Source of the DNA: Armatimonadota bacterium | GTDB lineage: Bacteria > Armatimonadota > Fimbriimonadia > Fimbriimonadales > GBS-DC | Assembly: GCA_023511915.1 (NCBI GenBank) | Contig: JAIMAN010000016.1 | Span: 1 to 48,181, forward strand | Length of the DNA stretch: 48,181 bases | Reading direction: 5' to 3' | Shown: in pieces, positions 1-48,181 of the stretch | Layout: each line of letters begins with the position of its first letter | Numbering within the stretch: position 1 is the first letter of the stretch | The notes under the pieces: model-generated | The model's database searches: none | The model's input: the letters and a program-made list of their open reading frames with translations, nothing else | Told to the model about the DNA's origin: nothing | Position numbers and translations under genes: made by a program

Positions 1-826
1 CCTCGTAGGTGAACTGGCGGATGGAGCGCTGCAGCCGCCACACTTGCAACTCGCCGTCGTGCAGGCGCAGTTCGCCCGCGTCGCCGCAGATTTCGATGAG
101 GTTCTCGCCAGGCTCCTCGTTGGTGGTGGCGTACAGGTAGCCGTGTGCGCCGTTAGGGTACTCCACCAGCGCGAACGCCTCGTCTTCGGTCTCAATCTCG
201 TGCAGGGCGGCGCGGGTGTGCCCGAAGACCTTGCTGGGCAGCCCGCCCAGCCAAGTCCACAGGTCGATAAAGTGCGGCGCTTGGTTAATCAGCACGCCGC
301 CGCCCTCGCCCGCCCAAGTCGCCCGCCAGCCGCCCGAATCGTAATACGCCTGCGTGCGATACCACGCGGTAATCAGCAGCGTGCGGCGCACCTCGCCGAT
401 GACGCCTTGTTCAATCAGGCGGCGCGCTGCCTGCACTTCGGGGCGAAAACGGTGCTGATAGCCAATCGCGAACTTCGCGCCTGCCCGCTGCGCGGCGGCA
501 ATCATCTGGTCGCCTTCCGAGACCGTCACGCACAGCGGCTTCTCCACCAGCACATGCAGCCCGTGTTCGAACGCGCTTATCGCCACAGGCGCGTGCCCAT
601 AGTGCGGCGTGGCAATCAGCACGGCGTCCAGCAGCCCACTGCGGAACATCGCCTCGTGGTCGGTAAAGTACGGCACGCCGAACTGCTCGCCCGCGGATTG
701 GGCGCGGTCAGGGTGCGTGTCGCACACAGCAGTCAGGGTCGCTTCGGGCACAACCTCCGTCAGGAAGCGGCAGTGCCCCAGCCCCATGCCGCCGAGTCCA
801 ACCACGCCGAACCGAACCGTGTGCAT
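1..826 (-). CDS. Gfo/Idh/MocA family oxidoreductase, C-terminus cut by window edge
   Basis: Reading leftwards from the ATG at 826, the protein begins MHTVRFGVVGLGGMGLGH, a Rossmann dinucleotide-binding loop. The family hallmark EKP motif follows in HVLVEKPLCVTVSEGDQM. Downstream comes GYQHRFRPEVQAARRLI and a region matching the C-terminal alpha/beta domain of this family. About 275 codons are present and the frame is still open at base 1, so the end lies outside the window; family members are usually 330-400 residues. They are NAD(P)-dependent cytosolic enzymes acting on sugars, inositols or similar polyols, and the substrate cannot be read from sequence. It is divergent from the marR-like gene, and the 118-bp gap may hold promoters for both. 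Confidence 0.9.
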   Translation of the reverse strand, partial: MHTVRFGVVGLGGMGLGHCRFLTEVVPEATLTAVCDTHPDRAQSAGEQFGVPYFTDHEAMFRSGLLDAVLIATPHYGHAPVAISAFEHGLHVLVEKPLCVTVSEGDQMIAAAQRAGAKFAIGYQHRFRPEVQAARRLIEQGVIGEVRRTLLITAWYRTQAYYDSGGWRATWAGEGGGVLINQAPHFIDLWTWLGGLPSKVFGHTRAALHEIETEDEAFALVEYPNGAHGYLYATTNEEPGENLIEICGDAGELRLHDGELQVWRLQRSIRQFTYE

Positions 827-921
827 AGCGCGAGGATTCGCGGGCAACCGCGTAAATCCTGCAGGGAACACCGACGCCAAGCCCGCACGCGCCAATATTT
901 AGCCACGCTATACATTTGGGG

Positions 922-927
922 TATTCT
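922..927 (+). promoter_or_regulatory. Predicted -10 box (GGGGTATTCT) of the marR-like operon
   Basis: TATTCT preceded by GGGG lies 17 nt before the GTG start at 945. It matches the GGTAnnnT -10 form repeated throughout the window. A Shine-Dalgarno-like AGGTGA sits between it and the start. The -35 region is weak. Confidence 0.45.
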
Positions 928-944
928 TAAGCGCAGGTGAGACT

Positions 945-1514
945 GTGAGAGAAGCCATCAAGCTGCCGATTGCGCTGACCGAAGAGCTGCTCAACCATGC
1001 CGAGTTGGTCGCGGGGGTGTTCCTGCAGGCGATGTATACCTCCATCGGCGAGAAGTTGCTGGAGGAGCTGGCAGAGTCGGATTTGACCTACTCGCAGATG
1101 CAGGCGTTGCGCTACCTGAACACGCACAAGCGCGTCACGGTGGGCGACTTGGCGGAGGGGCTGAACATCTCGTACCCGTCGGCGACCAACATGGTGCATC
1201 GCTTGGAGAAGAAATCGCTGATTCGGCGCGTGGCGAACCCGCGCGACAGGCGTCAGGTCGGGCTGGCGCTGACCGACGCGGGGCGTGAGATGATTCAGCG
1301 GCTGGATCAGGAGCGTCGCCAGCGGTTCGCCAGCGTGCTGGCGCAGATGGAGCCGTCCGAGCGGGGCGCGTTTATTCAGGGCTTGAGCGCGTTCATTCGC
1401 GCGGGCGTCGAAGCGGGCATCCTCAAGCCGATGGAGGTGTGCCTGCAGTGCGGCGCAAGCGCCGACCCCAACTGCCCGCTGGTGGAGATGCACGCGGTGG
1501 AGGAGTGCCGCTAA
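945..1514 (+). CDS. MarR family transcriptional regulator with four-cysteine tail
   Basis: A 189-residue winged-helix protein. The MarR core spans about residues 35-130, with the recognition region VGDLAEGLNISYPSATNMVH and the wing NPRDRRQVGLALTDAG. MarR proteins bind DNA as dimers and usually repress neighbouring genes in response to small ligands or redox change. Unusually, it ends in a short tail with C166, C169, C177 and C188 (C-x2-C-x7-C-x10-C), plus H183, which could bind a metal or sense thiol oxidation; that is inference. The GTG start at 945 is chosen because AGGTGA lies just upstream. It is the first gene of a rightward run into two membrane proteins, a xylanase and a DNA methyltransferase, and probably autoregulates this run. 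Confidence 0.85.
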   Translation: MREAIKLPIALTEELLNHAELVAGVFLQAMYTSIGEKLLEELAESDLTYSQMQALRYLNTHKRVTVGDLAEGLNISYPSATNMVHRLEKKSLIRRVANPRDRRQVGLALTDAGREMIQRLDQERRQRFASVLAQMEPSERGAFIQGLSAFIRAGVEAGILKPMEVCLQCGASADPNCPLVEMHAVEECR

Positions 1515-1541
1515 CCGCCCTCGCGCATGGGAGAACACTGT

Positions 1542-2597
1542 ATGCCGAGCACCTGGCTCCAACGGTGGCGCGACGCATACTACACAGAAAACCCCGTCGT
1601 CTGGCTGCTGGCGAAAACCGAGAGCGAGCTGTGCCTCCGCCAAATCAGCGCGCCCGAACCCGCCGCAACAGGCAGCGCGTCCAGCCGACTCCAACTCCTG
1701 AAGTCTGACCCTGTCTACTCGCAACGCTATTTCCTCCGGGCGGACGAGAAAGAGTTTGAGCGCACGCTGCTTGCGCCGTGGCATCTCCCCTCGAACCGAT
1801 GGATGCCCGTGTCCGACCAAATCTACCTTGCATTCGCCTCGCTGGTTACGATGACCGCGCTGGTAATCCACTACGCGCTGGCGAAGTCGCCCGTGTGGGT
1901 GGGCGCCGTTGGGGTGGGGGTTGTTGTGCTGGCGTTTTTCCTACCGATGGCGCGCCCGATGCTCGCGCTCTACAGCCTCGCGCAAACCCTCACAGCAGAC
2001 ACCCCCCTCCACATCGGCGTTTCGCGACTCACGCCTGCGCATCTGGTGTACGGCGCGCTGTTGTACGGGGTGGGTCGCATTGCGCGCGCGTCGGCGGTCT
2101 ACGGTATCCTGCCCGCGCTTCTGGTGGCGACGATTGCGCAGGGTTCTGCGCTTCGCGGGCTGCCGACGGCGATTCTGCTTTGGGGCTACAGTGTGTGCGT
2201 CGGCGCGCTGTGGATTCTCTGCACGCTGGCGATTTTGTATGGGCAGGCGACTCGCCTATACGGCGCGTCGCGCGACTGGGTGCGCTGGCAGAACATCCTC
2301 GCGCTGGCGGCGGGTCTGCTTGGTGCGAGCCTGCTTGCGGTTAGCGCGCCCGCGCCTCTGCCCGTGCCTGCGCTGACAGAGTGGGTGCATACGCCGCTAT
2401 GGTGGTGGGGCTTTCTGCCGCCGCTGGGGCTTGTGTCGGGGCTGGCGGCAGGCTTCCACCCGCTGTGGACGCTCTCGCACATTGGGGCGACACTGCTCTC
2501 CATAGGGCTGGGCGCGGCGTTCTGCACGCGCCTCTTGTGCGGAGTGTGGCGTAGCCAAGAGCAGCCCCTGAACGCGGAGACGGAAGGATGGGAGTAG
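1542..2597 (+). CDS. Multi-pass membrane protein, likely ABC-2-type transporter component
   Basis: A hydrophobic protein of about 351 residues with a soluble N-terminal stretch of about 80 residues followed by roughly eight to ten predicted membrane segments. I do not recognise a specific family. The pattern of ERTLLAPWHLPSNRWM just before the first membrane helix recalls the coupling segment of ABC-2 permeases, and the next gene is a similar protein. The ATG at 1542 is preferred because GGGAG lies 8 nt upstream; an in-frame ATG at 1527 has no such signal. The 3' end overlaps the next gene by 10 bp, indicating translational coupling. No ATPase subunit is nearby, so transport function is inferred only. 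Confidence 0.7.
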   Translation: MPSTWLQRWRDAYYTENPVVWLLAKTESELCLRQISAPEPAATGSASSRLQLLKSDPVYSQRYFLRADEKEFERTLLAPWHLPSNRWMPVSDQIYLAFASLVTMTALVIHYALAKSPVWVGAVGVGVVVLAFFLPMARPMLALYSLAQTLTADTPLHIGVSRLTPAHLVYGALLYGVGRIARASAVYGILPALLVATIAQGSALRGLPTAILLWGYSVCVGALWILCTLAILYGQATRLYGASRDWVRWQNILALAAGLLGASLLAVSAPAPLPVPALTEWVHTPLWWWGFLPPLGLVSGLAAGFHPLWTLSHIGATLLSIGLGAAFCTRLLCGVWRSQEQPLNAETEGWE

Positions 2598-4090
2598 CCG
2601 ATGCGCTGGCGGTGTTTCGGTTGGAGTTTCGGCGGTATCTGCGCTGGCGACCGCTGCGCCGATGGCTGTTTGGCTGGACATTGCTTTGCGTGCTGTTGGC
2701 TGCGAGCGTGCCGGCGCTTGTGGCGCAGGGCGAGGCATTTCCGTTGCTGCGCGCGTGGAGGCAGATGGTGCTTGGCTTGCTGTATGTGTCGCCGACATGG
2801 GTGGGGTTCAGCAGCGCGATCTTGCTCACCCAGCGCATCGCTTGGGACGAGGCGCGGCGGGGCGAATTGCCCGACCTCTATCTGACCGCGCTGTCGCCGT
2901 TCGCGATTGCGTTGGGCAAAGTCGCCGCGTGCTGGGCGTTGACGGGGATTCTGATGGCGGCAGCCGCGCCTGCGAGTGCGCTCACTGCGCTTCTGATGGG
3001 CGTTCCGCTGGGCAGGTGGCTAAGCGCGCTGGCGATTGGCTGGGTCATGCACTTTTGGGTCTGCGCGGCGGTCTATCGCCTCCAGTGGCGCACTGTGCCG
3101 CCGATGGAGGCGGTGCACCTATATCCGCTGCGGTTAAACAGCGCGAGCGCCGTCGTGGCAGGCTTGGGGATTGTGGCGTTCAGCCTGTGTCTGCAGGTGT
3201 TCGCGGTCAGTCCAATACCTGCGACGCTGCCGATAGTTCACCTGTTGCCGTGGAACGCGATGTTGCACGCCGACGGTTTCTACCCGACGCCCGTCGGTCA
3301 GGTTTCCGCGTGGGCGTTTCTGTCGCTTGTTTCGCTGCTGGGCGGGCTGGTGTTTATCGCGGCTGGGGCACAGTGGCTGGGTGGGTGGTCGCTGTGGGGC
3401 TACCGATTTCAGCGGATTGTCGGCGGCGCGCTGCTCATCGCGACAGCAACCCTCTGCTTCGCAACGATTGCGCCCCAGAGTGTGTTCCATCCGCGTAGTG
3501 GGGAGCGACTCTTTTTCTGGGGGCTGTTCGTGTGTCTGCTCGTTGGCGTTTTGTTGACCCGCTATGTGCTGGGCTACTACGGGACTCCGCGCGGGCACGA
3601 CGACTCTACGCCGACGGGCGGGATGGTTCGCGAGTGGGTTCTGTTCGGGACGCTGGCGATTCTGACGGCATGGGTCATTCAGGCAAGTTCGGGCGTCGCG
3701 CTCAACGGGGCGCGGCTGGCGGCGCTTGGCTTCTACTTGGGCGGATGGCTGTATCTGGTACAGCAAGTCTTGGCGGGGATTGCAACGACGCGCATTGAGA
3801 CACAGCACAGCGCAGGCAGCGCTTCAACACGGCAGCGCGTAGTCGCAGAAATCAGACTCTTGCAGGACGACCTTGGTTGCCTCGCGCATTTCATGTGGTT
3901 AGCGGTGCTGATTCTCTCCCCGGGGCTCCGAAGCCTCTTTTATTACCCCCTGCTCATCACGCCACTTGGCGGATTTTTGTCGCTCGACTTTCCCGCTTGG
4001 GCGTACTGGGTGTATGGGCTGTATACCGCGCTGCTTGGCGTTGCGCTGGTCGCCCGTCGGAAGCAGGCGTCAACGCAGGCGACGGGGTAG
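2588..4090 (+). CDS. ABC-2-type permease-like membrane protein
   Basis: 500 residues with about twelve predicted membrane helices. The segment RRGELPDLYLTALSPFAIAL matches the cytoplasmic coupling helix of ABC-2 exporter permeases, where E(R)GT-L-LLLATPLS precedes the next helix. Such permeases pair with an ATPase to export drugs, lipids or polysaccharides; no ATPase gene is seen in the window. The ATG at 2588 overlaps the previous stop by 10 bp and only 3 bp separate its stop from the GH10 gene, so all three are probably on one mRNA. The substrate is unknown. A heterodimer with the upstream membrane protein is plausible. Confidence 0.72.
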   Translation: MGVADALAVFRLEFRRYLRWRPLRRWLFGWTLLCVLLAASVPALVAQGEAFPLLRAWRQMVLGLLYVSPTWVGFSSAILLTQRIAWDEARRGELPDLYLTALSPFAIALGKVAACWALTGILMAAAAPASALTALLMGVPLGRWLSALAIGWVMHFWVCAAVYRLQWRTVPPMEAVHLYPLRLNSASAVVAGLGIVAFSLCLQVFAVSPIPATLPIVHLLPWNAMLHADGFYPTPVGQVSAWAFLSLVSLLGGLVFIAAGAQWLGGWSLWGYRFQRIVGGALLIATATLCFATIAPQSVFHPRSGERLFFWGLFVCLLVGVLLTRYVLGYYGTPRGHDDSTPTGGMVREWVLFGTLAILTAWVIQASSGVALNGARLAALGFYLGGWLYLVQQVLAGIATTRIETQHSAGSASTRQRVVAEIRLLQDDLGCLAHFMWLAVLILSPGLRSLFYYPLLITPLGGFLSLDFPAWAYWVYGLYTALLGVALVARRKQASTQATG

Positions 4091-4093
4091 ACT

Positions 4094-5314
4094 ATGGGTA
4101 TGCAGCTGAGCCAACGAGCGCAAGACCTTCTGGCAGGCGCGGCGGGGCGCATCGAGAAGCACCGCAAGGCGGACGCGACCATCCGCCTGCTCGACTCGCG
4201 CGGCAGACCCGTGCGCAACCGCCAAGTGCAAGTAGAGTTCACGCGGCACGCTTTCCTGTTCGGCGCGAACATCTTCCCGCTGTACGACTTTGAAGGGGCG
4301 CAGCACGAGACCTACGGGCGTCGCTTCCGCGATGCGCTGAACTACGCGACGCTGGGGTTCTACTGGGGCGCGTATGAGCCTGAGCCAGGGCGCACGACAG
4401 GACGCGAGCGGCAGATGCGCATCGCCCAGTGGTGCCGCCAATACGGAATCGCGACCAAAGGGCACCCGCTGGTGTGGCACGAGGTCTACCCCCGCTGGGC
4501 GCCGAACGACCCCGACGCCGTGAAACCCCTGCTGAAGGCGCGCGTGCAAAGCATCATCCGCGAGTTTCAGGGGCTGATTGACCGCTGGGATGTCATCAAC
4601 GAGGCGACCGTCTCGCAGACCTTCGACAACGGCGTCGGCAAGTGGGTCGCCCGCGACGGGGCAGCCGCCGTCGTGCTGGAGACCCTGCAGTGGGCAAAGG
4701 AGGCGAACCCGAAGGCGTTCCTGATGTATAACGACTACAACCTCAGCCCCGCGTTCGAGCAGCTGGTGGAGACGCTGGTCAAGCGCGACGCGCCGATGGA
4801 CGCCGTCGGCATCCAGTCGCACATGCATCGCGGCGAGTGGACGCTGGAGCGCGTCTGGGAGGTGTGCGAGACCTACGCGCGGTTCGGCAAGCCGTTGCAC
4901 TTCACCGAAATCACCGTGCTGTCGGGGCAACACGGTTGGGAGTTGCCGCGCCCGTGGGCGTCTACGCCCGACGGCGAGCAACGCCAAGCCGACTATGTGG
5001 AGCGGTTCTACACGCTGCTGTTCTCGCACCCAGCGGTGGAGGCAATCACTTGGTGGGATTTGTGCGACCGTTTCGCGTGGCAGGGCGCGCCTGCGGGCTG
5101 GCTGCGCGAGGATCTGAGCCCCAAACCCGCCTACGAGCGCGTCCGACGCCTGATTCGCGAGCAGTGGTGGACGCCGACCCAGACGCTGACCACCAACGCG
5201 CGGGGCACGGCGCGCCTGCGCGGGTACTTGGGAACCTACCGCCTCACCGTCGGCGCGACGACGCAGGCGTTCGAACTCACGCGCGGCAGAAACGAGTGGG
5301 TCGTGCGGGTGTGA
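4094..5314 (+). CDS. GH10 family endo-1,4-beta-xylanase, apparently cytoplasmic
   Basis: 406 residues. The N-terminal about 85 residues form the small beta domain often found before GH10 modules. The TIM-barrel catalytic domain follows with GHPLVWHEVYPRW (about 123-135), the acid/base glutamate E170 in DRWDVINEAT, and the nucleophile E272 in LHFTEITVLSG. WWDLCDRFAW closes the active-site cleft. A short beta-rich tail ends the protein. GH10 enzymes cleave internal beta-1,4-xylosidic bonds. There is no signal peptide, so it may act inside the cell on imported xylo-oligosaccharides, or be exported in another way. It follows the two membrane proteins by 3 bp, suggesting linked uptake or export and cleavage. 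An in-frame ATG 6 nt downstream is an alternative start. Confidence 0.93.
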   Translation: MGMQLSQRAQDLLAGAAGRIEKHRKADATIRLLDSRGRPVRNRQVQVEFTRHAFLFGANIFPLYDFEGAQHETYGRRFRDALNYATLGFYWGAYEPEPGRTTGRERQMRIAQWCRQYGIATKGHPLVWHEVYPRWAPNDPDAVKPLLKARVQSIIREFQGLIDRWDVINEATVSQTFDNGVGKWVARDGAAAVVLETLQWAKEANPKAFLMYNDYNLSPAFEQLVETLVKRDAPMDAVGIQSHMHRGEWTLERVWEVCETYARFGKPLHFTEITVLSGQHGWELPRPWASTPDGEQRQADYVERFYTLLFSHPAVEAITWWDLCDRFAWQGAPAGWLREDLSPKPAYERVRRLIREQWWTPTQTLTTNARGTARLRGYLGTYRLTVGATTQAFELTRGRNEWVVRV

Positions 5315-5353
5315 GCCTCGTCATCTGGTCTCGTGAGCGCTGCGGGTTTGACG

Positions 5354-6541
5354 ATGGACAACCGTTCGCTGGGGCATGTGCCGACCCCGCCTGAGATTGT
5401 GCAGGCGATGGTCGCGCTAACAGCCCCGTTGCCTGCGTCGCGCTGTCGGGTGCTGGAGCCTGCCTGCGGTGACGCGCCGCTCCTGCGCGCCTTCCGCGCG
5501 GCATACGGCGCAGGGCACGCGCTGGTCGGCGTGGAGCTGCGCCCGCCTGCAACCTGCCCGCCCGACGCCCGCATCCACGCAGCGGACTTCCTGCTGTGGC
5601 GCACCGACGAACGCTTCGAGGTGGTGCTGGGCAACCCGCCCTACGGCATCGTCGGCGACGCCGCGCACTACCCCATTCACGCCCTACGCGAGCGCAAGGC
5701 GGACTACAAGCGCGCCTGCCACACTTGGCGCGGGAAGTATAACCTGTACGGCGCGTTTCTGGAGCGCGCTGTGCGCCTGCTTGCGCCATCGGGCAGGCTG
5801 GTGTTCATCACGCCCGCCACTTGGCTGGTGCTGGACGACTTTCGCCTGCTGCGCGGGTTTCTGGCGGCGCGCGGGCGGCTGGAGGTGTTTGCCGTCGGGC
5901 GCGTGTTCCCCAGAGTGAATGTGTCGGCGGTCATCCTGCGCTTCACAGCAGGCGCGCAGGGGCTGGCGCTGTACGACTGGCGAGGCTGTGTCGGCGCGCC
6001 GCGCCTGTGCCGTGACCAGCCGCGCTACGACGGCGACCTCATCCGATTCGAGACCGCCGCGACGCAGGCGTGGGAGCGGTCGGGCGCGCCGCTGGGCGAG
6101 GCGTTCCACATCCGATTCGCCGCGCGCAGCACCGAGTTCCGCGCCAGCGGGCTGACGCGCCCCGCGCCCGATGCAGGCGATGTGCCCGTCCTGACGGGGC
6201 GCAACCTCGCCGCAGGCGCCATCGACTACGCTGCCTGCTATTCGGGGCTGTGGATGCGCCGCGAGGACGCGCACCAACTGCGCGCGTTCTACGCCGAGCC
6301 GCACCTGGTGGTCGGGCACACCAAAGGCGCACGCCTCGTGTGCGCGGTGGACTGGCAGTGCTACCCGTGGCGCGAGGAGTACCACCTGCTGCCGAAGGCG
6401 GGCTGCCCAGCGGACTGGGCGCGGCTGGAAGCGTACCTGAACAGCGCGGCGGTGCAGCGACACTTGCAGGCGATGTACCGCGACCTGACCCCCCATATGA
6501 CGCGCACGATGCTGGCGCGTGTGCCCCTCCCGCAAGGGTAG
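5354..6541 (+). CDS. Orphan adenine-specific DNA methyltransferase (TaqI/Eco57I-like)
   Basis: About 395 residues. HVPTPPEIVQAMV is the N-terminal motif X region of gamma-class N6-adenine methyltransferases. LEPACGDAPLL is the SAM-binding motif I and GNPPYGI (about 93-99) is the catalytic NPPY motif IV. The C-terminal half resembles a TaqI-like target-recognition domain, including GHTKGARL and YLNSAAVQRHLQ. It would methylate adenine N6 in a specific DNA site. No restriction endonuclease gene is adjacent, so it is an orphan or a regulatory methyltransferase. The ATG at 5354 is used; an in-frame GTG at 5333 would add seven residues and neither has a clear ribosome-binding site. It is the last gene of the marR-led run. 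Confidence 0.85.
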   Translation: MDNRSLGHVPTPPEIVQAMVALTAPLPASRCRVLEPACGDAPLLRAFRAAYGAGHALVGVELRPPATCPPDARIHAADFLLWRTDERFEVVLGNPPYGIVGDAAHYPIHALRERKADYKRACHTWRGKYNLYGAFLERAVRLLAPSGRLVFITPATWLVLDDFRLLRGFLAARGRLEVFAVGRVFPRVNVSAVILRFTAGAQGLALYDWRGCVGAPRLCRDQPRYDGDLIRFETAATQAWERSGAPLGEAFHIRFAARSTEFRASGLTRPAPDAGDVPVLTGRNLAAGAIDYAACYSGLWMRREDAHQLRAFYAEPHLVVGHTKGARLVCAVDWQCYPWREEYHLLPKAGCPADWARLEAYLNSAAVQRHLQAMYRDLTPHMTRTMLARVPLPQG

Positions 6542-6546
6542 GCGCG

Positions 6547-7539
6547 CTAAGTGCGGGCGAACGCGAGCCTGCGCACGGCGTCCAGCACCTCGTCCACCTG
6601 AATCGCCGCCATGCACGACCGCCCCACCTCGCGAGGGTCCGACTTGTCGATGATGATGTGCTTCTTGCCGATGGGACCGTAGCGTCGTGCGGAGGTCGCG
6701 CCGTACAGCCCGACGACAGGCGCGCTGACGGCGGCAGCCAGATGCGCGGGTCCCGTGTCGCCGCTAATGAGCGCGTCCAGCCCGCTGATGGCGACAATCA
6801 GCTCGTCCAGCGTGAGTCTGCCTGTGAGGGTGAGCGGCTCGGTGCGCATCGCGCTCAGGATGGCTTCGGCGAGCGGCATATCGCCCGCGCCGCCCAGCAG
6901 CAGCACGCGCGCGCCGTCGTGTTGCAGCGCGTCGGCGACCTGCGCGTACCGTTCGGGCAGCCACTGACGATGGGGCGCGCTCGCGCCTGGATTGACGCCC
7001 ACCAACGGTCGCTCACCGCGCCAGCCCGCCTGCGCCAACTTCTGCGGCAGGCTCTGGTACGCCTTCGGGTCGGGGAACAGCTCCAGTCGCCAGTCGCTCG
7101 TGTCGCAGCCCAGCAGCTCGACCACCTTGCGGAAATGGTCGTTCATATCGTGCGCGTTGGGGTCCCACTCGATGCTGGCGGTCAGCAGCCTGCCAAACAG
7201 CTGCTTGCGCACGCCGTAGCGCTGCGGGATACGCGCCAGAAAGGTGTGCAGGGTCTTTTCGTCGCTGCGGTCTAAAATCACGGCGCGGTCGAACCTGCCG
7301 CGATAGAGGTTCCAGATGCTGCGCAGCTTGCCCCGTAGCCCGCGCGGGCGGATGCGCACCCACACCTCGTCCACATAGGGGCAATAGCGCAGCAGGGAGT
7401 GCCCGCGCTCGCCCGCCTCGATGGTGATATGGGCTTCAGGGAAGCGGCGGCGCAACGCGCGCAGCGCGGGTATCGTGTACACGATGTCGCCGATCCCTGT
7501 GCGTGCAAACACGAAAATCCGTTCGCGTGTCCCTCTCAC
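6547..7539 (-). CDS. Glycosyltransferase family 9 (heptosyltransferase-like)
   Basis: About 330 residues. The N-terminus reads RIFVFARTGIGDIVYTIPAL, the GT9 fingerprint, and the C-terminal sugar-nucleotide site reads ALISGDTGPAHLAAA followed by VVGLYGATSARRYGP. GT9 enzymes transfer heptose or related sugars during lipopolysaccharide or glycan assembly at the inner face of the inner membrane. The GTG at 7539 is chosen because GAGGG lies 5 nt upstream and the family motif then starts close to residue 6; an in-frame ATG at 7590 would add 17 residues that overlap the promoter. It converges on the methyltransferase gene with a 5-bp gap. A second GT9 gene lies at 30864-31952. Confidence 0.9.
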   Translation of the reverse strand: MRGTRERIFVFARTGIGDIVYTIPALRALRRRFPEAHITIEAGERGHSLLRYCPYVDEVWVRIRPRGLRGKLRSIWNLYRGRFDRAVILDRSDEKTLHTFLARIPQRYGVRKQLFGRLLTASIEWDPNAHDMNDHFRKVVELLGCDTSDWRLELFPDPKAYQSLPQKLAQAGWRGERPLVGVNPGASAPHRQWLPERYAQVADALQHDGARVLLLGGAGDMPLAEAILSAMRTEPLTLTGRLTLDELIVAISGLDALISGDTGPAHLAAAVSAPVVGLYGATSARRYGPIGKKHIIIDKSDPREVGRSCMAAIQVDEVLDAVRRLAFART

Positions 7540-7560
7540 GATTGCCCTCGTGCCAGCAGT

Positions 7561-7566
7561 ATTGTA
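7561..7566 (-). promoter_or_regulatory. Predicted -10 box (GGTACAAT) of the GT9 gene
   Basis: Reading leftwards, TACAAT preceded by GG lies 21 nt before the GTG start at 7539, leaving room for the GAGGG ribosome-binding site. It fits the recurrent GGTAnnnT form of this window. Confidence 0.45.
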
Positions 7567-7679
7567 CCTAACTGTCGCATCAAAGCGCACACCCTCGATA
7601 GAGTGCGCTTTTCGAACGACCGTTTGTTAAATTCAGGCAAAATTCCCCCCAATTCCACCCGAATTCCACCCCTCACCCC

Positions 7680-7708
7680 TTGACTTTTGGCGCAGGATGC
7701 CTTATAAT
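7680..7708 (+). promoter_or_regulatory. Consensus sigma-70 promoter of the secreted protein gene
   Basis: TTGACT at 7680-7685 and TATAAT at 7703-7708 are separated by exactly 17 nt. This is the only promoter in the window with both boxes near consensus, which suggests strong constitutive expression of the 7754 gene. The predicted transcript begins around 7715. Confidence 0.85.
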
Positions 7709-7712
7709 TTTG

Positions 7713-7728
7713 CTGGGTGACAACCCAG
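7713..7728 (+). promoter_or_regulatory. Hairpin at the predicted 5' end of the mRNA
   Basis: CTGGGT and ACCCAG form a perfect 6-bp inverted repeat with a 4-nt loop. It begins 5 nt after the TATAAT box, so it would sit at or next to the transcript start. It may be a 5' stabilising stem-loop or an operator. Confidence 0.5.
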
Positions 7729-7753
7729 ATACTCAATCAGAGGAGGTAATGCG

Positions 7754-9079
7754 GTGCAATACAACCTACGGCTGTACGCGATTACGAGCGCACTCTTCGC
7801 GCTCCCGCTTGTCGCTCTGGCGCAGAAAGACACGCCAACCACGACGACCGAAGCTGTGCCCCTCATCCGCGTGGAGGAGAAGGGCGACCCTGGTCTCACC
7901 TTGGACTGGCAGCTGCGCCCGCGCACCCCAATCCAGTTCACCCCGTTCGAGATGGTGGACCCAAACACAGGCAAGCCTGTGAACGCGAACGACATCATCG
8001 AAGTGAGTGGCGTGAAGATGACGGCGGGCGAGTTCTATCGCCGCTTGAACGAGACGGAGCAGTGGCTCAACGCGCACGGCTACTCGTTGCGCACGGACAC
8101 GGTGTTCGAGTATTACTCGCCGCAGTTGGAGACGGAGATTGCCGACTCGGAGAGGCGTCTGCGCGATTTGGAGGCGCAGTTGCCGCTGTCGGGCGAGCCT
8201 GCAGGGTCGGACTTTTATCCTGCGGCGTGCACGGGCGATGGTCGCTCGTTTGATACAGGATGGTTCGGCAACTCGCTGTTTGGCGTGCGCGTCGTTGGGC
8301 AGGGCAGCTATCAAGCGTGCTTCCCGCCCGCATCGGCGTCTGTGCAGGGCAATGCCCGCCTCGACGGACGCCTTGCGGGCTTCGAACGCACGGTAGCGAC
8401 CGCGACGGCGTCTGCTTCCGCGTCCACCAACGACTTCCAGACCCTGAACTACAGCTACAGCGTGAATGTGCAGGTGCTGGACAACACCGTGTGGGGTCCC
8501 AGCGGTTCAGGCTCCATCCCATTGCGGTTCGCTCGCAACTGGGACTGGCAGATTGCCTCGATCGATTGGCGCAGCCCGACTATTCCGCTGGGCTGTGTGA
8601 ATGTGCTGGGCATCAACATCTGCCTGAACGGGCGTGTGGGCGTGGCAGGCAGCCTGCGCTTGGCGGCTGGGGTAGACCTAAGCGTGTTCGGTCAGCACGC
8701 GAATGCGCGCCCGTATGGGTACCTGGGCGGCTTCGCTGAGGCGTGGATCGGCGTGAACGCAGGTATCGCCCGCGCGGAGGCGGGCGTGCGCGGCAACCTC
8801 ACCTTCCTCAACGGCGACCTGCGCGGTGAGGCGACGGGCAACCTCTCGCTGCGCGGCAGCAACGGACGCCTGTGCGCCGACTATAACTTCAACGCGCGCC
8901 TAGTCGCCAACATCACTGCACTCAGCGGCAACATTCAAGCATACGCGCGCGGCTGCATCTGGGCCTTCGGCTGGCGCTGCGCCGAGGGCAGCATCACCCT
9001 CTTCTCGTGGAACGGCTTCAGCTGGAACCACCGCGAGCTGGGCAACTGGTCGCGCACGGTCACCGTCGGCTGCTTCTAA
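7754..9079 (+). CDS. Secreted protein of unknown function
   Basis: 441 residues beginning with a signal peptide, cleaved probably after LALPLVALA-like residues near ALAQ (about 23). An acidic, proline/threonine-rich linker follows, then a short helix TEIADSERRLRDLEAQL (about 116-138). The rest is long, beta-rich and rich in Asn, Gly and Ala, with repeated N-G-x-L turns such as NGDLRGEATGNLSLRGSNG. About eight cysteines in the mature part suggest disulfides. I do not recognise the family. The GTG at 7754 is certain enough: AGGAGG sits 7 nt upstream. The very strong promoter and 5' hairpin imply an abundant exported protein, perhaps a surface or structural component, but this is inference. Confidence 0.85.
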   Translation: MQYNLRLYAITSALFALPLVALAQKDTPTTTTEAVPLIRVEEKGDPGLTLDWQLRPRTPIQFTPFEMVDPNTGKPVNANDIIEVSGVKMTAGEFYRRLNETEQWLNAHGYSLRTDTVFEYYSPQLETEIADSERRLRDLEAQLPLSGEPAGSDFYPAACTGDGRSFDTGWFGNSLFGVRVVGQGSYQACFPPASASVQGNARLDGRLAGFERTVATATASASASTNDFQTLNYSYSVNVQVLDNTVWGPSGSGSIPLRFARNWDWQIASIDWRSPTIPLGCVNVLGINICLNGRVGVAGSLRLAAGVDLSVFGQHANARPYGYLGGFAEAWIGVNAGIARAEAGVRGNLTFLNGDLRGEATGNLSLRGSNGRLCADYNFNARLVANITALSGNIQAYARGCIWAFGWRCAEGSITLFSWNGFSWNHRELGNWSRTVTVGCF

Positions 9080-9088
9080 AGTGCATCG

Positions 9089-9120
9089 AGCGGGGGCAGG
9101 CAGATGCCTCCCCCGCTTTC
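9089..9120 (+). terminator. Rho-independent terminator-like hairpin
   Basis: AGCGGGGG (9089-9096) pairs with CCCCCGCT (9110-9117), extended by an inner AGGC/GCCT pairing, and is followed by a short TTTCT. It lies 10 nt after the stop of the secreted protein gene and before the next gene. Confidence 0.7.
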
Positions 9121-9132
9121 TCATTCCTGCCC

Positions 9133-10998
9133 ATGCGAACTGCACTTGCGTTGATACTGACGCTTTCGGTCATAATCGCCTACGCACAGCCTACTGTCGG
9201 CGTGCGCCTTACATACCAAGTCACGGGTCAATCCGCATCCCGCTTCTGGCAAGGCGCGCTCTCACGCGCAGCGAGCAGCGAGAATAGCAACAATATGGAG
9301 GAGCCGCTGACGCTGCGCCAAACCTACCGCTACCAACTCGAACAGACTATCCTCCAAAACACAGGGGCAACTCTACTGACGGTCGAGTGGCGACGCTGGC
9401 AAACCGACGCCGCCAGCCAACAAGCGTTTGGAGACCTCCTGAGAGAGATTCAGTCGCTCTCGCCCGTCTATGTGCGCCGTCAGCCGACAGGCGCGCTGGA
9501 GTTCACACGCCCAACCAACACCCCGGCATGGGCGCGCCAAGCCGTCGGCAGTATCCTGCACCCGTTCCAGTTCGTGCGCGACCCGAAGCGCCGCGAGCAG
9601 TGGGAAACCCAAGAGGCGCATCCCAACGGCAGGGCGCGCTGCCGCTACCGCTTAGTCAAGCGCGACGCCAAGCAGACAGTCTATAACAAGGCAGTCGTCG
9701 AGGTGCTGCTGACCCCCGAAGAGAAGCAGTTGGGCAAGACTCATCAGATTCTGGGGCATCTGGAATACACTTTCGATGCTCAGGGCACGCTTGTTCGCGT
9801 CAGAGGCACTTTGCGGGAGCGCGTTGCGCTGCGCGGGCTGCCTGTGAGCCACAACGATATGACGCTGGACATCCGCCTAACCACGCGCCGACGCCTCCCT
9901 TCGGAACATCTCCGCGCGCTCCAGCAGCGCGCACGCCGTGCGCTCGCTGCCACGCAGTGGTACGCCCTGCACGCCCCACCCACCGAGCAGGAGCAGGAGT
10001 ATGCCCGCGCCCAGTCGTTGCTGCAAGGCGAGACGCCCCAAGCGCTGCTGCAGGCGTTAGACCGCGCCCTTGAGACGCCCGCCCCGCTGAACGACCCCGC
10101 CGCACAGCAGAGCCGCCTTGAATTGCAGCGCAAACTGGAAGCAGGCTTTATCCTCTACGACATAGCGTTCGTGCAGGCGGTTATCGACCGACTCCGCACT
10201 CGCCCCAACGCCGACGACGGCTTCTGGATGCTGCTGGGGGTGCTAAGTCGCGCGAGCCGCCCCGAAGCGCAAAACGCCCTACTTGCTGTCCTCCAAGAGT
10301 CGTCCTCTGCCGAACAACAGCAGGCGATTGCGCGACAACTGATGTTCCTGGCGTCGCCCAGCGCGGAACTGCTGCGCGACCTGTGGGCGTTCACCCGCGA
10401 GCGTGCGACGGGCGACCTACAGACGCTGCTTGGGCTGAGTCTGAGCGCACTGGTAGGCAGGAACCCCGAACAGCCCCTCGCCCAAGAGATTGCCCAGTGG
10501 TGCCTGCAGCAACTGGAACGCGCCGAAGACCCCATCGTGTGGCTGAACATGCTGGGCAACCTGCGACGCAACGAGACGCTGCCCATCTTGGAGCGATACG
10601 CCCGCACGGGCAACGAGCAAGTGCGTCAAGCCTCTGTGGTCGCGATGGCCAAGTTCACTGCGACTGATGTGCTGCCCGTATGGACGCGCCTGTACGAGCA
10701 GGAGCCTGCGCTGACCGTGCGCCAAGCAATCATCGAGCAAACGGCGTCGTTTTGGGAGAACCCGCAGGCGCGTCAGTTGCTGGAGCGCGCCGCGTTCAAC
10801 GACCCTGAGCCGCAGGCGCGCAAGGCGGTCGTACAGGCGCTTGCCCCTGTCGCCGCGCGCGACAAGGACGCCTTGGCCCTGCTGGTGCGCATCGCTGAGA
10901 CCAACTCGATGCCCGCCATCCGTCGCGAGGCGATGATTGTGCTGGCAGTGTTGCGCACGGAAGGCGTGCAAGTGCCCCCTGTGCGCTCCGCGCCTTAG
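9133..10998 (+). CDS. Exported HEAT-repeat protein, vitellogenin/LLTP-like architecture
   Basis: 621 residues when started at the ATG at 9133, which gives a clean signal peptide (MRTALALILTLSVIIAYAQ). Residues about 20-260 are beta-rich, with a repeated pattern of amphipathic strands. Residues about 290-615 are all-helical with HEAT-like repeats, for example NMLGNLRRNETLPILERYA and VRQASVVAMAKF. A beta-barrel followed by a helical superhelix, and the phrase LGN...LPILERY...VRQASVVAM, resemble the N-terminal lipid-binding module of large lipid transfer proteins (vitellogenin, MTP). This is pattern similarity only. It would act in the periplasm or outside the cell. Its 3' end overlaps the convergent neighbour by 4 bp. 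Confidence 0.8.
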   Translation: MRTALALILTLSVIIAYAQPTVGVRLTYQVTGQSASRFWQGALSRAASSENSNNMEEPLTLRQTYRYQLEQTILQNTGATLLTVEWRRWQTDAASQQAFGDLLREIQSLSPVYVRRQPTGALEFTRPTNTPAWARQAVGSILHPFQFVRDPKRREQWETQEAHPNGRARCRYRLVKRDAKQTVYNKAVVEVLLTPEEKQLGKTHQILGHLEYTFDAQGTLVRVRGTLRERVALRGLPVSHNDMTLDIRLTTRRRLPSEHLRALQQRARRALAATQWYALHAPPTEQEQEYARAQSLLQGETPQALLQALDRALETPAPLNDPAAQQSRLELQRKLEAGFILYDIAFVQAVIDRLRTRPNADDGFWMLLGVLSRASRPEAQNALLAVLQESSSAEQQQAIARQLMFLASPSAELLRDLWAFTRERATGDLQTLLGLSLSALVGRNPEQPLAQEIAQWCLQQLERAEDPIVWLNMLGNLRRNETLPILERYARTGNEQVRQASVVAMAKFTATDVLPVWTRLYEQEPALTVRQAIIEQTASFWENPQARQLLERAAFNDPEPQARKAVVQALAPVAARDKDALALLVRIAETNSMPAIRREAMIVLAVLRTEGVQVPPVRSAP

Positions 10999-12746
10999 TG
11001 CAACGGTATCCCCGCAATCGTACCGCCATACGATTCGGCGCGCAACGAAGTGAGCAAGCAGTAGCTGCCCTGCCCCGTACCCGTGAGCAGCAGGTTGGGA
11101 TGGTAGCGCGAGCCGACATGCAGCGTACTCTCGCCGTACTCCAGCCGATTGAGCGGGTTCTCCAGCGTTACGATGCGCAGCAGCGCCTGCGGGCTGCTCT
11201 CCTCACGCGCGAGTTGCCCCAGCACATACACATAGCCGACGGCGCGTCCCGCACGGCGCACAATTGCAATCGACGCGCTGCTTAGTTGCTGCTCGCCGAA
11301 GACCAACTGCGGATAGAGCGGCATGTTGAACCCGAAGCGCGTGTGGAACACGAACAGCCGTCCCTGCTTGTCCACGACTGCGCCCACCTCGCTTTGTGCG
11401 GACGCCACGACGGGCGACACGAGGTCTTCCGTGAACGCGCGTCGCCACTGCACGCTCATCTGGCTCGGATGCAGCGCGTACAACTCGCGTGTGCCCGCAC
11501 GCACGAGCAGCCCGCGCCCCATCAGCGTCGCCGCGAGGCTGTGAATCGGCTGCATCGAAACGCGCCGCGCCGTGCGCAACGCGCCCGTGAACGCATCGAA
11601 CTGCACCACCCAGCCTTGATTGGTGCCGATGTAGAAGACGCGCCCAATCTGCACTAAGTCGGTGGAAAACGCGCCATAGCTCGCGGGCATCGGCGCGCTC
11701 TGCCCCACGCGCACGCCGTCGGGGCTAATCGCGTGCAGCCGTCGGTCGCTGCCCGCCACATACAGACGCCCGTTCGCAACCAGCGGCGACAAATCCAAAC
11801 GCGGCTGCACCCCAGCAGGAAACGCGACTACCGTATACGGGTCGCTGCTCGTGTTGTTGGCAACCACACGCGGCAAGTCAATCCGTATCAGCTGATTGCC
11901 CAGCCCCGTGAACCAGCCGTCGCCCAGCGCAACGCTAAAGCCCGCGGGACGGAAGTTGCGCAGCGTGCGTCCATAGACCAACCGTTCGTTGCCCAGCGTG
12001 CTTCCTTGCGTCTCGTTTACGGGTGCACTTGTGAAAAAGATTCGTGTTTCGTTCGTGTCGGGCACGGTGCCCATCCAGAACAACCGTCCCTGATACAGTG
12101 TCGCAGGGACGAAGTTCGTATGTGAGCCGTAGCTCCCTGCGCGGGTAGGCACGCTTGCGCTGCGCACAACGCCTGCGATGAACTCGCCCAGCACCTGCGC
12201 CTGCGTCGCGCCATTAGGCGTCGCCAGCAGTTGCGACGACGCGCCGTCGGTCGGAATCGAACTGCTTGGGGGGCGCATGCGCACCAAGTAGAGCATGTCG
12301 CCGCCTGGAGCCAACGGGCTGCCCGCGCCGTTGACTGAAGGGCTGCCCGACACCTGCCCATCACCCGCACGGTTCTCGAACAGGTCAATCGTCCAATTCT
12401 GCTGCCCTTCCACTTCGTAGCGCGTCAGCCCGAAGGTGAGGTTGTCCCAGCCGTTGCCGTCGTTGAACACGCGCACGCGGAAGACAGCATCTGCGCCCTG
12501 CGGTACCGAAAGCGCACTCTCCGACTCCAATCGCCACTGCCATCGGATGACCTGCCCCACCTGCACCAACGCGGCGTCCGATTGCGCCACGAGGTTGCTA
12601 TTGGCGGTTGCTGACGCGCGCAGTTGGAAGGTCGTGCCTGCCCACAGCATGCCGTTCGGCGTGCGCGGCGCACCACTGGAGATATCAGCGTGTGCGCTGC
12701 CCACCATCGCTACGGCTCCCCACAAAACGCCCCACAATCGTCCCAT
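10995..12746 (-). CDS. Exported beta-propeller (PQQ/outer-membrane-like repeat) protein
   Basis: About 583 residues with signal peptide MGRLWGVLWGAVAMVGSAHA. The N-terminal about 170 residues resemble an immunoglobulin-like domain found in secreted proteins. From about residue 270 on, repeated blade motifs appear, such as ANGRLYVAGSDRRLHAISPD, IGRVFYIGTNQGWVVQFDAF and GTRELYALHPSQMSVQWRR, typical of PQQ-like beta-propellers. No catalytic residues are evident, so binding or structural roles are likely. The ATG at 12746 is preferred over an in-frame ATG at 12755 because GGGAGG then lies 9 nt upstream rather than touching the start codon. It is convergent with the HEAT-repeat gene and divergent from the subtilase. 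Confidence 0.8.
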   Translation of the reverse strand: MGRLWGVLWGAVAMVGSAHADISSGAPRTPNGMLWAGTTFQLRASATANSNLVAQSDAALVQVGQVIRWQWRLESESALSVPQGADAVFRVRVFNDGNGWDNLTFGLTRYEVEGQQNWTIDLFENRAGDGQVSGSPSVNGAGSPLAPGGDMLYLVRMRPPSSSIPTDGASSQLLATPNGATQAQVLGEFIAGVVRSASVPTRAGSYGSHTNFVPATLYQGRLFWMGTVPDTNETRIFFTSAPVNETQGSTLGNERLVYGRTLRNFRPAGFSVALGDGWFTGLGNQLIRIDLPRVVANNTSSDPYTVVAFPAGVQPRLDLSPLVANGRLYVAGSDRRLHAISPDGVRVGQSAPMPASYGAFSTDLVQIGRVFYIGTNQGWVVQFDAFTGALRTARRVSMQPIHSLAATLMGRGLLVRAGTRELYALHPSQMSVQWRRAFTEDLVSPVVASAQSEVGAVVDKQGRLFVFHTRFGFNMPLYPQLVFGEQQLSSASIAIVRRAGRAVGYVYVLGQLAREESSPQALLRIVTLENPLNRLEYGESTLHVGSRYHPNLLLTGTGQGSYCLLTSLRAESYGGTIAGIPLH

Positions 12747-12990
12747 CGGTCGCATCCTCCCGATGGGAACAATTCCACCTCGCGCGTCGCCAAAGGCAGG
12801 TAAGGTTCGTAGAAAGAGGTGCGGGGGCGTCGATAGGCGGCGCGAACCAGTCTCGTAGTGCCTGCCGAAACTGCCTGCGCGATATACGCTTCGCCCCGCA
12901 GCACGACGCCCCCGAAGGCATTTTGCACTCTAATTCAGCGTGTAGCAACTTTCGTGCCAAACGCGATTCGGCGATTAATCACCCAAATCA

Positions 12991-13002
12991 GGACTAAAGT
13001 CC
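12991..13002. repeat. Perfect 12-bp palindrome GGACTAAAGTCC
   Basis: Self-complementary over all 12 bases and followed by CGTCCT. Sequences of this type occur as dispersed repetitive palindromes in other bacterial phyla, from memory. Only one copy is seen here, so it could instead be an operator for the subtilase gene. Confidence 0.4.
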
Positions 13003-13026
13003 CGTCCTAACCTGCATGAAATAGGG

Positions 13027-13032
13027 TATACT
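13027..13032 (+). promoter_or_regulatory. Predicted -10 box (GGGTATACT) of the subtilase gene
   Basis: TATACT preceded by GGG, in the same form as several other promoters of the window. It would give a leader of nearly 90 nt before the ATG at 13126. No good -35 box is visible. Confidence 0.5.
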
Positions 13033-13125
13033 GGAGGCGAGTGAATTTCCCGACGAGAACTTAGGCGCGGAAGCAGTCGCCACCGCTCCTCTTTTCTCCA
13101 GCGAGATTCCTCAAGGAGGTTTTCT

Positions 13126-16100
13126 ATGTTTTTACGCGAATGGAGTACGCGTTTGCGAGGTCTTGTAGTCTCAGGCTTGCTCGTGCTTGCATCGTTGGTG
13201 ATTGCGCAGCCTGAGTTGCCCACCCCAGCGCCGCCGCCGACCGCGCCGCCGTTGGATCGCCCCGTGTTTGACCCGCCTGCGCCCCGCGCGCCTGCGGACA
13301 CCCCGCCCGTTATTGGACCCGACGGCAAGCGCATCGCGCCCACCTACGAAGAGAGCCGCGCCCGCACGCGCCCCGACACGCCCGACAGCACCGCCCCCGC
13401 CGAGGGCTTCACGCACGGCGGCGACGGCGAAACCGTCGGCAGAATCGGCGACCCGCTGGCGATGCCCTTCGGCAGCAAGGGCGAGCGCGTCGCGATTGCG
13501 TTCCGCAACGGCGACTTCGTACCCCCCGCAGTCGAGAAGATTCAGCCCGCGCTGCGCCTGCTGGCGCAACAACGCGCGCAATCCTTCAACCCTGCCTCGG
13601 GCACGACGCGCCCCAGCGTGTACGCGATGATTCTGTTCAACGAGCGTCTGACCCCAGGCATGCGCGAGCAGATGGAAGCGGCGGGCATCCAGTTCTACAG
13701 CTTCTACCCCTACGCCGCCTACCAAGCGAGCATTCCCGTCGATGTGCTGGCGCGTCTGGAAGCGACCGACGCCGTGCGCTGGGTCGGCATGCCTGAACCT
13801 ATCCAGAAGTTAGACCCTGAACTCATCCCCCTGATGCAGAAGGGCGGGCGCGAGCGCGTGCCGCTCTACATCAACCTGTTCGGTCCCGACACGGACGGCA
13901 GCATCGCCGCGACCCTGCGCGCAGCGGGCGTCTCGGTCTACCAATATCACCCCGATCTGCACTTCTACTACGCGGAAGGCGACGCGCAAGCCCTCTGGAA
14001 CGCGCTTGCGATGGACAGCGTGCTGTTCATCGAGCCTGTGCCACTCTCAACCACTGCCGATACCGAGGCGCAGCCGTCTGTGAACGCAGATCGCCTCTGG
14101 GGCACGCAGTTCGACGGTCGCCCGCGCGACGGACGCCAAATCAAAATCGGCGTGATGGATAGCGGGATGAACACCGCGCATCAGGACTTCGCCAACCTTT
14201 CTGGCGGCATGTTCGGCTACAACCGCACCACCGAGTCGAGCTGGTTCGACGACCTGAACGGGCACGGCACGCATGTGTCGGGCACGCTGTTTGGGCAGGG
14301 CAACGCCCAGTTCCGCTACCGCGGCTTCGCCTCGGGATTCCAGGAATCGAGCCTTGAACCGTATGACCTCCTGCACAGCAAGGTCTTCCGCGCGGATGGC
14401 TTCTCCGAGGGCAACTCCGTCGGCGAGGGGTTGCAAGATATGCGCGGGTGGGGCAGCGCGGACATCAAACGCCACTTGTTCAACTACAGCGGCGGATTTG
14501 CAGGGACGAACTTGCCCGGTACGGATGCCCAGTCGCGCATCGTGGACTTAGCCTTCGGCGAAGATATTCTGCCCGTGATCGCCGCGGGGAATGAGGGACC
14601 CAACGCAGGTACCGTGCGTGGGCCGGGCGTCGCCAAAGGCGCGCTCACCGTGGGCAACATTTCTGACGATGGCGAGACAACCGTAGACAATATGGTGAGC
14701 AGCTCGTCGCGCGGTCCCACAGGCGACGGCCGCTTCAAGCCCGATGTGGTCGCCCCAGGACGCCCAATAGACTCGACCAGTCACACGGACAATTCGGGTT
14801 ATCGTACTTTAAGTGGCACCTCGATGGCGGCGCCCCATGTCGCAGGCTTGGCGGCGACGCTCAAGCTGCACTACAACTGGCCCGCGTGGGCAATCCGCGC
14901 GATTATTATGGGCACTGCCATCGATCTCGGACACGGACGCAACAACCAAGGCTTGGGCAAAGTGGACGCGCTGCTGTCGCATTTTGCGTGGAACGGCGGC
15001 TGGGGAACTTGGTTCTGGCAGAACGGCGGCACGGGCGACCTGCGCTACGTCGATGTGGATGTGCCTGCAGGCTGCACGAAACTGCGCGTGGTGCTGGTCT
15101 ACCCTGACCCGCCTGCCGCTTCGGGCGCGAGCTTCGCGCTGGTGAACGACCTCGACCTCTATGTGCAGACGGGCACGCTCACAACCGACCGCTCAGGCGA
15201 CTGGAACTCGCTCTCAAGCCGCAACAATGTGGAAGTCGTTGAGGTCACCAACCCGCCTGCGGGAACCTACCGCGTCAAGGTCTACACCTACGCCCAGAAC
15301 TCGGGCAGCTCGCAAGCGTGGGCGTTCAACCTCCACTATACCTTCGGCAGCCAGACGCCCAATATCAACCTGAGCGTGAGTGCGCCTGCAGCCGTGAAGC
15401 CCAGCACGAACTTCACCGTGACGGGCACTGCGACGGCAGGCTCGTATGTCGCTTCGGGCGTCTTCGCGCAGCTGACCGTGCCGACGGGCGGGTTGACCCG
15501 CAACGGGCTGACCTTCTATCGGCGCGCCCCCAGCGGCGGCGAGGAGAGCGTCTACTTCAACGGCGTGTTCGGCAAGAACATGGGCAACATCGGGCACACG
15601 CTGAGCCGAAAGTTCGACTGGAGCATGACCAGCGGCGCAACGGAAGGCGTGCGCACCGTGCGGATGTCCGTCGTCTCCAGAAATGGGAGCGATACCACCC
15701 TCGATCGGAATGTGATTGTGGACGGTACGCCGCCTACCAACTGGGGCGGCTTCAGCCCCGCAAGCTGGGTCAATACCCAGACGCCCACCTGCTCCATTCA
15801 GGTGCAGGATGTGCTGGCGGGCTTGAACACAGGCGCGCTCTACTACTGGTACTACACACCAGGCACAGGGGTTCAGGGTCCGTTCCCAGCGACCACATCC
15901 GCCGCCAACGGCACAACCGCGCTGGCGACCCTCAACACGCCGCATGTGCCGTTCAACCGAGACAGCTCCGGGGCGGAAGCGCAGGTCTACTTCCGCGCCT
16001 ATGACCGTGCGGGCAACTACAGCGACAGCGGGTGGCAACTGGTGCGCATCGATACCGTCGTCCCTGGCGAGTGGCGCAACTTCACGCCCAGCGGCGTCGT

Positions 16101-17232
16101 GTTCGGCACGCGCATCACCTGCACCGTGCAAGTACGGGATGTCGCTTCAGGACTCAATACGGGACTCGGCTGCTACCGCTACTCGACGGACGGCGGCGCG
16201 ACTTGGTCGAGCTGGGTGCTCACCAGCACCTCAGGCGCCAACGGCACGACCGCGTTCCAGACCATCACTGCAGTGGATGTGCCCTTCCCGAACGCCAGTG
16301 CGACCCAGAACCAAGTTCAGTTCGCCATACGCGATATGGCGGGCAACTGGGGGTATAGCGCACCGTACACCGTCAACACGACCAACCAGTTCACCCTGAC
16401 CGACGGCGGGGCAACCTACACGGTGCGCAACGCCTTCGGGAGCGCGTTCCGACAGGCGAACACCGCGGGCGTCACCGACTTCAACGCTGGGGCAGGCGAC
16501 CGCATGTTCCAGCAGTGGTGGTGGTACCGCACGCAAGGCTCCAACCGCGAATACGCGCTCTCGAACCTCGTGGCGCATACCCCAATCGGAGCGAACCGCA
16601 TGGTGCTGGTCTACGAGGAACCTATCGACACGAACCCTGCCCAGACCTACCGCTTCCAAATTGAGTACCGCTTGGAGAGCGTGGGCGGAGGCGCGGCGCG
16701 CATGGTCATCCAATACTCCGCAAGGAACCAGACCAGCAGCAACCAGACGCTGCACCTGTACCACTACGCCGACTTCCACGCAGGAAGCGCCTCGGACACT
16801 ATCCAAGTCCTCAACGCGGGTCGCATCCGCCAGATGTTTGGCGTGGGCGGCTGCGCGGAGCTGAACGCCGCGCCCGTCGCGAGCCGCTGGGAAGTGGGCG
16901 CGTTCCCCACCCTGCGCGACAAGCTCGCCAACACCGCTGCAGACAACCTCTCCAACGCGACGGCGGCGTCGGGGAATGTCTCCGCGGCGTTCCAGTGGAC
17001 GCGCACGCTGACCTCAGGCGGCGTGTTCAGCGGCGCCGTGGTGCAGTCGCTGAACACCTCGCGCTTGACAGGCGACGCCAACGGCGACTGCGTGGTCGAT
17101 GACGCCGACCTGCTGGAGGTGCTGTTCAACTTCGGCGCAACAGGCAGCACCACCGCCGATGTGAACTGCGACGGCGTCGTGGACGATGCGGATCTGCTCA
17201 TCGTGCTGTTCAACTTCGGCAGTAGCTGCTAA
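13126..17232 (+). CDS. Secreted S8 subtilisin-like protease with C-terminal dockerin
   Basis: 1368 residues; AAGGAGG lies just before the ATG. A signal peptide is followed by a proline-rich linker (about 27-65) and a prodomain-like region to about 310. The catalytic domain carries D345 (IGVMDSGMN), H380 (NGHGTHVSG), oxyanion N489 (IAAGNEGP) and S566 (SGTSMAAPHVAGLAA), so the triad is intact. A beta-sandwich resembling bacterial pre-peptidase C-terminal domains follows (about 625-745), then Ig-like repeats with DRAGNYSDSGW and RDMAGNWGYS. The last about 53 residues hold two calcium-loop repeats, DANGDCVVDDADLLEVLFNF and DVNCDGVVDDADLLIVLFNF, which is a type I dockerin. Dockerins dock to cohesins; no cohesin gene is in this window. 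It probably degrades extracellular protein. Confidence 0.95.
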   Translation: MFLREWSTRLRGLVVSGLLVLASLVIAQPELPTPAPPPTAPPLDRPVFDPPAPRAPADTPPVIGPDGKRIAPTYEESRARTRPDTPDSTAPAEGFTHGGDGETVGRIGDPLAMPFGSKGERVAIAFRNGDFVPPAVEKIQPALRLLAQQRAQSFNPASGTTRPSVYAMILFNERLTPGMREQMEAAGIQFYSFYPYAAYQASIPVDVLARLEATDAVRWVGMPEPIQKLDPELIPLMQKGGRERVPLYINLFGPDTDGSIAATLRAAGVSVYQYHPDLHFYYAEGDAQALWNALAMDSVLFIEPVPLSTTADTEAQPSVNADRLWGTQFDGRPRDGRQIKIGVMDSGMNTAHQDFANLSGGMFGYNRTTESSWFDDLNGHGTHVSGTLFGQGNAQFRYRGFASGFQESSLEPYDLLHSKVFRADGFSEGNSVGEGLQDMRGWGSADIKRHLFNYSGGFAGTNLPGTDAQSRIVDLAFGEDILPVIAAGNEGPNAGTVRGPGVAKGALTVGNISDDGETTVDNMVSSSSRGPTGDGRFKPDVVAPGRPIDSTSHTDNSGYRTLSGTSMAAPHVAGLAATLKLHYNWPAWAIRAIIMGTAIDLGHGRNNQGLGKVDALLSHFAWNGGWGTWFWQNGGTGDLRYVDVDVPAGCTKLRVVLVYPDPPAASGASFALVNDLDLYVQTGTLTTDRSGDWNSLSSRNNVEVVEVTNPPAGTYRVKVYTYAQNSGSSQAWAFNLHYTFGSQTPNINLSVSAPAAVKPSTNFTVTGTATAGSYVASGVFAQLTVPTGGLTRNGLTFYRRAPSGGEESVYFNGVFGKNMGNIGHTLSRKFDWSMTSGATEGVRTVRMSVVSRNGSDTTLDRNVIVDGTPPTNWGGFSPASWVNTQTPTCSIQVQDVLAGLNTGALYYWYYTPGTGVQGPFPATTSAANGTTALATLNTPHVPFNRDSSGAEAQVYFRAYDRAGNYSDSGWQLVRIDTVVPGEWRNFTPSGVVFGTRITCTVQVRDVASGLNTGLGCYRYSTDGGATWSSWVLTSTSGANGTTAFQTITAVDVPFPNASATQNQVQFAIRDMAGNWGYSAPYTVNTTNQFTLTDGGATYTVRNAFGSAFRQANTAGVTDFNAGAGDRMFQQWWWYRTQGSNREYALSNLVAHTPIGANRMVLVYEEPIDTNPAQTYRFQIEYRLESVGGGAARMVIQYSARNQTSSNQTLHLYHYADFHAGSASDTIQVLNAGRIRQMFGVGGCAELNAAPVASRWEVGAFPTLRDKLANTAADNLSNATAASGNVSAAFQWTRTLTSGGVFSGAVVQSLNTSRLTGDANGDCVVDDADLLEVLFNFGATGSTTADVNCDGVVDDADLLIVLFNFGSSC

Positions 17233-17243
17233 CCACTCCACAA

Positions 17244-17270
17244 GGGTCTCTCCCAGTCTGGGGGAGACCC
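17244..17270. terminator. Hairpin between convergent genes, probable bidirectional terminator
   Basis: GGGTCTCTCCCA (17244-17255) pairs with TGGGGGAGACCC (17259-17270) through a 3-nt loop with one G-U pair. It lies between the stops of the subtilase and ppa genes. No T tract follows on either strand, so its efficiency is uncertain. Confidence 0.6.
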
Positions 17271-17273
17271 CCA

Positions 17274-17801
17274 TCAGCCCCCATACCGCTGTTGGAACCG
17301 CTGGTGCGCTTCGGCGATTATCTCGCGGGCGCGCGCCGAGCCGTGCCAGCCCAACATCGCCGTCGGCTTGCCCTCCAACTCCTTGTAGACCTCGAAAAAG
17401 TGCTGCACCTCGCGCGTGGTGTGCTTGCGCAGGTCGGTGATTTCGTTCACCTCTTCGAAGCGCGGGTCATGGTAGGGCACGGCGATGATTTTCTCGTCCT
17501 GCCCCTTGTCGTCCTGCATCACCAGCACGCCGAGCGGCTGCGCCATAATCACGCACCCTGTGAAGGTCGGGTCGGTGATAATCACCAGCGCGTCCAGCGC
17601 GTCGCCGTCCTCCGAAAGCGTCTGCGGGATGAACCCGTAGTCGCCCGGATAATGCACGGGTGAATAGAGCACCCGATCGAGCCGAAACACGCCATGCTGC
17701 GGGTCGTACTCGATTTTGTTGCGCGTGCCTTTGGGGATTTCGATCACCACAGGCACCACATACGGCGCGTCGTCGCCTAACGGCAGGTGGTAGAGGTTCA
17801 T
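17274..17801 (-). CDS. ppa: Inorganic diphosphatase (family I)
   Basis: 175 residues, the normal length for a bacterial family I enzyme. It contains the signature DGDALDALV with metal-binding aspartates, and the upstream YPGDYGFIPQT. Metal-dependent hydrolysis of pyrophosphate to phosphate in the cytosol pulls biosynthetic reactions forward. Its ATG overlaps the argG stop by 4 bp. This pairing is sensible, because argininosuccinate synthase releases pyrophosphate, and co-translation would remove the product. The gene ends just before the hairpin at 17244-17270. Confidence 0.96.
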   Translation of the reverse strand: MNLYHLPLGDDAPYVVPVVIEIPKGTRNKIEYDPQHGVFRLDRVLYSPVHYPGDYGFIPQTLSEDGDALDALVIITDPTFTGCVIMAQPLGVLVMQDDKGQDEKIIAVPYHDPRFEEVNEITDLRKHTTREVQHFFEVYKELEGKPTAMLGWHGSARAREIIAEAHQRFQQRYGG

Positions 17802-19003
17802 CCCTGTGTGTTCTGTCGCTTGAGTTGGTAATATAACCGTGCGGGCATGCCGTGCGCTTTGACCGCGCCGCTCATCTCGGACTGGTCGAACGACTTATCG
17901 TCGAACGAGGCGGTCGCTGCGTCGTAGAGCGCCCAGCGGCTCTCGCGTCCAATCACCGTCGCGCTGCCCTTATACAGGCGCAGCCACACCTTGCCCGACA
18001 CGCGCTCCTGCACCTTGTTGATGAACGCCTCCAGCGACTCTTTGAACGGGTCGAGCCACAGCCCTGCGTAGGCGAGTTCCGCCCACGCGCGGTCTGCCTG
18101 CGCCTTGAAGCGCAGCTCGTCGCGGGCGCACACCAACGCCTCCAGCGCGCGGTGCGCCGTAATCAGCGTCACGGCAGCGGGGCACTCGTAGTTCTCGCGC
18201 ACCTTCAGTCCCAGCATGCGGTCTTCCATCATGTCGATGCGCCCGACGCCATGCTCGCCCGCCAGCTCGTTCAGGTACTGAATCAGCGCAAGCGGCTCCA
18301 TCGGCTGCCCATCGACGGCGACAGGCGCGCCGTTCTCGAAGGTGATTTCGATAACCTGCGGCGCGTGGTGCGCCTCTTGCGGGCTGCGCGTCCACTGGAA
18401 AATCTCTTCGGGCGGCGCGTAGCTGGGGTCTTCGAGCCGTCCGCCCTCGACGGAGCGTCCCCACAGGTTCTCGTCGATGCTCCAGATTTTCTCGCTGCTT
18501 TGGTGGATGGGCACGCCACGCGCGCGGGCGTACTCGATCTCTTCGGAGCGCGTCATGTTGCGCTCGCGCATCGGGGCGATGATGGGCACAGCGGGCGCCA
18601 GCGTGCGCAGCATAAACTCGATGCGGAACTGGTCGTTGCCCTTGCCTGTGCAGCCGTGCGCAAAGGCGTCCACACGGGGCAGCGTCTGCGCGATTTCGGC
18701 GGCTTTCTGGGCAATCAGCGGGCGGGCAATCGCCGTGCTGAGCGGGTAGCCCTGATAGTCGGCGTTCGCCTTGACCGCAGGCACACAGTAGTCGGCGGCG
18801 AACTCGGCGCGGGCGTCTACCGTGTAGTGTTCCGTGCCCAGAATCTTGGCGCGCTCGGCGGCGTCAGCGATGTCCTCGCGCGGCTGCCCCACATCGACCG
18901 TGACCGTCACGACATGCTCGAAGCCGTACTCTTCCCTTAGCAGCGGGATGCACACGGTGGTGTCCAGCCCGCCTGAATAGACCAGCACAACGGTTCTGCT
19001 CAT
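17798..19003 (-). CDS. argG: Argininosuccinate synthase
   Basis: 401 residues, full length. The N-terminus VLVYSGGLDTTVCIPLL is the PP-loop ATP-pyrophosphatase motif. GCTGKGNDQFRIEF and the block DMMEDRMLGLKVREN are typical of the family. It joins citrulline and aspartate using ATP to give argininosuccinate, AMP and PPi, the penultimate step of arginine synthesis. It is translationally coupled to ppa by a 4-bp overlap. A GGTATACT box lies only 10 nt before the ATG, so its mRNA would have almost no leader. No other arg genes are nearby. Confidence 0.97.
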   Translation of the reverse strand: MSRTVVLVYSGGLDTTVCIPLLREEYGFEHVVTVTVDVGQPREDIADAAERAKILGTEHYTVDARAEFAADYCVPAVKANADYQGYPLSTAIARPLIAQKAAEIAQTLPRVDAFAHGCTGKGNDQFRIEFMLRTLAPAVPIIAPMRERNMTRSEEIEYARARGVPIHQSSEKIWSIDENLWGRSVEGGRLEDPSYAPPEEIFQWTRSPQEAHHAPQVIEITFENGAPVAVDGQPMEPLALIQYLNELAGEHGVGRIDMMEDRMLGLKVRENYECPAAVTLITAHRALEALVCARDELRFKAQADRAWAELAYAGLWLDPFKESLEAFINKVQERVSGKVWLRLYKGSATVIGRESRWALYDAATASFDDKSFDQSEMSGAVKAHGMPARLYYQLKRQNTQG

Positions 19004-19013
19004 CGGTAGGGAG

Positions 19014-19019
19014 AGTATA
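19014..19019 (-). promoter_or_regulatory. Predicted -10 box (GGTATACT) of argG-ppa
   Basis: Reading leftwards, TATACT preceded by GG ends 10 nt before the argG ATG. The predicted transcript would have a leader of only a few bases. Confidence 0.5.
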
Positions 19020-19021
19020 CC

Positions 19022-20362
19022 TCACGCGGGCGGTCGCAGCGCGTCCTGCACGGCATGCGCCGCGCGTTCGCCCGATTCGAGCGCGCCCTCCATGTAGCCC
19101 ACGAACAAGCTCAGGTAGTCGCCTGCGAAGTGCAGTCGCCCTTCGGGCTGGCGCAGCAGGGGCAACGCCTCGGTGAGGTAGCCTGGCGCGTGGTGGATGT
19201 AGGCGTGCTGCGCGAACGGGTCGGCTTGCCAGTCGTAGCTGCGCGCAGCGATGACCTGCGCCCGACAGTCGGGGTACATCACCTCCAGCACGCGCAGGCA
19301 CTCGTCGATGCGCGCCCCCTCCGACAGCGACGCCCAATGGCGCGCCGCGTCGCCCCCTGTCCAGAACGACAGCACGCCCGACTCGCCCGCCTGCAGGTCG
19401 GTCTCCTCCCAAATCGCGCTGATGTCGGCGCGGTCGGCGTAGACGCGCGGGAACGGCTCCTCGCGCCAGAAGCGACGGCGGAACTGAACCAGCGTGCGGA
19501 TGACCGCGCCCTTGCCCGCGCACTGCAGGGCGTCAACGCGCCACGGCGCAAACGCAGGGCGCCACTCCAACTGCGTCAGCACGGGGAACGGCAGCGCGAC
19601 TATCGCGTAGGATGCCTGCACCGTCAGCGGCTTGCCTGCCTGCCGCGCATAAACGCGCACGCCGTCGGGTGTCTGCTCGACGGCGTCCACAGGCGCGCTC
19701 AGGCGCAGGTCGCCCCCAAGCGCACAGAAGGCGTCCGCCAGCGCACGCGGCAAGCTGTCCGTGCCGTCCACGAAGCGGTACACGCCCGCATGCACGCCCT
19801 TGCCGTAGAACGCCTCCTGCGCCGCGACGCTGTAGACCGACAGGTTCTCAGGCTCGGTCGCCTCCATGTTCTGGGTGTAGCGTCGGAACAGCGGCTCGCC
19901 CGCTGCCCACACGCCCAGCCGCTCGGCGAACGCCCGCATCGTCACGCAGTCCAGCATACGCAACGATTCGGGCGCATGCCATGGCGCATGGCGGTCGGGC
20001 ACTTGCGCCGCCAGCGCGTAGACCTCGTTCCAGAACTGACGCCACGCGCGGTGGGCTTTGCGTCCAAATGGCGGCGACGGCGACACACCCCAAAAGTCGG
20101 GGCGCGTACTCAGGGTCAGGTTGAAACGCTCGGCTAAACGAATCACGCGATGATGATTGGAGTCGATAAACTCGGGACCGAGTTCGGCATGCTGCAGGTG
20201 CGCCAGCGTGCGCCAGGTCAGCACTCGCCCCCCGACGCGCTCGCGCGCCTCCAGCACACCCACGGAGAAGTTCGATTGGCGCAGCAGATATGCCGCATAC
20301 AAACCCGCCAGCCCAGCCCCAAGCACGACACAGTCGTATCGCTGGTTATGGCTATCGCTCAT
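19022..20362 (-). CDS. Flavin monoamine oxidase family protein
   Basis: 446 residues. The N-terminal FAD-binding Rossmann motif VVLGAGLAGLYAAYLLRQ is followed by VLEARERVGGRV. The C-terminal FAD motif is LHFAGDYLSLFVGYMEGALE with SGERAA. The family oxidises amines, or sometimes amino acids or polyamines, with O2; bacterial members also act as desaturase-like or biosynthetic enzymes, so the substrate is unknown. It lacks a signal peptide, suggesting cytosolic action. GGTGAG precedes the ATG. It lies 18 bp upstream of argG in the same direction but has its own promoter, and argG also has one. Confidence 0.88.
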   Translation of the reverse strand: MSDSHNQRYDCVVLGAGLAGLYAAYLLRQSNFSVGVLEARERVGGRVLTWRTLAHLQHAELGPEFIDSNHHRVIRLAERFNLTLSTRPDFWGVSPSPPFGRKAHRAWRQFWNEVYALAAQVPDRHAPWHAPESLRMLDCVTMRAFAERLGVWAAGEPLFRRYTQNMEATEPENLSVYSVAAQEAFYGKGVHAGVYRFVDGTDSLPRALADAFCALGGDLRLSAPVDAVEQTPDGVRVYARQAGKPLTVQASYAIVALPFPVLTQLEWRPAFAPWRVDALQCAGKGAVIRTLVQFRRRFWREEPFPRVYADRADISAIWEETDLQAGESGVLSFWTGGDAARHWASLSEGARIDECLRVLEVMYPDCRAQVIAARSYDWQADPFAQHAYIHHAPGYLTEALPLLRQPEGRLHFAGDYLSLFVGYMEGALESGERAAHAVQDALRPPA

Positions 20363-20389
20363 AATCTCACCCGATTGGTGGTGTCCCGG

Positions 20390-20395
20390 AGTATA
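20390..20395 (-). promoter_or_regulatory. Predicted -10 box (GGGTATACT) of the amine oxidase gene
   Basis: Reading leftwards, TATACT with GGG before it lies 27 nt ahead of the ATG at 20362. A GGTGAG ribosome-binding site lies between. Confidence 0.5.
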
Positions 20396-20421
20396 CCCGA
20401 CTGGGTGCGTCTGTTCAAGGG

Positions 20422-20427
20422 TACAAT
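20422..20427 (+). promoter_or_regulatory. Predicted -10 box (GGTACAAT) for a leaderless transcript
   Basis: TACAAT is followed by exactly 6 nt and then the ATG at 20434. No Shine-Dalgarno sequence fits in this space, so transcription probably starts at or near the A of the ATG. Confidence 0.5.
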
Positions 20428-20433
20428 TCCGCC

Positions 20434-20643
20434 ATGCAACGCCCAGAGGAGTTTGTGCCCGTGTCGTTGGAGCCTAACCCTGTGATTGAGTATTACAAGC
20501 AGTTTATTGACCGCTCGCTGCTGCAGGAGAACCTGAAGCTCACGCCGACCGAGCGCGTGCGCAAGATGCAGGAGATGGGGCGCGTCTACGCCGAGTTGCG
20601 CCGCGCAGGAGCAAAACTCCGCGATGACCGACGAACGCCCTGA
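20434..20643 (+). CDS. Small partner protein of nucleotidyltransferase
   Basis: 69 residues, charged and mostly helical: the segment NPVIEYYKQFIDRSLLQENL is followed by KLTPTERVRKMQEM and AELRRAG. Proteins of this type, D-R-LL-ENL-LTP-ERV in form, are commonly found directly ahead of nucleotidyltransferase genes, from memory. The pair resembles a toxin-antitoxin arrangement, with this as the presumed antitoxin or regulatory partner. It overlaps the next gene by 20 bp. The start appears leaderless. Function is unproven. Confidence 0.7.
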   Translation: MQRPEEFVPVSLEPNPVIEYYKQFIDRSLLQENLKLTPTERVRKMQEMGRVYAELRRAGAKLRDDRRTP

Positions 20644-21127
20644 AACGACCGACTTCGAGCGGGTGCTTCGCGCCTTGCACGATGCGGGCGTGGAGTTCAT
20701 CCTTGTCGGCGGCTTGGCGGCGGTGGTGTGGGGCGCATCGCGCTTCACACGCGACATCGACCTCGTGTATCGGCGTACGCCAGAGAACCTGCGCCGATTG
20801 GCAGACGCGCTCGCGCCGTTTGCGCCGTACCCGCGCGACGCGCCGCCGAACCTGCCGTTCCAGTGGGACGCCACAACGCTCCAGTATGGACTGAACTTCA
20901 CGCTCAGCACCGACGCGGGACCGATTGACCTGTTGGGGGAAGTGGTCGGCGGTGGCGTGTACGACGCGCTGCGCGAAGCTGCCGTCGAGGTGGAACTGTT
21001 CGGCGTGCCGTGTCTGTGCGTCGGGATGCGCAAGCTTATCGAACTCAAGCGCGCCGCAGGACGCCCCCGCGACTTCGAAGTGATTGCGGAGCTGGAGCGA
21101 ATTGCCGAACAAGACGAACAGGTGTAG
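20624..21127 (+). CDS. Nucleotidyltransferase domain protein (AbiEii/DUF6036-like)
   Basis: 167 residues. FILVGGLAAVVWGASRFTRD followed by IDLVY carries the GG and D-x-D motifs of the minimal nucleotidyltransferase fold, with the metal aspartates in TRDIDLVY. The C-terminal LCVGMRKLIELKRAAGRPRD matches the family's conserved K-x2-GR-K/R-D tail. Such proteins transfer nucleotides to RNA or protein and include the AbiEii and MenT toxins. It overlaps its small partner by 20 bp. The next gene converges with a gap of 8 bp. Whether this pair is a toxin-antitoxin or an RNA-modifying system cannot be decided here. Confidence 0.8.
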   Translation: MTDERPETTDFERVLRALHDAGVEFILVGGLAAVVWGASRFTRDIDLVYRRTPENLRRLADALAPFAPYPRDAPPNLPFQWDATTLQYGLNFTLSTDAGPIDLLGEVVGGGVYDALREAAVEVELFGVPCLCVGMRKLIELKRAAGRPRDFEVIAELERIAEQDEQV

Positions 21128-21135
21128 CCCTGCGC

Positions 21136-21555
21136 CTACTCCCACAATTCGCACACGGAGAACGCAAAGCCAGGCAGCACCTCCTCGCCCGACAGGGTGT
21201 CGTCGTCGCCGAGCGTTCGCGTCAGCCCCTCGCGCCGCCACACCTCCACAACGCGCCGCTTCGGGTCAATCAGCCACACGAGCGTCGCGCCGCCCGCCAG
21301 CCATTCTCGCGCCTTCTCCTGCGCCGTCGCAAGCGACTCGCTGGGCGAAAGCACCTCCACCACCAAGTCGGGCGCAATCGGACAGAAGCCCTCGTCGGGC
21401 AGGTCGGGCGAGAGGCGTTCCTTGCGGATGAACGCCGCGTCGGGCGCTAAGACGCTCTCGCCTGCAGGGATGCGCACGATGAAGCCAGTCCCTGCCGCAA
21501 ACGCCTCCCCCAGCGCGTGCTGTTGGCTGTTGCCATCACAGGAAGCATACCCCAT
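21136..21555 (-). pseudogene. Uma2 family putative endonuclease, N-terminally truncated
   Basis: The 139 residues match the Uma2 (DUF820) fold: APDAAFIRKERL, PDLVVEVLSPSESLATAQEK, WLAGGATLVWLIDPKRRVVE and LSGEEVLPGFAFSV, with the PD-(D/E)XK-like core present. Normal members are about 180-200 residues. The usual first about 50 residues (the GELI-DG region) are missing, and [11 protein letters not shown] looks like foreign sequence before QHALGEAF. The lost part would overlap the glyA promoter region, so glyA may have been placed or retained by a deletion. It is probably inactive. Orientation converges on the nucleotidyltransferase pair. Confidence 0.7.
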
Positions 21556-21559
21556 CGGG

Positions 21560-21565
21560 TAGAAT
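21560..21565 (+). promoter_or_regulatory. Predicted -10 box (GGGTAGAAT) of glyA-kbl
   Basis: TAGAAT preceded by GGG lies 19 nt before the glyA ATG, with GAGGAG at 21572-21577 in between. It fits the GGTAnnnT form. Confidence 0.5.
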
Positions 21566-21584
21566 CTCCTTGAGGAGAAGCCCT

Positions 21585-22868
21585 ATGAGCGTCATCGACT
21601 ACACAGAGATTGTGCATCGGCAGCGCACCGCGTCGCTTGCGGAAGTTGACCCCGAAGTGTACGCGCTCATCCAGCGCGAGACCGCCCGCCAAGAGCAGAA
21701 CTTGGAACTCATCGCCTCCGAGAACATCACCAGCCGCGCCGTGCGCGAGGCGGTCAGCTCCGTGATGACCGACAAGTACGCCGAAGGCTACCCCGGCAAA
21801 CGCTACTACGGCGGGTGCGAATACTACGACGAGGTGGAGAACCTCGCCATCGAGCGGGCGAAACGGCTGTTTGGCGCGGAACACGCGAATGTGCAGCCCC
21901 ACTCAGGCGCGAACGCGAACATGGCGGTCTACTTCGCCGTCCTCAAGCCCGGCGACACGATGATGGCGTTAGACCTCGCGCAGGGCGGACACCTCACGCA
22001 CGGCAGCCCCGTCAACTTTTCGGGGATGCTCTACACGGTCGTGCATTACGGCGTGCGACGCGACACGGAACTCATCGACTACGACCAGCTGCGCGACCTC
22101 GCCCGTCAACACTGCCCGAAACTCATCGTGGGGGGCGCGACGGTCTACCCGCGCGAGATCGACTGGGGGGCGATGCGTGAAATCGCCGACGAGGTAGGCG
22201 CGTACCTGATGGCGGATATTGCGCACTACGCGGGGCTAATCGCCGCAGGCGAGTACCCCTCGCCCGTACCCTACGCCGACTTCGTGACCACCACCACCCA
22301 CAAGACGCTGCGCGGACCGCGCGGCGGGCTGATCCTCTGCAAGGCGGAGTACGCGCAACTCATCGACAAGACGGTGTTTCCCGGACTGCAGGGCGGACCG
22401 CTGATGCACCAGATTGCGGGCAAGGCAGTCTGTTTCCACGAGGCATTGCAGCCCGAGTTCAAGATTTACCAGCAGCAGGTGAAGGCGAACGCGCGGGCAT
22501 TAGCCTACGCCCTGCAGGAGCAGGGCTTCCGCCTCGTTGCAGGCGGCACGGATAGCCACAAAATCCTGATTGACCTCACCCCACTCGGCGTCACAGGCAA
22601 ACTCGCGCAGCAGGTGCTGGACAGCGTGCATATTACCACCAACAAAAACATGATCCCCTACGACACGCAGAAGCCGTTCGTGACGAGCGGGCTGCGGGTG
22701 GGCACGCCTGCCGTGACGACGCGCGGCATGCGCGAGGCAGAAATGCCAATCATCGCCGAACTTGTCGCCGACGCGCTGCGCCACTACCAAGACGAGACCG
22801 CGCTGGCAGATGTGCGCTCGCGCGTGCGCGAACTGACCGCGCGGTTCCCTGTCCACTTCATCGACTGA
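21585..22868 (+). CDS. glyA: Serine hydroxymethyltransferase
   Basis: 427 residues, full length. Landmarks are [18 protein letters not shown], the tetrahydrofolate-site region [31 protein letters not shown], and the PLP lysine in [14 protein letters not shown]. It interconverts serine and glycine with tetrahydrofolate, supplying one-carbon units. The ATG at 21585 follows GAGGAG by 7 nt. It is followed by kbl after 11 bp, so one operon handles serine, glycine and threonine carbon flow. Confidence 0.97.
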
Positions 22869-22879
22869 GGAGGCGAGCC

Positions 22880-24088
22880 ATGAACGCAGGCTTCCAACAG
22901 TGGCTTCACGAGAGCATCGAGCAGCTGAAGGCGCAGAATCTGTACAAGCAGCCGCCGATTCTGGAGACGCCACAGGGCGGGCGCGTGCGCATCGGCGGAC
23001 GCGAGGTCATCAATCTGGCGTCGAACAACTATCTGGGGCTGGCGAACGACCCGCGCCTCAAGCAAGCCGCGATCGAAGCCGTGCAGCAGTGGGGCGCGGG
23101 CGCAGGCGCCGTGCGCTGGCTCGGCGGCACGAACACCCTCTACGAAACGCTGGAACAGAAACTCGCCGCGTTCAAGAAGACCGAAGCGGTGCTGGTGTTC
23201 CAGTCGGGCTTCAACGCCAACTCAGGCACAATCCCCTCCTGCTTCGTGGAGGGCGATGTGATTATCTCCGACGAGCTGAACCACGCCAGCATCATCGACG
23301 GCGTGCGCCTCAGCAGCGCGAAATACAAAAAGAGCGAGGGCTATGTCTACGAACACAAAAACATGAACCACTTGGAGGACATCCTGAAGCGCTGCGGGCA
23401 CTTCAAGAAGCGGCTGATTGTGACCGACGGCGTGTTCAGCATGGACGGCGACATTGCGCCCCTGCCCGAAATCGTGGAGCTGGCGGAACGGTACGACGCG
23501 GTGGTGATGGTGGACGACGCGCATGCGTCGGGCGTGCTGGGCGAACACGGCAGCGGCACGACCAGCCACTTCGGGCTGTACGGGCGGGTGGACATCCAGC
23601 TCGGCACGCTCTCGAAGGCGATTGGCGTGATTGGCGGCTACATCGCGGGCAGCCGCTTGCTCAAGGAGTGGCTAATCAATCGCGGGCGACCGTACCTGTT
23701 CAGCACCGCGCTACCCCCTGCCGCCGTCGGCGCGATTATCCAAGCCATCGAAATCCTGCAGACCGACCCTGAGCCGATGCGCCGCCTGTGGGACAACGCC
23801 CGCTACTGGAAGGAGAACCTGCAGCGACTCGGCTTCGACACGATGGGCAGCGAGACGCCGATTACCCCCGTGCTGTGCGGCGACGAGGGCATTACGCAAC
23901 AGATGGAGCGCATGCTCTACGAGGCGGGCGTGTTCGTGGTCGGGATTGTGTACCCGACGGTGCCGAAGGGCAAGGCGCGCGTGCGCACGATGCCCAACGC
24001 CACCCACACTCGCAAAGACCTCGACGACGCGCTCGAAGCGTTCGAGACGGTCGGCAAGCAGCTCGGCGTGATCGGCAAGTGGGTGTAA
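22880..24088 (+). CDS. kbl: Glycine C-acetyltransferase (2-amino-3-ketobutyrate CoA ligase)
   Basis: 402 residues of the PLP-dependent alpha-oxoamine synthase family. [15 protein letters not shown] is the conserved N-terminal block, [14 protein letters not shown] the glycine loop, [17 protein letters not shown] and [14 protein letters not shown] the cofactor region, and [16 protein letters not shown] holds the Schiff-base lysine. It condenses glycine and acetyl-CoA or, in reverse, cleaves 2-amino-3-ketobutyrate in threonine breakdown. BioF has the same fold; the glyA linkage favours kbl, but the residues do not exclude BioF. Start is preceded by GAGGAGG. It converges on the small genes at 24100. 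Confidence 0.9.
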
Positions 24089-24099
24089 TCGTATTCCCC

Positions 24100-24204
24100 T
24101 CACGTCGTGCGGTTGCGTCGGGAGCGTCCCGTCGCCCAGTCCCACAGCCCAAACACGATGTCCAGCAGGAACCAATCGATGATGTCCAGCAGCCACCTCA
24201 TCAT
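24100..24204 (-). CDS. Tiny hydrophobic peptide, 34 residues
   Basis: Reads MMRWLLDIIDWFLLDIVFGL and then WDWATGRSRRNRTT. A single amphipathic or transmembrane helix rich in W, L and D is followed by a basic tail. Its ATG at 24204 overlaps the stop of the preceding small gene by 4 bp (ATGA), typical of true translational coupling. It is the last gene of the leftward NurA operon. No homolog is recognised. A holin-like, toxin-like or membrane-anchoring role is possible but unsupported. Confidence 0.5.
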   Translation of the reverse strand: MMRWLLDIIDWFLLDIVFGLWDWATGRSRRNRTT

Positions 24205-24395
24205 CGCGTCCCCCGTCGTCGCGTGAGCCTGCGCGCGCGGCAGCTGCGTTGTCGGCACGCACGGCTCGAATCGCTTGTGTCGTCTGTGTCGTCGTCCCAC
24301 TTCCCCTCGCGCATCTCGCGGTCAATCCGCCACAGGTGCAAGAGGATATCCAGCCCGCGCCACACAATCTCAAGCAGCCAAACCCACAGGCTCAT
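24201..24395 (-). CDS. Small amphipathic peptide, 64 residues
   Basis: Begins MSLWVWLLEIVWRGLDILLH with an amphipathic Trp/Leu-rich helix, then an acidic stretch KWDDDTDDTSD and a basic Arg-rich end. The start lies 6 bp after the stop of the helical-repeat gene and its stop overlaps the next ATG, so it sits inside a four-gene operon. Its helix resembles that of the following 34-residue peptide, suggesting a duplication or a two-peptide pair. The Arg-rich tail is less convincing as coding sequence. Function unknown. Confidence 0.5.
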   Translation of the reverse strand: MSLWVWLLEIVWRGLDILLHLWRIDREMREGKWDDDTDDTSDSSRACRQRSCRARRLTRRRGTR

Positions 24396-24401
24396 TGTCG
24401 C

Positions 24402-25484
24402 CTATATGCTTATACTCCCAGTTTCCAGCCAATCGGCGGCGAGTGGGTAGTCTCTTGAGCGCGTGTTCAGGATGATTTTGTTTGCCTCTTCGAGGCATGC
24501 CGCGCGCGTCGCTGCAGGCGCATGGTCGGCAACCTGTCGTGCAAGCGCGGGAGTGAGCGCGTGGCGGTCGCAGAGGATTTGCAGGGCGTCGGCGTGCTTG
24601 CCTTCGTAGATGTAGATGGCGGCGACCTCCTCCGCATCCCGATGCTCTCGGATACGACGCAGCACTTTGGGGCGCAGCTTCGCCCACTGCGCGCCCGCAA
24701 GCTGCTCCAGCCGTTTGTATTTCTCTAAGGTGGGCTCGTCTTCCACAGAGATTTGCATCGCCTCCAGCGCGATGGCGTCTTTGCCCCTCTCGGCGGCGCG
24801 GGCAGCAAGCCACTCTCCGAGCGACGCTCGCAGGTCGGCTTCAGGATCGTAAGGATCGCTGCGCCGCCGCTTTTGCGATTCGCGCAGCGCGTCGTATGCC
24901 AGCGGAATCGCCGTCTCTGTGTGCCCCAGCACGTCCAGCGCACGCACGAAACTGTCCCACTCGTACAACTTGCGGAACTGCTGACGCGCCGTCTCAACCG
25001 CCATTTCTACCTCGCCTTGCAGCGCCCGCATGATCGCGTAGCGGTGATACTGCCCGCTCTCCCAGGCCAACTTCAGGTACGCCTCGATGGCGCCGCGCTG
25101 TTCAAGCACGCGCAACTGAATAATGTTGGCAAGATCCACAAAGTCTTCCTCAAAATCGGAATGCCACAAGTCACGGGCGCGCTCTATGTCTGAAAGCGCC
25201 TCCAGCCACTCGTCGAATTCGGAGTCGTATTCCCTTCGGAAGAACTTAGGCGGGATTCGCCCGTGCTGAACAAGCACATAAACGCAAGTGCGGATTTCAT
25301 CGCCCCACGGATCCAACTCCTGCTGGAGCCAGCCTCTGGCTAATTGTGCAATCTGTTGCATGAGCGGGTCTTTCGGGTTAGGTAGGCTCAGGGCGAGTTC
25401 CGCCGCGAGGCAGGCAAGGGCGTTGATGGCGTCCTCAGCGGGGTTTTCACCGCTCAGAAAGTCGTAGAAGTCCTCGACGCTCAC
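24402..25484 (-). CDS. Helical-repeat (TPR-like) protein of unknown function
   Basis: 360 residues. The GTG start at 25484 overlaps the NurA-like stop by 4 bp (GTGA); longer upstream frames overlap that gene and are not needed. The sequence is all-helical, with an acidic first half (EYDSEFDEWLEALSD) and TPR-like repeats in the second (RALDVLGHTETAIPLAYDAL, AEEVAAIYIYEGKHADALQI). The C-terminal part recalls the helical repeat region attached to SWIM zinc-finger proteins, but no SWIM motif is present. It may be a scaffold or adaptor for the nuclease encoded upstream. It is followed 6 bp later by the 64-residue peptide. Confidence 0.75.
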   Translation of the reverse strand: MSVEDFYDFLSGENPAEDAINALACLAAELALSLPNPKDPLMQQIAQLARGWLQQELDPWGDEIRTCVYVLVQHGRIPPKFFRREYDSEFDEWLEALSDIERARDLWHSDFEEDFVDLANIIQLRVLEQRGAIEAYLKLAWESGQYHRYAIMRALQGEVEMAVETARQQFRKLYEWDSFVRALDVLGHTETAIPLAYDALRESQKRRRSDPYDPEADLRASLGEWLAARAAERGKDAIALEAMQISVEDEPTLEKYKRLEQLAGAQWAKLRPKVLRRIREHRDAEEVAAIYIYEGKHADALQILCDRHALTPALARQVADHAPAATRAACLEEANKIILNTRSRDYPLAADWLETGSISI

Positions 25485-26563
25485 ACGCCAGAGGTCGCCG
25501 ACCTGTTGACGCCGCGCGTGTCGCCGACGCGCTCCAGCGCGGCGCGCAGCATCGCTTCGCTGGGCGCGCGGCTGCGTAAGTGCTGCTCGCACATCCGAAA
25601 CGGGTAGAGCAGGCGGTCGTAGCGCGGGTCGGGCAGGCTCACGGGGCGCGTTTCTTGCAGCAGCCACGCCGAGATTTTGTCTGCCCACTCGCGCGTGTCG
25701 TCGGGACTGGTCAGCACGGGCGTCTCGACGCGCACCAGCCCGTAGGTCGGCGACGCGCCCTGCTGCCAGCGCAACCGCAGATACCAGCTGTAGACCTCGC
25801 TCTGACCTGCACGCACGGGACGGAACACACTGCTCCGATAGCCCGCAGGCATGTTCAGCACCTTCAGCATCCAGTTCAGCTCCAAGTAGGTGGTGCGGTG
25901 CGACTTGGAGACGCCGACCACATTCACCAGCCGTCGCCGCTCCAACGCGCTCATCAGGTCGGCAATCGAGCCGTCCACCAGCAGCCAATCGCCTGAGTCG
26001 CGCTCTTGTTGGTTAATCCAGCGCAAGGCGAGTTTGCGCTCCAGCTGGTCGCGCACGCGCGCGACAGTCGCCCCCGCGCGCACCAGCATCGTCTGGAACG
26101 AGGTCACGCCCAACTCGCGTTCCTCCAGCGAGTCGTGAACCGCAATCCCTGCCCGCTCGAACAGGCTCGCATCGAACGCTTTCAGCGGCAAGTAGAGCGC
26201 CTCGTGCGCTTCGGTGAGCGCAGGCACAGGGTGCAACTCACGGTTGCGCCGCTCCAGCACCATCGCCGCCACATAGCCGTACACTACAGGCATCACGCCA
26301 TACAGGGTGAGCTGATAATACAGCAGCTGCGAGTGCTGGATGCCGTCGATGAAGTGCGTGAACTGTGTCGGCTCGTCGCTGCGGGGCACTTCGAACACGC
26401 CAAACTCCTTGCGCCCAGGTTCGGATGCAAGCATCGCTTGGCTGAAGCCCCCCTCCTCATCGGGCGGTTCAATCGTGTCTTCCGAGCTAAGCTGGCGCAC
26501 CACCTGCACGCCTTCCGAATGCTCCTGCAAAAACGCCGCGAGTTTCCTCAAGAAGTCCGTCAT
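25481..26563 (-). CDS. NurA-domain nuclease-like protein
   Basis: 360 residues from the ATG at 26563. The NurA-type RNase H-like core is suggested by D73 in THFIDGIQHS, D197 in WLLVDGSIADLMS and VVGVSKSHRTTYLE. These are the metal-binding aspartates and the conserved lysine-histidine strand of the family. NurA proteins are 5'-3' DNA exonucleases that normally work with the HerA ATPase in double-strand break resection. No herA is seen in the window. Here the gene is coupled to a helical-repeat protein and two tiny peptides. The assignment rests on motif pattern; a remote Argonaute-like or RNase H-like nuclease is an alternative. No clear Shine-Dalgarno precedes the start. Confidence 0.7.
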   Translation of the reverse strand: MTDFLRKLAAFLQEHSEGVQVVRQLSSEDTIEPPDEEGGFSQAMLASEPGRKEFGVFEVPRSDEPTQFTHFIDGIQHSQLLYYQLTLYGVMPVVYGYVAAMVLERRNRELHPVPALTEAHEALYLPLKAFDASLFERAGIAVHDSLEERELGVTSFQTMLVRAGATVARVRDQLERKLALRWINQQERDSGDWLLVDGSIADLMSALERRRLVNVVGVSKSHRTTYLELNWMLKVLNMPAGYRSSVFRPVRAGQSEVYSWYLRLRWQQGASPTYGLVRVETPVLTSPDDTREWADKISAWLLQETRPVSLPDPRYDRLLYPFRMCEQHLRSRAPSEAMLRAALERVGDTRGVNRSATSGV

Positions 26564-26665
26564 AGCGGTAGACAAGATTCGACTATTTCTGGGGGAACTC
26601 CTGCCAACTCGCAGGAAAATTCTCCCCAACGGTGAATACGCCCCTTGCAAGGAGGGCTTATAGGT

Positions 26666-27637
26666 ATGCAATACACGCACTTAGGGCGTTCGGGTCTGCT
26701 GGTGAGCCGCCTGTGCTTGGGCACGATGAACTTCGGTCCCAACACCAGCGAGGAAGACTCGTATCGGATTATGGATCGCGCCTTGGAGCTGGGCATCAAC
26801 TTTTTCGACACGGCGAATGTGTACGGCTGGGTCAAAGGCGAGGGGATTACAGAGCAGATTATCGGGCGCTGGTGGGCGCAAGGCGGCGGGCGACGCGAGA
26901 AGGTGGTCATCGCGACCAAAGTGTACGGCGTCATGGGCGACTGGCCCAACGAATCGCGCCTGTCGGCGTTGCATATCAAGCGCGCCTGCGAGGACAGCCT
27001 GCGCCGCCTCAAAACCGACTACATCGACCTGTACCAGATGCACCACATCGACCGCGAGTGCCCATGGGAAGAAATCTGGCAGGCGATGGAGCAACTCTAC
27101 CGCGAGGGCAAGATTCTGTATGTCGGCAGCAGCAACTTCGCGGGCTGGCATATCGCCCAAGCGCAGGAGCTTGCCAAGCAGCGGCACTTCATGGGGCTGG
27201 TCTCCGAGCAGAGCCTGTATAACCTGAACGCGCGGATGATTGAACTGGAGGTCATCCCCGCCTGCTTGCATTACGGGATTGGTATCATTCCGTGGAGTCC
27301 GCTGGCGAGCGGGCTGCTGGGCGGCATCCTCAAGGGCGTTCAGGAAGGGCGACGTGCTTCGGAAGGCGTACAGAAGATGCTGGAGAAGTACCGCGACCGC
27401 ATCGAACGCTACGAGGCGTTCTGCGAGGAGTTAGGCGAGGAGCCTGCGAATGTCGCGCTGGCGTGGCTGCTGCACCAACCCGCCGTCACCGCGCCGATTA
27501 TCGGGCCGCGCACGCTGGAACAGTTAGACCGCAGCATGCGCGCGCTGGAGATTCGCCTCGACGAGGACGCCCTCAAGCGGCTGGACGAAATCTTCCCTGG
27601 TCCTGGCGGTCCCGCGCCCGAAGCGTATGCGTGGTGA
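26666..27637 (+). CDS. Aldo/keto reductase
   Basis: 323 residues with the (beta/alpha)8 barrel landmarks: MQYTHLGRSGLLVSRLCLGT, active-site FFDTANVYG, the catalytic lysine in VVIATKVYG, YIDLYQMHHIDRECP, VGSSNFAGW and the NADP-site PIIGPRTLEQLD. It reduces aldehydes or ketones with NADPH in the cytosol; the substrate is unknown. The ATG at 26666 is preferred over an in-frame ATG at 26645, as AAGGAGGG precedes it. It is divergent from the NurA-like operon. Confidence 0.93.
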   Translation: MQYTHLGRSGLLVSRLCLGTMNFGPNTSEEDSYRIMDRALELGINFFDTANVYGWVKGEGITEQIIGRWWAQGGGRREKVVIATKVYGVMGDWPNESRLSALHIKRACEDSLRRLKTDYIDLYQMHHIDRECPWEEIWQAMEQLYREGKILYVGSSNFAGWHIAQAQELAKQRHFMGLVSEQSLYNLNARMIELEVIPACLHYGIGIIPWSPLASGLLGGILKGVQEGRRASEGVQKMLEKYRDRIERYEAFCEELGEEPANVALAWLLHQPAVTAPIIGPRTLEQLDRSMRALEIRLDEDALKRLDEIFPGPGGPAPEAYAW

Positions 27638-27655
27638 GCGACTCTGAGCGTTCCA

Positions 27656-27693
27656 CATCGTCTCCCTGCAGGGCGCACCGCAGGGAGACGATG
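27656..27693. terminator. Perfect 14-bp hairpin after the aldo/keto reductase
   Basis: CATCGTCTCCCTGC (27656-27669) is exactly repeated inverted as GCAGGGAGACGATG (27680-27693) with a 10-nt loop. It begins 18 nt after the stop. No T tract follows, so it may be a processing or stabilising element rather than a classic terminator. Confidence 0.55.
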
Positions 27694-27793
27694 CTGAGCG
27701 CGAGTGTCCCCGTCTCACCCGTTCGCGCAGAATCCCCTCTGAACAACGCCGCACTCCAAGCGTCCGTAAGGGTGTACCACTGGAGGAGAAACC

Positions 27794-28771
27794 ATGAAAC
27801 CGCAACTTGTTGTGCCCACCGTTCTCGTGAGCGTCGGCGTCACGGTTTACATTGCGGTTGGGGTTCAAGGCGAGACCCCAAGCGAGCTTGTGCGCCAGAC
27901 AATCAACTGGCAGAACAGGGAACGGGTGTACCATGTCCACTATCCCAACAATAGGCTTCCAGATACGCCCAAAGCCGTGGTGTTCGTGCTTCATGGGGGC
28001 GGCGGCGCAAAGGCGCAGGAGCTGGCGAGCCGAACAGGCATGAACCGCATCGCCGACCGTGAGGACTTCATCGTCGTGTATCCCGCCGGGGTGGACGGTC
28101 AGTGGAACGATGGGCGCGGCAAGACCTTCCGACGCGCCCAAGACAACACCGATGTGGACGATGTGGGGTTCATCGCCGCAGTCATCGTCGCCCTCGTCCG
28201 CAAAGGGCACGCCGACCCCAGCCGAATCTACGCCATGGGATTGTCCAACGGCGGCATGATGACCTACCGCTTAGGCATCGAACTCGGCGATAAACTGGCG
28301 GCAATCGCCGCAGTGATTGCCAACTTACCCGAAAAAATCGCGGGGCAAAAGCCTGTGCGACCGCTGCCCGTGCTGATTATGAACGGCACGGACGACCCGA
28401 TGGTGCCTTGGAACGGCGGCGCGGTGCGCGTGCTGGGCGGAGAATACGGCACAGTGCTGTCCACCGAGCGCACTGTGCACTACTGGGTCAACGCCGCAAG
28501 TCTCCCCCGCACGCCCACGACTCGCGTTTTAGAGGACAAGTCCCCAGAGGACCGTTGCACGGTCGAGGTCGACGAGTATCAGAAGGCAGGGAGCCGCGTC
28601 GAGGTCGTCCTATACCGTATCAAAGGCGGCGGGCACAACCTGCCTGGCGGCAACACGCCCGATCGCCCCCGCTTACTGGGCAGGAAGTGTATGGACATAA
28701 ACGGCGTAGAGGTCATCTGGTCGTTTTTCAAGAAACACTCGCTCGCCGCGAACAGAACGAGAAGTTCGTGA
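27794..28771 (+). CDS. Exported PHB-depolymerase-like esterase (alpha/beta hydrolase)
   Basis: 325 residues. A hydrophobic N-terminus (about residues 5-26) acts as signal peptide or anchor. VVFVLHGGGGAKAQEL supplies the oxyanion region, GLSNGGMMTYRLG the nucleophile serine elbow, NGTDDPMVPWNGG the aspartate region and IKGGGHNLPGG the histidine, so the triad is complete. The family (LpqC/PHB depolymerase, CE1-like) includes feruloyl and acetyl xylan esterases, which fits the nearby arabinofuranosidase-like gene and the GH10 xylanase. GGAGGAG lies before the ATG. The upstream hairpin at 27656 separates it from the reductase. Confidence 0.88.
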   Translation: MKPQLVVPTVLVSVGVTVYIAVGVQGETPSELVRQTINWQNRERVYHVHYPNNRLPDTPKAVVFVLHGGGGAKAQELASRTGMNRIADREDFIVVYPAGVDGQWNDGRGKTFRRAQDNTDVDDVGFIAAVIVALVRKGHADPSRIYAMGLSNGGMMTYRLGIELGDKLAAIAAVIANLPEKIAGQKPVRPLPVLIMNGTDDPMVPWNGGAVRVLGGEYGTVLSTERTVHYWVNAASLPRTPTTRVLEDKSPEDRCTVEVDEYQKAGSRVEVVLYRIKGGGHNLPGGNTPDRPRLLGRKCMDINGVEVIWSFFKKHSLAANRTRSS

Positions 28772-28883
28772 GGGACTCTACTGCATAGAACCGCTGCCTG
28801 TGTCAACTGCACTACCGCTGGCGGTTTGCACAGAGTTTGCCCTACATAACGCCCTTCGCCTCGCGCGTCAGTATCCAAACCTG

Positions 28884-28892
28884 TGCTATAAT
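28884..28892 (+). promoter_or_regulatory. Extended -10 promoter (TGCTATAAT) of the glycoside hydrolase gene
   Basis: TATAAT at 28887-28892 is preceded by TGC, the extended -10 form. The -35 region is poor. The predicted start of transcription is about 28899. Confidence 0.7.
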
Positions 28893-28900
28893 AGAGTGCG

Positions 28901-28918
28901 CCTTGAAACGGTTCAAGG
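28901..28918 (+). promoter_or_regulatory. Hairpin at the predicted 5' end of the glycoside hydrolase mRNA
   Basis: CCTTGAA and TTCAAGG form a perfect 7-bp inverted repeat with a 4-nt loop. Its place, next to the predicted transcript start, mirrors the hairpin at 7713-7728. Confidence 0.5.
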
Positions 28919-28932
28919 CACGGAGGCAAACT

Positions 28933-30837
28933 ATGCGCTGGAGCATCCTATTGTTGGTAGGCTTGATGGCAGGCGCGCATGCAGACGACTTCGCGCACCC
29001 TGCCGTCTATCGCGATTACCCAGCAGGACGCTGGGAGGACTGGTCGTGGGCGAACCGCGACATGCAAAACGCCAGCCCCGTGCGCACGGGGCAACGCTCG
29101 ATTCGCGTGGACTTCTACCCGTGGTCGTCCATCTGGTTCAAAAACCCTAGCGGTTTCGTCGTGGACGGGTTTACGCACTTGGAGTTCTGGGTGCATGGGG
29201 GCAGCGCGGGCAACCCCCGCTTCCACATCCGCGCGGAGGTGAACGGCGTAGACCGCCCGTTGGTTCCCATCACGAACTTCGCCAGTAGCCTGCCCGCGAA
29301 CCAGTGGACGCGCGTGCAGGCGCCCCTGAGCGCGTTGGGGGTCACCCCCGGCGACCGCATCACGGGCATCCACTTCCGCGAGTTTTCGGGGCAGAGCGTG
29401 CCCACCTTCTACCTCGACGACATTCGGTTCCTGCGGGCGAATGTCAGTAACCGCGCGACGGCGACCGTCAACTTCAGCGCGACAGGACGCGCCATCACCC
29501 AGCCGATGCGTGGAATCAATGTCGCCTGCTGGGACTGGTTCCTCACGACGCCTGAACGCCGTCAACTGCTCAAGCAGGTGGGCTTCGGGATGCTGCGCTA
29601 CCCCGGCGGCTCGATTTCTAACGAATACGATTGGCGCACGAACAGCAACCGTCGCAACGGGGGAACCTACGGCACGAACACGGACGGTTTTCTCAGCGTG
29701 GCGAACGACATCGGCGCGGAGAAGAATATCACCATCAACTACGGCTCAGGCACGCCGCAGGAAGCCGCCGACTGGGTGCAGTACGCCAACATCCAGCGCA
29801 ACGGGAATGTGCGCTACTGGACCATCGGCAACGAGAACTACGGCACTTGGGAGTACGACACGCACCCCAACCGACACGACGCGCATACCTACGCCTACTT
29901 TGTGCAGGACGCGATGACCCGTATGAAGGGCGTTGACCCGACCATCAAGGTCGGTGTGGTCGGCGTGCCCAACGAACACGAGTTCACCCAGCGCTTCAGC
30001 GTCACGAACCCGCGCACAGGGCGATCGCACAACGGCTGGACGCCCGTACTGCTGAACCGCCTGAACAGCCTCGGCGTCGTGCCCGACTTTTTCGACATCC
30101 ACATCTACCCGCAACTGCCCGGACGCGAAGACGACGCTTTCGTGCTGGACGACACGCGCATTTGGGACGAGATTATCCCCCAGACGCGCCAAATCCTGCG
30201 CGACTACTTGGGCGCGGCGGGCGACGCCGTGCCGATTTTCGTCACCGAGAACAACACCGTCGCCTACAGCCCGGGCAAGCAGACCACCAGCATGGTGAAC
30301 GCGCTCTATATGGCGGACTCGTGGGCGCGGGCGATACTGGCGGGCGCGGACGCCTACGCATGGTGGGATCTGCACAACTCCACTGAAACAAACAACAACA
30401 ACTCGCCCGTGCTGTACGGCTGGCGCAACTGGGGCGACTACGGGATTGTGGCGTCGGGCTACCCGTCGGGTGTGGGCGACCCGCTGAACACGCCGTACCC
30501 AACCTTCTTCGCGGCGCAACTGATTATGCGCTTCGCCAAGCCGGGCGACATCCTCCTGCGCGGGGTCAGCAGCAACCCGATGCTCGCCGTGTACGCCGTG
30601 CGCACCCAAGGCGGCAAGGGCAGGCTGCTGGTCATCAACAAGATGCGCAGCACTTCTGTAGACGCTGAGATTCGGCTGCAGGGGCTACGCGCGGGCAGCC
30701 AAGTCACGGTGCGCTTCTACTCGGCGGCGCAGGACAGCGCGAGAAGTGAGTCGCTCGGCATGCGCACCATCAGCAGCCGCGGCGACCGAATCACGCACCG
30801 CTTCCCGCCGATGTCGGTCAGCGTGCTGGAGTGGTGA
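28933..30837 (+). CDS. Secreted clan GH-A glycoside hydrolase, alpha-L-arabinofuranosidase-like
   Basis: 634 residues. GGAGG precedes the ATG and the first 17 residues (to AGAHA) are a signal peptide. Residues about 18-170 form a beta-sandwich carbohydrate-binding-like domain ending in FYLDDIRFLRA. The TIM barrel follows, with GMLRYPGGSISNEYDWRTN, the acid/base E301 in TIGNENYGTW and the nucleophile E439 in IFVTENNTV. A beta-sandwich closes the protein. The layout is that of GH51/GH39-like arabinofuranosidases, with GH44 as an alternative. It would remove arabinose side chains from plant xylan outside the cell, complementing the GH10 enzyme and the esterase upstream. Confidence 0.8.
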   Translation: MRWSILLLVGLMAGAHADDFAHPAVYRDYPAGRWEDWSWANRDMQNASPVRTGQRSIRVDFYPWSSIWFKNPSGFVVDGFTHLEFWVHGGSAGNPRFHIRAEVNGVDRPLVPITNFASSLPANQWTRVQAPLSALGVTPGDRITGIHFREFSGQSVPTFYLDDIRFLRANVSNRATATVNFSATGRAITQPMRGINVACWDWFLTTPERRQLLKQVGFGMLRYPGGSISNEYDWRTNSNRRNGGTYGTNTDGFLSVANDIGAEKNITINYGSGTPQEAADWVQYANIQRNGNVRYWTIGNENYGTWEYDTHPNRHDAHTYAYFVQDAMTRMKGVDPTIKVGVVGVPNEHEFTQRFSVTNPRTGRSHNGWTPVLLNRLNSLGVVPDFFDIHIYPQLPGREDDAFVLDDTRIWDEIIPQTRQILRDYLGAAGDAVPIFVTENNTVAYSPGKQTTSMVNALYMADSWARAILAGADAYAWWDLHNSTETNNNNSPVLYGWRNWGDYGIVASGYPSGVGDPLNTPYPTFFAAQLIMRFAKPGDILLRGVSSNPMLAVYAVRTQGGKGRLLVINKMRSTSVDAEIRLQGLRAGSQVTVRFYSAAQDSARSESLGMRTISSRGDRITHRFPPMSVSVLEW

Positions 30838-30863
30838 AGCATAGCGTGTGCGCCCTGTGTGGG

Positions 30864-31952
30864 TTAGGAACGCAGCACCGCCTGCAGGCGTTCAATCACC
30901 CGCGCGGGGCGCACGCTCAGCATGCACTGGTGGCGCGGCAGCAGGCACGCGGCGTTGCGGAAGCGGTTCTCGTAGCACTTGCTGCACGGCTCGTCGGGTA
31001 GCACCAGATGCAGGTGCGGTACGGGCGGCGTCCACACCATCCACGGGCTTGCCCCAAACAGCGCGATTGTCGGCGTGCGCACGCTGTAGGCGATGTGCAT
31101 AATCCCGTTATCCACCGACACGCACGCCTTTGCCCGCGCCAGCGCGCCTGCTGCCTGCGGCAGGCTGAATTGCCCGCGCAGGTCGATCAGCGGCGTCTGT
31201 TCCAGCAGCCACGACTCGGTGTCGCCCGTGTGGTACACCGCGCTCTGGCGCTGCGGCTTGTCGCCGAGTAGCCCCACGCGGTAGCCGTGTCCAAAGCACC
31301 AGTCAATAACCTGCTTCCAGTAGTCGCGGCTCCAGAGTTTGGCGGGGCGTCGCCCGCCTGTGGAGATCAGCACTTCGGGGATGTCGCATGCGGGGTCTTC
31401 GGTGGGCACTTCCGTGCGGTAGAAGTCGGTCTCCACGAACGCCAGTCGACACCAAATCTCACCGATGTAGGTGCTGTTTAGGATGTCGCCGTAGCGCTGC
31501 AGCAAATCGGGCGCCGACCAGAACTCGTCGTGCAGTTGGTGGCGTTTGCCAGGCGCGCGGGGCGCCTCCTCGCGCAGGTCGGCAGCGAAGCACTTGCCCA
31601 CCACATAGCGCGGCTGCAGCATGTGCGCCACGAACGCCATCGTGGGGTGGAAGTCGCAGTTAATCGCCAAGTCGTACTCGCCTGCGACGGCGCGCCGCTC
31701 GGCAAGGAACGCGGGAAGTTCGGTCAGCGCGTTCGGGTTGCCGAACACCGAGAAGCGCGCGTCGATATAGGGCAACGCCTCCTCCAACTCGCGCGTGCGC
31801 TCGCCACTGAAGTAGTCCAGCGTGCAGTCGGGGTACTTCTCCTTCAGCCCGCGCAGCAGCGGCGTGATGATCACAAAATCGCCCAGCGCGTCATAAAACA
31901 GCACGGCGATATGCGGGCGCGGGCGCAACGGCTGGTCGTCGAACCATTCCAT
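30864..31952 (-). CDS. Glycosyltransferase family 9 (heptosyltransferase-like), second copy
   Basis: 362 residues from the ATG at 31952. HIAVLFYDALGDFVIITPLL is the GT9 N-terminal fingerprint. ACVSVDNGIMHIAYSV and IALFGASPWMVWTPP form the donor-binding C-terminal region, followed by a cysteine cluster (CSKCYENRFRNAACLLPRHQ with one further Cys) often found in these enzymes. It probably adds a heptose-like sugar to cell-surface glycans. It is only distantly related to the GT9 at 6547. The ATG lies 9 nt after a GGTACACT box. A longer frame to 32072 overlaps cheC and is not used. Confidence 0.9.
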   Translation of the reverse strand: MEWFDDQPLRPRPHIAVLFYDALGDFVIITPLLRGLKEKYPDCTLDYFSGERTRELEEALPYIDARFSVFGNPNALTELPAFLAERRAVAGEYDLAINCDFHPTMAFVAHMLQPRYVVGKCFAADLREEAPRAPGKRHQLHDEFWSAPDLLQRYGDILNSTYIGEIWCRLAFVETDFYRTEVPTEDPACDIPEVLISTGGRRPAKLWSRDYWKQVIDWCFGHGYRVGLLGDKPQRQSAVYHTGDTESWLLEQTPLIDLRGQFSLPQAAGALARAKACVSVDNGIMHIAYSVRTPTIALFGASPWMVWTPPVPHLHLVLPDEPCSKCYENRFRNAACLLPRHQCMLSVRPARVIERLQAVLRS

Positions 31953-31961
31953 CGAGCCGAA

Positions 31962-31967
31962 AGTGTA
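31962..31967 (-). promoter_or_regulatory. Predicted -10 box (GGTACACT) of the second GT9 gene
   Basis: Reading leftwards, TACACT with GG before it ends 9 nt ahead of the ATG at 31952. A very short or no leader is expected. Confidence 0.4.
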
Positions 31968-32038
31968 CCTGAACCCCGTACCTTTACAATAACCCGCGCC
32001 CCCAAAGTATGGCAAGAATCTGTCGGCGGGGGCGAGAG

Positions 32039-32644
32039 ATGACGACACTGAACGAACTGCGTACAGACGCACTGCGCGAGATTGGCAACATCGGGCTGGG
32101 CGGCGCGGTGACCGCGCTGTCCGACCTAACGGGCGTGCTGTTTACGCTGGAAGCGCCGCAAATCCACCAGATGGACACGCACACGCTGTCCGAGATGTGC
32201 TGGATGGCGCCCGAGTCGCTGGTGGTCGGCACGGTCTCGCGCGTGAACGGCGACTGGCCTGGCGAAGGCGCGTTCCTGTTCCCGTGGGAAAGCGCGTGCG
32301 TGCTGTGGCAAATCCTCGTGCAGATGCAGCCCAGCGGACTGGACGACCTCAACGAACTCTATCAGTCGGTCATCAACGAGGTCAGCAACATCATGCTGGG
32401 CAACTACCTGCAGGCGATTAGCCAGATGACGGGCTTCACCTTGCATATGGAGCCGCCCGCCTTCGCCGCCGATATGGCGATGGCGGTGCTGAGTTCGATT
32501 CTGGTGGAGGCGCTCTACGGGCAGCGTGAGCTGCTGGCGATTGAGACGGCATTCAAGACCCCCGAACACGAGTTCAAAGGCTACTTTTTGTACCTGCCCG
32601 AGACGGGCAATCTGGAGAAACTGTTTGGTGTGCTGGGCATTTAG
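32039..32644 (+). CDS. cheC: CheC, CheY-P phosphatase
   Basis: 201 residues. The two phosphatase helices are seen: LREIGNIGLGGAVTALSDL near the start and INEVSNIMLGNYLQAISQM in the middle, each with the E-x2-N pair. CheC dephosphorylates CheY-P and is stimulated by binding CheD. The ATG at 32039 is preferred over a frame starting at 32009 since the family motif is then close to the N-terminus and GAGAG lies just upstream. It begins a six-gene rightward chemotaxis operon and is followed by cheD after 11 bp. Confidence 0.93.
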   Translation: MTTLNELRTDALREIGNIGLGGAVTALSDLTGVLFTLEAPQIHQMDTHTLSEMCWMAPESLVVGTVSRVNGDWPGEGAFLFPWESACVLWQILVQMQPSGLDDLNELYQSVINEVSNIMLGNYLQAISQMTGFTLHMEPPAFAADMAMAVLSSILVEALYGQRELLAIETAFKTPEHEFKGYFLYLPETGNLEKLFGVLGI

Positions 32645-32655
32645 GAGCGACATCG

Positions 32656-33180
32656 ATGGGGAAAGCGGAAGTCAAGTTGGCGGGCATGGGCGAGATTGTC
32701 TTTGCCAGAGGCGCTGGGGTGATTGGCTGTATCGGGCTGGGCTCGTGCGTGGGCACGGTGCTGTTTGACCCGCGCGTGCAGGCAGCGGCGTTGGCGCATG
32801 TGATGCTCCCCGAAGCGCAAGAGGGCGACGCCGCTGTGCAGCCGGGCAAGTACGCGACAACCGCGCTGCCCGCGCTGCTGCGGATGCTGGATACGCCGCC
32901 CGCGTTCGCCTCGCGCCTGAAGGCAATCCTGATTGGCGGCGGCGAACTGTTTCAGAACCGCAGCCAAGCCCTGCGCATCGGCGAGCGCAATGTGGAGACA
33001 CTCCAGCGATTGCTGCGTGAGGCGCGCATCGAAATCGTGTTCGAGCATATTCGGGGCAGTTCAGGACGCTCGTTCGAGTTCGATGTGGCGACAGGGCAAA
33101 TTCGCGTGCGTGCAATGGGAAGCAATTGTGTGGAAAAAGACTTATCGGCGGTCTTGGGCATTTTGCGCCGAGCCGCCTAA
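32656..33180 (+). CDS. cheD: CheD, chemoreceptor glutamine deamidase
   Basis: 174 residues. The catalytic pair is present: C31 in CIGLGSCVGTVLFDP and H48 in ALAHVMLP, plus the later GGGELF. CheD deamidates receptor glutamines and activates CheC. The two genes being adjacent fits the known CheC-CheD complex. 13 bp separate it from cheB. Confidence 0.94.
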   Translation: MGKAEVKLAGMGEIVFARGAGVIGCIGLGSCVGTVLFDPRVQAAALAHVMLPEAQEGDAAVQPGKYATTALPALLRMLDTPPAFASRLKAILIGGGELFQNRSQALRIGERNVETLQRLLREARIEIVFEHIRGSSGRSFEFDVATGQIRVRAMGSNCVEKDLSAVLGILRRAA

Positions 33181-33193
33181 CGGAGGGTAAGCG

Positions 33194-34261
33194 ATGGCGA
33201 AACTGCGTGTGTTGGTTGTGGACGATTCGATGTTTATGCGGCGGATGATTAGCGACCTGCTCAAGCAGGACGCGGAGATCGAGGTTATCGGCGCGGCGAA
33301 AAACGGGCAGGAAGGGCTGGAGATGGCGCGGCAACTCAAGCCCGATGTCATCACGCTCGATGTGGAGATGCCCGTCATGGACGGCGTGACGATGCTCCAG
33401 CACCTGATGCAGGCGCAGCCAACGCCCGTGCTGATGCTCAGCAGCCTCACCAAAGAGGGCGCGGAGGTCACGCTGAAGTGTCTGGAGTTGGGCGCGGTGG
33501 ACTTCGTGACCAAACCGTCAGGCTCCATCTCGATGGACATCTACAAGATTTCGTCGCAGATTATCGAGAAGGTGAAGGCAGTGGCGCGGGCGCGGGTGGC
33601 GGTTGCGCCGAGCGTCGCGCGCCCTGTTGCGCCGCCGCCCAAGCCCAGCCCGCTGGTGGGACGCCCGACCGCCGACGCGCCGCTGGTGGTGATTGGCTCC
33701 TCCACGGGCGGTCCGCGCGCCCTCAACACCGCGATGAGCAGCCTGCCGATTGGACTGCACGCGAAGGTGCTGCTGGTTCAGCACATGCCCGAGGGCTTCA
33801 CGCGCTCGCTGGCGGAGCGGCTGGATCGCAACAGCGCGTTCAGCGTGCGCGAGGCGCAGGGCGGCGAAACGCTGCAGCCAGGCGTCGCCTACCTCGCGCA
33901 GGGCGGCAAGCACCTCAAACTCGAACGCGGGGGCAGAATCACGCTGACCGAAGACCCGCCCGTGCATGGGGTGCGCCCATCCGTTGATGTCGCGCTGCTC
34001 TCCATCGCGCAGAACTATCAGGGACCTGTGGTGGTCGCGATTCTGACGGGCATGGGTTCCGACGGCGCGGCGGGGCTGCGCGCGCTGGCTGCCAAAGGCG
34101 CGTACACCATCGCCGAAGATGAAAGCACATGCGTGGTGTTCGGCATGCCGCGCGCAGCCATCCAAACGGGCGCGGTCAAGCGCGTTGCGCCGCTGCACCA
34201 AATCGCCGAAGCCATTACCGAGGGGGTGAAGGAAGTATGCAACAAGTACCAGGCGGCATAA
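33194..34261 (+). CDS. cheB: CheB, receptor methylesterase response regulator
   Basis: 355 residues. The N-terminal receiver has the acidic pocket VVDDSMFMRRM and phospho-acceptor D56 in ITLDVEMPVMDG. A proline-rich linker (about 138-158) joins the C-terminal esterase with S170 in GSSTGGPRAL, H197 in QHMPEGF and the aspartate in GMGSDGAAGL. It removes methyl groups from receptor glutamates to reset the chemotaxis signal. The 3' end overlaps cheR by 25 bp. Confidence 0.96.
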   Translation: MAKLRVLVVDDSMFMRRMISDLLKQDAEIEVIGAAKNGQEGLEMARQLKPDVITLDVEMPVMDGVTMLQHLMQAQPTPVLMLSSLTKEGAEVTLKCLELGAVDFVTKPSGSISMDIYKISSQIIEKVKAVARARVAVAPSVARPVAPPPKPSPLVGRPTADAPLVVIGSSTGGPRALNTAMSSLPIGLHAKVLLVQHMPEGFTRSLAERLDRNSAFSVREAQGGETLQPGVAYLAQGGKHLKLERGGRITLTEDPPVHGVRPSVDVALLSIAQNYQGPVVVAILTGMGSDGAAGLRALAAKGAYTIAEDESTCVVFGMPRAAIQTGAVKRVAPLHQIAEAITEGVKEVCNKYQAA

Positions 34262-35100
34262 GCGTCCCGAAGACGCCCGAACTGCTGCGCGACTTCGAAC
34301 AGTTCAAGCAGCAGCTCAAAAAACGCGCGGGGCTCGACCTCGACCAATACAAGTTCGAGCAGACCTATCGGCGCATCTACACGATGATGGAACGCGCGGG
34401 CTACCGCAAGTTCACCGACTACCTCATCTACCTCGCAGCTGACGAGGCGCGCCTGCGCGGGTTCATCGATCGGCTGGCAATCAATGTCTCAGAGCTGTTC
34501 CGCAACCCTGAGCAGTTCCAAATCCTGAAGAACGAGGTGCTGCCCGAGTTGTTGCGTGGGAACGCGCATCTGAAGCTCTGGAGCGCGGGCAGCTCCTACG
34601 GCGCAGAGGCGTATAGTTTGGCGATTCTGCTGCACGAACTCGCGCCCAATCGCGGACACCAGATTCTGGGCACGGACATCGACCAAGAGGTGCTGGAGCG
34701 TGCGCGGCGGGGGGTGTTCGGCGAGAGCGACCTGCGCAACGCGCCCGCCGAATATAAGCAGCGCTACTTCCGCGCGTTCCAAGAGAACGGGCGCACCCTC
34801 TACGAGGCAGACCCCGTACTCAAACGCTACCTGAAGTTTGAGCGGCATAACCTGCTCTCTGACCCCTACCCCAAAGGGTTCCATCTGATTGCCTGCAGGA
34901 ATGTCGTCATCTACTTCTCGGACGAGGCGAAGGAGCGCATCTTCCGAGAGTTCCACAACGCGCTCGTGCCCGGCGGCTACCTGTTCGTCGGCAACACCGA
35001 GCGTATCTTCACCTACGCGCAAATCGGGTTCGAGAACCCCAGCGCGTTTTTCTACAAGAAACCAGCACAGGAGGTTCAACGATGGCGAAACGCATCATGA
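34237..35100 (+). CDS. cheR: CheR, receptor methyltransferase
   Basis: 287 residues. The helical N-terminal domain is followed by the SAM-binding domain: INVSELFRNPEQF, WSAGSSYGAEAYSLA, ILGTDIDQEVL and FHLIACRNVVIYF. The usual GCSTGEE is here GSSYGAE, so the first cysteine is serine; the fold is otherwise intact. CheR adds methyl groups to receptor glutamates. The ATG at 34237 follows GAAGGAAG and overlaps the cheB stop by 25 bp; it overlaps cheY by 19 bp at the other end. Confidence 0.95.
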   Translation: MQQVPGGISVPKTPELLRDFEQFKQQLKKRAGLDLDQYKFEQTYRRIYTMMERAGYRKFTDYLIYLAADEARLRGFIDRLAINVSELFRNPEQFQILKNEVLPELLRGNAHLKLWSAGSSYGAEAYSLAILLHELAPNRGHQILGTDIDQEVLERARRGVFGESDLRNAPAEYKQRYFRAFQENGRTLYEADPVLKRYLKFERHNLLSDPYPKGFHLIACRNVVIYFSDEAKERIFREFHNALVPGGYLFVGNTERIFTYAQIGFENPSAFFYKKPAQEVQRWRNAS

Positions 35101-35441
35101 TTACGGACGACGCGCTCTTTATGCGCGTGACGCTCAAAAACATCCTGACGCAGAACGGGCTGGAGGTGGTCGCGGAAGCCTCCAACGGACGCGAAGCGGT
35201 CGAACTCTACGAGCAACACAAACCCGACCTGGTGTTTATGGACATCACGATGCCCGAGATGGACGGTCTGGAGGCGCTCAAAGCCATCCGCGCCAAAGAC
35301 CCGAACGCGAAGGTCGTGATGTGTACCGCGATGGGACAGAAGCAGATTGTCGTGGAAGCGATTCAGGCGGGCGCGAAGGACTTCATCGTCAAGCCGTTCC
35401 AGCCTGAACGCATCATGGAAGCCGTGCAGAAAGCGGCATAA
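35082..35441 (+). CDS. cheY: CheY-type single-domain response regulator
   Basis: 119 residues, a receiver domain only. Acidic pocket D9-D10 in IMITDDALFM, phospho-acceptor D54 in VFMDITMPEMDG, the threonine in VVMCTAMG and the lysine in FIVKPFQP are all present. Phosphorylated CheY binds the flagellar switch or another motility target. No kinase (cheA) is in the window. It overlaps cheR by 19 bp and is 14 bp before cheX. Confidence 0.94.
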   Translation: MAKRIMITDDALFMRVTLKNILTQNGLEVVAEASNGREAVELYEQHKPDLVFMDITMPEMDGLEALKAIRAKDPNAKVVMCTAMGQKQIVVEAIQAGAKDFIVKPFQPERIMEAVQKAA

Positions 35442-35455
35442 GGAGGCGAGCGACG

Positions 35456-35923
35456 GTGAAGGCAGAATACATCAATCCGTTTATCAGCGCGGCAATTAAT
35501 GTCTTCCAGATGATGGTGGGCGTCACCCCAGAGAAGGGGCAACTGAGCGCGCGCAAAGGCATCTTCACCTCCCAGCAGTGCAACATCGTGCTGGGCGTAA
35601 CGGGGCAGCTGGAGGGGCAGATTATCATCGGCATGTCGATTTTCACTGCCGACAAAATCGCTTCCAAGATGCTGGGCACGACCATTCGCACCTTCGACGA
35701 GCTGGCGGCGAGCGCGATTGCCGAACTGGGCAACATGATCTCGGGCGCCGCGCTCACCGAACTGGCGTCACGGGGCATCCAGTGCAACCTGTCGCCGCCC
35801 AGTCTCATTCGGGGCACGAATGTGCGCATCAGCACGCTGGAAATCCCGACGCTGGTCGTACCGCTCCAGACCGAGATGGGGGACATCGAGGTGAATGTCG
35901 GTCTGTCGGAACGCGCGAAATGA
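35456..35923 (+). CDS. cheX: CheX, CheY-P phosphatase
   Basis: 155 residues. One CheC-like helix with the active E-x2-N pair occurs in SAIAELGNMISGAALTELAS, after a strand-rich core. CheX is a dimeric CheY-P phosphatase, related to CheC. The start is GTG at 35456, after AAGGAGG. It is the last gene of the chemotaxis operon. Having both CheC and CheX with a single CheY implies tight control of its lifetime. Confidence 0.9.
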   Translation: MKAEYINPFISAAINVFQMMVGVTPEKGQLSARKGIFTSQQCNIVLGVTGQLEGQIIIGMSIFTADKIASKMLGTTIRTFDELAASAIAELGNMISGAALTELASRGIQCNLSPPSLIRGTNVRISTLEIPTLVVPLQTEMGDIEVNVGLSERAK

Positions 35924-35995
35924 CCGCCTCTTCAGGGGAGAAGGGTTGTAATGCCAATCGCCGAGCCGGAGTTCATAAAAAACAGCAGTGGATGA

Positions 35996-36124
35996 CCCCC
36001 TCCTTAAGGTTCCCCCTGCGAGCAGGGGGAACCGAGTAGGCGTGCGGCTTGCTTCCCCTGCTCGCATGGGGAACCGACCAGGCGCGGTTCCCCTCGCGAA
36101 GCGGGGGGAACCTGCAGGAGGGGG
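35996..36124. repeat. Compound palindromic element with CCCCCTCCT ends
   Basis: Ends are inverted repeats, CCCCCTCCT at 35996-36004 and AGGAGGGGG at 36116-36124. Inside are a perfect 12-bp hairpin (36008-36019 with 36022-36033, GGTTCCCCCTGC type) and two related imperfect copies with TTCCCC/GGGGAA arms. It resembles a non-autonomous repeat. It lies between cheX and the iron-sulfur gene. Confidence 0.6.
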
Positions 36125-36157
36125 GAATTATGAACTCTGAACGCGCGATTGGTATTA

Positions 36158-38206
36158 TCAGTTCACTACGCCCGTCGGCTGCGGCGCGCTCGCCTCAATA
36201 TGCTCCAGCAGAATCTCGGCGATGTCCTTGACGGGCACGGTGTCGTCTTTGGTCTTGATGCTGTCGGAGACCATAATCATACAGAACGGGCACCCGACGG
36301 CGACCGTGCGCGCGCCTGTTTTGAGCAGCTCTTCGGCGCGGATGACGCCTGGTCGCTCGTGGGGCAGTTCGTCCATCCACATGCGCCCGCCGCCTGCCCC
36401 ACAGCAGAAGGTGCGGTCGCGGCTGCGCGCTGGCTCGGCAAGCGTTGCGCCCGTCGCGCCCAGCACTTCACGCGGCGCGTCGTGAATCTTGTTCACCCGC
36501 GCCAGGTAGCACGGGTCGTGGAACGCTATCGCGCCGTTCGTTCCCGACGGCAGCTGGGGTAGCCTGCCCTGCTGAATCAGCTCCGCCAGCAGCTGCGTGT
36601 GGTGGACAACTTCGAAGCTTGCGCCGAACTTGCGGTACTCGTTCTTAATCGTGTGCAGGCAGTGCGGGCACATCGTCACGATACGGCGCGGGTTGACCGC
36701 CTTGAGCGTCTCCACATTCTGCATCGCCAGCTCTTGGAACAGCAGGTCTTCGCCGAGGCGGCGCGGGGTATCGCCCGTGCAGCGCTCTTCGGGACCCAGG
36801 ATCGCGAAGTTGACGCCCGCGCGCTGGAGGAGTTTCACGAACGCGCGTGCGACCTGCTGCCCGCGCCCGTCATACGAGCCCGCGCAGCCGACCCAGAATA
36901 GCACCTCGAAGGTCGGGTTGTCGCGCACGGTGGGCACATTCAGCCCTTGCGTCCACTTCATGCGCTCGCTTAGCGGCAGTCCCCACGGGTTGGACTGCGT
37001 CATCGTGCGTTGCAGCGTGCCCGCTGCCGTGCCGCGCAGGTTGCCCTCGGCGACCCGATGACGGCGCATCTCCATAATCAGCGTCGGATGTTCGATGAGC
37101 ACGGGGCACTCGTTGTTGCACGCGCCGCAGGTGGTGCAGGCGAACAGCTCCTCGTCGCTGATGACCTGCGTCAGGTCGTCGCCTTTGCCGTTCGCCATCG
37201 CGTCGCGCAGTTTTTCGACGATGCGCTTGGGGTTCAGCGGCTTGCCTGTGGCGTAGGCGGGGCAGACACGCTCGCACCGCCCACAGCCCATGCAGGCGTC
37301 CAGGCTCATCAGGTGCCAGCGCGAGAACTCGCTGATCGCGTTCACGCCGATGCGCCCCGTTTGCTCCACACGCTCAAGGCTCTCGATGCTGGGCACATTC
37401 GGCAGATAGCTCGGCTTGTAGTAGGCAACCACAGGCGCGAGGAACCAGTGGCGCAGGCGCGTGAAGGGCAACAGCGCGAACCAGCTCGCAATCGTTAGCG
37501 AGTGGAACCACCACCACAGCCGATAGCCGCTCACGGAGATATTCTCGAACAGCGGCGCGAAGCTGTAGCCGACGAACGACCACACCTGCGCGTACTGCGG
37601 GCGCGGCGGGTTCATAAACTCTGGGTTGCGCTCTATCGCAATCCGCGCGCTCTCCAGTGCGTAACCGTTCAGGCAGATCAACAGCAGCAGCCACACTGCC
37701 GCGCCGTCCAATCGCTCCAAGCTCACGGAGGCGGGCTTCTGTGCATGTCGTCGCCACAGCGCCAAAACGCACCCGAAAATCACGCCCAGCCCGAACAAGT
37801 CCAGCGTGACCTCGTACAGGATGTAATACAGCCCCTTGTGAAACCAGACGCCCTCTTTGAGGAAGATGTGCGAGCCGATTTCCGTCCACTCGGCGATTGC
37901 CAGCAGCGTCGTGCCAATCAGGAGCATCACAAAGCCCGCGTAGAGGGGCAAGTGGAACAGCGTTGCGAAGCGGTGGCGGGGCACTTTTTTCTGTCCCAGC
38001 GCGTAGCCCAACATGTTCTGCAAGCGGATGCGCATGGGCAGCGGCTCGCCGTCGGGCTGACCCTGACGCCACAACTGCAGCCGCTTCCAGTACCACACCA
38101 CGCCCACGCCCAGCGAACTGAGGATAATCCCATAAAAGACGGCTTTCCACAGCGGCGTGATGCCGATATAGGTGTGTCGCGTTATCAGTTCCCAATCCCA
38201 GCTCAT
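36158..38206 (-). CDS. HdrD-like membrane-bound Fe-S oxidoreductase
   Basis: 682 residues. Residues about 1-290 form a membrane domain of about six helices resembling NarI-type cytochrome b, with His residues as likely haem ligands. Two 4Fe-4S motifs follow, CMGCGRCERVCP and CTTCGACNNECP. The last about 280 residues hold two CCG-type cysteine-rich domains, including MCPHCLHT and DPCYLARVN with FCCGAGGGRMW. This fusion is known in bacteria as a heterodisulfide reductase-related or EtfAB-linked dehydrogenase. It probably passes electrons between a cytosolic carrier and membrane quinones. It is a lone gene, flanked on both sides by palindromic repeat elements. Confidence 0.9.
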   Translation of the reverse strand: MSWDWELITRHTYIGITPLWKAVFYGIILSSLGVGVVWYWKRLQLWRQGQPDGEPLPMRIRLQNMLGYALGQKKVPRHRFATLFHLPLYAGFVMLLIGTTLLAIAEWTEIGSHIFLKEGVWFHKGLYYILYEVTLDLFGLGVIFGCVLALWRRHAQKPASVSLERLDGAAVWLLLLICLNGYALESARIAIERNPEFMNPPRPQYAQVWSFVGYSFAPLFENISVSGYRLWWWFHSLTIASWFALLPFTRLRHWFLAPVVAYYKPSYLPNVPSIESLERVEQTGRIGVNAISEFSRWHLMSLDACMGCGRCERVCPAYATGKPLNPKRIVEKLRDAMANGKGDDLTQVISDEELFACTTCGACNNECPVLIEHPTLIMEMRRHRVAEGNLRGTAAGTLQRTMTQSNPWGLPLSERMKWTQGLNVPTVRDNPTFEVLFWVGCAGSYDGRGQQVARAFVKLLQRAGVNFAILGPEERCTGDTPRRLGEDLLFQELAMQNVETLKAVNPRRIVTMCPHCLHTIKNEYRKFGASFEVVHHTQLLAELIQQGRLPQLPSGTNGAIAFHDPCYLARVNKIHDAPREVLGATGATLAEPARSRDRTFCCGAGGGRMWMDELPHERPGVIRAEELLKTGARTVAVGCPFCMIMVSDSIKTKDDTVPVKDIAEILLEHIEASAPQPTGVVN

Positions 38207-38242
38207 CGTTGCGCCTCCTGTAGAGCGGCAGGGCGTTGGGAT

Positions 38243-38415
38243 CCCCCTCCATTTTTGGAGTGCTGAAGCGCAGCTTCAGCGACAGGCGGAAGCTCCGCTT
38301 CCGCACTCCATGCTCCCCTCGCCCGCGTGCGGGAGAGGGGCTGGGGGTGAGGGCTACTCCCAGCGCGCTATCGCCCCGATTCGAACAGTGGGTTAAAGAT
38401 ACCGCATGGAGGGGG
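38243..38415. repeat. Compound palindromic element with CCCCCTCCAT ends
   Basis: Bounded by perfect 10-bp inverted repeats, CCCCCTCCAT (38243-38252) and ATGGAGGGGG (38406-38415). Inside is a Y-shaped structure at 38257-38309: outer stem GGAGTGC/GCACTCC, and two inner hairpins, CTGAAGC/GCTTCAG and GCGGAAGC/GCTTCCGC. A GC-rich block of the CTCCCC-GAGAGGGG type follows. The ends match those of the element at 35996-36124. Confidence 0.6.
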
Positions 38416-38433
38416 TGATTCCTGCCTCATTGG

Positions 38434-38655
38434 TTATTCACGCATCAATCGGAACAGGTCGTCCCTCGAAAGACCACACTGGTTGAGAATGTCTCGGAGT
38501 GTACCCCGTGCCAATTCTTCATGAAGCGGTACAACTGTTCGGTACTCGCCTTTGACGAGGCCCACATGACTGCCTTTTTGCCGCACAACCTCGAACCCAG
38601 CCTTTTCCAACAAGCGAACAAGTTCTCTACCAGAGATTACTGGAAGTTTAGGCAT
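38434..38655 (-). CDS. hicA: HicA-type mRNA interferase toxin
   Basis: 73 residues, a normal HicA length. MPKLPVISGRELVRLLEKAG begins the double-stranded-RNA-binding-like fold. The catalytic H30 is in QKGSHVGLVKG, and TLRDILNQCGLSRDDL ends it. HicA cleaves mRNA independent of the ribosome and is held inactive by HicB. It overlaps hicB by 8 bp at its start; antitoxin first is one of the two known orders. Confidence 0.9.
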   Translation of the reverse strand: MPKLPVISGRELVRLLEKAGFEVVRQKGSHVGLVKGEYRTVVPLHEELARGTLRDILNQCGLSRDDLFRLMRE

Positions 38656-38896
38656 TCACTCCGACCTCCAAAGGATACAACAACACCTCTGTGGTACTTT
38701 CAGCGGGTTCCTCCGTCCCGAAGCTCTCAAGATAGAGTTCCACTGCTTCCTGCAGGTTTGCACGCGCCTCGTCCAGCGTGCGCCCTTGCGTGGTGACGCT
38801 CAGCTCGATACAACGGGCAATATACCATTCGCCCTCGCGCGTGATGATTGCCGTGTAGCGCAAGCGTTTTGTGCGCTGGGATCGTGTCTGTCTCAT
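38648..38896 (-). CDS. hicB: HicB-type antitoxin
   Basis: 82 residues from the ATG at 38896. The partial RNase H-like HicB fold is seen in YTAIITREGEWYIARCIELS and TTQGRTLDEARANLQEAVEL. No extra DNA-binding domain is visible, so regulation may be indirect. It neutralises HicA. A GGGTATACT box ends 8 nt before the ATG and no Shine-Dalgarno is present, so the mRNA is probably leaderless. Confidence 0.88.
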   Translation of the reverse strand: MRQTRSQRTKRLRYTAIITREGEWYIARCIELSVTTQGRTLDEARANLQEAVELYLESFGTEEPAESTTEVLLYPLEVGVNA

Positions 38897-38904
38897 CGTC
38901 AGGG

Positions 38905-38910
38905 AGTATA
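38905..38910 (-). promoter_or_regulatory. Predicted -10 box (GGGTATACT) of hicBA
   Basis: Reading leftwards, TATACT ends 8 nt before the hicB ATG. A T-tract of the upstream terminator lies immediately before it. Confidence 0.5.
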
Positions 38911-38917
38911 CCCGCGA

Positions 38918-38955
38918 AAAAAATCGCGCCGTGCGGGGCGAGAACCGCACGGCGC
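38918..38955 (-). terminator. Rho-independent terminator downstream of vapBC
   Basis: GCGCCGTGCGG and CCGCACGGCGC form a perfect 11-bp stem (38926-38936 with 38945-38955) with an 8-nt loop. On the minus strand it is followed by GATTTTTTT. It ends leftward transcripts before the hicBA promoter. Confidence 0.85.
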
Positions 38956-39077
38956 ATCGTTTTACCCTCGCGCAGGCATTAGGGGAGAGGACTTAAAGCC
39001 TCCGATGATGACGCTTATAGTATGATTGGCAGGGAGTTAAGGAGAAGTTAAGTCGTGTTAGGGGTTGGTTAAGTTTT

Positions 39078-39488
39078 TCAGGGCGCGACAATCCAGTTGA
39101 CGACCTCCAGTTCGGGGATACGGCTGAAATGACGCACATTTCCCGTTGCCACACCAATCCCAAGAATTCGCGCGGTCGCGCCTATCAACACATCGGCGTC
39201 GTCTAAGCGGTTGCCTGCTGCAGTCAAGTTGCCTGCAATCAATGACGCCTCTCGCGCAACTTCTGCAGAGACCTCCCACACACAACACTGCGCGATAAAG
39301 GTTTCCAGAGCCTGTAAGCGTCGAGTCGCTCCAATCTGCACCAACCCACGCCGCAGCTCATAGTAGCTCATCACACTTAACTCCAACTGGGGGTGATATT
39401 GCAAGTATTCCACCACGCGCTGCACAACGCTAACTTGCCCGCGCAGATAGAACGAAATGACATCGGTGTCCAGCAGGTAGCGGTTCAT
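39078..39488 (-). CDS. VapC-type PIN-domain toxin
   Basis: 136 residues. The PIN ribonuclease acidic residues are in YLLDTDVISFY (D7 and D9), YYELRRGL and DDADVLIGATA. VapC toxins cleave tRNA or rRNA. Its ATG at 39488 overlaps the antitoxin stop (ATGA), so the pair is translationally coupled. A strong terminator lies 120 bp downstream. A longer frame starting at 39566 overlaps the antitoxin gene and is not used. Confidence 0.88.
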   Translation of the reverse strand: MNRYLLDTDVISFYLRGQVSVVQRVVEYLQYHPQLELSVMSYYELRRGLVQIGATRRLQALETFIAQCCVWEVSAEVAREASLIAGNLTAAGNRLDDADVLIGATARILGIGVATGNVRHFSRIPELEVVNWIVAP

Positions 39489-39709
39489 GGATTCCCCGAA
39501 ACGCTCACGCCTTCCGAGAGTGCCTGCTGCAACGCTTTCCACTCCGATTCGGGCATATCTGACCATGCACCTGCAAGCATCAGTATCGCAGACACCTGCT
39601 CGTCAGGCTGGGTGGGGATGAGAACAATCACCTCCTGATCCTGCAGGTTGGCAGTCTCATCCGTTAGATGAACCACATTTCCGACAACACGCCCCTTGAC
39701 GGCTCGCAT
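39485..39709 (-). CDS. VapB-type antitoxin
   Basis: 74 residues. The first part, AVKGRVVGNVVHLTDETANL, is a swapped-hairpin-like strand region, and ILMLAGAWSDMPESEWKALQ is the helical toxin-binding part. It is the presumed antitoxin of the PIN toxin that follows. The ATG at 39709 is preferred over the in-frame GTG at 39718, as AGGTGA lies 5 nt upstream. Confidence 0.75.
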   Translation of the reverse strand: MRAVKGRVVGNVVHLTDETANLQDQEVIVLIPTQPDEQVSAILMLAGAWSDMPESEWKALQQALSEGVSVSGNP

Positions 39710-39764
39710 AGCAATCACCTGACTTAGTGTACCTGTTTCCGCATGACGGCGTCAGGTGAACGGG

Positions 39765-39770
39765 TATCCT
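39765..39770 (+). promoter_or_regulatory. Predicted -10 box (GGGTATCCT) for leaderless crcB
   Basis: TATCCT is followed by exactly 6 nt before the ATG at 39777. No Shine-Dalgarno is present, so the transcript is expected to begin at the start codon. Confidence 0.5.
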
Positions 39771-39776
39771 ACCGCT

Positions 39777-40169
39777 ATGCTGCGGACGGCGTTGCTGATT
39801 GGTCTGGGCGGCTTTGTGGGCGCGAACCTGCGCTACTGGCTGGGCGGCTGGATTGCACAGAAAATCGGCGTGCTGTTCCCCATCGAGACGATGCTGATTA
39901 ACCTCTCGGGCTCGTTTCTGCTGGGGCTGTTTATGACGCTTGCGCTGCACTACACTTGGTCGCCTGAGTGGCGTCAGGCGATTGCGATTGGCTTTCTCGG
40001 CTCGTTCACGACCTACTCCACCTACGAGTACGAGAGTTTGCGCCTGCTCCAAGAGGGCGCGTGGGTCAAGGCGGGGCTGAACCTGTTTGGCAGCCTCGTG
40101 CTGGGGCTGGTCGCTGTGTTTCTGGGCGTCGCGCTCGGACGCCTGCTGATTGGAGGGACAGAACCGTGA
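39777..40169 (+). CDS. crcB: Fluoride ion channel CrcB/Fluc
   Basis: 130 residues with four membrane helices. GGFVGANLRYW is the N-terminal signature, and the channel motif GFLGSFTTYSTYEYES is intact, as is NLSGSFLLG with the conserved Asn. CrcB works as a dual-topology dimer exporting fluoride. No fluoride riboswitch can be fitted in front of it, because the start looks leaderless. It overlaps the DUF190 gene by 4 bp. Confidence 0.94.
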   Translation: MLRTALLIGLGGFVGANLRYWLGGWIAQKIGVLFPIETMLINLSGSFLLGLFMTLALHYTWSPEWRQAIAIGFLGSFTTYSTYEYESLRLLQEGAWVKAGLNLFGSLVLGLVAVFLGVALGRLLIGGTEP

Positions 40170-40507
40170 GAATCGAGGGGCAAGCGAAGCTGTTGCGCAT
40201 CTACATCGGCGAGACCGACCGCTGGCACGGGCAGCCGCTCTACATGGCAATTCTGCTCAAGGCGCGCGAGATGGGGCTGGCAGGCGGCACGGTGTTTCGG
40301 GGAATCGCAGGCTACGGCGCGAACAGCGTCATCCACACCGCCAACATCTTGCGCCTGTCGGAAGACCTGCCCGTCGTTATCGAAATCGTGGACGCCGACG
40401 AGAAGATTCAGGCGTTCCTACCCGTGCTGGACGAGATGGTCAAAGAGGGGCTGATCCTCATGCGCGAGGTGGAGGTGGTCAGATACGGAAAAACTTCTGC
40501 GGACTGA
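40166..40507 (+). CDS. DUF190 family protein (PII-like fold)
   Basis: 113 residues from the GTG at 40166, which overlaps the crcB stop as GTGA; GGAGGG lies upstream. LLRIYIGETDRWHGQPLYMA and GGTVFRGIAGYG are typical of DUF190. The family has a PII-like fold and is often found with crcB, suggesting a regulatory role in fluoride export; direct evidence is lacking. It ends one base before the convergent DUF488 gene. Confidence 0.9.
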   Translation: MRIEGQAKLLRIYIGETDRWHGQPLYMAILLKAREMGLAGGTVFRGIAGYGANSVIHTANILRLSEDLPVVIEIVDADEKIQAFLPVLDEMVKEGLILMREVEVVRYGKTSAD

Positions 40508-41053
40508 TTACTCTCTGCGCCCTGATTTGCGTGAGGTGCCATAACTATACTCTTCGAACAGGGAGAGTGTGTGTCCCTTCTGACGCTCTGACTCACTGTG
40601 TAGACTTCCATCCGAGAGAATATGCTTAGTATCCACACCGTGATGCCGTAGCAGGTAAGCAGCAATTAGTTTTGCGCGGTGGCAAGCATTCGGATCTTCT
40701 TCTGAACACATCATAACGATCCTGCTGTGCGGAAGTAAAAGAAGTGCATTCACAGCATCTACAAAGTATTGCTTTTGGCAGACACGCTCATAGATGACTT
40801 TACCCGTTTCTGAATATACATCGGGGTCGTCAGGGAAGCCGCCTAACTGTTGTCCAAGGTAGTAGTAGGCTATATTGTATTCGTTTTCCAAGTTTTTCAA
40901 GTGTTCGTAGTTGAAATGGGGTGCGTGCTTACTAAAGGGGCGGCTCCGCACATCCACAACAGCCTCTATGGAATGCAGTTGCAAGAGACGAATGAACCTC
41001 ATCTCGCTGTGGTTCGAGTGCCCAATGCTGTAGACTTGCGGATATGAACGCAT
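40508..41053 (-). CDS. DUF488 domain protein, first of two
   Basis: 181 residues from the ATG at 41053. The N-terminus QVYSIGHSNHSEM, the block EAVVDVRSRPFSKHAPHFNY, LGQQLGGFPDDP, and the C-terminal MMCSEEDPNACHRAKLIA carry the DUF488 landmarks, including the Cys and CHR that form its likely active or metal site. The role is unproven; the family is suggested to be nucleic-acid or nucleotide active. A GGGTATCTT box sits exactly 6 nt before the ATG. It is AT-richer than its neighbours, and divergent from the second DUF488 gene across 60 bp. A longer frame to 41158 would overlap that gene. Confidence 0.85.
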   Translation of the reverse strand: MRSYPQVYSIGHSNHSEMRFIRLLQLHSIEAVVDVRSRPFSKHAPHFNYEHLKNLENEYNIAYYYLGQQLGGFPDDPDVYSETGKVIYERVCQKQYFVDAVNALLLLPHSRIVMMCSEEDPNACHRAKLIAAYLLRHHGVDTKHILSDGSLHSESERQKGHTLSLFEEYSYGTSRKSGRRE

Positions 41054-41059
41054 GCCCAT

Positions 41060-41065
41060 AAGATA
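41060..41065 (-). promoter_or_regulatory. Predicted -10 box (GGGTATCTT) for leaderless DUF488 mRNA
   Basis: Reading leftwards, TATCTT ends exactly 6 nt before the ATG at 41053 with no Shine-Dalgarno. Confidence 0.4.
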
Positions 41066-41084
41066 CCCAATCGACACAAAAACA

Positions 41085-41093
41085 TGGTATAAT
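41085..41093 (+). promoter_or_regulatory. Extended -10 promoter (TGGTATAAT) of the second DUF488 gene
   Basis: TATAAT at 41088-41093 is preceded by TGG, 20 nt before the ATG at 41114. It lies back to back with the leftward promoter at 41060-41065. Confidence 0.6.
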
Positions 41094-41113
41094 ATGTAGG
41101 CGGAGACACTGTT

Positions 41114-41596
41114 ATGAGGGTCTACACCATAGGTGTATACGGATGGTCTGCTGAACACTTTATCACTCGGCTGAGAGAAGAGGGCGTCGAGATGGTCGTC
41201 GATACCCGTCAGCGTAGAGGCGTGCGTGGGAAAGAGTATCGGTTCGCTAACTCACTGGCGCTGCAGGATCTCTTACGACAGCATGGAATCGCATATAAGT
41301 ATATCAAAGCGCTAGCGCCGCCTGTCTCGATACGCCGAGTTCAAAAGCAGATCGATACGGCGGGACGGGTGCGTAAACGCGACAGAGAGAGCCTATCCAG
41401 CGATTACATTACCCAATATGAGCGGCTTGTTCTCGACCGTTACGATTGGTCAGAGTTAGAAGAAATTCGCAAAAGTGGAATCCAAAGTATTGCGCTACTT
41501 TGTGTGGAACGCAACCATGAAGCATGCCACAGGAGTCTGATAGCGTGCCGTCTACAAAAGATCTACGGAGTGGAGGTGTATCATCTAACACCATGA
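41114..41596 (+). CDS. DUF488 domain protein, second of two
   Basis: 160 residues. VYTIGVYGWSAEHFITRLRE and VEMVVDTRQRRGVRGKEYRF match the N-terminal half of DUF488, and ALLCVERNHEACHRSLIACR the Cys/CHR C-terminal motif. It diverges from the first copy in the middle (the arginine-rich RQRRGVRGK replaces RSRPFSKH), so the two are not a recent duplicate. Codon choice includes several ATA, AGA and TTA codons, unlike nearby genes. It overlaps the next gene by 4 bp (ATGA), indicating a linked function with the dual-OB-like protein. Confidence 0.85.
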   Translation: MRVYTIGVYGWSAEHFITRLREEGVEMVVDTRQRRGVRGKEYRFANSLALQDLLRQHGIAYKYIKALAPPVSIRRVQKQIDTAGRVRKRDRESLSSDYITQYERLVLDRYDWSELEEIRKSGIQSIALLCVERNHEACHRSLIACRLQKIYGVEVYHLTP

Positions 41597-42276
41597 ATAT
41601 GACAGTGTTAATCGTGGCAGTGACACACATGCGCGAAGGGCGTTGCTGTGTGGGGGCTTGGCAACTTCAAGACGCAAGCGGTTCAATTGTCCCTATCCGC
41701 CAGTGGCGGTTGCTGAACGCTGACAGAAGTTTTCCGCTTCTTGCCGAGACAAGTTTTCGCGTAGGGCAAGTGTGGCAGGTGCAACTTGAGCCAGCACCAG
41801 AACATCGCATCAGACCCCCACACACTGAGGACAGCTACTTGCACGCCTCGCAGCGTATCGGACACTTGAAGGAACCCCAAGCAATCCGACTGTACAACGG
41901 CTTACTCCGCAATCCCCAAATCCCTATGGTTTATGGGGATATAACACAACTCTTTGACGGGGCGCTGCGCCAAGACGAGAACAGCCAATCGTTTTACTTT
42001 ACACAAAGCGAGTGCCCCAACTACAGTACCTCTTTCTGGATACCCAGACACCCACTCTTTGTGACCGAAGATAGCTATGGAAAACTGAGAGCGGTTAACA
42101 AATCACTGAACATAAACCTCCGATATACTGCAGTGGAACCCAAAATAGGTTGCGGTGAGACTATCCCTGCGGGATCATTACTGCGTGTGTCACTCGCACG
42201 CTTTTGGAGACGCAACGAGGATGAAGAGCTGCGCTCGTATCTAATGCTATCGCAATTCTACGGAACCATCGAGTGA
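41593..42276 (+). CDS. Dual OB-fold-like protein coupled to DUF488
   Basis: 227 residues from the ATG at 41593, overlapping the DUF488 stop as ATGA. It is beta-rich: TVLIVAVTHMREGRCCVGAW and SIVPIRQWRLLNADRSFPLL in the first half, then FRVGQVWQVQLEPAP, and a second half ending RVSLARFWRRNEDEELRSYL. The layout, start VLIVAVTHM, RPxx and the terminal ARFW, matches what I recall as the dual-OB (DuOB) domain found beside DUF488 genes. OB folds bind nucleic acids, so this may be the recognition part of the module. The assignment is from pattern and context, not a search. Confidence 0.65.
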   Translation: MNMTVLIVAVTHMREGRCCVGAWQLQDASGSIVPIRQWRLLNADRSFPLLAETSFRVGQVWQVQLEPAPEHRIRPPHTEDSYLHASQRIGHLKEPQAIRLYNGLLRNPQIPMVYGDITQLFDGALRQDENSQSFYFTQSECPNYSTSFWIPRHPLFVTEDSYGKLRAVNKSLNINLRYTAVEPKIGCGETIPAGSLLRVSLARFWRRNEDEELRSYLMLSQFYGTIE

Positions 42277-42290
42277 ATGTCTCAATAGGG

Positions 42291-42296
42291 TATATC
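42291..42296 (+). promoter_or_regulatory. Predicted -10 box (GGGTATATC) for leaderless thioesterase mRNA
   Basis: TATATC is followed by exactly 6 nt before the ATG at 42303. No Shine-Dalgarno is at a usual distance. Confidence 0.4.
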
Positions 42297-42302
42297 TTAA
42301 AC

Positions 42303-42737
42303 ATGCCAGACGAGCCACTGACCCCCTGGATTGAGACCGCGCCGTTCGAGGTGCGCTATGCCGAAACCGACGCGATGGGCGTGGTCTACTATGCGAACTA
42401 TCTGGTATGGTTCGAGGCGGCGCGGGGAACTTTCTGCCGCGCGTATGACATCGATTATGTCGCGCTGGAAACAAGCGGCACGCCCGCAGCGGTGGTGGAG
42501 GCGTACTGCCGCTACCGCGCGCCCGCCCGGTACGGCGATACGGTGATTACGCGCGTGCGCCTGACCGAACTCAAGGGCAGCAGCATGCGCTTTGAGTACC
42601 AAGTTGTCAACGCCGCCGACCGCCGTCTGCTGGCGGAGGGCTGGACGCGCCATGTGTGGATCACGCGCGAGGGGAAGCCGACGCGCTGTCCCGATGTGAT
42701 TCGGCAGCGGGTGGAACGGCGCGCCGACTCAGGGTAA
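42303..42737 (+). CDS. Hot-dog-fold acyl-CoA thioesterase (YbgC/4HBT-like)
   Basis: 144 residues. EVRYAETDAMGVVYYANYLV is the 4-hydroxybenzoyl-CoA thioesterase signature with the catalytic aspartate in ETDAMG, followed by WFEAARG. The family hydrolyses short-chain or aromatic acyl-CoAs in the cytosol; substrate unknown. The ATG at 42303 is used rather than the upstream 42273, since the latter overlaps the previous gene's end. The last 77 bp overlap the convergent PAP2 gene. Confidence 0.92.
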   Translation: MPDEPLTPWIETAPFEVRYAETDAMGVVYYANYLVWFEAARGTFCRAYDIDYVALETSGTPAAVVEAYCRYRAPARYGDTVITRVRLTELKGSSMRFEYQVVNAADRRLLAEGWTRHVWITREGKPTRCPDVIRQRVERRADSG

Positions 42738-43272
42738 GGTACACCAGCGCGCCCCATAGCATCCCAATCGCCGCGCCTGTGAGCACATCGGAGGGGTAAT
42801 GCACACCGCGATAGACGCGCGACAGCCCCACCAGCCCCGCCAGCAGCAGCGCGCTGTAGCCCCACCAGCGATAGCGCGTGCGATAGGTCAGCAGGAACAC
42901 CCAGCACGCCAGCGCGAACGCCGTCGTCGTGTGTCCCGACGGGAACGAGTTGTGGAAAATCCGCTCGTCGGGGGCGACAATCGCGTCGGGCAGGTTCGAC
43001 GGGCGCAGGCGCGGAACCGTGCGCTTGAGAACCTGCGCCATAACGCCGCTGCCCACAAATGCCACAACGCCAGGCAACAGCACCACCCGCCCGACTGAAT
43101 AGCCCACCCGCCGCCACGCCAGATACCCCGACGCTGCCGCCAACAGCAGCAACTGCACCCAGCCCAGCCCCAGACTCGTGATGAGCCACATCACGGGGTC
43201 GAGCAGCGGGTGGCTCAGCCCGTGATTGATGGCGTAGAACAGCTCGCGGTCGTAGTGGGTCAGCGTCTCCAT
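42661..43272 (-). CDS. PAP2 family lipid phosphatase
   Basis: 203 residues with about five membrane helices. All three PAP2 motifs are present: KRTVPRLRP, FPSGHTTTAF and SRVYRGVHYPSDV, so the active site is intact. Such enzymes remove phosphate from lipids such as undecaprenyl pyrophosphate or phosphatidic acid at the outer face of the inner membrane. Its ATG overlaps the aldehyde-dehydrogenase-like stop by one base. Its last 77 bp are antisense to the thioesterase gene. Confidence 0.93.
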   Translation of the reverse strand: METLTHYDRELFYAINHGLSHPLLDPVMWLITSLGLGWVQLLLLAAASGYLAWRRVGYSVGRVVLLPGVVAFVGSGVMAQVLKRTVPRLRPSNLPDAIVAPDERIFHNSFPSGHTTTAFALACWVFLLTYRTRYRWWGYSALLLAGLVGLSRVYRGVHYPSDVLTGAAIGMLWGALVYLTLSRRAVPPAAESHRDSASASPRA

Positions 43273-44699
43273 CAGAACAGCGCCATTTTGCCGAAGCCTA
43301 CATACTTCGGCTGGCTCAAGCGTTCGATGCGCTGCAGCATGTCTTCAAAGCACATGTGGTGTTCCTGCAGGTCGCCGCGCACGACGGGGTCGATCGGCAA
43401 GGTAGGCGTGTCGTTGATATGCACGCTGAGGGCGCGGGCGTGGCGGGCGAGTTCGAACGCTTCGGCAATATCGCGCGTGTAGACCGCCAGCCGCACGCCA
43501 ATCGATAAACAGTTCAGCTGACGCAGCAACTCGTGGGGCGTCTCGTAGGCGTGCAGGATGACGACGGGTCCGAACACCGCTTCGGCGTAGAGCGGGCTGT
43601 CTGGGGGCACATCGGTCAGCACGGTGGGCAGGTAGAAGGGCGGTTCCGCCTTTGCGCCTGTCAGCGCACGCGCGCCGCGCTGTAGGGCGTCGTCCACCCA
43701 CTGGGCGACGCGCTCCAACGCGCGCGGGTGAATCAGCGGCGGCAGTGAGGTGGTCTCGTCCATCGGGTTGCCCGCGCGCAGAGGGGCAAGACGCTCGGCT
43801 AGGGCGTTCGCCAGCGGCTCCAGCAGGCTCTGGTGCGCCCACACATGCTGAATCGAGGTCGCCGACTGCCCCGCCATCATAAACCCGCAGCAGGCGACCA
43901 CTTCGGCGACCAGTTCGGGGTCGGCAGTGGGGCACGCGACCAGCACGCCGAGCGTGTCCAGCTCCATCTCGATGCGTTTCGCGCTCGCCTGCACGGGCAG
44001 GTTCAGCCCCACCTCGCGGCTGCCCGTGAAGGTCAGCATCTGCACCAGCGGGTGCGCCGCCAGCGCATGTCCCAGATCCTCGCCCTTGCCAGTGAGGATG
44101 CTCAGCGCTTCGGGGGGCATGCCCGCGCGGTACAGCAGCAGTCCCAGCCGCAGCACGGTCAGCGGGGCTTCGGTGGACGGCTTAAGGATGACGGCGTTGC
44201 CCGCGGCGATGGCAGGTGCAGCTTTTTGCGCCGCGTGCGCCAGCGGCAGGTTGAACGCCAAAATAGACGCCACCACGCCCAGCGGCTCGCGCGCCCAGAA
44301 CCCGAACCGCGACGCGCCGTCCGTGAACGACTCAGGCGGGAACTGCGTCGCGCGGGGGTGGTGGCACGCCTCCGCCGCCAGCTCAAAAACCATCGCCGCG
44401 CGCTCGACCTCGATGCGCGACTCGCCAATCAGTTTGCCCGTCTCTTGGGTCAGCAGCGTCGCCAGTGCGCCACGCTCTTGGCGAATCAGCTCGGCGACAT
44501 GGCGCAGGATGGCGGCGCGTTGGCTGAGGGGCATCTCGCGCATCTTCTCTGCGCCGTGCCGCGCCAGCGCGACCGCTTGGTCGACATGCACTGCGCCCCC
44601 GCGCGCCACATGGTCGACGGGCTCGCCCGTGTAGGGGTTCAGCACCGCCAGCCACTCCTCTGCGCCGACCAGATGCCCGCCAATCAGCATTTTTTGCAT
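43272..44699 (-). CDS. Aldehyde-dehydrogenase-like protein lacking the catalytic cysteine
   Basis: 475 residues, full-length ALDH fold. The NAD site is present in SILAFNLPLAHAAQKAAPAI (N150) and AVILKPSTEAPLTVL, and FTGSREVGLN is conserved. The catalytic cysteine, normally in GQ-x-C-T, is replaced by A280 in MAGQSATSIQHVW, with GCG as its codon. The usual ELGG is E246-L-D-T and EEIFGPV is EAVFGPV, so the conserved second glutamate is lost. The family reaction cannot proceed without the cysteine. It may be a pseudoenzyme, a nucleotide-binding regulator or a different activity. It sits between ridA (2 bp upstream) and PAP2 in one operon. Confidence 0.88.
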   Translation of the reverse strand: MQKMLIGGHLVGAEEWLAVLNPYTGEPVDHVARGGAVHVDQAVALARHGAEKMREMPLSQRAAILRHVAELIRQERGALATLLTQETGKLIGESRIEVERAAMVFELAAEACHHPRATQFPPESFTDGASRFGFWAREPLGVVASILAFNLPLAHAAQKAAPAIAAGNAVILKPSTEAPLTVLRLGLLLYRAGMPPEALSILTGKGEDLGHALAAHPLVQMLTFTGSREVGLNLPVQASAKRIEMELDTLGVLVACPTADPELVAEVVACCGFMMAGQSATSIQHVWAHQSLLEPLANALAERLAPLRAGNPMDETTSLPPLIHPRALERVAQWVDDALQRGARALTGAKAEPPFYLPTVLTDVPPDSPLYAEAVFGPVVILHAYETPHELLRQLNCLSIGVRLAVYTRDIAEAFELARHARALSVHINDTPTLPIDPVVRGDLQEHHMCFEDMLQRIERLSQPKYVGFGKMALF

Positions 44700-44701
44700 G
44701 G

Positions 44702-45088
44702 CTAACCCCCTGCGTAGGCAATCGCTTCAATCTCCACTTGCACGCCTTTAGGCAACGCGCTCACCTGCACCGTCGCGCGGGCAGGATACGGCGGACGGAA
44801 GTAGGTCGCGTACACTTCGTTCATCTCCGCGAACATGCTGAGGTCGGTCAGGTAAATCGTCGTCTTCACGATGCTGTCCAGGTTCAGCCCCAGCGCGGTC
44901 AGCACCGCCTGCAGGTTCTGCAGCACCTGTCGGGTCTGCGCTTCGATACCGCCTTCAACCACCTCGCCTGTGTGCGGGTCTACGGGGATTTGCCCCGACA
45001 GGAACACCCAGTCGCCCACGCGCACGGCTTGCGCGTAGGGTCCAATCGGCGCGGGCGCGTCTTGGGAAAGGATTGCTTGTTTGTGCAT
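44702..45088 (-). CDS. ridA: RidA family reactive enamine/imine deaminase
   Basis: 128 residues. APAPIGPYAQAVRVGDWVFL, SGQIPVDPHTG, the conserved arginine in RATVQVSALPKGVQVEIEAI and the C-terminal EIEAIAYA are diagnostic. RidA hydrolyses 2-aminoacrylate and related imines formed by PLP enzymes, protecting the cell. AGAGGTGAGG precedes the ATG. It begins the ridA-ALDH-like-PAP2 leftward operon. Confidence 0.95.
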   Translation of the reverse strand: MHKQAILSQDAPAPIGPYAQAVRVGDWVFLSGQIPVDPHTGEVVEGGIEAQTRQVLQNLQAVLTALGLNLDSIVKTTIYLTDLSMFAEMNEVYATYFRPPYPARATVQVSALPKGVQVEIEAIAYAGG

Positions 45089-45108
45089 CGCCTCACCTCT
45101 GGAAAGAG

Positions 45109-45114
45109 AGTATA
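45109..45114 (-). promoter_or_regulatory. Predicted -10 box (GGGTATACT) of the ridA operon
   Basis: Reading leftwards, TATACT preceded by GGG lies 20 nt before the ridA ATG. A ribosome-binding site fits between. Confidence 0.5.
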
Positions 45115-45136
45115 CCCCTCAGAGGCGCACGCGCGA

Positions 45137-45404
45137 TTACTCGTTCGCCGGCTCACCGCGCAGCCTTTTGAGTTCCGCTTCCAGCTCGGCGAGGCGTTGC
45201 TCGGCTTGCTCGGCGCGCTGCTCGGCTTGCTCAGCGCGTTGGCGTTCCGCCTCCTCCCCTGTCGGCACTAACCGACCCTCCGCGTCATAATACCGCAACC
45301 ACCGATACCGCCAACCCAAAAACGGCGCGTTCGGCTTGTAGCAGGTCGTCGGGTGGGGCGACCTGCGGTTGTTCGAGCGCGCTGGGCACAGCGGTTTTGG
45401 GCAT
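45137..45404 (-). pseudogene. Uma2 family remnant with internal deletion and frame change
   Basis: The ATG at 45404 reads MPKTAVPSALEQPQVAPPDD, which resembles the N-terminus of long Uma2 (DUF820) proteins. Then the frame shifts. In another frame the sequence continues CYKPNAPFLGWRYRWLRYYD and DAEGRLVPTGEEAERQRAEQ, and ends in a coiled coil (repeated AEQAEQR units), which is a common Uma2 C-terminus. The catalytic core is missing, so a deletion removed the middle and joined out of frame. A normal gene is about 200-250 codons. Its promoter, TATACT 6 nt before the ATG, is still recognisable. Confidence 0.65.
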
Positions 45405-45410
45405 AAATAC

Positions 45411-45416
45411 AGTATA
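45411..45416 (-). promoter_or_regulatory. Predicted -10 box (GGGTATACT) of the Uma2 remnant
   Basis: Reading leftwards, TATACT ends exactly 6 nt before the ATG at 45404, another leaderless-type arrangement. Confidence 0.45.
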
Positions 45417-45582
45417 CCCGATGCGCAGCACGGAGCAGGCGCGAGGCATAAAAAAAAAGACGCGCTTGTTGGCAGAAATCTGCGTTCCCATCGGCGTATT
45501 TATCATATACGGGGGCAACGATGCGAGCCAACGACGGCTATGTGGAGTGGAAGGTTTGCTCTCCCCAAGGGGGTGACGCGAG

Positions 45583-46017
45583 ATGAGCAACCAGTTGCTC
45601 GGAGTTCTCGGTTCTTTGGCAGTCGGCGTGTTTGCCGCCAGCTCTTGGTTTCTGGTGCTGGCGGCAATCCAGATGGCGAGTCTGTGGCGCGCTGGGCAGA
45701 TGACGACGCAGGCAGCGGTTGCTTCGGTCGCGCTCCCGCCGTGGTGGCAGCTTATGATATGGGGGCTGGGCGTCCCCGCGCCGATGTACCTGCTGTGGGA
45801 CTCGCTGAACGCGCGTTATCGACGGCTTGTGTTAGCGATGTTGAGCGTCGGCGCGATGGCGCTTACCTTGCTCATTCTGGGATTCCTGAACGGGTTCGAG
45901 TCGCTGCGCACCCCTGCGTTGCTTGTCGTGAGCGCGTTGTACGCGCTGCTCTGCGGTACAATCATAGGAGGCGGCATATGGTTTCTCAAAACGCGGTTGT
46001 TTGCCGAAGAGGGCTGA
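45583..46017 (+). CDS. Multi-pass membrane protein of unknown function
   Basis: 144 residues with about four predicted membrane helices: residues about 6-32, 50-72, 84-104 and 112-134. I do not recognise the family. GGGGGTGA lies before the ATG. It overlaps the pseudopilin gene by 40 bp, so both are on one transcript and the two products may act together at the membrane, possibly in pilus assembly; this is inference. Confidence 0.7.
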   Translation: MSNQLLGVLGSLAVGVFAASSWFLVLAAIQMASLWRAGQMTTQAAVASVALPPWWQLMIWGLGVPAPMYLLWDSLNARYRRLVLAMLSVGAMALTLLILGFLNGFESLRTPALLVVSALYALLCGTIIGGGIWFLKTRLFAEEG

Positions 46018-46232
46018 CCCTCATCGAGCTGTTGGTCGTGGTCGCGATTATTGCGCTGCTGGCGGCGCTGCTCCTGCCCGTGGTCAACTACGCTCGCAAA
46101 CGCGGCTACGAGGCGACTTGTCTAAGCAACCTGCGCCAGCTGAGCGCGGCGTGGCAGCTCTACACAGAAGACTACAAAGACTACCCTCCGTCGCTTGCTG
46201 ACCTTCTCCCCTACACCAAACGGGGGGCTTGA
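45978..46232 (+). CDS. Type IV pseudopilin-like protein, apparently cut short
   Basis: 84 residues. The prepilin cleavage site CRRG|LTLIELLVVVAIIAL follows a short leader, with E at position 5 of the mature protein, then the hydrophobic helix AALLLPVVNYARKRGYEA and SNLRQLSAAWQLYTEDYKDY, usual for secretion-type pseudopilins. It starts at the ATG at 45978 (TAGGAGG upstream). The stop follows a G6 run (46222-46227). In another frame it could continue as RARDWELFSDMPCPRDACPE to a stop at 46327, so a frameshift is suspected. Members of the family are usually over 130 residues. It converges on cdaA. Confidence 0.75.
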   Translation: MVSQNAVVCRRGLTLIELLVVVAIIALLAALLLPVVNYARKRGYEATCLSNLRQLSAAWQLYTEDYKDYPPSLADLLPYTKRGA

Positions 46233-46352
46233 TTCGGGCGCGCGATTGGGAGCTGTTTTCAGATATGCCCTGCCCGCGTGATGCATGTCCCGAACGGTAT
46301 GAGATGCAGGAAGTGCCGTGTTTCTGAGCGGCGCGGGGAGCTGTGTTCCAAT

Positions 46353-47240
46353 TTACGCCGTCTTCTCCTCCGTGCGCTCTTCGGTGCGTCGTTCCGTGCG
46401 GGTGCGGCGCACGCTGGAGAGGGTCGCGCCCATGCGTTCCAAGATGCGCGGGCGCGCCTCGCCCGTGAGTAGGTCGCTTAGCAGGCGGCGCAGGTGGTCG
46501 GCGTCCACATTCTGCGTCCACGCGCCGTCCACCGCCACCGTAATCTGCCCCGTCTCCTCCGAGACGATAATCGCGACGCAATCGGAGGTCTCCGTGACGC
46601 CAATCCCCGCGCGGTGGCGCGTGTGCATCGTGCTGGGGATGTCGGGGTTCTGGCTGATTTCGGGGAAGTAGACGGCGGCTTCAACGATTTCCGCGCCGCG
46701 CAGGATGACCGCGCCGTCGTGCAACGGCGAGCCGGGGTAGAAAATCGTGCGCAGCAGGGGCGAGGTCGCCTCCGCTTGCAACTCCACGCCGTTGCCCTCC
46801 GCCACGCGGTCTTTGCGCTCCCACACAATCAGCGCGCCAATCCGATCGCGCGCCATCTGCTGCACCGCGCTGACCACCTCGTTGATGGCGCGCTGAATCG
46901 GCGCGGCATCCGCCCCCACCCCCAAACTACTGCGCCAGAACTCCACGCGCCCGATGGTCTCCAGCACGCGGCGCAACTCAGGGAAAAACAGGATCACCAG
47001 CGCGACAGGACCCAGCGTGGTCATGCGATCCAGCAGCCAGTGGATGGTCTCCAGTCCCAGCGCGTCGCTCAGATACAGCGCCAGCACGAACACCAGCAGC
47101 CCGACCAGCACCTGATAGGCGCGTGTGCCTTTCGCCAGCAGCAGCAGGCGATAAATCAGGAACGCCACCAGCAGCGTATCTACTGCTAAGATTGCCCAGC
47201 GCGCTGCGATATGCTCCGCTATCCGTAGCCAGTCGCTCAA
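46353..47240 (-). CDS. cdaA: Diadenylate cyclase CdaA
   Basis: About 295 residues. Three N-terminal membrane helices (about 14-90) are followed by the DisA_N cyclase domain, with the DGA motif in GSPLHDGAVILRGAEI and the RHR motif in MHTRHRAGIG. It makes cyclic di-AMP from two ATP. The TTG at 47240 is chosen because the protein then begins LSDWLRIAEHI as in the family, and GGGGA lies upstream. The frame's other possible start, TTG at 47282, falls within the terminator T-run of sufB. The Arg/Glu-rich C-terminal tail (about 270-295) is unusual. No c-di-AMP riboswitch is seen. Confidence 0.92.
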   Translation of the reverse strand: MSDWLRIAEHIAARWAILAVDTLLVAFLIYRLLLLAKGTRAYQVLVGLLVFVLALYLSDALGLETIHWLLDRMTTLGPVALVILFFPELRRVLETIGRVEFWRSSLGVGADAAPIQRAINEVVSAVQQMARDRIGALIVWERKDRVAEGNGVELQAEATSPLLRTIFYPGSPLHDGAVILRGAEIVEAAVYFPEISQNPDIPSTMHTRHRAGIGVTETSDCVAIIVSEETGQITVAVDGAWTQNVDADHLRRLLSDLLTGEARPRILERMGATLSSVRRTRTERRTEERTEEKTA

Positions 47241-47278
47241 CTCGGTTCCCCGCGTATATATTATGCACGATTCGCGTC

Positions 47279-47315
47279 GCAAAAAACGCCCCCCAGCGCA
47301 GGGCTGGAGGGCGTT
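47279..47315 (-). terminator. Rho-independent terminator of sufB
   Basis: On the minus strand AACGCCCTCCAGC pairs with GCTGGGGGGCGTT (one G-U pair) across a 5-nt loop, followed by TTTTTT. Arms lie at 47285-47297 and 47303-47315. It begins 30 bp after the sufB stop and separates it from cdaA. Confidence 0.9.
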
Positions 47316-47344
47316 CTCGGGAGCGGGTTGGCGTGAGAAGCCGT

Positions 47345-48181
47345 TTAGCCGACCGAGCCTTCCATCTCCAGCTCAATCAGGCGGTTCAGCTCCACGGCGT
47401 ATTCCATCGGGAGCTGCTTCGCCAGCGGCTCAATAAAGCCCGACACAATCAGCGTGAGCGCTTCGTCTTTCTTGAGTCCGCGGCTCTGCAGGTAGAAGAT
47501 TTGCTCGTCGCTGACCTTGCTCACGCGCGCCTCGTGTCCGATGGTGACCTGCTTCTCGTTGACTTCGATGTAGGGGTAGGTGTCGGTCTTGGCGTCCTCG
47601 TCGAGCAGCAGCGCGTCGCACTCCACATTGCACTTGGCGTGGTGTGCGCCTTCCAGCACCTGCACCAGCCCGCGATAGCTCGCGCGCCCTGTGCCTTTGG
47701 AGATGGACTTGGAGGTGATGCGTCCTGTGGTGTGTGGCGCAGCGAAGATGAGCTTGCCGCCCGTGTCTTGGTGCTGCCCGTCGCCTGCGAACGCGACCGA
47801 CAGAATCTCGCCGCGTGCGCCTGGCTCCATCAGGTAGACGGAGGGGTACTTTTGAGTCACTCTGGACCCAATGTTGCCATCCACCCATTCCATCACCGAG
47901 TCGCCGTAAGCCACCGCGCGCTTGGTGACGAGGTTGTAGACATCCTTCGACCAGTTCTGGATGGTGGTGTAGCGCACGCGCGCGCCGCGCTTAACGATAA
48001 TCTCCACCACCGCGCTGTGCAGGGCTTCCTCGGCGTACACCGGAGCAGTGCACCCTTCGACGTAATGCACAAACGCGCCCTCCTCGGCGATAATCAGCGT
48101 GCGCTCGAACTGACCCGCGTTCTTGGCGTTGATGCGGAAGTACGCCTGCAGCGGGATGTCCACATGCACCCCAGCAGGCAC
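47345..48181 (-). CDS. sufB: Fe-S cluster assembly protein SufB, N-terminus cut by window edge
   Basis: The 278 codons present cover the C-terminal half or more; the frame is open to base 48181. [79 protein letters not shown] and the end [18 protein letters not shown] are clear SufB landmarks. SufB is the scaffold of the SufBCD iron-sulfur assembly complex. It probably follows sufC outside the window and is ended by the terminator at 47279-47315. Confidence 0.96.

Follow-up and report, generated by a model that had tools for sequence, protein, structure and literature searches.

Within the window (the whole stretch of 48,181 nucleotides analysed here) lies a compact cassette of three genes, called B, C and A in what follows. 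Two of them encode DUF488 proteins and are divergently arranged, and the third encodes a predicted dual-OB protein.

40508-41053, minus strand: B, a long-type DUF488 protein of 181 residues, PDC-M45B-like (Pfam, PADLOC, homologue alignment)
41054-41113, 60 bp: the intergenic gap from which B and C diverge (sequence and promoter scan)
41114-41596, plus strand: C, a short-type DUF488 protein of 160 residues, in the type-2 clade (Pfam, PADLOC, AlphaFold2, tree)
41593-42276, plus strand: A, a DuOB (dual OB) protein of 227 residues, the predicted nucleic-acid-binding subunit (Pfam, AlphaFold2, Foldseek and VIA)
40508-42284: the inserted cassette of B, C and A (comparison with same-genus genomes)

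The first-pass annotation of this DNA placed the three genes correctly, as it did the 4 bp (ATGA) that C and A share. For B, the alignment of homologues puts the start at the ATG at 41053 and gives no support to a longer reading frame from a GTG at 41158. All three reading frames are intact and the active-site residues are retained. B contains the motifs DVRSRPFSK and MCSEEDPNACHR (active site) and ends in a LFEEYSYGTSRK tail, as its homologues do, while C contains DTRQRRGVRG and CVERNHEACHR. The C...CHR motif that had been pointed out in both DUF488 proteins is present in each, and in the form C-x(6-9)-CHR it is retained in 56 of 57 homologues of B and in all 55 of C. Profile searches bear out the families that had been proposed: B and C match Pfam DUF488 (PF04343) at 68.1 bits (E=1.4e-18) and 50.5 bits (E=4e-13), both above the cut-off of 22.2 bits, and A matches DuOB (PF22557) at 39.4 bits, above a cut-off of 27. 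NCBIfam and PHROGs searches of the three proteins gave no useful family, the nearest being a weak match of C to phrog_2450 (31 bits). A phmmer search of the PDB found no solved relatives of B or C, and an Rfam search across the window returned zero matches.

The composition of the cassette is unlike that of its surroundings. Its span of 1,769 bp has a G+C content of 49.7%, compared with 64.1% (sd 2.0%, minimum 59.3%) in segments of the same length taken outside 38.3-42.7 kb. The GC3 of its genes is 51-54%; that of the core genes on either side (RidA, ALDH, PAP2, thioesterase and CrcB) is 78-84%. A drop in G+C had already been seen by eye, and our recount at 41401-41460 gives the same 27 of 60. 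Comparison with genomes of the same genus locates the insertion closely. B, C and A account almost exactly for the additional DNA that separates the DUF190 stop (40507) from the leader of the thioesterase gene, with the aligned flanks stopping at about 40477 and restarting at about 42312. In four of these genomes the site is empty, crcB-DUF190 joining the thioesterase gene with about 57 bp between the matched blocks. In a fifth, which is complete (G010), the same junction is occupied by a gene for a protein of 423 residues with TaqI_C and Eco57I methylase domains. Neither DUF488 nor DuOB was found in any other genome of the genus, the cassette thus being present in 1 of 13. Given the cassette in the window, a methyltransferase-like gene in G010 and an empty site elsewhere, the junction is a small site at which foreign genes, some of them of restriction type, are swapped. 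The earlier remark that the module replaces nothing obvious is therefore right for the four relatives with an empty site, and wrong for G010, where the site carries another insert. The insertion at a variable site and the alien composition point to horizontal acquisition of the three genes by this genome. The first-pass annotation overlooked this single-site insertion within the genus, and likewise the fact that a divergent layout is seen in the window copy alone, as described below.

As had been noted, no transposase flanks the insertion; tRNA genes and direct repeats were likewise sought there and not found. An origin by integrase or transposon was considered, and is unsupported because the direct repeats and tRNA are absent. 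The gene that occupies the site in G010 (L086, 5546-6814, between DUF190 and thioesterase) is a TaqI/Eco57I-like N6-adenine methyltransferase gene with a host-like G+C of about 65%. Two further low-GC insertions lie in the window on the far side of crcB: at 38426-38916, a HicA toxin gene (68.9 bits in Pfam) and its HicB-like partner, and at 39084-39761, a gene for a PIN-domain (VapC-like) protein that is preceded by a short putative antitoxin gene. Both are missing at the matching place in G010. The core genes of this region are interspersed with several small foreign inserts.

The three-gene set recurs widely. Using profiles built from five loci, complete cassettes of A, B and C were found at 45 loci including the window, in several phyla and on plasmids and prophages, often with defence genes as neighbours. 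Within the window's phylum, DuOB occurs in 33 of 291 genomes, and all three genes are present in 25 of the 30 loci examined. The 44 cassettes outside the window are all co-directional, with the order B-C-A in 33 and A-B-C in 11; B is inverted in the window only. This bears on how the window copy is expressed. The first-pass annotation described a two-way promoter of 60 bp between B and C. The gap is as described; the promoter is not borne out. A scan of the gap found no consensus sigma-70-like pair, although there is a perfect TATAAT at 41088-41093 on the plus strand. C and A, which overlap by 4 bp, are probably translated as one unit, and the inverted B needs separate expression from its own side. 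Since it is inverted in the window alone, the co-expression of B, C and A may have been lost in this copy. It could be argued from the unique orientation of B, and from the gap without a consensus promoter, that in this genome the module is a degenerating passenger, disrupted when B was inverted. We consider this very unlikely, in view of the three intact reading frames with their active-site residues and the retention of the C/A overlap.

Trees of C and of A each divide into two clades, with 100/100 support in each tree, and every locus that has both genes is assigned to the same clade by either. In clade one are most of the copies from the phylum itself, together with copies from proteobacterial plasmids. 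Clade two, here called type 2, holds the window, the Rhodothermus plasmid pRMAR01, Bacteroidota, a copy from Acidobacteriaceae, a P2-like prophage and a locus from the window's own phylum (L030). Its members are mostly Bacteroidota, which may be over-represented because the scan that sampled type 2 started from C sequences of that type; for the same reason, the gap between the two types may look cleaner than it really is. The grouping of the window with this Bacteroidota-type clade suggests, on trees whose branches are long, that its lineage gained the cassette from outside its close relatives.

The cassette is already catalogued as a candidate defence system. Genes from Allochromatium, Agrobacterium and a relative from the same order match PDC-M45A, PDC-M45B and PDC-M45C of PADLOC, so that, by these profile matches, PDC-M45 (M45A being DuOB, and M45B and M45C DUF488) is the gene set found here. 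The statement in the first-pass annotation, that dual-OB and DUF488 genes are listed together among predicted immunity components, was sound. The PDC entries of PADLOC originate from guilt by embedding and are mostly unvalidated (PMC12988326). In the literature searched, we found no experimental test of PDC-M45 and no paper naming it. The window copy has the same three families in adjacent genes, and B matches PDC-M45B at 147.6 bits (E=8.2e-44). However, C reaches 46.0 bits (E=1.1e-12) with PDC-M45C, where type-1 C proteins score 226-242 bits, and it scores slightly higher with PDC-M19A (50.1 bits) than with either PDC-M45C or PDC-M45B (44.0 bits). Both C (22.9 bits) and B (13.1 bits) fall below the cut-off of 27 for Pfam DUF488-N3a (PF22751), which the type-1 and Rhodothermus C proteins do pass. 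The A proteins of the window and of Rhodothermus, both Pfam DuOB, match no PADLOC model, and the PDC-M45A model (PDLC04656) gave zero matches in the whole genome. Because these tested type-2 A proteins have no match, the window copy is best described as a related variant and not as a strict member of the PADLOC model; it differs also in lying in a separate clade of the A and C trees and in the inversion of B. For the same reason, these PADLOC models would undercount the type-2 branch. The cassette itself is already listed, and the window holds a divergent, rearranged copy from a distant branch.

Structures for A and C were predicted with AlphaFold2. The model of A (pLDDT 90.4) resembles dual-OB DNA-binding proteins, in line with the OB identity originally proposed. 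Its nearest Foldseek matches, at E 2.5e-4 to 8.7e-4 and over the full length, are POT1, HIN-200 and the Oxytricha TEBP, with neighbours that include the complex of POT1 with a 5'-phosphorylated junction (8sh0) and IFI16/MNDA. VIA-align gives SSB, RecO and TEBP at Z 7.1-7.6 (at most 7.6), mostly over residues 1-100. The likeness to POT1 and to the HIN DNA sensors is one of predicted fold only, and it suggests that what A senses is DNA ends. The model of C (pLDDT 95.6) is nearest to CbiL/diphthine synthase-like proteins and to PTP-fold phosphatases (SsoPTP, PRL-1, laforin) at Z 7.3-8.3, the PTP-fold matches lying at Z 7.3-7.8, a range that unrelated folds can reach; no Foldseek match to this model has an E value below 0.001. 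In the model, C130 stands at the end of strand 125-130; enzymes of the rhodanese-phosphatase superfamily carry their cysteine nucleophile where a core strand ends. The predicted fold is consistent with a kinship to rhodaneses and phosphatases and is not a proof of it, as fold alone gives an insecure placement in a superfamily. RapZ is absent from the fold matches, to which we give no evidential weight.

It is worth adding that, in both alignments made, residues C19 and E79 of A are conserved without exception in the two types. Such invariance exceeds the need of simple DNA binding, so that A may itself be catalytic or bind a metal.

Fused and variant forms provide clues as to how the proteins act. 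At one locus (L097), B and C form one polypeptide with two DUF488 domains, which suggests that the two work together. In another type-2 cassette from the window's phylum (L030, 1501-3033), a RecQ-like DEAD helicase is joined to A in one protein, and this points to DNA. On small gammaproteobacterial plasmids (Acinetobacter, Citrobacter), homologues of A and C are adjacent and B is replaced by DUF4326, a relative of DUF488, making a third form of the system, DuOB-DUF488-DUF4326 (L039 5168-5683, L040 5111-5653).

DUF488 enzymes with an active-site cysteine have reportedly been placed in nucleic-acid modification and in biological conflicts. For the enzymes of this clade, DNA-end processing was reportedly predicted by Burroughs and Aravind (2023). 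Taking together the models of A and C, the two fusions and the exchange of B for DUF4326, we favour a complex in which DNA ends or single strands would be held by A, with B and C acting on a phosphate or sugar at the terminus. Our preferred reading, to which we give a probability of about 0.5, is that the window carries a divergent, horizontally acquired type-2 copy of PDC-M45, in which A binds DNA ends and the cysteine enzymes B and C alter them. A would bind single-stranded DNA, DNA ends or junctions of single- and double-stranded DNA, on incoming or replicating phage DNA. B and C would be paired rhodanese/PTP-like enzymes, each with a D-x-R and C-x-E...CHR active site, that attack the terminal phosphate or sugar at the bound ends, for example by removal or transfer of phosphate through the cysteine. 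The phage DNA would then be unfit for replication, joining or packaging. What is proposed here on the cysteine chemistry, on the substrate and on an antiviral outcome is inference throughout, and solo genes of the B or C type, which are present at five loci, count against the proposal, since they imply enzymes able to act without A.

The replacement of B also bears on the substrate, in that it may hint at chemistry on nucleotides or ADP-ribose. For DUF4326, a role in processing the terminal phosphates of ADP-ribose products has been proposed (PMC9503650), and the L039 version carries a fused mSLOG domain. On this evidence the cassette could still serve defence or anti-defence, with enzymes whose substrates are small nucleotides (NAD or ADP-ribose derivatives, or nucleotides with cyclic or terminal phosphates) and with A sensing a ligand or nucleic acid. 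We regard this as unlikely: A resembles binders of DNA ends and single-stranded DNA, it is joined to a RecQ-like helicase in L030, and no SLOG domain was seen fused to any type-2 cassette gene.

The neighbours of the cassette are informative as to its role. They include type III CRISPR genes (csm6, csx16 and cas1) at L003 and cas1-cas2 at L004, while a type I specificity subunit adjoins L045, a PglX/type II methyltransferase-like gene L055, a viperin-like gene L057 and a methyltransferase-like gene L048; a DRT-associated-like protein lies near L042. The PADLOC families represented among the 142 neighbours examined include Pycsar cyclase, CapP, TRIP13, IetA, CARF, Cas1 and type I restriction, a plain list of occurrences and not a measure of enrichment. 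Two P2-like prophages carry cassette genes between gpA and the portal gene, with the order GPA, RelA_SpoT, B-C-A, portal and terminase in L091, and terminase, portal, KAP NTPase, B-A and GPA in L094. Both thus lie in the interval between gpA and gpQ, which in P2-like phages is a hotspot of anti-phage systems (Rousset et al.; PMC9122126). Two further records (L092, L098) are identical in sequence to Bacteroides graminisolvens (L048) and were left out as independent prophage evidence. C or A is also encoded on IMG/VR contigs, and neither was found in INPHARED phage records at the thresholds used.

The cassette is mobile and, from this genomic context, very probably antiviral. Its carriage on plasmids and prophages, the RecQ fusion and the RecO-, SSB- and POT1-like OB folds of A would also suit a module for DNA repair or the protection of DNA ends that is carried by mobile DNA and is not itself antiviral. 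Repair genes, however, are not what recurs around it; the recurrent neighbours are restriction, CRISPR and the P2 defence hotspot, and its distribution is patchy (1 of 13 in the genus), so that a repair module seems to us distinctly improbable. Returning to the preferred reading, in which DNA ends are altered, a stronger form of it can be offered only tentatively, and we would sooner doubt than accept it: type 2 may be an unrecognised anti-phage branch, in which a POT1/HIN-like double-OB protein recognises foreign DNA through its ends and a hetero-pair of DUF488 cysteine enzymes disables that DNA by a new DNA-end chemistry. DUF488 is widespread and its function unsettled. A compact cassette with intact active sites, with B-C and A-RecQ fusions and with two P2-like prophage carriers makes this function testable by phage assay.

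Two other arrangements were seen. In the P2-like prophage of L094 (4950-6170), B and A adjoin the KAP P-loop NTPase gene with no C found alongside, and this is possibly a two-gene form of the cassette. In four loci from one genus of the window's phylum (L016-L019), the DuOB gene continues in frame into dihydrodipicolinate reductase; Pfam identifies DuOB, DapB_N and DapB_C in L016 and L019, with a proline-rich linker between, and L017 and L018 have similar long open reading frames.
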